36,333 nt of DNA, from positions 1 through 36,333 of the forward strand of contig JAFAOB010000184.1 of the NCBI GenBank assembly GCA_019238055.1. The letters are read 5' to 3'. Under the pieces are notes generated by a model. It was not told where the DNA came from. It worked only from the letters and a program-made list of their open reading frames with translations, and ran no database searches. This document shows, piece by piece, positions 1 to 36,333 of the stretch (position 1 is the stretch's first letter; each line of letters starts with the position of its first letter). Both the position numbers and the translations under genes were made by a program. The DNA is from Alphaproteobacteria bacterium. GTDB taxonomy: Bacteria; Pseudomonadota; Alphaproteobacteria; ATCC43930; CGMCC-115725.

Positions 1-81
1 TTGGTAGCGTTGCAGATTGCGAACCGTTCCCCTCTTGACGTAATCCGTCCCTTGACAGCGCTTGCAGACAATCTCGCCCAT
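1..81 (-). mobile_element. Partial transposase, N-terminal zinc-ribbon (IS1-like)
   Basis: The first 27 codons of a minus-strand gene that runs off the left edge. It begins with ATG at 81 and encodes M-G-E-I-V followed by CKRC (residues 6-9), then a YVKRGTVR stretch and QRYQ. This CxxC followed by K-x-G-x-x-R-x-x-QRY is the pattern of the zinc-ribbon that opens IS1/InsA-like transposases, where it helps DNA binding. A good ribosome binding site (GAGGGAG) lies a few bases before the ATG, so the start is probably correct. The catalytic part lies outside the window, so family and intactness cannot be judged. The terminal inverted repeat should lie between about 82 and 140, but I could not recognise it. 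Confidence 0.6.
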
Positions 82-343
82 GGCTCCCTCTGTCTACGAC
101 GAACCATGCCCTTCTACACCTTATATGTATCTTAAGTCAGGACTCTCATCGAAATAATTCTCGATGATGATTTGACCGATGATCCGGTCGCTACGGCGCA
201 CATCCTTACTCCCTCCGGTGAATTGCTCGCCATGGCCGAGGTCGAATAATGCGGACGTGAATTGGTGTTGCGCGGCCTCCATATACACGGAGTGACGCTG
301 GGCGCAAATGATCTTGGCTGGCCGCGACTGAGACAGCTCGCCA
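82..343. other. No recognisable gene
   Basis: Short overlapping reading frames exist on both strands here, but none shows a known motif, a convincing start or a ribosome binding site. The stretch probably contains the end of the insertion sequence that starts at the left edge, plus flanking DNA. Confidence 0.4.
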
Positions 344-724
344 ATGCGATTATGGGAAGGTTGGATATTGATCGGATCGTCATTGAGGGCGCTGTTCGGA
401 CCTCGGGTGCGCAAAGGGGGCGTATCCCGCGTACCCTCAGGTTCTCCCGGCGCATATCTATTGCGGGCAGAACCGGGGTTTGTTAAGACGGTTTCTGCTG
501 CGCAGATTTTAGCGAAGCGTCACCTGCCGTTGCAGTCCGCGAAGGCGGTCGTCGAACGCCTCCTCGAAAACCAAGACGTAACGATCGAAATCCCCGAGAT
601 CGAAGACCCCGATTTATTCGAGAGCGAATTGGAAGACCTTGGCGTTAGTGCCGTTCGCCGCGACGTCATCACGGACAGGTCCGCGATCCCCAGCCCCGCC
701 CGATTGCGATTCGCCAAGGATTGA
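344..724 (+). CDS. Small uncharacterised acidic protein (start uncertain, possibly a remnant)
   Basis: I do not recognise this gene. Only the part from about base 480 looks protein-like: an alternating helix/strand pattern with AKAVVERLLENQDV, then TIEIPEIEDPDLFESELEDL and GVSAVRR. The upstream residues are Arg/Gly/Pro-rich and look like non-coding DNA read through, so the true start may lie near 480 or be lost; no ATG with a ribosome binding site is visible there. The helix-strand-helix-strand order with a final G-V-x-A-V loosely resembles the C-terminal fold of ribosomal L7/L12; this is only an inference. It ends one base before the start of the broken XRE-type gene at 726, whose ribosome binding site lies inside this frame, so the two may once have been co-transcribed. 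Confidence 0.3.
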   Translation: MRLWEGWILIGSSLRALFGPRVRKGGVSRVPSGSPGAYLLRAEPGFVKTVSAAQILAKRHLPLQSAKAVVERLLENQDVTIEIPEIEDPDLFESELEDLGVSAVRRDVITDRSAIPSPARLRFAKD

Positions 725-725
725 A

Positions 726-996
726 ATGGCCGCTGCCGATGGCAGCGAGCGGACGCTCCCCAACGCTCCGATGCGGCTGATGACCCCAAGGAGGTCGATG
801 ACGCCACGCGCATCGATCCCGACGCCCGGCCGATACCCCCAGAAGAGTTGGAAGGCGCGCCGCGTCCCGCATCAAGACATTACGCCGCGCGCTCGGTCTG
901 ACCCGGGAAGAATTCGCATCCCGCTCGGCACCTTGCGCGATTGGGAACAGAGCCGCTTCGAGCCCGACCAGCCCGCGCGCTTGGCGCATGGCCCGG
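726..996 (+). pseudogene. Decayed XRE-type helix-turn-helix regulator
   Basis: An ATG at 726 with AAGGA five bases before it opens MAAADGSERTLPN, then the frame is lost. Pieces of one protein follow in different frames. DPKEVDDATRIDPDARPIPP is a linker with the DPDA-x-PI pattern. IKTLRRALGLTREEFA is the first half of the helix-turn-helix. RIPLGTLRDWEQSRFEPDQP is the second half. In intact members the last two pieces are joined as EEFA-x-x-[FY]-x-IPLGTLRDWEQ; here a few codons are missing and the frame shifts near 915-925. Such proteins are usually antitoxin-like or autoregulatory XRE proteins of toxin-antitoxin pairs. No partner toxin is visible. At least two or three frameshifts make it non-functional. 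The 3' end is not recognisable beyond about 996. Confidence 0.65.
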
Positions 997-1322
997 ATGA
1001 GAAACACGGGTTATGCGGACGCCGCGTCGGCTTCATTGCGCCAATCCTCGCTCTCAAAAAAACACGACCCTTAGGTGAGCCGGCTTTCGCGCCGAAACTT
1101 ATGAATGACTGCCTGCACCGTCAATGCGGCGCTCCGACAATTATGGTTATTATTCCGCTTGTGCCGCTGATTGCTGACATCGTGAGCAGGGCTCAACCTG
1201 AGTTCGCCCGCACCGTCGGATAAATTAGGGTGGATATGGTGCGCGCCACCGCAAACAGTGTTTCCACACGGTCTGCTTAATTTTTGCATGAGGAAGTTAC
1301 GGCCGTCTCGGCTCTATAATAA
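997..1322. other. No recognisable gene
   Basis: About 330 bases between the regulator remnant and the acetyltransferase. Frames on both strands are open for 60-70 codons but show no motif or start signal. The last 60 bases, AT-richer and including TCTATAATAA at about 1313-1322, could hold the promoter of the acetyltransferase gene. Confidence 0.35.
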
Positions 1323-1847
1323 ATGATGATCATCGCTACACCGCGGCTGAACCTGCGCTGTTGGAAGGAGACGGATCGCGACGTGTTCGCCGCGATGCAT
1401 GCCGATCCTGACGTGATGCATGACTACGGAGGGCCGATCAGCCGAACGGAGAGCAACGCAAAGCTCGACCGTTACGCATTGGCATACTATAGACATGGCT
1501 TCTGCCGCTGGGCGGTCGAGAGCCAAGAGGGGGTTTTTCTCGGCTACACCGGTATCATGCCGTCGCGCCCCGATCATCCGCTTGGATCACATGCTGAAAT
1601 CGGCTGGCGATTGGTGCGGCAAGCATGGGGTTATGGATATGCGACAGAGGCCGCACGCGCAGCGCTGAAGGATGTGTTCACACGCGTCAGGCCCACTGAG
1701 GTTCTCGCCTATACGGCTCCTGACAATCTGAGATCGCAGGCCGTAATGGCCAGATTGGAATTGCAGCGTGATCCTACGCGCGATTTCACCGCTAATTACT
1801 TTGGCGTCAAAAGCTGGCATGGACTGGTCTGGGTGGCACGGCCGTAA
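1323..1847 (+). CDS. GNAT family N-acetyltransferase (RimJ/RimL type)
   Basis: A 174-residue protein of the acetyl-CoA-dependent N-acetyltransferase superfamily. It opens with the typical strand TPRLNLRCWKETDRD of the RimJ/RimL-like branch. It carries motif A near residues 90-115 (AEIGWRLVRQAWGYGYATEA), where the Q/R-x-x-G-x-G/A pyrophosphate loop binds acetyl-CoA. YTAPDNLRSQAVMARLELQ follows, matching the N-x-x-S-x-x-V-x-x-K-x-G pattern of the family with a Leu-Gln variation at the end. RimJ/RimL relatives modify protein N-termini, but most paralogs of this branch act on unknown small molecules or antibiotics, so the substrate is not assigned. The ATG at 1323 has no strong ribosome binding site. 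The length is complete for the family. It stands alone among accessory genes. Confidence 0.85.
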   Translation: MMIIATPRLNLRCWKETDRDVFAAMHADPDVMHDYGGPISRTESNAKLDRYALAYYRHGFCRWAVESQEGVFLGYTGIMPSRPDHPLGSHAEIGWRLVRQAWGYGYATEAARAALKDVFTRVRPTEVLAYTAPDNLRSQAVMARLELQRDPTRDFTANYFGVKSWHGLVWVARP

Positions 1848-1948
1848 TTCTTGGATTTCGCACCGAGGCAAAGCACCATGCCGAGGCCTGCGCCGCAGTA
1901 TTCCGTGTTCCTGCTCAAGTGAGCGGCGCTCCTGTAGAGTGAGGCGAG

Positions 1949-2413
1949 ATGTTCAGGAGAATGCACGCAATGGCTCACGCAATCTCGCCAGATCACCCAA
2001 TCGTTGGTACGTGGCAATTAGTGTCCTTTACGGAGAATGATATCGAAACCGGCGCAGTGACACATCCGATGGGCGAGCGAGCCAAGGCCGCTGTGATCTA
2101 CACGGCTGATGGGTATGTCATTACGCTGTTTACGGCAGAAGGCCGGACTCCGCCGCTGGCCCCGCTCTCGACGGATCAGGAGGCGGTTGACCTGTATCGC
2201 AGCATGATTGCCTTTGCCGGACGCTACGAGCTGAAGGGCGCTAAGCTGGTCTACCATCCTGAGATTTCGTGGAACGAAGCGTGGAACGGGACAACACAAG
2301 AACGCCTGTATAAGGTTAACCCTTCACGCTTAGAGGTAAGTTCGGTGCCAGCCGTCAGCACGCTAACCGGCAGGACAACTGTTTTCTCATTGGTATGGGA
2401 GCGTATGCCATAG
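1949..2413 (+). CDS. Lipocalin-like domain protein
   Basis: A protein of up to 154 residues with the lipocalin-like fold often found as a stand-alone secondary-metabolism or stress-associated protein (lipocalin-like family PF13924). The hallmark is near the N-terminus: HPIVGTWQLVSF, the G-x-W that opens the beta barrel. Beta strands follow, including AVIYTADGYVITLFT and FAGRYELKGAKLVYHPEIS, and the protein ends in an ERLYKVNPSRLEV strand pair. The first ATG is at 1949 (GAGG four bases upstream); in-frame ATGs at 1961 and 1970 are alternatives, and AGGAG at 1955-1959 would suit 1970. No signal peptide is seen, so it is probably cytoplasmic. The ligand is unknown. Confidence 0.75.
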   Translation: MFRRMHAMAHAISPDHPIVGTWQLVSFTENDIETGAVTHPMGERAKAAVIYTADGYVITLFTAEGRTPPLAPLSTDQEAVDLYRSMIAFAGRYELKGAKLVYHPEISWNEAWNGTTQERLYKVNPSRLEVSSVPAVSTLTGRTTVFSLVWERMP

Positions 2414-2546
2414 CCGGCTGGGTCGGCGGAATGCGCTGCGCTTTTCCGCTCTACCATTACTGTCGGTTGGCCCTAGAGCAGCCCTGGATTGTGTCGTGTA
2501 GCGGATCTTAGTGATCTCTGGATCGGGTTTGGTTTGAAGAGCAGAG

Positions 2547-3149
2547 GTGAGTGATACCGAGAAAACCAAAGATTTGCGGCAATTGCTTGCCGAGATCCGC
2601 GCCTGCAAGGCGTGCGCGGCTGATCTGCCGCTCGGGCCGCACCCGATTGTTCGCGGGGCAGCCTCGGCACAGTTGCTGATCATCAGCCAGGCACCTGGAA
2701 AGCGGGTCCATCAGACGGGCTTGTCATTCGATGACAAAAGCGGCGAGCGGCTGCGCTGCTGGCTCGGGCTCGATCGCGGCACCTTCTACGACGAAACCCG
2801 GGTCGCGATTGCGCCGATTGGCTTCTGTTATCCTGGTAGCGGCAAGGGCGGCGATCTGCCGCCGCGACCCGAATGCGCTCCGCTATGGCACGCGCGCCTG
2901 CGCGCTCTATTGCCGGCCATCGAATTGACCCTGCTCGTTGGGCGTTATGCGATCGCCTATTACCTCCCGGCGCGGCGAGCCTCGAAGATGCGCCAGACGA
3001 TCGAATGCTGGCGGGATTTCTTGCCGGAGTTCTTCGTGCTGCCGCATCCGAGCTGGCATACGACGCGCTGGCTGCGCGACAATCCCTGGTTCGACAGCGA
3101 GGTCCTGCCCGAGTTGCGTGCGCGGGCCGCCGCTGCGATCAGTCGATAG
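2547..3149 (+). CDS. Uracil-DNA glycosylase superfamily protein (family 4-like, Fe-S)
   Basis: A 200-residue protein of the uracil-DNA glycosylase superfamily, which removes damaged bases such as uracil from DNA for base excision repair. Motif 1 is S-Q-A-P-G at 47-51, followed by a GLSFDDKSGERL segment like the G-x-P-F-x-G-x-[AS]-G loop. Motif 2 is HPSWH at 167-171, the leucine-intercalation loop position. Four cysteines at 20, 23, 94 and 110 are spaced CxxC...C-x15-C, the pattern that holds the [4Fe-4S] cluster of family 4 enzymes. Motif 1 differs from the usual GEAPG, so base specificity is uncertain. The start is GTG at 2547. Its last 11 bases overlap the end of the convergent metallopeptidase gene. 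Confidence 0.8.
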   Translation: MSDTEKTKDLRQLLAEIRACKACAADLPLGPHPIVRGAASAQLLIISQAPGKRVHQTGLSFDDKSGERLRCWLGLDRGTFYDETRVAIAPIGFCYPGSGKGGDLPPRPECAPLWHARLRALLPAIELTLLVGRYAIAYYLPARRASKMRQTIECWRDFLPEFFVLPHPSWHTTRWLRDNPWFDSEVLPELRARAAAAISR

Positions 3150-3534
3150 ATGCTTCGATGCGTTCCATGTCTTCGTCGCTGAACCCGAAATGGTGCCCGA
3201 TTTCATGGATCAGCACATGGCGCACCAGCTGCTCCAAATCTTCGCCGGTCTCGCACCAATAGTCGAGAATCGGACGGCGGTAGAGAAAGATCATATCGAG
3301 ATTTGGCCGCGGATCGCTGACGCTTTTGTGCGGCAATGCCACCCCGCGATAGAGGCCGAGAATGTCGAATGGACTATCGAGCCCCATGGCCTCTTCGGTC
3401 TCTTCATCGGGAAACTCTTCGACGTGGATCACGACTTCACCGAGGTACTTTTTCAGCTGGCGCGGGATTGCCCCCAGCGCGCTATTGGCGAGGGCCTCGA
3501 TATCGGCAATTGTCGGCGGGGTGCGTTCCTTCAT
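3139..3534 (-). CDS. Zincin-like metallopeptidase family protein (DUF1025 type)
   Basis: A 131-residue protein matching the small 'metallopeptidase family' (PF06262). The zinc-binding motif is HEIGHHFGFSD at 110-120, giving H110, E111, H114 and D120 in the HExxHxxGxxD arrangement of metzincin-like folds. The middle carries the conserved FDILGLYRGVALP and an IFLYRRPILDYW segment typical of the family. There is no signal peptide. The ATG at 3534 is preferred over an upstream start at 3648, because the extra 38 residues are Arg-rich and match the opposite strand of the next gene. The protein substrate of this family is not established. It converges with and slightly overlaps the glycosylase gene. 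Confidence 0.85.
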   Translation of the reverse strand: MKERTPPTIADIEALANSALGAIPRQLKKYLGEVVIHVEEFPDEETEEAMGLDSPFDILGLYRGVALPHKSVSDPRPNLDMIFLYRRPILDYWCETGEDLEQLVRHVLIHEIGHHFGFSDEDMERIEASID

Positions 3535-3608
3535 CGAAGCACCCGGCGCTTGACCTTGGCGCCGCCAGCGCGCACTTCGTTTGACGGCGACAACAATCGG
3601 AGGCTGAT

Positions 3609-3926
3609 ATGGTCGAAAGGCTGGTTGGAGCAGCGCGACACGCGGCAATCCACGAATTGCATGGCTGGGCCGAAGTCGCCGACCGCGATGCGATCCGCAA
3701 GAGCTATCATTTCGGCGACTTCTCCGAGGCCTGGGGGTTTATCTCGCGCATCGCGCTGTTGGCCGAAAAGATGGATCACCACCCGGAGCTGTTCAACGTC
3801 TACAATCGTGTCGAGATCGTGCTGTCGACGCATGATGCGGGTGGGCTCAGCGAGCGCGATGTCAAGCTCGCTCGGGCGATCGACGAGATCGCCCCCGAAC
3901 GCGACCGCCGCCCGCCTCTGCCTTGA
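3609..3926 (+). CDS. phhB: Pterin-4a-carbinolamine dehydratase
   Basis: A 105-residue enzyme that dehydrates 4a-hydroxytetrahydrobiopterin, recycling the cofactor of aromatic amino acid hydroxylases; bacterial members may also act in folate or moco-related pterin metabolism. The signature is clear: [18 protein letters not shown] (53-70) followed by [13 protein letters not shown] (72-84), giving the catalytic histidines H57, H58 and H75 that match H61, H62 and H79 of the mammalian enzyme. W20 and the [12 protein letters not shown] helix are also family-typical. The length is normal. No phenylalanine hydroxylase gene lies nearby, so the physiological partner is not visible. Confidence 0.92.
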
Positions 3927-4026
3927 GGCGATGCGGCTGTTTTGCGCTTGGCAGCGGCGGGCCCGAAACCGCCGCGGCCCGGCTGTTTCAGCGATGGAAG
4001 GAGATGAGCCGAGCGGGCCCCGCCTC

Positions 4027-4569
4027 TTAGAAGGGCGCGGTCAATATGACGTTTACCAGTTCCACGCCTGGGTTATGAACACCAAGACCAGCATTGGAAA
4101 TGTGATAAAAATCGACGCCGAGCCGCCGGTCATCGGCGAAGCGATAATCCAGTTCGGCACCTGAGCGGAATTCCCAGTAATAGCCCAGATCGATGCCGTG
4201 ACCCCCGTTGAAATAACCGCCCGCAAAACTCGGCGTTATTATAAAATTATAGGGGATGTGGATATCGAATCCGAACCCGACATAGGTATAAACCGCCCCC
4301 TTTCCGGTCCCGAACACGCCGACAAAGGGCGAGAAGATCCATAATTGATCGCCAAAGCGAAATTCGCTGAGCGCCAGGCCGGTGGCCCCAGACCCGGCGT
4401 GTTTATAGTTGGGCAGCACGTCGAACGCGCCGCCGCCGATCACGATCCGCGGCGGATCGCCCGGAGATCCAAAAGTGACCGCCTGCGCTGCCGCCGACCG
4501 GCTGAAACCCGTGCCGCACACGAGCAGCCAGCCGATTATGATCCAGTGCTTCGCTCGTGCGCTGGTCAA
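4027..4569 (-). CDS. pagL: PagL-like lipid A 3-O-deacylase (acyloxyacyl hydrolase family)
   Basis: A 180-residue outer-membrane beta-barrel esterase that removes the 3-O acyl chain from lipid A. The catalytic triad is visible at the C-terminus: FYHISNAGLG-x-x-NPGVE, with H156, S158 and E170. The S-to-E spacing of 12 equals that of Pseudomonas PagL (H126/S128/E140). The barrel is built from alternating aromatic strands (FSPFVGVFGTGKGAVYTYVG, NFIITPSFAGGYF), and the protein ends in Phe as outer-membrane proteins do. I choose the TTG at 4569 as start: GGGGGGAG lies just upstream, and it gives a direct signal peptide (Lys, then IIIGWLLVCGTGF, cleavage near AAAQA). A TTG at 4632 would add 21 residues without export logic. 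Confidence 0.82.
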   Translation of the reverse strand: MTSARAKHWIIIGWLLVCGTGFSRSAAAQAVTFGSPGDPPRIVIGGGAFDVLPNYKHAGSGATGLALSEFRFGDQLWIFSPFVGVFGTGKGAVYTYVGFGFDIHIPYNFIITPSFAGGYFNGGHGIDLGYYWEFRSGAELDYRFADDRRLGVDFYHISNAGLGVHNPGVELVNVILTAPF

Positions 4570-4636
4570 AAAGCTCCCCCCTCGTTCGCGCAAAGGTTTA
4601 CGGCATCCTAGGGAATGGATGACGCCGCGCAAGCAA

Positions 4637-4674
4637 AACCTGCCCTTCCCCCCTCCTAGGGGTCAGGGCAGGTT
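4637..4674 (-). terminator. Rho-independent terminator of the EthD-like gene
   Basis: A perfect 10-bp inverted repeat: AACCTGCCCT at 4637-4646 pairs with AGGGCAGGTT at 4665-4674, with further G/C pairing possible in the loop. Read on the minus strand the stem is followed by TTGCTT, giving a short T-run that starts inside the stem. It lies about 80 bases after the stop of the minus-strand gene at 4757 and before the pagL start, so it would separate the two transcripts. The plus-strand side has no T-run. Confidence 0.6.
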
Positions 4675-4756
4675 CAAATGGCTCGATCTCCAGAACAACC
4701 AGCTTACGGCCGAAGCTCCGATCCCGGTGCGTCAGCGGCAGGTCGGGAGATGATGC

Positions 4757-5389
4757 TCACGCCGCGCGCACGTACCGGCGGCACTCGATACGCAGCTGGT
4801 CGCGGAAATGCGGTCGCATCTTCTGGGTCCATGGCGTATCGGCCGCCTTGCGCCAGTCGGCCGAGTGCAGGATCTCAGGGGCCTCCAGGTGATAGAGCGC
4901 CACATAGCGCTGGGTCCCACCGATACCCCGATAACGGCGGGCGCAGAGGACACCGGGGACTGCACCCAAAGCCGGCACATGCTCCGAATTGTACCATTCG
5001 TTGAACTCGTGCTCGTGCTCCGGGACGACATTCATGCCAATCAACATCAGCGCCGGGGCATTGGACGGGGCGGTCCGGTCGCCGGGGAACAGCTGCTCGC
5101 CTTCGTAGCGCAGGATGCTCTTGCGGAACTTGGCGGTGCGCTTTGTCCACGGTGATCCATTGGCGCCGCCGACTGCGAGGTAGGCCGGGCTCTTCAGCAC
5201 CTCGACGCTCTCGAGATCGTAGGTGGCGACCGAGATTTTTGGGTTGTCGATGCCGATCCAGCGATCGGCGTTGAGGAATCCTGGCACGCGCAACCGTTCG
5301 GGGATGTGTTCGAGATCGTACCAATCGTGAAACTCGTCTTCCGGTGCGGCCGAAAAATCCATCGCCGCGATCAGGATGCCCTTTGCCAT
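4757..5389 (-). CDS. Tandem EthD-like / dimeric alpha-beta barrel protein
   Basis: A 210-residue protein made of two copies of the same ferredoxin-like unit. Copy one (about 3-100) has ILIAAMDFSAAPEDEFHDWY, then DLEHIPERLRVPGFLNADRW. Copy two (about 115-205) has LMLIGMNVVPEHEHEFNEWY, then SEHVPALGAVPGVLCARRY. The shared E-x-E-F-x-x-W-Y-x-x-E-H-x-P-x-x-x-x-V-P-G core is typical of EthD-like and similar small oxygenase-fold families. The duplicate can fold as a monomer that mimics the usual dimer. The reaction is unknown; relatives sit in aromatic or steroid degradation loci. The ATG at 5389 has GGGAGG six bases upstream and is preferred over 5437. The gene is divergent from the cupin at 5587 and could share its control region. 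Confidence 0.75.
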   Translation of the reverse strand: MAKGILIAAMDFSAAPEDEFHDWYDLEHIPERLRVPGFLNADRWIGIDNPKISVATYDLESVEVLKSPAYLAVGGANGSPWTKRTAKFRKSILRYEGEQLFPGDRTAPSNAPALMLIGMNVVPEHEHEFNEWYNSEHVPALGAVPGVLCARRYRGIGGTQRYVALYHLEAPEILHSADWRKAADTPWTQKMRPHFRDQLRIECRRYVRAA

Positions 5390-5586
5390 TGCGTCCTCCC
5401 GATAGCTTTCTGCTCCATCATCCCGAGCCCGGTTCACGTTGTAAATCCTGTCATGTAAAGGCCTGTTCGCAAATTTTGCCCCCGGGCCGACACGCTCGTG
5501 CTTTAAGGCTGCGGACTCGCTGCTCCCGGTATTTCCGCCACTCCGGGCACGCTATGATCCATGGCACCGTGATGGAGGGATCGTAA

Positions 5587-5988
5587 ATGACTGCCACAAC
5601 CCCGTTTCTTCAGCATGCGGAAAAGCTGGGACCGCTGGCCTCGCGCTATGTCGAGGTGGACGACCTGCCGTGGAAGCCAACCCCCTGCGCAGGCATCGAT
5701 ATGAAGATATTGCTCGAAGACCCCGAGACCGGGCTCTTGACCGCATTGTTCCGCTGGCAGCCCGGCGCTGAACTGGCCCTGCACGAACATATCGAGATCG
5801 AGCAGACCTTTGTGCTCGAAGGCAGTCTCGTCGATGACGAAGGCGAGGTGCGCGCCGGCAATTACGTCTGGCGGCCGAAAGGCAACCGCCATCTCGCCCG
5901 CTCGCCAAACGGCGCGCTGGTTCTGTCGATTTTCCTGAAGCCCAACAAGTTCCTCGCCGGCGAGGCCGCGGGCCAAGACCTGCGCTGA
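5587..5988 (+). CDS. Cupin domain protein (ChrR-cupin-like)
   Basis: A 133-residue single-domain cupin. The metal site is complete: H66-E-H68 with E72 in the first motif (PGAELALHEHIEIEQTFVLE) and H102 in the second (GNYVWRPKGNRH). The layout resembles the cupin of the anti-sigma factor ChrR and of small ChrR-like dioxygenases. The ChrR zinc-binding N-terminal domain is absent, so it is more likely an enzyme or a small-molecule sensor than an anti-sigma factor. A good ribosome binding site (GGAGGG) precedes the ATG. It is divergent from the EthD-like gene, and the 197-base gap is the probable shared promoter region; TATGAT at 5553-5558 could be a -10 box. The substrate is unknown. Confidence 0.8.
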   Translation: MTATTPFLQHAEKLGPLASRYVEVDDLPWKPTPCAGIDMKILLEDPETGLLTALFRWQPGAELALHEHIEIEQTFVLEGSLVDDEGEVRAGNYVWRPKGNRHLARSPNGALVLSIFLKPNKFLAGEAAGQDLR

Positions 5989-6043
5989 CGTGGAACCTCG
6001 CGGGGCAGTTTGGTCAAGACCGCCGATCTCCGATGATCCAATA

Positions 6044-7324
6044 TCACCGCGGATAACGGCGGCGCTGCACAAAAACCAGCGCCATGATGCTGAGCGCCGC
6101 GGTGAACATGATCCAGATGCTCGGCGACAGGCTGTTGCCGGTCAGCGCAATCAGCGAGGTGGCGATAAACGGGGTGAACCCGCCAAAGATCGTGACCGCG
6201 ATAGCAAAGCTCAGCGACACGCCAATGCCGCGCACCGGTGTCGGAAACAGCTCGGCGAGCTGCGACGGCAACACGCCGCTGTAACCGGCCTTGACCAGGC
6301 TGAGCCAGCCGGCGGCGAAAATGGCTGTTGGCAGCGACGGCCATGCGACCAACAGGTAAAACAACGGATAGGTCGTCAGCAGGAACAGCCAGCCGGTCCA
6401 CTGCAACAGGCCGCCGCGCCCGAATTTGTCGGACAGATGGCCGGCCAATGGCGAGGCAAGGCCGAGAACGATGGCGCCGACCAGGGTCGCGGTAAACCCG
6501 GTGGTCTGCGGCAGGTGCAGCTCCTTGATCGCATAAGTCGGGATATAGAGAATGATATAAGCCGAGCTGTTCGAGATCGCCGAGATGCCGGTCGCCAGCA
6601 GGAATTCGATCGGGTTGGCGCGCAGCATGTCGCGCACCGGGGTGCTCGTCGGCTTGATCTGGACAAATTCCGGGGTCTCGTCGAGCCGGCGGCGAATGTA
6701 AAGGCCGGCCGGGCCGACCAGCAGCCCGAACAGGAACGGGATGCGCCAGCCCCATCCGGAAAGCTGTGCCGGCGACAGCAAGCTCGCCAGCAGGATCCCG
6801 AAACCCGAAGCCAGAAAATTCGTGATCCCGGTGCTGGCCCATTGCCAGCTCGCGACAAAGCCTTTGCGCGAAGCGGTCTGCTCGGCGAGAAACGTGACGG
6901 CACTGCCAAATTCGCCGCCGACCGAAAACCCCTGCAGCAGGCGCGCGAACAGGATCAACAGCGGCGCCGCCAGTCCGATCATGCGATATCCCGGGGTCAC
7001 CGCCGTCATCGTCGTGCCGACGACCATCAGCATGATCGACAAGGTGAGCCCGGCGCGGCGGCCCTTGCGATCGGTATAGGCGCCGATTACGATCGCGCCG
7101 ATCGGACGCATGACATAGGCGGCACCAAACGTGCCGAGCGTCAGCAATAATGAAGCGGTCTCGTTGCCGGTCGGGAAAAACACTTTTGAGATCGTGACCG
7201 CGAAGTATCCATAGACCAGAAAATCGAACCATTCGATGGCGTTGCCGAGCGAGGCGGCAACGATTACCCGCGTCAGGCTCGGCCTCGTGCGGGCGAATGG
7301 TGGAACAAAGGTGTCGGCGGTCAT
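6044..7324 (-). CDS. MFS transporter, metabolite:H+ symporter (MHS) type
   Basis: A 426-residue inner-membrane transporter of the major facilitator superfamily, in the branch of ProP, ShiA and KgtP, which take up small organic acids or betaines with protons. The first helix carries the branch signature GNAIEWFDFLVYGYFA. The loop between helices 2 and 3 has DRKGRRAGL, and helix 4-5 has LQGFSVGGEFGSAVTFLAEQ, both typical of MHS proteins. About 12 hydrophobic segments can be traced, and the protein ends in FVQRRRYPR. The ATG at 7324 has GGGAG five bases upstream; a GTG directly before it (7327) is an alternative. The substrate cannot be told. It converges with the cupin gene. Confidence 0.85.
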   Translation of the reverse strand: MTADTFVPPFARTRPSLTRVIVAASLGNAIEWFDFLVYGYFAVTISKVFFPTGNETASLLLTLGTFGAAYVMRPIGAIVIGAYTDRKGRRAGLTLSIMLMVVGTTMTAVTPGYRMIGLAAPLLILFARLLQGFSVGGEFGSAVTFLAEQTASRKGFVASWQWASTGITNFLASGFGILLASLLSPAQLSGWGWRIPFLFGLLVGPAGLYIRRRLDETPEFVQIKPTSTPVRDMLRANPIEFLLATGISAISNSSAYIILYIPTYAIKELHLPQTTGFTATLVGAIVLGLASPLAGHLSDKFGRGGLLQWTGWLFLLTTYPLFYLLVAWPSLPTAIFAAGWLSLVKAGYSGVLPSQLAELFPTPVRGIGVSLSFAIAVTIFGGFTPFIATSLIALTGNSLSPSIWIMFTAALSIMALVFVQRRRYPR

Positions 7325-7528
7325 CACGTCTCCCGGGACGCTTCATTCAAATTTTCGCCATAATGGCGGATCTTCCGAGAATTTCTAGTGGGACATTTGC
7401 CATCTCGTTCCTTATGGAGCTAACAATTCTCGATGATCAGCTCGATGCTACAGATACTTTAGATCGAATGCATGCGGGGCGAGGCGGGTGAGCTATTCGC
7501 CTCGAAATGCCGCTCACGGAGAGCAGCC

Positions 7529-8137
7529 GTGGACATGACCCTTTTCGCCGCCGCCGTAGTGTTTATAGCTGTCCTGCTCATCCTCTATCGCAAGAACCAG
7601 CAGCTACAACGGCAATTTGCTGCCAAACAGGCACCGGGCCCGCGCAAGGGCGCCGAAGAACAGCGGGACGAGCGCCTATCGCAGCAGCTTGAAGCGGTGA
7701 TGCGGGAAACCGTCAAATTCTCCGCTAGCCGGGTTATGGGGCGGGGCGAATACGAGGTATTCCGCGCCGCCTTGAACTTCACCCGGCAATCGTTTCCGGC
7801 AGGTCCTTACCCGTTTTATGTGTTCCCGCAAGTAAGCCTCGGACAGATCATCCGAACAACAGCGCGCTTGGATTGGCAGGCGGATCAGGCGCACCGGGCG
7901 ATCAACAGCAAGCGTTGTGACCTGTTGATTGCCGACCGGCACGGCAACCCGGTGGCGGTTCTCGAATACCAAGGGAGCGGGCATGACATCGGCGGTACGG
8001 CCGAGCGGCGCGACCGGATCAAGCGGATTGCCCTCGAAAGAGCAGGGGTGCGGTATGTCGAAATCAGGAACGGTGCGACACCGGCCGAGATACAGCAGAC
8101 CATCCGGACCGTGTTGACGAGAACCTCTGCCGCATAG
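7529..8137 (+). CDS. Membrane-anchored DUF2726 protein
   Basis: A protein of about 202 residues. One N-terminal membrane helix (TLFAAAVVFIAVLLILY) is followed by a charged, Gln-rich linker and a C-terminal DUF2726 domain (PF10881). The domain contains RVMGRGEYEVFRA, YPFYVFPQVSLGQII and the core KRCDLLIADRHGNPVAVLEY followed by QGSGH, then RDRIKRIALERAGVRYVEI. The order D(131)...E-x-Q(146-148)...K resembles the PD-(D/E)xK nuclease fold, with Gln in place of the final Lys as in some very-short-patch-like families. Nuclease activity is an inference. GTG at 7529 has GGAG about seven bases upstream; ATG at 7535 is the alternative. It lies beside a decayed recombinase, so it may belong to an accessory segment. 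Confidence 0.75.
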   Translation: MDMTLFAAAVVFIAVLLILYRKNQQLQRQFAAKQAPGPRKGAEEQRDERLSQQLEAVMRETVKFSASRVMGRGEYEVFRAALNFTRQSFPAGPYPFYVFPQVSLGQIIRTTARLDWQADQAHRAINSKRCDLLIADRHGNPVAVLEYQGSGHDIGGTAERRDRIKRIALERAGVRYVEIRNGATPAEIQQTIRTVLTRTSAA

Positions 8138-8171
8138 GACGCCGGTCGAAATATGCGGGAGGCCGTGCTGC

Positions 8172-8392
8172 ACACGCCCCGACCGGCGCGAGCTTCTCAA
8201 ATTGCTCGACGATCTCGCTTCTCGGCGACCTCGTGACGGTGATGCGCATTGACCGTCTCGCGAGCAGTACCTTCGATCTATTCGGCATCGTCAAGCGCAT
8301 CATGGACGCCAAGGCGCAACTTTCGGTCACTGGCGGAGCCGCGCGCCGATACCGGCGCCAGCACCGAGCGCCTGCTCCGGCGTCTCGGCCTC
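8172..8392 (+). pseudogene. Decayed serine recombinase (resolvase) fragment
   Basis: Pieces of the resolvase catalytic domain are readable in three frames. RRELLKLLDDLA runs to about 8219. DLVTVMRIDRLASSTFDLFG continues with IVKRIMDAKAQ in a second frame to about 8324. FRSLAEPRADTGASTERLL is in a third frame to about 8380. Intact proteins join these as DDLA-x-GDLVTV-x-RIDRLARST and AQFRSLAEP-x-ADT. The N-terminal part with the catalytic serine and the C-terminal DNA-binding part are not visible. With two frameshifts and both ends missing, it is not functional. It marks this gene-poor stretch as a former mobile-element or integrative-element scar. Confidence 0.8.
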
Positions 8393-8688
8393 GAAGTTGC
8401 GGAAAGCGCAATCGGTAGCGGTGAAGAATTGGGCCTGCAGGTCCTTGTCGTGGCGTGATCCTCCGGTTGCTGGTTATTGGTTACTCGATCCTTGAAGATG
8501 GGAAAGGGGCGATCATGCGGAATTTTTGGGTTAGTGCGGGAGACAACTGGGCATGCAACAGGCTCAGCAGGCGAGAACTGTCCGAGAGACTACGTCCTAT
8601 CTTGGGACTGAACCGCACCAGTTGAAAACTACGTGTGACGTCCTAATTCAAAAAAGAGCATAGCTCTCTTAATTTAGGAGGGGAAACA
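8393..8688. other. Intergenic stretch before the small orphan gene
   Basis: No gene is supported. A short hairpin with arms AGAGC and GCTCT and a 3-base loop lies just before the ribosome binding site of the next gene (about 8656-8668). The area from 8460 onward, AT-richer than its surroundings, probably contains that gene's promoter. Confidence 0.35.
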
Positions 8689-8946
8689 ATGGCTTATGTC
8701 GCCTATGACCACGCGTTGACGCCGGACAAGGACAGGGTCGTACCAGTAAAACAGTTCGCTCCGACGTTGGCAAAGGCTCTGGCTGCTGCTGATGCCGTTA
8801 TCGCTCAGGGTGGCTTTTTTAACCTGCGCATTGAGGCGGAGGACGGCCACATTCTTTTTAGCGAAGCCGAACTACGCGCCCGTTCCCAGGCGCATACGCC
8901 TTCATGGCATGCAATGCCGCTTGCGGCCGCAGCGGCGCCGGCATAA
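8689..8946 (+). CDS. Small uncharacterised protein (85 aa)
   Basis: I do not recognise this protein. The case for a real gene is an excellent ribosome binding site (AGGAGGGG at 8676-8683, five bases before the ATG) and a balanced composition in the first 65 residues. These predict a helix (FAPTLAKALAAADAVIAQGG) followed by strands (FNLRIEAEDGHILFSEAEL). The C-terminus is Ala/Pro-rich and probably disordered. There is no signal peptide or membrane helix, so it should be cytoplasmic. It stands alone between a recombinase scar and a long empty stretch, so its context gives no function. Confidence 0.6.
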   Translation: MAYVAYDHALTPDKDRVVPVKQFAPTLAKALAAADAVIAQGGFFNLRIEAEDGHILFSEAELRARSQAHTPSWHAMPLAAAAAPA

Positions 8947-9757
8947 TCAGCCGGCATGATGAAACAGGGCAGGGGCGGGATGCACGATGCGTGATCGGAC
9001 GCGTGCGTGTTCGAACCGCCGAACCGCAGCAGAAGCCGCGGTTAGCCCGCCCGCCCGTGAACAGTGCCGTCACGGTCCGGCGGCTCCGGCCCGGTTGACC
9101 GCTCTTGAAATTCGGGGTTCGGGCTGGCGCGCGCCGCCAGCCCTGGATCTCGAAATAACTTTTCACCCTCGAAACGCACGGCCTTCATCGCTCGACTTCT
9201 ACACGAGCGCGCGCCCGCGCGGCATGTGAAACATCTTGGCAAGCGGAATCCGGTTTTATTGCCACCAAGATCACCTGTTCAAATGGCGTTACTGTTTAAC
9301 GGGTCAGTGTGATTGGTGAAGAGATGACAGCCAATTCCGGCAATCCGTCCCCTCACCCACGCCAAATCCGCGCCCACAATTACCGGCTCCGCGCGCAAGT
9401 CATGCGATACTGTTTTGGCGCGGTCCCGCAGGCCTTCGACAGCCCTCCCATCATCTGCGACTGTGACGGCGGCTGCCGGTCGGTATCGAGGCGGATTTCG
9501 CGAACCAAGATTACCGATCCCAGCCGACCGGGAGACTCGCAGATCGGCTGCGAGGCCATTCTACCTCGGAAAAGACAAAGTTCGAGGAAGATAAATTTCG
9601 TAAGTTGGATTTATCTTTAATTGGATTCGACATGGCTTATTTGGCCTTGTCATTCCGTGCCGGGCGGCTATTACGTGTCTCTACTGGACTTTCCATATCC
9701 CTTACCGTAATTCCCGGTTCTACAAAAATACTCGGAATGCGCGGCACGGCGTTTCCG
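8947..9757. other. Gene-free stretch of about 810 bases
   Basis: No reading frame here has a recognisable domain; the longest plus-strand frame (9309-9620) is Arg/Ser/Pro-rich and looks like chance coding. A perfect 9-bp dyad lies at 9588-9617. The inverted segments ATCTTGG (about 9232) and CCAAGAT (about 9265) could form a second hairpin. The right part is the 3' flank of metH, but I see no clear rho-independent terminator for it. Confidence 0.4.
9588..9617. repeat. Perfect 9-bp inverted repeat
   Basis: AAGATAAAT at 9588-9596 is the exact reverse complement of ATTTATCTT at 9609-9617, with a 12-base spacer. The arms are far more AT-rich than the flanks. No T-run follows on either strand, so it is not a standard terminator. 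It could be a protein-binding site or the end of a lost element. Confidence 0.5.
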
Positions 9758-12700
9758 TCAGATCGTGAAGTATTTGGCCTGGGGATGGTGGACGACGATC
9801 GCCGAAGTCGACTGCTCGGGGTCGAGCTGGTCCTCCTCGGACAGGCCGACCCCGATCTCATCGGCGCGCAGCAATTCAAGCAATTGCCGCTGATCGGCGA
9901 GGTTGGGGCAGGCGGGATAGCCGAACGAATAGCGGCTGCCACGATAGCCTTGCGCCAGCATCGCCTCCGGGTCGCGCGCCTCCTCGGCGGCAAAGCCCAA
10001 CTCGCCGCGGATACGCCGGTGCAGATATTCAGCCAGGGCCTCGGCCATCTCGACCGACAGCCCGTGCAGATAAAGGTAATCCTGATAGCGGTCCTGGGCG
10101 AACCACTCGCGCGCGGTATCGGACGCGCGCCGGCCCATCGTCACGACCTGCAACCCGATGACATCGTGCTCGCCGGCATCGACGTCGCGGAAGAAATCGG
10201 CAATGCACAGCCCGCCCTCCCTGTCCTGCCGCGGGAATGAAAAGCGGGCGATCTCGCGCCGCCGGTCCGGGGCGAACAGGATCACATCGTTGCCTTGCGC
10301 CGCGCACGGCCAATAGCCATAGGCGGCCTGCGGCACCAGGATCTGCTCACGAATTGTGATTTCGAGCATCCGCGCCAAGACAGGACGCAGCTCGTCTTTG
10401 GCCCATTCGCGATACTCGTCCAATGACTTGCCATCCTTGCGATAGCCCCATTGGAACTGGTAGAGCATGCGCTCATTCAAGTATGGGACGACCGCTTTTG
10501 GCGACAAGCGAGTGATCGTTCGCGGGCCCCAGAACGGCGGCTGCGGCACCGGCACGGCGCGGGTCAACTCGGCGCGGCGCAGGCGGATCGCCTCGAGATC
10601 AACCGGGCGCAACGGCCGCGCATCGGCGGCGCGGCCGAGCTTGCGCGACGGCTTGACCGACCGGGCCTCGTTGCGGATGCGGATTTCAGCGAGATGAGCA
10701 TCGAATTCGCGATTGACGATTTTGTCCATCAAAGCGAGCCCGGCAAACGCATCGCGCGCATAGGCGACCCGCCCCGAGGCATAGGCCTTGACACAATCCT
10801 CCTCGACATAGCGCCGGGTCAGGGCCGCACCACCGAGCATGACCGGCAGATCGAGCCCTTGCCGGCTCATTTCCTCGAGGTTCTCGCGCATCACCACAGT
10901 TGATTTGACCAGCAGGCCCGACATGCCGACGGCATTGGCATGGTGCAGCGCTGCGGCCTCGAGGATGGCCCCGATCGGCTGCTTGATGCCGAGATTGATG
11001 ACCCGATACCCGTTGTTGGTCAGGATGATGTCGACAAGATTCTTGCCGATGTCGTGCACATCGCCGCGTACCGTCGCCAACACGACGGTCCCTTTTTCCT
11101 GGCCTTCAACCCGTTCCATATGCGGCTCAAGAAAGCGCACCGCCGTTTTCATCGTCTCGGCCGATTGCAGCACAAACGGCAGCTGCATCTTGCCGGCGCC
11201 GAACAATTCGCCGACGGTCTTCATGCCGGCGAGGAGGATGTCGTTGATGATGTCGAGCGGCTTCCAGCGCTGCATTGCCATATCGAGATCGGCTTCGAGA
11301 CCCTGCCGGTCGCCGTCAACGATACGCTGGGCGAGCCGCTCTTCGAGCGTTTCGGGGCGGGTCTTTTTTTCGACCGCCGCGGCGGTACGGTCTTGGAACA
11401 AGGCAATAAAGGCCTGCAGCGGGTCGTAGCCATTGCGACGGCGGTCGAAGATCAAATCTTCGGCGACTTTCGCCTCCTCCGGGGCAATCCGGTGCAGAGG
11501 GACGATCCGCGAGAAATGCACGATCGCGCCGGTCAGCCCGCGGCGCAACGCATGATCGAGAAAGACCGAGTTAAGGGTCTGCCGCGCCGACGGGTTAAGC
11601 CCGAACGAGATGTTGGAAAGCCCGAGAATGATCTGGCACTCGGGCATCGCCCGCGCGATCTGTTCGATCGCCTCCAGAGTATTGAGGCCCAACCGGCGGT
11701 CGTCCTCATTGCCGGTGCAGATCGTAAAAGTCAGTGGGTCGAACAGCAGATCCGACGGCGGCAGACCATATTTGCGGCAGGCGAAATCGTAGAGCCGGCG
11801 GGCGATCGCGACCTTGTGTTCAACCTCCTTTGCCATGCCGGTCTCGTCGATCGTCAACGCGATGACCGCCGCGCCAAAGCGGCGCGCGAGCTCCAGGCGC
11901 CTGGCAGCGGCATCCTCGCCATCTTCGAAATTGATCGAATTGATGATCGGCTTGCCGCCGTAGAGCTTTAGTGCGGCTTCGAGCACCGGGTATTCGGTCG
12001 AATCGATGACGAGCGGCGCATTGACCGCGCCACGCATCCGGCTGACCGCCTCGCTCATATCGGCGACTTCGTCACGGCCGACAAAAGCGGTACACAAATC
12101 GAGCGTATGCGAGCCTTCCTTGACCTGCTCGCGCGCCATCTCGACGCAACCGTCCCAGTCGCCCGCCTCCTGCAACTGGCGGAATTTGCGTGATCCGTTG
12201 GCGTTGCAGCGCTCGCCGATCGATAGCCAAGCGTTTTCCTGTCGCAGCGGCACCTGGCCATAGAGCGAGGCGAGGGCCGGGATCCACACCGGGCGGCGTT
12301 GGCGCGACGGCGGTCGTGACCGGTCGCGCCCGAGGCGGCGCAGCATCGCGTCGAGTGCGGCAATATGCGAGGCATCGGTGCCGCAACAGCCGCCGATCAT
12401 ATTGATGCCGTCCTCGACGACAAAGCGTTCGAGCCAATCTGCCAGTTCGGCGGCGCCGAGCGGGTATCGCGCCTCGCCGGCGACGAGCTCGGGAAGACCG
12501 GCATTGGGCTGCACCGAGATCAGACCGGGCCAGTTCTCGCCGAGCCATTTGACATGCTCGGCCATTTCACGCGGCCCGGTGGCGCAGTTGAGACCGATCA
12601 TCGGCACATCCAGCGCCTCGATGACTGTTGCGGCGGCGGCGATGTCGGCGCCGACGAGCAGACTGCCGGTGGTTTCGACCGTAACCTGAACCAAGATCGG

Positions 12701-13252
12701 CGTATCCTTGCTGGCATCCGCGCGCGCCCGTTTGGCGCCGTTGACCGCCGCCTTGATCTGCAGCGGATCCTGGCAGGTCTCGATGATGATTGCATCGACC
12801 TCGCCGGCGATCAGCCCGGCGCACTGGACCGTCAGAGCGTCCTCAAGCTCCTGGTAAGCGACATGGCCGAGCGAGGGTAATCGGGTTCCGGGACCGACCG
12901 ATCCCAGTACGAACCGCGTGCGACCATCATGCCTGAATTCGGCAATCGCCTCGCGAGCGATCTCGGCGGACAGTCGATTTAACGCAAAGGCTTTGTCGGC
13001 AAGGCCGAATTCGCCCAATGTGATCGGCGATCCGCCAAAGCTGTTGGTCTGGATCGCGTCACAGCCGGCCGCGAGATAGCCGCGGTGGATTTCGCGGATC
13101 AGATCGGGCCGACTTTCGCACACGATCTCGGTGCAATTCTCGTTCCCGAGAAAATCGCGCTCAATGTCAAGATTGCGGGCCTGAACCTGGGTTCCCATCG
13201 CGCCGTCGCAGAGCACGACGCAATCGGTGAGATAATCGAGAAAATGGGTCAT
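9758..13252 (-). CDS. metH: Cobalamin-dependent methionine synthase
   Basis: A complete 1164-residue MetH, which transfers the methyl group of 5-methyl-tetrahydrofolate to homocysteine through methylcobalamin. All four modules are present in order. The homocysteine domain (1-310) has the zinc ligands C223 (GLNCATGP) and C289/C290 (GGCCGTD). The folate domain (about 340-600) begins with LSIGERCNANGS. The cobalamin domain (about 630-850) has DVHDIGKN, with H733 as the lower cobalt ligand. The C-terminal activation domain has RGSRYSFGYPACP at 1104-1116, which binds S-adenosylmethionine for reductive reactivation. The length is slightly below the 1227 residues of E. coli. It is the last gene of the ArsR-methyltransferase/metF/metH operon, 37 bases after metF. 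Confidence 0.97.
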   Translation of the reverse strand: MTHFLDYLTDCVVLCDGAMGTQVQARNLDIERDFLGNENCTEIVCESRPDLIREIHRGYLAAGCDAIQTNSFGGSPITLGEFGLADKAFALNRLSAEIAREAIAEFRHDGRTRFVLGSVGPGTRLPSLGHVAYQELEDALTVQCAGLIAGEVDAIIIETCQDPLQIKAAVNGAKRARADASKDTPILVQVTVETTGSLLVGADIAAAATVIEALDVPMIGLNCATGPREMAEHVKWLGENWPGLISVQPNAGLPELVAGEARYPLGAAELADWLERFVVEDGINMIGGCCGTDASHIAALDAMLRRLGRDRSRPPSRQRRPVWIPALASLYGQVPLRQENAWLSIGERCNANGSRKFRQLQEAGDWDGCVEMAREQVKEGSHTLDLCTAFVGRDEVADMSEAVSRMRGAVNAPLVIDSTEYPVLEAALKLYGGKPIINSINFEDGEDAAARRLELARRFGAAVIALTIDETGMAKEVEHKVAIARRLYDFACRKYGLPPSDLLFDPLTFTICTGNEDDRRLGLNTLEAIEQIARAMPECQIILGLSNISFGLNPSARQTLNSVFLDHALRRGLTGAIVHFSRIVPLHRIAPEEAKVAEDLIFDRRRNGYDPLQAFIALFQDRTAAAVEKKTRPETLEERLAQRIVDGDRQGLEADLDMAMQRWKPLDIINDILLAGMKTVGELFGAGKMQLPFVLQSAETMKTAVRFLEPHMERVEGQEKGTVVLATVRGDVHDIGKNLVDIILTNNGYRVINLGIKQPIGAILEAAALHHANAVGMSGLLVKSTVVMRENLEEMSRQGLDLPVMLGGAALTRRYVEEDCVKAYASGRVAYARDAFAGLALMDKIVNREFDAHLAEIRIRNEARSVKPSRKLGRAADARPLRPVDLEAIRLRRAELTRAVPVPQPPFWGPRTITRLSPKAVVPYLNERMLYQFQWGYRKDGKSLDEYREWAKDELRPVLARMLEITIREQILVPQAAYGYWPCAAQGNDVILFAPDRRREIARFSFPRQDREGGLCIADFFRDVDAGEHDVIGLQVVTMGRRASDTAREWFAQDRYQDYLYLHGLSVEMAEALAEYLHRRIRGELGFAAEEARDPEAMLAQGYRGSRYSFGYPACPNLADQRQLLELLRADEIGVGLSEEDQLDPEQSTSAIVVHHPQAKYFTI

Positions 13253-13289
13253 CCGACGAGGGGCTCGCGATCGATCAACGCAGCGATAG

Positions 13290-14228
13290 TCAGGCAGCCG
13301 CGGCGGCCGGCTTTTTCGCGCGCACGCCCAAAAGGTGGCAGATGGCGACGATCAGATCGGCCCGGTTGAGTGTATAAAAATGAAACTCGTGCACACCCTC
13401 GGCATGAAGTCGCCGGCATTGCTCAGCGGCAATTGATGCGGCAACGAGCCGGCGCGTGTCGGGATCGTCGTCCAATCCGGCGAAATGCGTTTCCATCCAG
13501 GCTGGGATCGAGGTGCCGCAACTGGCGCTGAATTTCTTCACTTGAGCATAGTTCGTGACCGGCAGGATACCCGGCACAATCGGCACGGTAACGCCGCGAG
13601 CAGCGGCTCGGTCACGAAAGCGGAGATAGAGCTCGACATCAAAAAAATATTGGGTGATCGCCCGGCTTGCCCCGCCATCGAGCTTTCGCTTCAAATTGTC
13701 GAGATCGTGCTCAGTGCTGGCAGCTTCGGGATGGGTCTCGGGATAGGCGGCAACACTGATTTCAAAATCGGCGATCTTTTTGAGACCTGCAACCAAATCG
13801 GCGGCGTAGGCATAGCCATCGGGATGGGGTGTATAAGGTCGCACCTCAGCCGGTGGATCACCGCGCAGCGCGACGATGTGGCGGATTCCGGCCTCCCAGT
13901 AGTCCTGGGCGACGGCGTCGATCTCAGTCCGACTGGCGGCAACACACGTCAGATGCGCAGCTGGTTCGAGATCGGTTTCGCGGCGGATGCGGCGGACCGT
14001 TGCATGTGTGCGCTCGCGAGTGGACCCGCCAGCGCCATAAGTGACCGAGACGAAACGTGGGGCCAGCGGCTCGAGGCGCTTGACGACCTCCCACAGCCGC
14101 GCCTCCATTTCGGCCGTCTTGGGCGGGAAAAATTCAAAAGAGACGCGGGGTGGCCCCGCATCGAAATCGATTACCGGATCGGCGGCAAGGCGACCGCGCG
14201 ATTGGAATGAAGTTGAAATTTCGCTCAT
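13290..14228 (-). CDS. metF: 5,10-methylenetetrahydrofolate reductase
   Basis: A 312-residue flavoenzyme that reduces methylene-tetrahydrofolate to methyl-tetrahydrofolate, the methyl donor for the adjacent metH. It opens with RVSFEFFPPKT, whose E32 matches the catalytic E28 of E. coli MetF. It continues with FVSVTYGAGGSTRERTHATV, HLTCVAASRTEI, HIVALRGDPP (the FAD-binding R-G-D-P), ISVAAYPETHPEA and ITQYFFDVELYLRF, the usual order of family motifs. The C-terminus ends in HFYTLNRADL and a Lys/Ala tail. The start at 14228 shares one base with the stop of the upstream ArsR-methyltransferase gene (TGATG), so translation is probably coupled. A longer frame to 14399 is the shadow of that gene. Confidence 0.96.
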   Translation of the reverse strand: MSEISTSFQSRGRLAADPVIDFDAGPPRVSFEFFPPKTAEMEARLWEVVKRLEPLAPRFVSVTYGAGGSTRERTHATVRRIRRETDLEPAAHLTCVAASRTEIDAVAQDYWEAGIRHIVALRGDPPAEVRPYTPHPDGYAYAADLVAGLKKIADFEISVAAYPETHPEAASTEHDLDNLKRKLDGGASRAITQYFFDVELYLRFRDRAAARGVTVPIVPGILPVTNYAQVKKFSASCGTSIPAWMETHFAGLDDDPDTRRLVAASIAAEQCRRLHAEGVHEFHFYTLNRADLIVAICHLLGVRAKKPAAAAA

Positions 14229-15235
14229 CAGCGCAGTTGCCTTTCGAGAAGAGGGAGCGAAACATTCTCCGTCAGACCGCCAAGCGACTGTCCAATCCCA
14301 AGCGCCGATCCGCGGGCGGCGGTCCAGATCACGACGGTAAGCGGATCGCCGGGTAATGGATGTGGCAGGGCCGGATCGAGGCCGGCGGCGCGGCACCATT
14401 CGGCGATCTCACGGTCGGCAAAGCCAAGCCGGCGGTGGGCATGCTCTTCGCGCAAAAATTCGAGACTGTGAGGGGCGAAGTCGACCAGCACCAGCATACC
14501 GCGCGGCCGCAACACCCGGGCCGCCTCGACGATCACTGCCCCGGGGCGATCCGCGTAATGCAGAACCTGATGAATGACGACCGCGTCGAACGAACCGTCG
14601 GGCAAAGGCAATTGGTACATGTCGCCGAGCTGCACACGCGCATTTGCAAGGCCTGCTCGTTCGAGATTGACCCGCGCCAGAGCCAACATCTCACGCGATT
14701 GGTCGATCCCAAGCGCCTGGCCCACCTGCCCTGCCAGGATCTCGAGCATGCGGCCGGTTCCGGTGCCGATGTCGAGCAAGTCGTTCGGGCCGCCTTTGGT
14801 GATGATGTCGACAAGCGCCGTTTCGACCTCGCGCTCGTCGATGTAGAGTGAGCGAATGCGGTGCCATTGCGCGGCATTGGCCCGGAAATAATCGGCGGCG
14901 AGTTCGGCGCGCTGCCGTTTAATCGCCGCCAGCCGCTTGAGGTCGAGAGCCAAGGCCGGGTCGGCATCATCGCACGCCGCGATGAGCTGGCGCACAAGCC
15001 CGGCAACTGGCCCTGATCCGCTTAGCCGGTAAAACGCCCAGCTGCCCTCGCGCGAGCGGTCGAGCACGCCGGCATCGCAGAGCAGCTTCAGATGCCGCGA
15101 CACGCGCGGCTGGCTTTGACCGAGGATCTGCGTCAGCTCGCTGACCGTCAGCTCACCGCCTCGCGCGCACAATGCGACCAACCGCAGTCTCGTCGGCTCG
15201 GCGATCGCGCGCAGTGCTGCAAGCAGGTGCTCCAT
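14228..15235 (-). CDS. ArsR-family regulator fused to a SAM-dependent methyltransferase domain (SahR-like)
   Basis: A 335-residue two-domain protein. Residues 1-90 are an ArsR winged helix: EPTRLRLVALCARGGELTVS, then a recognition helix with QSQPRVSRHLKLLCDAGVLD. No cysteine pair of the metal-sensing type is seen. Residues about 110-310 are a class I methyltransferase with motif I DLLDIGTGTGRML (152-164), the acidic loop GIDQSREML and motif IV-like FDAVVIHQVLHY. Regulators of this build, such as SahR of other proteobacteria, sense S-adenosylhomocysteine and control methionine/SAM-cycle genes. The direct coupling to metF and metH fits that role, but ligand and repression are inferred here. Whether the methyltransferase fold is catalytic or only a sensor cannot be told. 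A dyad 31 bases upstream suggests autoregulation. Confidence 0.88.
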   Translation of the reverse strand: MEHLLAALRAIAEPTRLRLVALCARGGELTVSELTQILGQSQPRVSRHLKLLCDAGVLDRSREGSWAFYRLSGSGPVAGLVRQLIAACDDADPALALDLKRLAAIKRQRAELAADYFRANAAQWHRIRSLYIDEREVETALVDIITKGGPNDLLDIGTGTGRMLEILAGQVGQALGIDQSREMLALARVNLERAGLANARVQLGDMYQLPLPDGSFDAVVIHQVLHYADRPGAVIVEAARVLRPRGMLVLVDFAPHSLEFLREEHAHRRLGFADREIAEWCRAAGLDPALPHPLPGDPLTVVIWTAARGSALGIGQSLGGLTENVSLPLLERQLR

Positions 15236-15266
15236 CGGTGTTGCTTCTCACCTTTCCAGGGACCAA

Positions 15267-15288
15267 CATATGCGGATATCTTTATATG
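15267..15288. promoter_or_regulatory. Probable operator of the met operon (22-bp dyad)
   Basis: An interrupted palindrome: CATAT (15267-15271), spacer GCG, central GATATC (15275-15280), spacer TTT, and ATATG (15284-15288). Sixteen of the 22 positions are symmetric; only the two 3-base spacers are not. AT-rich dyads with ATAT half-sites are common for ArsR-family proteins. It lies 31 bases before the ATG of the ArsR-methyltransferase gene, and the minus-strand TATAAA inside it could overlap the -10 box. It is also about 105 bases before mlaA on the other strand. Confidence 0.6.
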
Positions 15289-15394
15289 CGCAACCGATTT
15301 TACCGGGATTATGAAGCCGAGTCCCCTAAAGCAGGCCTTGCCGAATGGGCGGATTTCCCGCATCTATTTCGCGTGGTAAGCAGAAGGGCGCTGT

Positions 15395-16276
15395 ATGCGA
15401 GATCGATCGACTAGACTTCCGCCGCTCCGTCTGGTATTGGCGCAATCCCTGGTCATCATCCCTTTGATTTTGTCGGGATGCGCAACACATCCGCAGTCTC
15501 AGCAGGCGGCGGTGGCGGAGGAAGATTTCCACGATCCAATAGAAGACGTTAATCGTAAAATCTTCGATTTCAATCAAGTCGTCGACCGCCATGTCTTGGT
15601 TCCGGCAGCAAAAGCTTACCGCGCAGGCCTGTCCGAACCGATACGCGATTCGATCCACGACTTCTTGAATAATCTGTCAGAGCCGCTGATTTTCGCCAAT
15701 GATACATTGCAGGGTAGGTTGGGCTATGCCAAAGATTCTGTGATCCGGTTCGTACTGAACTCGACCCTGGGTATGGCTGGTCTCGTCGACCTCGCCGGGC
15801 GCTGGGGCATCCCCTATCGAGAGACCGATCTGGGGATAACCTTCGGGGTTTGGGGAATTCCCGAAGGACCCTATTTGGTTATCCCGGTGCTTGGCCCATC
15901 CGACCCGCGTGATATCGCCGGCACGGGCATCCAGGCTTTCGGAGACCCCTGGAACCGGCTGGTATCCGGCGAACCATGGACCCTCTATTGGATCCCGTAC
16001 GCGCGCAGTGCGATTGCCGGCATCGATCAGCGAGCGCGCTATCTCGACACGCTGGCCGATATCGAACGGACATCGCTCGATTATTACGCGACCATTCGGT
16101 CTCTCTATCGTCAGCGCCGTGCGGCGCTGGTCCGCGGCGAGCGTCGGAACCTGCCGCCGCCTGCCAGCTTCACCGAGAACAGCGGCGCGCCGGCCTCGGC
16201 GGTATCGGTTAGCGGAACCTCTCCGGCTGGAGTTGTTTCCGCATTACGAGATAACTCCGAGGTTTCCGCGCAATGA
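15395..16276 (+). CDS. mlaA: MlaA/VacJ family outer-membrane lipoprotein
   Basis: A 293-residue lipoprotein of the Mla pathway, which takes misplaced phospholipids from the outer leaflet of the outer membrane. A lipoprotein signal peptide ends in ILSGC, with C29 as the lipidated residue. The MlaA core follows: HDPIEDVNRKIFDFNQVVDR, then LSEPIRDSIHDFLNNLSEPL, NDTLQGRL, STLGMAGLVDLAGRWGIP and DLGITFGVWGIPEGPYLVIP, then GPSDPRD. These match the donut-like membrane domain of MlaA. The C-terminal 40 residues are low-complexity, as often seen in alphaproteobacteria. Its stop overlaps the mlaC start (ATGA). AAGG about eight bases upstream supports the ATG at 15395. Confidence 0.95.
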   Translation: MRDRSTRLPPLRLVLAQSLVIIPLILSGCATHPQSQQAAVAEEDFHDPIEDVNRKIFDFNQVVDRHVLVPAAKAYRAGLSEPIRDSIHDFLNNLSEPLIFANDTLQGRLGYAKDSVIRFVLNSTLGMAGLVDLAGRWGIPYRETDLGITFGVWGIPEGPYLVIPVLGPSDPRDIAGTGIQAFGDPWNRLVSGEPWTLYWIPYARSAIAGIDQRARYLDTLADIERTSLDYYATIRSLYRQRRAALVRGERRNLPPPASFTENSGAPASAVSVSGTSPAGVVSALRDNSEVSAQ

Positions 16277-16881
16277 AGCGACGATTGGTGTTGATCGGCG
16301 GGTGCACTCTGGCCCTCGCCAGGGTACTGCCGGCCCCGTCTGCAGCCGCGGCGGATCCTGCTGCCGTGATCACAAGCCTCGGCAACGAGGCACTTAAAGT
16401 ACTTGGCAAGAATGTCGATCCCAACCTGCGCGTCACTCGCTTTCGCGAATTGTTTCGCAAGGATTTTGATGTTCCTGGCATAGCGCGCTTTGTCCTCGGA
16501 CGCTATTGGCGGCTGGCAACACCAGCGCAGCAGCAAGAATACGTCACTCTCTTCACGGACTATATTGCGCTCGTCTATGCTGACCGCTTGGCGGAATACG
16601 CGGGCGCAACTCTACGCGTCACCGGCAGCCGCCCCGCGCCTGACGGAGAATTGGTATCGACTGAAATCATCCGGACAACGGGTGAGGCCCCTGCCCGCAT
16701 CGATTGGCTGCTGATGCCGCAAAACGGGACTTACAAAATCACCGACGTAATCGTCGACGGCGTGAGTATGTCGGTGACGCAGCGCTCCGAATTCGCCTCC
16801 GTTATCCAGCGCCATGGGGGCCAGGTACAGGGCCTGATCACCGCCTTGCGGCAAAAAATTGCGAGCTCCGGCCCGCATTAA
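16273..16881 (+). CDS. mlaC: MlaC-type periplasmic phospholipid-binding protein (copy 1)
   Basis: A 202-residue periplasmic lipid shuttle of the Ttg2D/MlaC family, carrying phospholipid between MlaA at the outer membrane and the MlaFEDB transporter in the inner membrane. A signal peptide (LVLIGGCTLALARVLP, cleavage near SAAAA) precedes the domain. Family features are FRELFRKDFDVPGIARFVLG, RYWRLATPAQQQEYVTLFTD, a YADRLAEYAG helix and the final WLLMPQNGTYKITDVIVDGV strand pair. The ATG overlaps the mlaA stop by four bases, so the two are translationally coupled. No mlaD, mlaE or mlaF gene lies in the window; the inner-membrane part must be elsewhere. Confidence 0.93.
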   Translation: MKRRLVLIGGCTLALARVLPAPSAAAADPAAVITSLGNEALKVLGKNVDPNLRVTRFRELFRKDFDVPGIARFVLGRYWRLATPAQQQEYVTLFTDYIALVYADRLAEYAGATLRVTGSRPAPDGELVSTEIIRTTGEAPARIDWLLMPQNGTYKITDVIVDGVSMSVTQRSEFASVIQRHGGQVQGLITALRQKIASSGPH

Positions 16882-17039
16882 AGTACCGGCTTTGGCATCG
16901 ACGTTCACGACGGGCGGTCAGCGAGAGCCTAGCTGAGAAGCCCCTCAGCACCTCTTAACCGCGCGCGGGTGGCGTGAGAACCGACGAGACAACGCATTGT
17001 TAATCCATCAAATTCGGCAAAGTCTCCAAGGTGAGCGTT

Positions 17040-17654
17040 ATGTGGCGTCGTCTCGTTATGGTTACGTTCATGATGATGCTCCCCCCGCTCGGACCGGCCT
17101 CAGCGGCGACAGCCGACGCGCGAGCGACGGTCTTTATTCAAACCCTTGGGAAGCAGGCTCTAGCGGTGGTTCGCAGCAATATGGCGCCGACCCAAAAGCT
17201 CCAATATTTTCGTGAGCTGCTGGACCAAGACTTCGATATGCCTGAAATCGCGCGCTTTGTGCTTGGACCCTACTGGCGCACGGCGAGCAGTTCCGAACAA
17301 CAGAAATTCACAAAACTATTGTCGGATGATCTTGTCCGCTTTTACCGGCAACGGTTTATCCGTTATGAGGGCGAGACATTCGAGCTCACGGGCAGCCGGT
17401 CGGATCCTGCTGGAATGATTGTGACCAGCCATATCCTGCGTCCGAACGGGCCACCTATCGAGGTCGATTGGCAGCTGACGGTGCAGAATGGTCGTTACAA
17501 GATCAGCGATGTCATCATCGACAACATCAGCATGGCTTTATCAGAACGCCAAGCCTTCGCCCGACAATTCCAGCTGAGCGGTGGCAAGATGGCGGGCTTG
17601 CTCGCAAGAATGGAGAGGGACGCGAGTATTGGCACCCTCGTCGGTTCGCCTTAA
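17040..17654 (+). CDS. MlaC-type periplasmic phospholipid-binding protein (copy 2)
   Basis: A 204-residue paralog of the preceding gene with the same order of motifs: FRELLDQDFDMPEIARFVLG, PYWRTASSSEQQKFTKLLSD, YRQRFIRYEGETFELTGSR, VDWQLTVQNGRYKISDVIID and NISMALSERQAF. A signal peptide (VMVTFMMMLPPLGPASAA) points to the periplasm. The ATG at 17040 is chosen over a GTG at 17031 because AAGGTGAG at 17028-17035 then sits at a normal distance. The 158-base gap after copy 1 could hold a separate promoter. Similarity between the copies is clear but not high, so the duplication is not recent. Copy 2 may carry a different lipid or meet a different partner; this cannot be judged from sequence. Confidence 0.9.
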   Translation: MWRRLVMVTFMMMLPPLGPASAATADARATVFIQTLGKQALAVVRSNMAPTQKLQYFRELLDQDFDMPEIARFVLGPYWRTASSSEQQKFTKLLSDDLVRFYRQRFIRYEGETFELTGSRSDPAGMIVTSHILRPNGPPIEVDWQLTVQNGRYKISDVIIDNISMALSERQAFARQFQLSGGKMAGLLARMERDASIGTLVGSP

Positions 17655-17709
17655 GTCGGCAGAAGCCCCGAGGCCATTTCTTGCCAGGGTGAGCGCCGAC
17701 GTCTTTTGT
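17655..17709. terminator. Possible terminator between convergent mlaC2 and cysQ
   Basis: GTCGGC at 17655-17660 pairs with GCCGAC at 17695-17700 and is followed on the plus strand by GTCTTTTGTT. The loop of 34 bases is long and the T-run interrupted, so this is a weak candidate for ending the mla transcript. Confidence 0.3.
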
Positions 17710-18483
17710 TCAGCGGCGGCCCCAGGCGATAAAGCCGTCGTTTTTGAGACCGGGTTTGCCGTAGGTCAGCGGCTCGCCGGTGATGGTTTCGACACGGCCG
17801 CCGGCGGCTTCGAGGATCGCCTGTCCGGCGGCGGTATCCCACTCCATGGTCGTCCCGAAGCGCGGGTAAAGATCGGCCTCGCCCGCGGCGATCAGCCCGA
17901 ATTTGAGAGCACTGCCGCACTTTTTGCGCTCCAGCACCGAAAAATTTTGCAGAAATTCCCCGATCCGGCGGCTGTTCTCGTGAGAACGGCTGTGCACGAC
18001 GACAAACCCGTCCGGCGATGCCCTACGCGCTCGAATCGGTTCGATCGCGCCGCCGCGGCGCTGGCGCGTCGCCGTGCCCGGACCACTAGCAGCATAGGTC
18101 AGCCCGACCGCTGGCCCGTGCAAAACTCCGAGCACCGGGCGGCCGTCTTCGACCAGACCGATGCACACCGAGAACTCGCCGTTTTTGGCGACGAATTCCC
18201 GCGTCCCGTCGAGCGGATCGACGACCCAGAACCGCGACGCCGCGGGCGGGAGCCCCTCGGCGTCGACCAGTTCCTCAGAGACGATCGGAATGTCGGGAAA
18301 GACCGCTTGCAGAATTTTGACAATGACCCGCTCGGCGGCGAGATCAGCCTCGGTCACCGGGGTCTTGTCGAGCTTATGGCGAACGTCGAAATCCTGCGCA
18401 TAAACCGCCATGATCGCCTCGCCGGCCGCGAACGCGGCGCGGCGCGCGGTGTCGAGCATCCGGTCCCCGCTGCTCTCGCTCAT
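17710..18483 (-). CDS. cysQ: 3'(2'),5'-bisphosphate nucleotidase / inositol monophosphatase family
   Basis: A 257-residue magnesium-dependent phosphatase of the CysQ branch, which removes 3'-phosphoadenosine 5'-phosphate formed in sulfate assimilation. Metal-binding motifs are in order: IPIVSEE (65-71), WVVDPLDGTREF (86-97) and, near the C-terminus, EWDTAAGQAILEAAGG. DPLDGTREF with F rather than N-F is typical of CysQ against general inositol monophosphatases. The ATG at 18483 overlaps the stop of the upstream CoxL-like gene by four bases (ATGA); the longer frame to 18666 is that gene's shadow. The pairing with a molybdenum hydroxylase subunit is unusual, and no sulfate-assimilation gene lies nearby. 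Confidence 0.9.
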   Translation of the reverse strand: MSESSGDRMLDTARRAAFAAGEAIMAVYAQDFDVRHKLDKTPVTEADLAAERVIVKILQAVFPDIPIVSEELVDAEGLPPAASRFWVVDPLDGTREFVAKNGEFSVCIGLVEDGRPVLGVLHGPAVGLTYAASGPGTATRQRRGGAIEPIRARRASPDGFVVVHSRSHENSRRIGEFLQNFSVLERKKCGSALKFGLIAAGEADLYPRFGTTMEWDTAAGQAILEAAGGRVETITGEPLTYGKPGLKNDGFIAWGRR

Positions 18484-20819
18484 GCCGCCCTCGACCGCTC
18501 GGCCATGCGGATCGCGTCCCACAATCGTTCGGGGGTCACCGGCATGTCGATCTGCTCGATCCCGAGCGGGGCGAGCGCATCGACGATCGCGTTGACGAGC
18601 GCCGGCGGTGCGCCGATCGCCCCCGCTTCGCCCGCCCCCTTGAGCCCAAGCGGGTTGGTGCGACACGGGATGACATTGTAGGCGAATTCGATGCGCGGCA
18701 GATCTTCGGCGCGCGGCAGCGCGTAATCGGTCCAGGAGCCAGTCACCAGCTGCCCGGTTTCCGGGTCATAGACTGTGCGTTCGAGCAGCGCCTGGCCCAC
18801 ACCCTGGGCCACCCCGCCCTGCACCTGGCCGCGCAACAACAACGGGTTGACCACGGTTCCGAAATCATCGACGACCAGATAGCGCACAATGTCGACATGC
18901 CCCGTCTCCGGCTCGATCTCGACCTCGCAGACATGGCAGCCGTTTGGAAAGGTTGGCGATGGCGGTGTGAAATGCCCGCTTTCGGCAAAGCCCGGTTCGA
19001 CATCTGCCGGTAATTGCGCAGGATTGAATGCGGCGCGCGCCACCGCTTCGATCCCGACCTCTCGGTCGGTCCCGGCAATCCGAAAGACGCCATCGGCAAA
19101 GGCGACATCGGCCTCGGCCGCTTCGAGAAGGTGGGCGGCGATGCGGCGCCCCTTGGTTATCAGTTTCTGGGCTGCGGCATCGACCGAGGCGCCGCCAACC
19201 GGTAACGAGCGCGAGCCTCCGGTGCCGCGGCCAAAGCCGATGGCTGCGGTGTCGCCCTGCACCACCCGGATCTTTTCGAGCGGCAGGCCGAGCCGCTCGG
19301 CGGCGAGCTGGGCGTAGGCGGTATGGTGCCCCTGACCCGAGGATTGGGTACCCATCAGCATCGTCAAGGTACCGCTCGGTTCAAAGCGCAGTTCAGCAAA
19401 TTCGTCGGGCGGGAAACCCGATTGCTCGATGTAAACGGCGTGCCCAATGCCGCGATAACGGCCGCGGGAGGCGGCCTCGGCGCGGCGCGCCGCAAAATCA
19501 TCGAGATCGGCAGCGGCAAGCGCATCATCCATGTTTCGCGCGAAATCGCCGCTGTCATAGATGAGGCCCAGCGGGGTCGCATAAGGCATCGCCTCGGGTC
19601 TGATGAAATTGCGCCGGCGCAATTCCTGCGGCGCGACACCGAGCCGGCGGGCGGCGAAATCAACGAGTCGCTCGATTGCATAGGCCGCCTCCGGGCGTCC
19701 GGCGCCGCGATAGGCGTCGATTGGCACGGTGTGCGTAAACACACCCTTGACCGCAACCGAGATCGCCGGGATTGCATAGACCCCGCTATACATGACCGCC
19801 CCCGAGGCGGTCGGGATCTCGGGCGCATAATTCGACAGATAAGCCCCCATATTGGCGATCGTCGTTACCGAGAGGCCGAGGAAACGAAGCTCCTGATCGA
19901 GCGCTAATTCGAGCCGGGTGACATTGTCACGGCCCTGTGTGTCGGTCATGAACGAGTCGGCGCGCTCGGGCGTCCATTTGATCGGTCGGCCAAGCCGTTT
20001 CGCCGCCCACAGCACCAATACATGCTCGGGATAAAGAAACAGTTTCATGCCGAACCCGCCACCGACATCGCGGGTGACGACGCGGATGCGGTTTTCCGGG
20101 ATCCTGAAGACGCTCTCAGCCAACAGGCTGCGCAGAAAATGCGAGCCTTGGGTCGAACTCCACAAGGTATAGGTTTCATCGCCAGGGTCGTACTCACCGA
20201 TGGCGCCGCGTGGCTCCATCGAATTGGCCACCACGCGGTTATTAATGATGTCAAGCGTTATGCGGTGGCGTGCCGTCGCCAAGGGCCGGTCGACCGCGGC
20301 GGCATCGCCGATCGCCCAGTCGAAGGCGAGATTGCCGGGGGCTTCGTCCCAGACCTGAGGCTGTCCGGGGTCGAGCGCGTGCTCGGTTTCGACCACCGCC
20401 GGTAAAGGCTCGTAATTGATCTCGATCAATTCGGCGGCATCGCGCGCGTCTCCCAGGCTTTCGGCCACGACCATCGCTACGGTGTCGCCGACATGGCGCA
20501 CCCGCTCGCGCGCCATCGCCGGCCGTGATGGCAAGGGGGCAGGCGAGCCGTCGCGATTGTTGACACCAGCGACGCACGGGATCGGCCCAAGCCCGTCACA
20601 CGCCAGATCATCGCCGGTCAAGACCGCCAGCACGCCCGGTGCGGCCGCCGCCGCAGCCGTATCGATTGCGCGGATATGGGCATGCGCATGCGGTGAGCGC
20701 AGCATAACGGCATAGGCTTGGCGCGGCAGCGCCTGATCGTCGACGTAATGGCCGTGGCCGGTCAGAAATCGCCAGTCTTCGACGCGGCGCACCGGCTGGC
20801 CGATCCCGAATTGGTTCAT
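18480..20819 (-). CDS. Molybdenum hydroxylase large subunit, form II CoxL-like
   Basis: A 779-residue protein of the xanthine oxidase/aerobic CO dehydrogenase large-subunit family, which binds the molybdenum-cytosine-dinucleotide cofactor. Family motifs include RVEDWRFLTGHGHYVDD (12-28), RHVGDTVAMVVAE, DVGGGFGMK (251-259), QSSGQGHHTAYAQLAAE and a C-terminal GLKGAGEAGAIG with the catalytic glutamate. The loop at 369-375 is AYRGAGR, the form II signature, not the AYRCSFR of true CO dehydrogenase, so CO is unlikely to be the substrate. The ATG at 20819 has GGAGG about nine bases upstream. The FAD (CoxM) and iron-sulfur (CoxS) subunits that normally sit beside it are absent from the window. It is translationally coupled to cysQ downstream. 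Confidence 0.9.
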   Translation of the reverse strand: MNQFGIGQPVRRVEDWRFLTGHGHYVDDQALPRQAYAVMLRSPHAHAHIRAIDTAAAAAAPGVLAVLTGDDLACDGLGPIPCVAGVNNRDGSPAPLPSRPAMARERVRHVGDTVAMVVAESLGDARDAAELIEINYEPLPAVVETEHALDPGQPQVWDEAPGNLAFDWAIGDAAAVDRPLATARHRITLDIINNRVVANSMEPRGAIGEYDPGDETYTLWSSTQGSHFLRSLLAESVFRIPENRIRVVTRDVGGGFGMKLFLYPEHVLVLWAAKRLGRPIKWTPERADSFMTDTQGRDNVTRLELALDQELRFLGLSVTTIANMGAYLSNYAPEIPTASGAVMYSGVYAIPAISVAVKGVFTHTVPIDAYRGAGRPEAAYAIERLVDFAARRLGVAPQELRRRNFIRPEAMPYATPLGLIYDSGDFARNMDDALAAADLDDFAARRAEAASRGRYRGIGHAVYIEQSGFPPDEFAELRFEPSGTLTMLMGTQSSGQGHHTAYAQLAAERLGLPLEKIRVVQGDTAAIGFGRGTGGSRSLPVGGASVDAAAQKLITKGRRIAAHLLEAAEADVAFADGVFRIAGTDREVGIEAVARAAFNPAQLPADVEPGFAESGHFTPPSPTFPNGCHVCEVEIEPETGHVDIVRYLVVDDFGTVVNPLLLRGQVQGGVAQGVGQALLERTVYDPETGQLVTGSWTDYALPRAEDLPRIEFAYNVIPCRTNPLGLKGAGEAGAIGAPPALVNAIVDALAPLGIEQIDMPVTPERLWDAIRMAERSRAA

Positions 20820-21259
20820 AGAGTGCGACCTCCGATACTCCCGCATATCGGCGGCCTTGCCGATATTGCCATAGCACCGCTGCGGCCTTTCGTGATTGGT
20901 CCGGCAACTCGAGGAGCTCAAGCTCTTCGCCATTGCGGGCGGGGATAGCGGCCCAGATAAAGCAATTGGCGGCGTGGCCGGGAGCACTCGGCGTCAGGCC
21001 CGCAAACGGCGTTTTGGGTGATGAGGGCGGGTCGGGCTTACGTCGAGATCAACGCTTTGGTGACAACGGTGGGCGTCGAGTGTGGCTGTCATCGGAATGC
21101 CCAGGGGCAGTCGCGGAGCCTAACCTGCCGTCGGTGGGTTAATCTCTGATCGACGTCGCCGCCGAGCGGGGCAGCGCTGTTTCGCCTCCGGACGGAACCC
21201 CCTAGTATCGCGCCGGCTCCGGATCACGCCGGAATGCGCACCCACGAGGAGGATGTCCG
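20820..21259. other. Divergent intergenic region without a gene
   Basis: About 440 bases between the CoxL-like gene and the GST gene. Frames here are either extensions of the CoxL-like frame without start signals or short chance frames. It should hold the promoters of both genes. No clear hairpin or dyad was found. Confidence 0.4.
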
Positions 21260-21982
21260 ATGTTGGAAGTATGGAGCTGGCCGACCCCGAATGGGCACAA
21301 GGTGCACATCGCGCTCGAAGAACTCGGCCTACAATATAAGGTGATCCCGATCAATATCGGCGCAGGCGATCAGTTCAAACCGGAATTTCTGAAGATCAAC
21401 CCCAATCACCGCATCCCGGCGATTGTCGATCCTGACGGGCCGGGGGGCAAACCATTCACCCTGTTCGAATCAGCCGCGATCCTGATCTATTTGTCGGAAA
21501 AGACCGGCGGCAAATTAATCCCAAAGGATCCGATCGGCCGCTATAAATGCTTTGAATGGATGATGTTCCAGATGGGCGGTGTCGGCCCGATGTTTGGTCA
21601 ATGGAACCACTTTGGCGCCTACGCGAAGGAAAAGATCCCGTATGCGATCGAGCGCTACACCAATGAAGTCAGACGCCTGACCCGGGTGCTGAACCATCGT
21701 CTCGACGAAGCGCGTTGGCTCGCCGGTGACGAATACAGCATGGCCGACATCATCACCTTCCCATGGATCCACACCGCCGTCCAGACCGGCGCGCGTTTTG
21801 CCGAACGCGGCAGCATCAATCTGGGCGATTATCCCGCCGTCAAACGCTGGTACGACGAGATCGAAGCACGGCCTGCGGTGCAGCGCGGCCTCGCGGTATT
21901 GGCCGACCAGCAGCGCGATCAGCAAATCAGCGAGACCGAGCGCGAAAACATGTTTGGCACGACCCAATTCGCCGCGCGGTGA
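21260..21982 (+). CDS. Glutathione S-transferase, YfcG/YghU (Nu-class)-like
   Basis: A 240-residue cytosolic thioredoxin-fold enzyme. The N-terminal domain opens with SWPTPNGHKVHIALEELGL, whose T-P-N-G-x-K pattern marks the Nu class, where Thr and Asn bind glutathione disulfide instead of a catalytic Tyr or Cys. It continues with NPNHRIPAIVDPDG (cis-Pro loop) and FESAAILIYLSEK (the E-S that holds the gamma-glutamyl group). The helical C-terminal domain has WMMFQMGGVGPMFGQWNHF and YSMADIITFPW. Nu-class members act mainly as disulfide reductases. GGAGGA lies eight bases before the ATG. The gene is divergent from the CoxL-like gene. Confidence 0.92.
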   Translation: MLEVWSWPTPNGHKVHIALEELGLQYKVIPINIGAGDQFKPEFLKINPNHRIPAIVDPDGPGGKPFTLFESAAILIYLSEKTGGKLIPKDPIGRYKCFEWMMFQMGGVGPMFGQWNHFGAYAKEKIPYAIERYTNEVRRLTRVLNHRLDEARWLAGDEYSMADIITFPWIHTAVQTGARFAERGSINLGDYPAVKRWYDEIEARPAVQRGLAVLADQQRDQQISETERENMFGTTQFAAR

Positions 21983-22049
21983 CTCTCTCTTCATGCGCGA
22001 GCAGGGTGGCGGCTATCGGCGGGGGCAGAGGGAAAACGCAAGAGCGGGA

Positions 22050-22379
22050 TCACGGCAACCGCCGTAACCGCTGTACCAGTTCAGCGCCGTCGATAACCGC
22101 GTTCCAATGATCGATGACAGCCGCTTCGTTGAGCCGAAGCCAATCGGAAACTGCATGCAAATCGGCGGCGCTAAGCCGTCCGGCGACGACGCGCGGCGTC
22201 GGGCGCAACGCCACAACCGCGAGATTGTTCGGGTCCATTTGCTGACCGTGAGCCATCATCACCTTGATGCGCACGTCGTGCGGCGCGCCATAGCTCGGTC
22301 CGACCCAAATCACCATCGGCAACCCCGTAGTGCGGGGGTAGAGATTGGTCATCAGGTCGAGGTCGTTGCTGTGTGACAT
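22050..22379 (-). CDS. Small conserved protein of unknown function
   Basis: A 109-residue protein that I cannot name with certainty. It has the pattern LYPRTTGLPMVIWVGPSYG, then APHDVRIKVM, VVALRPTPRVVAG, LSAADLHAVSDWLRLNEAAV and IDHWNAVIDGAELVQRL. Proteins of this type (strand-rich first half, helical W-[LI]-R-L-N-E-x-A second half) recur in alphaproteobacteria as short hypothetical proteins. No catalytic residue, signal peptide or membrane helix is apparent. The ATG at 22379 has AGGAA four bases upstream; an internal ATG at 22352 is possible but has no ribosome binding site. It faces the GST gene tail to tail. Confidence 0.7.
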   Translation of the reverse strand: MSHSNDLDLMTNLYPRTTGLPMVIWVGPSYGAPHDVRIKVMMAHGQQMDPNNLAVVALRPTPRVVAGRLSAADLHAVSDWLRLNEAAVIDHWNAVIDGAELVQRLRRLP

Positions 22380-22587
22380 GGTTCCTGTCAGCAAATGACT
22401 GTGCGATTTCCAGATCTGTGATCAAATCGGTTTTTCCACAGCTCACGATCTCACCGACAGCGCCCATCTTGTGCGCATTGGTGAGGCGCGGCAATCCACC
22501 GTCGGTTGCGGCGGTTTGGCTGAGGCCATCCTTCCCATGGCGCAGAATCAGGCAGAGGACATCTCCGCGGGCCGCCGCCGGCGCTGG

Positions 22588-23733
22588 TTATTCAAACCAG
22601 GCGAGGTCGATCGCATCGCCCATTCTGGTGTAGCCGAGATCGCTCGGATGCAGACCGTCGCCGCAATCGTAGCGCGACAGCATCTGCGTCGGAATTTCCG
22701 GGTCACGCAGCGCTTGGTCGAAATCGGCAACCGCATTGAAGGCGCCGCCATCGCGGATCCAGTTGTTGACCGCGACCCGGACCTCCTCGCGCTGCGGGTT
22801 CCAGGCATTGGCCATGTAGGTCTCATTGCCAAACGGGGTCAGCGTAGCCCCGATGATCTTGATGCCGCGGCTATGGGCACGCACCGCCATCTGTTTGAGA
22901 CCGGCGATCATCTGCGCTGCGGTTGGCTCCTCCTCCGGCTTTTTCCAGCGGTTGCGCAGATCGTTGGTGCCGAGCATGACGATGACATGGGTGACGCCGG
23001 GCTGGGACAGAACATCGCGGTCGAAGCGACGCAACCCGCTGTCGCCGCGGATATCGAACAGGATGCGATTGCCGCCGAGCCCCTGGTTCATCACGGCCAT
23101 CGGCCGGCCGCGCGGACGCGCCGTCAGCCGGCGGGCGAGCTGGTCGGGCCAGCGGCAAAAGCCGTCCATCGTCGAGATGTTGCCGTCGGTCAGTGAATCG
23201 CCGAGGGTCACGATGCCGCCAGTATCGGTGCTGGCGAGCACGTCGACGCCGCAGACAAAAAACCAATCGCTGGTCAAGGTAGCGATCGGCATCACCTGCG
23301 CCGCGGTAAAATCACCCGGTGGCGAGATGTAGTTGGTCTGGCGTGCATAGCGGCCGGTGATCTGGAAGTTGTTAAGGATCTCGTCCGGCAGGTAGAGGCT
23401 GACCGCGAGATCGGCGAGCGGCGGCAGATCGAGCGCCACCGGATCGCTGAACAGCACCGCGCCGGCTGCAATTGTAGCCTGCTTGGCGCCCCCGAAGGTC
23501 AGCTCGCGATCCGTGCCGGCAACAATCGCAGCACTGCCTTCGCGCCGGGCGATATGGACCGCACCAATGTCCAGCGGGCGCTGGCCATAGGCGTTCGAGA
23601 TCCGCACCCGCACCTGGTTGCCGCCAAGGCTGGCGCGCATCGTCATGCGCAAGGTCTGGTTGGTGAAGGCGCCAGTCTCAGCCGGCGCCGGCGCTGTCGT
23701 CCAAGTGCCAACCCAATGCGATTCGTCAGGCAT
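22588..23733 (-). CDS. SGNH/GDSL hydrolase family esterase
   Basis: A 381-residue esterase or lipase of the SGNH superfamily. The first 165 residues form a beta-rich domain (MRASLGGNQVRVRISNAYG, VSLYLPDE) common in bacterial secreted-type GDSL esterases. The catalytic domain has the four blocks: GDSLTDG (178-184, nucleophile S180), GLGGN (218-222), LGTND, and DGLHPSDLGY with the Asp-x-x-His pair at the C-terminus. A signal peptide is not seen, although close relatives are often exported. AGGAGG eight bases before the ATG gives a firm start. The substrate (carbohydrate ester or lipid) is not predictable. Confidence 0.88.
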   Translation of the reverse strand: MPDESHWVGTWTTAPAPAETGAFTNQTLRMTMRASLGGNQVRVRISNAYGQRPLDIGAVHIARREGSAAIVAGTDRELTFGGAKQATIAAGAVLFSDPVALDLPPLADLAVSLYLPDEILNNFQITGRYARQTNYISPPGDFTAAQVMPIATLTSDWFFVCGVDVLASTDTGGIVTLGDSLTDGNISTMDGFCRWPDQLARRLTARPRGRPMAVMNQGLGGNRILFDIRGDSGLRRFDRDVLSQPGVTHVIVMLGTNDLRNRWKKPEEEPTAAQMIAGLKQMAVRAHSRGIKIIGATLTPFGNETYMANAWNPQREEVRVAVNNWIRDGGAFNAVADFDQALRDPEIPTQMLSRYDCGDGLHPSDLGYTRMGDAIDLAWFE

Positions 23734-23909
23734 TGCGCGTCCTCCTCGATTGCTCAGATGGTCCCCCGGCGGAGTTCTCAGAGGCTCCGCCTAAACAGCT
23801 GCAGAATAGCACCAAGGTGAGTAATCGGTGACTCCTGCGGTCGAACCCTGTCGCGACCACCGGCAACCTTTTAGCGGCTGGCAGGGGCAGGCGCGGCTAA
23901 GCGCCTCAT

Positions 23910-24515
23910 TCATGCCGTGGGCGGCTTGGTGGCTTGCATCGAGGGGCGGGTTTCAAAGCTCTCGTACCAACTGGCGAGGGTCGGGTGGCGGCGGCGCCAG
24001 CCATCCTCGGGGAAGCGCAGATCGAGATAACCCAGCATGCAGCCAATTGCGATCGGCCCGATCGTCAGCGATCCCGACAGATCCTCGCGCTCGGCGGTGG
24101 CGAGCCCTTGATGGGCTTTCCTCATCTGACCGTCGGTCCAGCCCGCCCAGCGCCTGTCTTCCGGCCGCGTTGCCTCATAGGCGCACAGGATTATCGCGTC
24201 GAGGATGCCGTCGGCCAGAGCCTGCTGGCGCAAGGCCGTCCATCGCGCCGGCCCTGCCGCCGGAAAGAGTTTGGGGCCGGACGTCATATCGTCGAGGTAT
24301 TCGCAGATGACCGGCGAGTCGAACAGCACCTCGCCATCGTCGGTGACGAGGCTCGGGACTTTCATCAGTGGGTTTTCGAGCGCCAGCTGGTCGTTGCCCT
24401 GAATCGGGCTGAGCGAGGTCGACACCAATTCGATGCGGTTGACGAGCCCATGTTCGTGGGCCACCACCATGACCTTTCGCGCAAAAGGCAAGCGGGGTGA
24501 GTGGCGCAACTTCAT
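23910..24515 (-). CDS. Glutathione S-transferase family protein (YibF-like)
   Basis: A 201-residue two-domain GST. The thioredoxin-like half starts MKLRHSPRLPFARKVMVVAH, with S-P-x-x-P-F-A-R-K resembling the YibF/stringent-starvation-like group. It contains NPLMKVPSLVTDDG (cis-Pro loop) and LFDSPVICEYLD (the D-S glutathione contact). The helical half has LADGILDAI and LTIGPIAIGCMLGYLDLRF. It differs clearly from the Nu-class GST at 21260, so the two are not recent duplicates. It is divergent from the methyltransferase gene at 24602, with a repeat-bearing 86-base gap between them. Confidence 0.88.
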   Translation of the reverse strand: MKLRHSPRLPFARKVMVVAHEHGLVNRIELVSTSLSPIQGNDQLALENPLMKVPSLVTDDGEVLFDSPVICEYLDDMTSGPKLFPAAGPARWTALRQQALADGILDAIILCAYEATRPEDRRWAGWTDGQMRKAHQGLATAEREDLSGSLTIGPIAIGCMLGYLDLRFPEDGWRRRHPTLASWYESFETRPSMQATKPPTA

Positions 24516-24561
24516 ATCGAGCCCTCCAAAAAAGCGCCGGTCTGCCGCGGCCCCCGGCTCA

Positions 24562-24590
24562 CGGCATCATGATGCTCGCGGCATCATGAT
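24562..24590. repeat. 12-bp direct repeat with internal palindromes
   Basis: CGGCATCATGAT occurs at 24562-24573 and again at 24579-24590, a 17-base period. Each copy contains the palindrome ATCATGAT, and the first extends to GCATCATGATGC. The pair lies in the 86-base gap between two divergent genes and ends 11 bases before the ATG at 24602. A tandem operator is a reasonable guess. Confidence 0.5.
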
Positions 24591-24601
24591 AGAGTGGCGT
24601 C

Positions 24602-25342
24602 ATGCCGAGCGACGTTATCGATTTGCGCGATTTTTACCAGACCGGACTGGGTCGGGTCGCGCGCCGCATGATCCGTCGCACGATCCGCAGCATGTGGCCC
24701 GACTTGCACGGGATGCGTCTGGTCGGCATCGGCTATGCGACGCCGTTTCTATCGGCAATTTCGGCCGACACCGAACGCACCGTGAGTCTGATGCCGGCTT
24801 CACAAGGAGTGCTCGGCTGGTCGCCCGATGGCCGGAATCTGGTCGCGCTTGCCGATGAAAACGAATTGCCTTTCTCCGATTATTCGATTGACCGAGTGCT
24901 CGTGGTGCACGCGCTCGAGACCAGCGAGGCGGCCGGGGCGTTCCTGAAGGAGATCTGGCGGGTGCTGGCCGGAGGCGGGCGGCTGTTGATCGTTGTCCCC
25001 AATCGACGGGGCATCTGGGCGCGGCTCGACCGGACGCCGTTTGGCTCGGGCCAGCCCTATACGATGTCGCAGCTGTCGCGTTTGCTGCGCGACGAACTGT
25101 TCACCCCGGTCGCCACCGCCGCCGCGCTGTTTGTTCCGCCGTCGCGGCACCGGATGACATTGCGCTCGGCCGCCGCCTGGGAGCGGCTTGGCAAGCGCTG
25201 GTTTCCGACTTTTGCCGGAGTGGTACTGATCGAGGCGGCAAAGCAGATCTATGCCAAGCCGGCCGCCGCGCGTGCCCCTCGCCGTCGGCTCGTCTATGCA
25301 CCGGCCCGGCCCGGCCTGTCGCATCGCGAGGTCGACCTCTAA
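24602..25342 (+). CDS. SAM-dependent methyltransferase-like protein
   Basis: A 246-residue protein with the class I methyltransferase fold. Motif I is degenerate (RLVGIGYATPFL in place of D-x-G-x-G-x-G). The later parts are good: ENELPFSDYSIDRVLVVHAL (motif IV region) and LKEIWRVLAGGGRLLIVVPN (motif V/VI), followed by RRGIWARLDRTPFGSG, typical of an alphaproteobacterial group usually annotated as methyltransferase. The weak motif I leaves open whether SAM is bound in the normal way. The C-terminal 30 residues are basic. The start region has no strong ribosome binding site. It converges with metW. The substrate is unknown. Confidence 0.78.
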   Translation: MPSDVIDLRDFYQTGLGRVARRMIRRTIRSMWPDLHGMRLVGIGYATPFLSAISADTERTVSLMPASQGVLGWSPDGRNLVALADENELPFSDYSIDRVLVVHALETSEAAGAFLKEIWRVLAGGGRLLIVVPNRRGIWARLDRTPFGSGQPYTMSQLSRLLRDELFTPVATAAALFVPPSRHRMTLRSAAAWERLGKRWFPTFAGVVLIEAAKQIYAKPAAARAPRRRLVYAPARPGLSHREVDL

Positions 25343-25416
25343 ACGTATCCCGCTTCGCTCGCAGAAGAGTGGAAAGCCGGCGCCGTAATACCGACAACAC
25401 CCCGTGCCGAGTAAGT

Positions 25417-26106
25417 TTAAGTTTCGGATCGGATAGACGTTCGACCGGAAAGAACAAAAACACCCTGCTCAGCGAGGAGATTGGCTAGACCGCCCCGAGG
25501 GTCGAGAGCATACGGCCGACCATGACGGTCGAGTGTGAGGCTGCGCTCGACGCGGACTTCGAGTTCGTCACACAGCGCGACAAAGTCGCGGATCGTGCAC
25601 AGATGGATGTTTGGCGTCTCGTACCACGGATGCGGCAACAGGTCGGATATCGGCATCCGGCCGCTCAGCAACAGGCCGAGGCGAATTTTCCAGAATCCGA
25701 AATTCGGAAACGAGACGATCGCGCGCCGGCCGATTCGCACCAGCGCCTCGATGACCCGACGCGGAGCGCGCGTGGCCTGCAAAGTCTGGCTCAACACGAC
25801 GACATCGAACGCCCGCGCCGGATAGGCGTCGAGGTCGCGGTCGGCATCGCCCTGGATCACCGAGAGGCCGTGGGCAACGCAGGCGTTCACGCCCGATTGG
25901 CTTAGCTCGATACCGCGCCCATCGACACCCTTTTGGCGGGTCAGATACGCGAGGAGCGCGCCGTCGCCGCAGCCGATATCGAGAACCCGCGCGCCCGGGT
26001 CGATCATCTCGGCGATCAGCCGCAAATCCCGCCGCAGTTCGTCGGTGCTGACGGTAGGGGTTGGCGACGGCGCCTCGACCCTGGCCAAACCCAAGGCTTG
26101 CGGCAT
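25417..26106 (-). CDS. metW: Methionine biosynthesis protein MetW
   Basis: A 229-residue methyltransferase-fold protein that works with MetX; in several bacteria MetW is needed for full homoserine acylation activity. Motif I is VLDIGCGDGALLAYL (41-55). Other MetW marks are GRGIELSQSGVNACVAHGLS, QGDADRDLDAYP, VVLSQTLQATRAPRRVIEAL and SFPNFGFWKIRLGLLLSGRM, then the TPNIHLCTIRDF block. The ATG at 26106 follows the metX stop by five bases and is preferred over the frame opening at 26142. Together with metX it forms a two-gene operon, the usual arrangement in alphaproteobacteria. Confidence 0.94.
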   Translation of the reverse strand: MPQALGLARVEAPSPTPTVSTDELRRDLRLIAEMIDPGARVLDIGCGDGALLAYLTRQKGVDGRGIELSQSGVNACVAHGLSVIQGDADRDLDAYPARAFDVVVLSQTLQATRAPRRVIEALVRIGRRAIVSFPNFGFWKIRLGLLLSGRMPISDLLPHPWYETPNIHLCTIRDFVALCDELEVRVERSLTLDRHGRPYALDPRGGLANLLAEQGVFVLSGRTSIRSET

Positions 26107-26111
26107 CGCAA

Positions 26112-27335
26112 TTACCGCGACAGGCCGCGATGCTCGGCGCATCCGGCGAGAAAGCCGCGCAAGGTTTCAAACAGCTCGGGCTCGTGAAGCAGGAATGCAT
26201 CATGGCCGTTTTCCGTCGCGATCTCGACAAAACTGACATTGGCGGCAACCGCGTTCAACGCCTGCACCAGCTGTCGGCTTTCCGAAGTCGGGAACAGCCA
26301 ATCGCTGGTAAACGAGATCACACAAAAGCGTGAGCGCGTGCCGGAGAAGGCTTGGTGCAACGATCCTCCGTACTCAGCGGCAAGATCGAAGTAATCCATC
26401 GCCCGCGTAATGTAGAGATAGGAATTGGCGTCGAACCGGTCGACAAAGGTGCTGCCTTGATGGCGCAAATAGCTTTCGACCTGGAAATCGGCGTCAAAGC
26501 CATAAGTGACGGCATTGCGGTCTTGCAGATTGCGGCCAAATTTTCGGTGTAAAGCGGTTTCCGACAGATAGGTGATGTGTGCCGCCATGCGCGCCACAGC
26601 AAGCCCGCGCGCCGGCTTGCGACCGAGGCTCAGATAACGGCCGCCGCACCAATCGGGATCGGCCATGATCGCCTGCCGGCCGACTTCATGAAACGCGATG
26701 TTCTGCGCCGAGTGACGCGCCGCCGCAGCGATCGGCACCGCCGAAAACACGCATTGCGGGTAACTCGCGGCCCATTGCAGCACCTGCATGCCGCCCATCG
26801 AGCCGCCGATCGCGCAAAACAGGCTCTCTATCCCGAGGTGCTCGATCAGGCGCTTCTGGGCCCGCACCATATCGCGCACCGTGATGACCGGAAACGACAG
26901 CGCCCAGGGCTCGCCGGTCGCGGGATCGATGTCCTGTGGCCCGGTTGTGCCCATACAGCCGCCGAGCACATTGGCGCAGATCAGAAAATAGCGCTCGGTA
27001 TCGAGCACGCGGCCGGGACCGACCATGGTTTCCCACCACCCGGGTTTGCCGGTGATCGGGTGTGGATCGGCAGCGTATTGGTCGCCGGTCAGCGCGTGGC
27101 AGATCAGGATCGCGTTCGAACCCTCGGCGTTGAGCGTACCATAGGTCTGATAGGCGATGGTAAATGGACCAAAGTCGATCCCGCAATCGAGCCTCATCGG
27201 TTCGCGCACGAAGAGCCGATGACCTGGCCAATTCTCGAACGAGCGCGGACGCGGGCGAAATGCTAATGTCGACACGTTTGATCCTGATCGGCGAGGTTCG
27301 GTGATCGGCGAGCCGGCCGCGACGCAGCCGATCAT
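26112..27335 (-). CDS. metX: Homoserine O-acyltransferase
   Basis: A 407-residue alpha/beta-hydrolase-fold enzyme that acylates homoserine, the first committed step to methionine. Motifs: [34 protein letters not shown], nucleophile elbow [14 protein letters not shown] with S179, catalytic Asp in FTSDWLFP and catalytic His in ENGHDAFLL. Whether it uses acetyl- or succinyl-CoA cannot be read with confidence; both occur among MetX proteins. The ATG at 27335 has a weak ribosome binding site; GTG at 27275 has AGGAT six bases upstream and would drop 20 non-conserved residues, so it may be the true start. It is followed directly by metW and divergent from the chorismate mutase gene. Confidence 0.94.
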
Positions 27336-27373
27336 TCATGCGGCAACCTGGGCTTGTCGATTTGGGGCGCCTA

Positions 27374-27401
27374 ACTAGTGTTGGGCGGCCAAGCATGTCA
27401 A
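27374..27401 (-). promoter_or_regulatory. Candidate promoter of metX-metW
   Basis: On the minus strand TTGACA (27401-27396) matches the -35 consensus exactly; ACTAGT (27379-27374) lies 16 bases further at the -10 place but is a poor -10 box. Transcription would start some 30 bases before the ATG at 27335. Confidence 0.4.
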
Positions 27402-27409
27402 CGTTTTCT

Positions 27410-27437
27410 TTGATTTCACAAAGACGCGCTTTACTAG
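27410..27437 (+). promoter_or_regulatory. Candidate promoter of the chorismate mutase-hisC genes
   Basis: TTGATT (27410-27415) and TACTAG (27432-27437) are separated by 16 bases and precede the ATG at 27466 by 28 bases. The -35 box is eight bases from the -35 box of the divergent metX promoter, so the two would share one control region. Confidence 0.35.
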
Positions 27438-27465
27438 TATCAGCCGCGCAGCAGCAAAGCAGACA

Positions 27466-28344
27466 ATGGCCACGATCCTCTCCGACCTCACTGATTTACG
27501 CCGCCGCATCGATATGATCGATGACCAGATGCACGATCTGCTGATGGAGCGCGCGGAGATCGTGGCCCAGGTGGCCGCCAGCAAACGCGGTGGCGATGTT
27601 GCCTTCTATCAACCAGCACGCGAGGCGCAAATTCTGCGGCGGCTAGCGGCTCGCCATCATGGCATCCTTCCGGTCGCCCCCGTTTTGCGCATCTGGCGGG
27701 AAATGCTGGCGGCGACCGTGCGGTTGGAAACACCATTCACGGTTGCTGTGTTTGTCCCCGCGCAGTCGCAGGGATCATGGGATCTTGCCCGCGACCATTA
27801 TGGCAGCCACACCCCGATATCGGCCTGCCGCTCGAGCCGCGAGGTGATCCGCGCCGTGATCGAAGGCAACGCCACGGTTGGCATTCTGCCGATACCGGAG
27901 GAAGGCGAGCCTGACCCCTGGTGGCCGCGTCTCGGGTCGCAAAACGGTGACGCTCCGCGGGTCATCGCTCGGCTGCCGTTTGGTATCCGTGGTAATGCGC
28001 GCAGCGACCACACTGATGCTTTCGCCATCGGTCGCAGCACGCAGCAAGAGACTGGCGCCGACCGCACCTTGTTCGTGACCCAATCGGTGATCAATACGAG
28101 CCGTGCGCGATTGCTCGAGCTCCTGGCAGCGGTGGACCTCAACGGTATCGTTCTTGCCTCCTATGAAGAAGCCCAGTGCACGCTCCACCTGATCGACCTC
28201 GAAGGTTTTATCCCGACCTCCGATCCCCGCATATCGCGTTTTTACAAGCAGTTTGGCAGCGCACAGTATCGGCTGCTATCGTTTGGCGGTTATGCGTCGC
28301 CACTGCCCGAGGTCGGGTTAGAGCCGGCCGCCGCGAAAGGCTAG
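27466..28344 (+). CDS. Chorismate mutase (AroQ type) with degenerate prephenate dehydratase/ACT module
   Basis: A 292-residue protein that should convert chorismate to prephenate. Residues 1-90 are an AroQ chorismate mutase: R12, R29, K40, R52 and E53 align with R11, R28, K39, R51 and E52 of the E. coli P-protein. Residues 91-200 resemble a shortened prephenate dehydratase (VIEGNATVGILPIPEEGE matches the E-N-G-x-x-x-G-x-L-P-I-E-N-S block). The dehydratase T-R-F motif is replaced by T-D-A-F (183-186). Residues about 203-285 look like an ACT domain (LIDLEGFIPTSDPRISRF). I infer that it descends from a P-protein, retains the mutase, and has lost dehydratase activity. hisC follows after seven bases and tyrC is further downstream. 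Confidence 0.85.
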   Translation: MATILSDLTDLRRRIDMIDDQMHDLLMERAEIVAQVAASKRGGDVAFYQPAREAQILRRLAARHHGILPVAPVLRIWREMLAATVRLETPFTVAVFVPAQSQGSWDLARDHYGSHTPISACRSSREVIRAVIEGNATVGILPIPEEGEPDPWWPRLGSQNGDAPRVIARLPFGIRGNARSDHTDAFAIGRSTQQETGADRTLFVTQSVINTSRARLLELLAAVDLNGIVLASYEEAQCTLHLIDLEGFIPTSDPRISRFYKQFGSAQYRLLSFGGYASPLPEVGLEPAAAKG

Positions 28345-28351
28345 ACCCGAT

Positions 28352-29455
28352 ATGGCTTCGACAATGCCCCCGGTGCCGCGCCCAGGAATTCTCGAAATCG
28401 CCCCCTATGTCGGCGGTGAAGCGCGAATTCCTGGCGTCGAGCGCCCGATCCGTCTCGCCTCGAATGAAAGCGCGCTTGGGCCTAGCCCGAAAGCAATGGC
28501 GGCGTTTGTCGCCCTCGCCAGCGAGATTCACCGCTATCCCGAAGGCAGTGCGGAGGCTCTGCGCGAGGCGATCGGGCAGTACCACCGGCTTGATCCGGGG
28601 CGGATCGTCTGCGGCGCCGGGTCGGACGAACTGATCGCGCTGTTATTGCGCTCTTATGCCGGTCCCGGCGACGAGGTGTTATACAGCCGACACGGTTTTC
28701 TGATATACTCGATTGGTGCCTTGTCCGTTGGTGCGACGCCAATCGCTGCACCGGAACGCGCTCTGACCGCTGATGTCGATGCGCTGTTGGAACGCGTCAC
28801 GACGCGCACGAGGATTGTGTTTCTCGCCAATCCCAACAACCCGACCGGCACCTATCTCGGGGCTGCCGAACTGGCCCGGCTGCATTCCGGCTTGCCCTCC
28901 TCGGTCGTGCTGGCAATCGATGCCGCTTATGCCGAATTCGTCAACCGCAACGACTACGAGCCCGGCATCCGCCTCGTCGACCGCGCCGACAATGTCGTGA
29001 TGCTGCGCACCTTTTCAAAGATTTACGCGCTCGCCGGTCTGCGCCTCGGCTGGGCCTATTGCCCACCGGCGATCGCCGATGTGCTGAACCGGGTTCGCGG
29101 TCCGTTCAATGTGTCGACGCCGGCTATCGCGGCAGGCATTGCCGCGGTCGAAGACACCGAGGCATTGGCACGCGCCCGCGCCCATAACGATCGCTGGCAA
29201 CCATGGTTCTCGCAGCAGCTCGCGGCGCTGGGTCTGCCCCTGACACCGAGTGTGGGCAATTTTGTGCTGCCGCGCTTCCCCGATGAACCTGCCCATGATG
29301 CCGATGCGGCCTTTGCCTTTCTGCAATCACGTCACATCCTGACTCGCAAATTGGGCAGCTACGGTCTTCCGCAATATCTTCGGATCACGATCGGCACCGG
29401 CGAGGAGATGGAAAAGGTGGCGGCGGCGCTGGATGAATTCATGGCCCCGCGATGA
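28352..29455 (+). CDS. hisC: Histidinol-phosphate / aromatic aminotransferase
   Basis: A 367-residue PLP-dependent class I/II aminotransferase of the HisC family. Motifs: LASNESALGPSP near residue 36 (the L-x-x-N-E-x-x-x-G-P-S of HisC), RYPEG, GAGSDELI, FLANPNNPTGT, the AIDAAYAEF block with the PLP-binding Asp and Tyr, RTFSKIYALAGLRLGW with the Schiff-base lysine, and a C-terminal YLRITIGT with the carboxylate-binding Arg. Placed between chorismate mutase and tyrC, it is likely the copy that transaminates aromatic keto acids or prephenate; a separate HisC for histidine may lie elsewhere. The gene begins seven bases after the mutase stop. Confidence 0.93.
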   Translation: MASTMPPVPRPGILEIAPYVGGEARIPGVERPIRLASNESALGPSPKAMAAFVALASEIHRYPEGSAEALREAIGQYHRLDPGRIVCGAGSDELIALLLRSYAGPGDEVLYSRHGFLIYSIGALSVGATPIAAPERALTADVDALLERVTTRTRIVFLANPNNPTGTYLGAAELARLHSGLPSSVVLAIDAAYAEFVNRNDYEPGIRLVDRADNVVMLRTFSKIYALAGLRLGWAYCPPAIADVLNRVRGPFNVSTPAIAAGIAAVEDTEALARARAHNDRWQPWFSQQLAALGLPLTPSVGNFVLPRFPDEPAHDADAAFAFLQSRHILTRKLGSYGLPQYLRITIGTGEEMEKVAAALDEFMAPR

Positions 29456-29587
29456 ACATCGTGCGGTTATCGCTCCTGCAGCGTTGTCTCCACTGAACCA
29501 AGCAGCCCGGGCCGGCGAATATGGACTTTTGATCGCTGCAGGCCGCGGCTCTTCCGATAACCATATAAAGCATTCCGAGGCAGTATT

Positions 29588-30472
29588 GTGAGCCAACCAT
29601 TGTTCCATCGCGTCGCGCTGATTGGGATTGGGCTGATCGGCTCGTCATTAGCCCGTGTGCTGCGCCGCGACAGCCCTGCCACCGAGATTGTCGCCTGCGC
29701 CCGCCGGGCCGAGACCTTGGCCGCAGTCGAGCGCCTTGCTCTCGCTGACGTTACCACGCACGATCCCGCGGAAGCAGCCGAGGGCGCCGATCTCGTCGTG
29801 ATCGCCACCCCGCTCTCGGCCTATGCCGAAATCGGCCGCCATATCGCCCCGGCGCTAAAGCAGGGCGCGATTTTGACCGATGTTGGATCAGTCAAAGAGG
29901 TCGTCGTCCGCGATCTCGGGCCCCATGTGCCGGAGGGCGTACATTTTGTGCCGGGCCACCCGGTCGCCGGCACCGAGCATTCCGGGCCCGAAGCGGGGTT
30001 TGCCGAGCTGTTCCGCGACCGCTGGTGCATCCTGATCCCGTTGCCCGAGACCGCACCCGAAGCTGTCGCCAATATCGGCCGGATGTGGGAAATGGCAGGC
30101 ATGCGGGTCGTGACGATGACTGCCGCGCATCACGATCGGGTGCTGGCAATGACCTCGCATCTGCCGCATCTGATCGCTTATACGATCGTGGGCACCGCCA
30201 CAAATCTCGAGGAAAGCCTCAAATCCGAGGTCATCGCGTTCTCGGCCAGCGGCTTTCGCGATTTCACCCGTATTGCCGCCTCAGACCCGGTGATGTGGCG
30301 CGACATTTTTCTCAATAATCGCGAAGCAGTGCTCGATGTATTGCAACGCTTCAGCGAGGATCTGACCGCATTGCAGCGCGCAATCCGCTGGGGCGAAGGC
30401 GATACATTACAGGAATTGTTCACGCGCACCCGCGCCATCCGCCGTTCGATTATCGAAGCAAAGCAGGCTTAG
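29588..30472 (+). CDS. tyrC: Prephenate/arogenate dehydrogenase
   Basis: A 294-residue NAD(P)-dependent oxidoreductase that oxidatively decarboxylates prephenate or arogenate in tyrosine synthesis. The Rossmann motif is LIGIGLIGSSLAR (G13, G15, G18). Family motifs are VIATPLSAY, LTDVGSVK, FVPGHPVAGTEHSG (catalytic His), LAMTSHLPHLIAY and SASGFRDFTRIAASDPVMW. The all-helical dimerisation half is complete, and no ACT domain is present, as usual for TyrC-type enzymes. Translation starts at GTG 29588, with GAGG seven bases upstream. The 132-base gap after hisC may carry its own promoter. Its stop codon abuts the end of the convergent pseudogene at 30473 with no spacer. Confidence 0.94.
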   Translation: MSQPLFHRVALIGIGLIGSSLARVLRRDSPATEIVACARRAETLAAVERLALADVTTHDPAEAAEGADLVVIATPLSAYAEIGRHIAPALKQGAILTDVGSVKEVVVRDLGPHVPEGVHFVPGHPVAGTEHSGPEAGFAELFRDRWCILIPLPETAPEAVANIGRMWEMAGMRVVTMTAAHHDRVLAMTSHLPHLIAYTIVGTATNLEESLKSEVIAFSASGFRDFTRIAASDPVMWRDIFLNNREAVLDVLQRFSEDLTALQRAIRWGEGDTLQELFTRTRAIRRSIIEAKQA

Positions 30473-31297
30473 CTAGAGGCGCGCGAGATTGGTCATGAGA
30501 TCGTAAGTAAACCACCCATCATGGGTGATAAAGATCTGAGGTCTTGCGGATACAGCGCCTCTCGTAATACCCAAGCCGTCGCTAAAGGGTTCGAATGCGA
30601 CTATCTTCGGACACGGGATTCGGAATGCTTTCCTTGATCCAGAAAAATATATTTGCTTTGTTGTTACAGCGACAAGCCCGGTATCGGTAGGACCAACTCG
30701 GTTCGATCGACGGCGTGGCCCTTAAATCCGACGACATGATAGTAGACCCCCTTTATGATTCGTACACTGACGCCTTGTGATCCCCCGGTATACTGTCGAC
30801 GCGTCTTCTCTTCGAGATAGTCGACTTGCTTGAACGCCCAGACGAGCTGCTCGCCCTTTTGGAAGTTGAGCGGGAGCTCGCCATCAAGACTCATTCGCTT
30901 CGGGATCACGCCATGCATGAGATCTCAAAGTGCCGCAGATTTAACCATCCAGTCCCAGGCGTCTGTCTGTAGCAAGGTCCCAGACGAAAGTGAAAGGCCC
31001 ATCTTCAAGTCGACGAGCCGGGTTTCGACTTGTTCGCTAACAGCGCCGCGATCAAGCGCGCTATTGACCGCCGATGACCAAGCCGCCAGAGATAAGTCGT
31101 CCCTTTCAGCCTCCGAGATGAACGACTGCTCAGCGACCTCTTTTACCCGGCTTACCACAGTGGCAACAGAGGTGGTTGGAGGCCGTTAAAATAATATTTG
31201 TGATTTCGCGCCTACCGCTTTCGTACTTTTCGGCACATCCACGATGCTCATGGTGGAAAAGTCCTGCCGGCTTGCCGCACAATACGCAATTGCCCAT
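30473..31297 (-). pseudogene. Broken zinc-ribbon / PH-like domain gene (two frameshifts, one stop)
   Basis: Reading the minus strand from ATG 31297 (GAGGA upstream) gives MGNCVLCGKPAGLFHHEHRG, then C21, a zinc ribbon with CxxC-x10-HxxC. A frameshift near 31170-31190 leads to a helical middle (SRVKEVAEQSFISEAERDDL). An in-frame TGA at 30927-30925 follows DWMVKSAAL, and the same frame continues with a KGEQLVWAFKQVDYLEEKTR domain. A second frameshift near 30690-30700 moves into DTGLVAVTTKQIYFSG and then GWFTYDLMTNLARL, ending at TAG 30475-30473. Joined, these give one protein of about 270 residues, of a type I recall as a conserved hypothetical with a PH-like C-terminal domain. Function unknown. 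Sequencing error could explain one lesion, less easily three. Confidence 0.75.
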
Positions 31298-31338
31298 CGC
31301 TTCCTCGGAGACTACCGTTTTCCAAGGAATGCATCATC

Positions 31339-32184
31339 TCAGGAAAAACTGGAGTTTTCATCGCCGCGAGCCTGTTCGGTCGCGTTTGCATTAGGCTGAG
31401 GGGCGGTTCTGGTTCGCTGGAAAGCATCGCTAAAGGCCGCGGCGAGAATTCCGGTTGGCATCGCGATAAGGCCGATTCCAGCGATGGAAGTAAGTCCCCC
31501 GAGGACTTTGCCGAACACCGTATGAGGGTAGGTGTCGCCATAACCTACTGTAGTCAGTGTGCAAACGCTCCACCACATCGCTCTTGGAATGCTTTCGAAG
31601 GTTTGTGGATCATTCTCGCCTTCGAGCAGGTACATTCCGGCAGCCGAGAATACGAGCACAAACGTTGCGAGCATTAGGCTTAAGCAGAGTTCTTCTCGCC
31701 GGTCGGTTACCGCCTGTGAGAGATTGCACATCGCGAGCGAGAACCTACCTAATTTCGCAAGTCGGAGAATTCTCATAAGCCGGAATATCCGCAAAAGCAT
31801 AAAATTCGATCCGCCTGGAACGATCGGCAGAACAAGGGACGGCAAGAACGCGATCAAATCGATGATGGCAGCCGGGGTCAGAATGTAATGAATCCGTCCT
31901 CGAATGCCCCGAAATCTCGGATTTTCTCCCTCCGCCCACAACCGGACCACATATTCTCCTAGAAATAGCAGCGCTAATAGCCATTCAAGGCAAGCAAACG
32001 TCCGGGGCGCTACACTCTCGATTGTCGGCTCCGTCTCCAAGATCGCCAGAATTGAGGAAATCGTAACAATCCAAACCACGGCCCGGTTCGTGGGCGAAAG
32101 CCCATCGCGCTCGTAAGCCCGGGGGTCAACTTGCCGCCAAACGGCCTGCCGAAGACGCCTTGTTCCTGTCAATTCAGACCGCAT
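31339..32184 (-). CDS. Voltage-gated potassium channel (Kv type)
   Basis: A 281-residue inner-membrane channel with six transmembrane segments. S1 is about 34-50, S2 about 64-82 and S3 about 103-121. S4 is about 129-147, with the voltage-sensor arginine repeat LLRIFRLMRILRLAKLGRF. S5 is about 166-187 and S6 about 226-250. The selectivity filter is TTVGYGD at 211-217 in the pore loop. The S6 segment has AGIGLIAMPTGILAAAF, with the P-T-G hinge of bacterial Kv channels. The C-terminal 25 residues are hydrophilic, with no RCK domain, so it should respond to voltage rather than to cytosolic ligands. It lies just upstream of the broken gene and in a stretch that reads less GC-rich than the neighbours, hinting at acquisition. 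Confidence 0.93.
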   Translation of the reverse strand: MRSELTGTRRLRQAVWRQVDPRAYERDGLSPTNRAVVWIVTISSILAILETEPTIESVAPRTFACLEWLLALLFLGEYVVRLWAEGENPRFRGIRGRIHYILTPAAIIDLIAFLPSLVLPIVPGGSNFMLLRIFRLMRILRLAKLGRFSLAMCNLSQAVTDRREELCLSLMLATFVLVFSAAGMYLLEGENDPQTFESIPRAMWWSVCTLTTVGYGDTYPHTVFGKVLGGLTSIAGIGLIAMPTGILAAAFSDAFQRTRTAPQPNANATEQARGDENSSFS

Positions 32185-32218
32185 CCATCAACTCATGCCC
32201 CTGTGGGCGGCCGCAGCG

Positions 32219-33646
32219 CTATTCTGCGGCGCGATCGCATAGGGTGGCGCGGCGCGATTTGCCGCCATTGGCGGCCAAGTAAACCGCGCGGTTGGTCTCG
32301 ACATTGAACGCGAGACGCCGTGTCGCGGCGTCGTATTGCGGCCGCGCCAGGATCCGTGCCGCCAATTCCAGATGATTGCCGATGTCGAAATACTCGATCA
32401 TCGCCGGGTGATATTTCCCGAATTGCAGAAAAGTATGGATTCGCGACGCGATCACGCGGCAGCCGAGCTCGAGCGCCTGCGAGATTGGGCCGGACGAGGA
32501 CTGACCCACCTCAAGGTATGGAAAAACCACGGTGTCGCAGATCGCCATTCCGGTCAGGAATTCATCGTCGCTGGTGGCCCCGAGAAAATGAATGCGGTGC
32601 GAGAGATCCTTCGGGTGCTGGATCAAGAGGTCGCGCATCGAGCCATCTACGGCCACCGAGACGGTCGGTGTGCCGGGTGCCGGAGCCGCACGGATCCGCT
32701 CGGCGACGTTAGTGTCTACGTATCCGGCATCGAACAGCGCCGCCACGGTCGGATCGATTGGCTGGTGCGACCTGATCTCGTTCGGATGAATGCCCCCAAA
32801 GATCAACAGGTGATGGTCGTCTGACAGGTGATGCAGAGCGCGGATTACGGTGTCGAAGCCCTTGTAGCGCCCGATAAACCCAAAGACGCCGATGAGCTTG
32901 GCCTCGCTCGGGACGATGTCGAGGATCGGAAACCGGTGTCGGTTCGCGGCGCGGCGGATCCTGCGGGCCTCGGCATCGCCAAGGAACGACAGCGGATGAT
33001 CGTAGACGTTGCGCAGACCATGGACATATTTCATGTGCGCTAGGTCGCGTTGGGTGTGTACAACAACTGCCACCGGCTTGAACCGCTGCGCTCGACGCAG
33101 GCGGCTTGCAATTCCGGCTGACAGCAGGTGGGCACGGTTGTATTCGCCCCGCATCGCCGCCGCCTCGGCGAAATTGAATCGCGCGATCGCCTTCAACCAT
33201 TTGCCATAGTCGAATGCCGCGGCATCGAACATCGAGTGGAACGTCACCGACAGCTGAGGTGCGGCGCGCACGATCCAGCCGAACCGGCGAAAGATGTCAC
33301 GGGCCGTACGGCCCAGGGTGCCGTGCTCGAGCTGCAAGTTGACAGCATCGAAGTCCTTGAGCTCGCGGCAGATCTCTTGAATGTGCCGATCACCGAACTT
33401 GCGCACACGGCCATGGGTGCTGCGCAATAAATATTGGTTCAGGTCGAAGACACGGATGTCGAAAACATCGCTCAATTGCTTTTCGAGGCTGCGCGTATAG
33501 GCCGCGATGCCGCACAACTCGCTATAAGTTGACACAAGTGCGAGCCGCGGCCGCGTTGTACGCATCGCTGCACGAAATCGAGCGGTGCTCACGCCTCCTT
33601 CCGGAAACAGCAGCGGCCGAGATGACTCGAATTCAACGGTCGACAT
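32219..33646 (-). CDS. Glycosyltransferase, GT-B fold (family 4-like)
   Basis: A 475-residue glycosyltransferase. The N-terminal half opens with RLALVSTYSELCGIAAYTRS, the strand and Gly-rich turn of GT-B enzymes, and has an LQLEHG motif. The C-terminal half has IGVFGFIGRYKGFDTVIRAL (the G-R-x-x-x-x-K-G-x region) and VVFPYLEVGQSSSGPISQAL, matching the E-x(7)-E-type nucleotide-sugar loop region in which Gln and Ser replace the usual first Glu context. The ATG at 33646 has AGGAAA upstream. It starts 25 bases after kpsE and is therefore likely part of the capsule operon, adding a sugar to the exported polysaccharide. Donor and acceptor are unknown. Confidence 0.85.
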   Translation of the reverse strand: MSTVEFESSRPLLFPEGGVSTARFRAAMRTTRPRLALVSTYSELCGIAAYTRSLEKQLSDVFDIRVFDLNQYLLRSTHGRVRKFGDRHIQEICRELKDFDAVNLQLEHGTLGRTARDIFRRFGWIVRAAPQLSVTFHSMFDAAAFDYGKWLKAIARFNFAEAAAMRGEYNRAHLLSAGIASRLRRAQRFKPVAVVVHTQRDLAHMKYVHGLRNVYDHPLSFLGDAEARRIRRAANRHRFPILDIVPSEAKLIGVFGFIGRYKGFDTVIRALHHLSDDHHLLIFGGIHPNEIRSHQPIDPTVAALFDAGYVDTNVAERIRAAPAPGTPTVSVAVDGSMRDLLIQHPKDLSHRIHFLGATSDDEFLTGMAICDTVVFPYLEVGQSSSGPISQALELGCRVIASRIHTFLQFGKYHPAMIEYFDIGNHLELAARILARPQYDAATRRLAFNVETNRAVYLAANGGKSRRATLCDRAAE

Positions 33647-33671
33647 GCTGTTTCCTGTCCGCGGTCACGCG

Positions 33672-34931
33672 CTAAAGGTGATCTCTGACCGAGCGGATGG
33701 TCAGACCGCCGATCCCCCAAACGATAAAGCTGGCCAGGAACACGACCCCCGGCGAACGCCATCGCCGCGGGTAGAGTGCTTCCTCGGGTAGGCTCGGCGG
33801 TACGAAATCTGCAATGTAGATCTGTTGGCGGTCGGCATTGATGCGCGCGCGGTCAAGAGCCTCGAGCGCGTGCTGATAGGCGGCCTCAGCAAAACGCCGT
33901 TCGCTTTCGAGCTCTTCATAAGAGCCTATCATCCGCGACAGCGCCTGATCGCGCGTTCTTGCGGTAACCGTCGCCTCGCTCTCGATCGCGCTGCGCTGAG
34001 CTTTGAGCGTGGCAATGCGCGCTTCGAGCAATTTAAGCGCCGGGGCGTCGTCCCGCAGATATGTTTTCAGTGTCGACAGATCGGTCCCGGCGCGTACCAG
34101 CTCGTCGCGCAACCGATTGGCAAGAGCCGCATTCGCATCGGCCGCCTTATGGGGGTCGATCAGCCCTTCTTTGTCGCGGTAGTCGCGCAGACGCGCCAAT
34201 GCGGCGGTCAAGCGCCGCTCTGCCGCCGCGACGTCATTCTCGGAATTGCGCAATGCGTCGCGCCGGGCGCGGGCCGACATATCGTTGACCAGCCGCTCGG
34301 AGGACCCCAGCACCGCCCGCGCCAATGTCAGCGCGTCACCCGGGGTGAACGCCCGTACGCGAACCGCAATTGTGCCATTGGTCGGATCAAAAAAGGCGTC
34401 GACCTGGCGCTGCCAATAAGCGATCAGTTCCTCGATTGTCGCCGGCAGGTGCAGCCGCGCCGGCCAATCCGCAGCGGGTGTTGAAAATGTCCGCCGCAGG
34501 TCCAGTGTTTTGCCGAGATCGTCGATGACCGCCCGGCTGCCGATATATTGCGCGACCACATAGGAATTGAGCGCGCTTTGCAATGCTGGAGCACTCGCCG
34601 GCCACAGCATCCCGGTATCGATACGCACCGGCTCGGCAGAGCGCAAGGCAAAATGAAACTCGGCAACATATTGATTGGCAGCGATCAATAGATAATAAGC
34701 GGCGGCAACCGCTGTCGGCAGGACGACGAACAATATAAACGACAACAATGTCAATGGAACACGGCGAGCCTTGGCCGCAGCGGAACCGACAAGCCGCGGT
34801 CCGGGCGAAAGGGCGGGCTCGATCGCGGGAGTGGGCGCCAGCAACCCGCTGGCTCCTGGTTGTACGGGCGGCGCCGGGTGCGGCTCGGCCGTCGCCTGCG
34901 CATTGCGGAGGGCTATGACCGAGCCCGTCAT
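33672..34931 (-). CDS. kpsE: Capsule polysaccharide export inner-membrane protein (KpsE/CtrB/BexC family)
   Basis: A 419-residue polysaccharide co-polymerase-type protein that links the KpsMT transporter to the outer-membrane porin. A Pro-rich cytoplasmic N-terminus (about 1-57) precedes the first membrane helix (LTLLSFILFVVLPTAVAAAY, about 59-81). The periplasmic part has YVAEFHFALRSAEP and the AFTPGDALTLARAVLGSSER block typical of KpsE/BexC. A long coiled coil (about 215-370) and a second membrane helix near 395-412 follow. The C-terminus RSVRDHL is short and cytoplasmic. The start shares one base with the kpsT stop (TGATG), so translation is coupled. Confidence 0.93.
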   Translation of the reverse strand: MTGSVIALRNAQATAEPHPAPPVQPGASGLLAPTPAIEPALSPGPRLVGSAAAKARRVPLTLLSFILFVVLPTAVAAAYYLLIAANQYVAEFHFALRSAEPVRIDTGMLWPASAPALQSALNSYVVAQYIGSRAVIDDLGKTLDLRRTFSTPAADWPARLHLPATIEELIAYWQRQVDAFFDPTNGTIAVRVRAFTPGDALTLARAVLGSSERLVNDMSARARRDALRNSENDVAAAERRLTAALARLRDYRDKEGLIDPHKAADANAALANRLRDELVRAGTDLSTLKTYLRDDAPALKLLEARIATLKAQRSAIESEATVTARTRDQALSRMIGSYEELESERRFAEAAYQHALEALDRARINADRQQIYIADFVPPSLPEEALYPRRWRSPGVVFLASFIVWGIGGLTIRSVRDHL

Positions 34932-35593
34932 CAGATCGTTTCCTGCAACATGCGGTGATAGCGGGTAAGAGCTGCGCCAATCTCGTCGTAGAGCGACAAT
35001 GCGCCGTCGGCGAGGATCGCGCCGCGGTCACAGTATTGGCGGATCGTCTGCGGGTTGTGACTAACGAGGATGATGTCGGAATGCGCCATGCGAGCGCGGA
35101 AGGCGTCGGCGCATTTGCGGCGAAAGCGCTGGTCTCCGACCTCGGTTATCTCGTCGATCAAATAGACGTCGAAATCGATCGCCAGGCAGACCGCAAAGGC
35201 AAGCCGGGCGCGCATCCCGGAGGAATAAGTATTGACCGGCATTGTCCAGTATTCGCCGAGTTCGGCGAAATCTTCGACATAGTCGAGGGTTGCGCCCACC
35301 GGAGCGCCATAGATGCGGGCGATGAAGGCCGCATTCTCGCACCCGGAGAGCGCGCCGTGAAAGGTGCCGCCAAACCCGAGCGGAAACGATACCCGCCCAT
35401 AGCGCCGCACGATGCCGCGGTCGGGCAATTCCGAGCCGGCAATGAGCCGGATCAGGGTCGACTTGCCGGCGCCATTGACGCCGAGAATGCCAACATTGTG
35501 TCCCGCTTCGAAGGTGGCACTGGCATTGTCGAGCACAAGTTTGCGCCCGCGGGGCGTCCGAAACGTCTTTGTTACGTGCTCGAGCCGGATCAT
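34931..35593 (-). CDS. kpsT: Capsule polysaccharide ABC transporter, ATP-binding protein
   Basis: A 220-residue ATPase that powers export of capsular polysaccharide through KpsM. Walker A is GVNGAGKST (38-46), the signature motif YSSGMRARL (123-131), Walker B FDVYLIDE (141-148, with catalytic E148) and the switch histidine H177 in LVSHN. The YSSGM form of the signature is typical of polysaccharide exporters (KpsT/CtrD). The RYGRVSFPLGFGGTFHGALS segment matches the Q-loop region of the same group. The length is normal and the gene looks intact. It overlaps kpsM by four bases (ATGA) and kpsE by one. Confidence 0.95.
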   Translation of the reverse strand: MIRLEHVTKTFRTPRGRKLVLDNASATFEAGHNVGILGVNGAGKSTLIRLIAGSELPDRGIVRRYGRVSFPLGFGGTFHGALSGCENAAFIARIYGAPVGATLDYVEDFAELGEYWTMPVNTYSSGMRARLAFAVCLAIDFDVYLIDEITEVGDQRFRRKCADAFRARMAHSDIILVSHNPQTIRQYCDRGAILADGALSLYDEIGAALTRYHRMLQETI

Positions 35594-36237
35594 AGCGGCT
35601 CACAAAGCCGGTGCCGCAGCCCGCGTTCCAACGCCAAGCCGGTAAGCAACACCGATCCAGCGACCGCCAGCAGATAGGAGCGATCAAGCCAATGCGGCAG
35701 ATAGCCGGTAAAAAAGCTCGCGCGGAACCAGTCGACGCCCTGTAAGACCGGATTCCAAGCAAGCGTGGCGCGGATCCAATCCGGCATCATTCCCGGGACA
35801 TAAAATATTCCGGAGCAGAAATACAAAATGCGGATCAGTTGCGCCCAGATCTTGTCCCAGGATTTAAAAAACGCATTGACCACCGCATTGACAAAACCAA
35901 AGCCGCAACCCAACAGCCACACAGCAAAGGTCGCCGCGGCCACTCCGCCAAAGTCGGATGGCAAGGTGCCCAACCCGATTGCCCCGAACCCGGCCAGAAG
36001 AATCACGGCCACGAGGATGTCGGTGACGAGTTCGAGCAGGCCGCGCGCTAAAATTACATCAAAGGTGCCGACCAAAGGCAATTGCAGCAGTGCGCCATTG
36101 GCCGTCACTGCATAAGAGGCGGTTTTCACAATTACCTCTGGTTGAGATGTCTGACCGCCCGGCCTGCTCTGCCGCTGCCCATATTTAGAGTGACAGACAT
36201 GGACAATGGCCTTGGACATCAGAATTTTGCATCTCAT
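35590..36237 (-). CDS. kpsM: Capsule polysaccharide ABC transporter permease, N-terminally truncated
   Basis: The frame encodes 215 residues, but only the part from about residue 42 (AVTANGALLQLPLVG, then FDVILARGLLELVTDIL) is homologous to the ABC-2 permease KpsM. From there it is complete: four membrane helices, the NAVVNAFFKSWDKIWAQLIR and YFCSGIFYVPGMMP segments and a normal end. Intact KpsM proteins have about 260 residues, so roughly the first 80, with the first two helices and the amphipathic start, are missing. The first 40 codons here (hydrophilic, QRQSRPGGQTSQ) do not fit any permease. No other frame upstream restores the lost part. GTG at 36129 with AGAGG five bases upstream could start a 179-residue product. 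Transport activity of such a product is doubtful. Confidence 0.8.
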   Translation of the reverse strand: MRCKILMSKAIVHVCHSKYGQRQSRPGGQTSQPEVIVKTASYAVTANGALLQLPLVGTFDVILARGLLELVTDILVAVILLAGFGAIGLGTLPSDFGGVAAATFAVWLLGCGFGFVNAVVNAFFKSWDKIWAQLIRILYFCSGIFYVPGMMPDWIRATLAWNPVLQGVDWFRASFFTGYLPHWLDRSYLLAVAGSVLLTGLALERGLRHRLCEPL

Positions 36238-36333
36238 CGCGACAGTGATCGACGCGTGTGGGCGACCGCGTCATCGTGGGCGCGGTCACCCGCCTACCGC
36301 AACCGTTCGCGTGCTGGCCACCCTGCGCCGGTT
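36238..36333. other. Right edge, unassigned sequence upstream of truncated kpsM
   Basis: About 96 bases that should contain either the lost start of kpsM or its promoter, but resemble neither. A plus-strand frame from ATG 36199 stays open to the edge (MDNGLGHQNFASHRDSDRRV at its start) without a recognisable motif. It could be the end of an inserted element. Confidence 0.3.

Follow-up and report, generated by a model that had tools for sequence, protein, structure and literature searches.

The window is the entire contig C101 (36,333 bp) of G000, a draft genome of 4.72 Mb in 516 contigs, whose bin was estimated to be 91% complete with 0.7% (0.74%) contamination. At the right end of this contig, the minus strand encodes, in this order, the 3′ part of kpsM, kpsT, kpsE and a glycosyltransferase gene (Table 1). 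The same gene order was found by synteny in three related genomes (G002, G007 and G008). Profile matches agreed with the original prediction that kpsT and kpsE are intact and coupled. Among named genomes, the closest relatives of the permease came from soil and other environmental metagenome assemblies, mostly labelled Alphaproteobacteria. The left end of the contig (positions 1–147) is also a repeat, 98–100% identical to the end of contig C103 and to C381:1091-1237.

Table 1 Features at the right end of contig C101.
Feature	Position	Strand	Evidence
Glycosyltransferase downstream of kpsE, intact	32219..33646	-	Weak Glycos_transf_1 match and synteny
kpsE-like inner-membrane export protein (BexC/CtrB/KpsE family), intact	33672..34931	-	TIGR01010 (E 7.8e-68, below trusted cut-off)
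kpsT, ATP-binding subunit, intact, overlapping the kpsM stop	34931..35593	-	ABC_tran and VexC/Wzt-type matches
kpsM 3′ part, about 174 codons plus stop (coupling segment, TM3–TM6)	35590..36114	-	Pfam and C274 alignment
TAA at the kpsM/IS junction, probably a copy of the target site (TNA)	36113..36115		Alignment of copies
IS5-type (DUF4096 transposase) insertion sequence, left end, cut by contig end	36116..36333	+	Similarity to seven contig ends
GTG, possible re-start codon within the IS end (product about 179 aa)	36127..36129	-	Sequence reading
Transposase frame start (MALDIRILHLIATVIDACGR...), about 42 codons, running off the contig end, opposite to kpsM	36206..36333	+	Similarity to C364

The reading frame at 35590–36237 (minus strand) encodes 215 aa and contains the permease domain only in part. 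Its match to Pfam ABC2_membrane is limited to profile positions 85–211 of 211, and its NCBIfam KpsM match begins at profile position 78 of 257, whereas the allele on contig C274 of the same assembly covers ABC2_membrane positions 3–211, with the interface helix and six TMs. The frame shows the genetic coupling to KpsT- and KpsE-type partners expected of a KpsM/Wzm-type permease. In the DNA alignment, kpsM is 94% identical to the C274 allele across 35900–36114 and shows no identity past 36114, a sharp end in the region (36111–36130) where the original prediction had seen homology stop. The upstream codons that it had called unrelated, about 40 at the start of the frame, are insertion-sequence DNA read in frame. 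The C101 fragment is not a complete KpsM, as it has neither the TPR domain nor the part of the permease that holds the interface helix, TM1 and TM2 (residues 1 to about 91). The loss exceeds the N-terminal third first proposed: orthologous genes are TPR-KpsM frames of 606–694 codons, so the loss amounts to about three quarters of the protein. As this case illustrates, what looks like a “short gene” where an assembled contig ends may be insertion-sequence DNA in frame.

Positions 36113–36333 match sequences at seven further contig ends in G000 (C364, C189, C188, C204, C435, C507 and C467) with 71–75% identity. The alignments begin at 36107–36116, and one weaker alignment extends to 36088. When the G000 copies were aligned, the terminus GARGCGGTTTTCACAAYTACC was common to all eight and the flanks were unrelated; copies at unrelated sites thus share one end, as is characteristic of an insertion sequence. 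YTAA, YTTA or ATAA precedes GARGCGGTTTTCACAA in seven of the eight copies (ATAA in C101), and the uninterrupted kpsM of G007 reads ..GCATAAGTCAT.. on the same strand. Only the left junction of the C101 copy was assembled, so the target duplication is a candidate deduced from one end. Because the element is repeated, C101 stops 218 bp inside it. The putative transposase start in the window is 72% identical to the N-terminus of the transposase of C364, the longest copy, which matched PF13340 (DUF4096, putative IS4/5 transposase) with 27.2 bits (E 4.8e-6), under the gathering cut-off of 34.3 bits and for the transposase N-terminus alone, the only part assembled. The element resembles IS5-type elements in its putative transposase N-terminus, multi-copy state and TNA-like targets; given the sub-threshold Pfam match and copies assembled with one end only, the label IS5-type is used without a subgroup. 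Its full end was not found in the 24 relatives searched, and the element is multi-copy in G000. A copy of the same element on C189 (L037:1-530) interrupts a reverse-transcriptase-like reading frame, and the remaining copies interrupt or adjoin unrelated genes at contig ends.

The original prediction had advised looking for the missing 5′ part, an insertion sequence or a second kpsM. The end of an insertion sequence lies at the break and an intact kpsM lies on C274. A search of the whole G000 assembly found the kpsM 5′ half on C274 only. C274 overlaps C101 by 657 bp with 93% nucleotide identity and carries the uncut gene. Its product (L035:133-2091) is 652 aa long, with TPR repeats at about residues 1–387 and a 265-aa KpsM domain. 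The same fusion is uninterrupted in G002, G005, G007 and G008, which provided the range of frame lengths given above. In the portion of the literature covered by a limited search, no description of a TPR-KpsM fusion was found. The genes of C101 follow kpsM in G002 and G007, and the gene next to kpsM on C274 (luciferase-like) lies upstream of kpsM in G002 and G005. In G000, each flank of the locus was found once, kpsE and the glycosyltransferase gene on C101 and the luciferase-like gene on C274. Therefore, C101 and C274 together match one ancestral locus, with its flanks split between them as they stand at the single locus of the relatives.

Between the permease parts of C101 and C274, dS was 0.26 and dN/dS 0.12, and the C101 fragment contained no stops. 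These values indicate that both copies stayed under selection until recently. The retained 3′ half being undecayed, either the insertion is recent or the fragment is still used. The exporter is polymorphic or duplicated in the sample and not simply dead; the proposal that it may be dead cannot be extended to the organism, where the intact C274 allele is present. Most simply, the two contigs would represent two alleles of one locus in a mixed population (a co-binned strain).

We consider it highly probable (about 0.87) that an IS5-type insertion broke the TPR-kpsM gene of a capsule-type export operon in C101, with an intact allele in the same assembly. The element would have transposed into the gene for the permease in an ABC-transporter-dependent polysaccharide export operon (TPR-kpsM, kpsT, kpsE and glycosyltransferase), cutting this gene where TM2 ends, after about 90 codons of the permease domain. 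Judging from the parts that are missing, the C101 allele would most likely be null for export. The insertion may also be polar on kpsT and kpsE, and the interrupted and intact alleles would belong to different cells. The original prediction, which is partly supported, had suggested a deletion, insertion or phase-variation-like breakpoint; of these, an insertion is supported, as the IS5-type element starts at the junction, and nothing points to reversibility. Some observations sit less well with an IS5-type insertion: only one end of the element was assembled, the 5′ part of the gene was seen on C274 alone, the C101 copy is just 71–75% identical to the other copies, and the remaining half of the gene shows no decay.

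The break is confirmed as genuine. An assembly join at this point appears disfavoured, since the break coincides with a repeat terminus. A chimera, in which C101 would owe its end to a false join with the end of a repeat while only the intact allele exists in the real genome, would account for a contig that ends in a repeat, for an intact sister allele, and for a 5′ half of the C101 allele that is absent elsewhere in the assembly. However, a random join would not sit at an insertion sequence terminus with a TNA-like target like that of other copies, C101 extends 218 bp into the element compared with about 141–152 bp at most other copies, and the 7% difference from C274 means that the two are not simply one molecule misjoined. 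We therefore regard a chimera as improbable. A partial duplication within one genome, with one of the two copies (C101 and C274) later cut by the insertion sequence, is a weightier alternative, though still an unlikely one. Both contigs fall in one bin with a low contamination estimate (0.74%), and the dS between the copies is above usual strain variation. The locus is single in G002, G005, G007 and G008, however, and its flanks are divided between C101 and C274, as would be expected for two alleles of one locus.

It is also conceivable that the fragment yields a short but working permease, with translation starting within the insertion sequence end. The GTG and the AGAGG (36135–36139, minus strand) noted in the original prediction are indeed present at the junction, a similar sequence being present in other copies of the element, and initiation there could possibly yield a product without the interface helix, TM1 and TM2. 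The dN/dS and the absence of stops would fit such use, and the broken loci of G006 and G022 likewise keep an open 3′ half with intact kpsT and kpsE. We give this explanation very little credence, because no intact relative is so short, the parts absent from the product make substrate contacts in the solved KpsM (PMC11041684), and a recent insertion explains the missing decay equally well. Short functional orthologues, named at the outset as grounds against a truncation, did not turn up either: intact orthologues are long TPR-KpsM, and the short ones in G006, G022 and G046 are broken by other elements, on which grounds an independent family of short permeases was rejected. Reversible, phase-variation-like switching of the exporter by excision of the element has a precedent in laboratory E. 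coli K1 under phage, in which excision from kpsE restored the capsule (PMC9241782), and both states coexist in the G000 assembly. Given their 7% difference across the overlap, the two states do not represent a single recent switch on one chromosome, and we hold switching to be very improbable.

A search of 39 genomes of the family, in which the junctions were read, uncovered 14 TPR-KpsM-type loci. Eight of them were whole (C274, G002, G005, G007, G008, G011, G045 and G048) and six were broken; mobile elements account for five of the breaks and a 43-bp deletion for the sixth. In nucleotides of the permease domain, the IS5-type break of C101 lies at about 273. In G022, an element of about 6.9 kb with an IS1595-type transposase (L055:7728-16589 on G022:C4) interrupts the gene at nucleotide 235. 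This element has terminal 22-bp inverted repeats, GGTATTATGGCGCAAATGGGAC, with a repeated target around GGCCTCATTC, and its cargo encodes several proteins of unknown function. In G046 (L093:7024-7321 on G046:C334), the break is also at nucleotide 235 and is caused by another element, whose 22-bp end is related to that in G022, the contig ending about 60 bp further on. An identical kpsM base was thus hit by two different elements in non-sister genomes (L055:15169-15190 in G022). In the kpsT tree, G022 groups with the intact G048 and not with G046 (support 94/94), and for this reason the two insertions look independent. A single ancestral insertion shared by G022 and G046 was disfavoured, as the similarity of the elements does not reach past the 22-bp end, and the kpsT tree disagrees.

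The break in G006 (L054:3741-5584 on G006:C270; L091:5408-6757 on G006:C48), at about nucleotides 241–251, is due to a tyrosine-integrase island. An 11-bp core, CACATGTTCGT, is found at both junctions, one of which the integrase adjoins, and CACATGTTCGT is likely an att core inside kpsM. The remaining two breaks, at most 3 bp apart, fall at permease-domain codon 196: G013 (L057:559-1143) has an IS-like end, GGTATTATG, at nucleotide 586, and G043 (L094:4449-5200) has the 43-bp deletion, with a frameshift, at nucleotide 588. Four of the six breaks (C101, G022, G046 and G006) lie within about 40 bp, three separate insertions being only a few dozen bases from that of C101. kpsT is intact at all 12 loci where it was assembled, as are its first 45 codons on C274. 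Where kpsE or the glycosyltransferase gene is not intact, it is cut by a contig end only; the G013 locus was assembled only up to the break. The ten paralogues of the permease in these genomes all have their full length.

In simulations, the concentration of four out of the six breaks in a 38-bp stretch of the gene had p of about 4e-4, or p = 0.011 for three of five breaks when G022 and G046 were counted once, and the restriction of all six to the permease, out of the whole operon, had p of about 1e-5. Breakage was more frequent in TPR-KpsM loci (6/14) than in the paralogues (0/10; Fisher’s exact test: p = 0.024). These tests were chosen post hoc on a small sample of genomes that are nearly all drafts, available as assemblies without reads. 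The two kpsM sites used by IS1595-type elements, CCGGCCTCATTC and CCGGCATCTTCC, are similar when compared in the same register. A strict IS1595-type target motif was rejected as the cause of the clustering, as copies outside kpsM in G022 and G045 lie at unrelated targets; target preference alone is therefore not established. The clustering may come from selection for loss of export or from a mixture of selection and target preference. Only tentatively, and at less than even odds, do we propose that TPR-kpsM is a true hotspot in this family of soil Alphaproteobacteria, where unrelated elements (IS5-type, IS1595-type and an integrase-bearing island) would repeatedly enter about 40 bp at the end of TM2, or codon 196, so that export is repeatedly turned off while the operon is kept, through target preference, selection or both.

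The C101 insertion alone is an ordinary hit by an insertion sequence, an event of a known kind; the repeated breakage of one gene across a family is the sole part that would surprise a specialist. If six independent breaks are borne out by reads, surface polysaccharide export has been lost repeatedly in uncultured soil bacteria, with phage pressure as an obvious candidate cause, and the clustering would show entry points of mobile elements.

In the solved KpsM of the KpsMT-KpsE complex, an interface helix at the N-terminus precedes six TMs; TM1 and TM5 flank the substrate canyon, and the interface helix, TM1 and TM2 contact the substrate (PMC11041684). The permease domain of the intact C274 allele is homologous to KpsM of PDB 8tsh over its whole length (phmmer E 1.7e-23) and is likewise encoded in an operon with kpsT and kpsE. 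Unlike KpsM of 8tsh, it forms the C-terminal 265 residues of a protein of about 650 aa, behind an N-terminal TPR domain. Disruption of capsule loci by insertion sequences is well known (PMC9241782; PMC13171598). In E. coli K1 under phage selection, as in C101, the gene interrupted by an insertion sequence belongs to an ABC-transporter-dependent capsule export locus, and the C101 insertion would similarly remove surface polysaccharide. The genes hit in E. coli K1, however, were kpsE and neuC, in a laboratory strain for which the phenotype was shown (PMC9241782), whereas in C101 the target is kpsM of an uncultured soil alphaproteobacterium.
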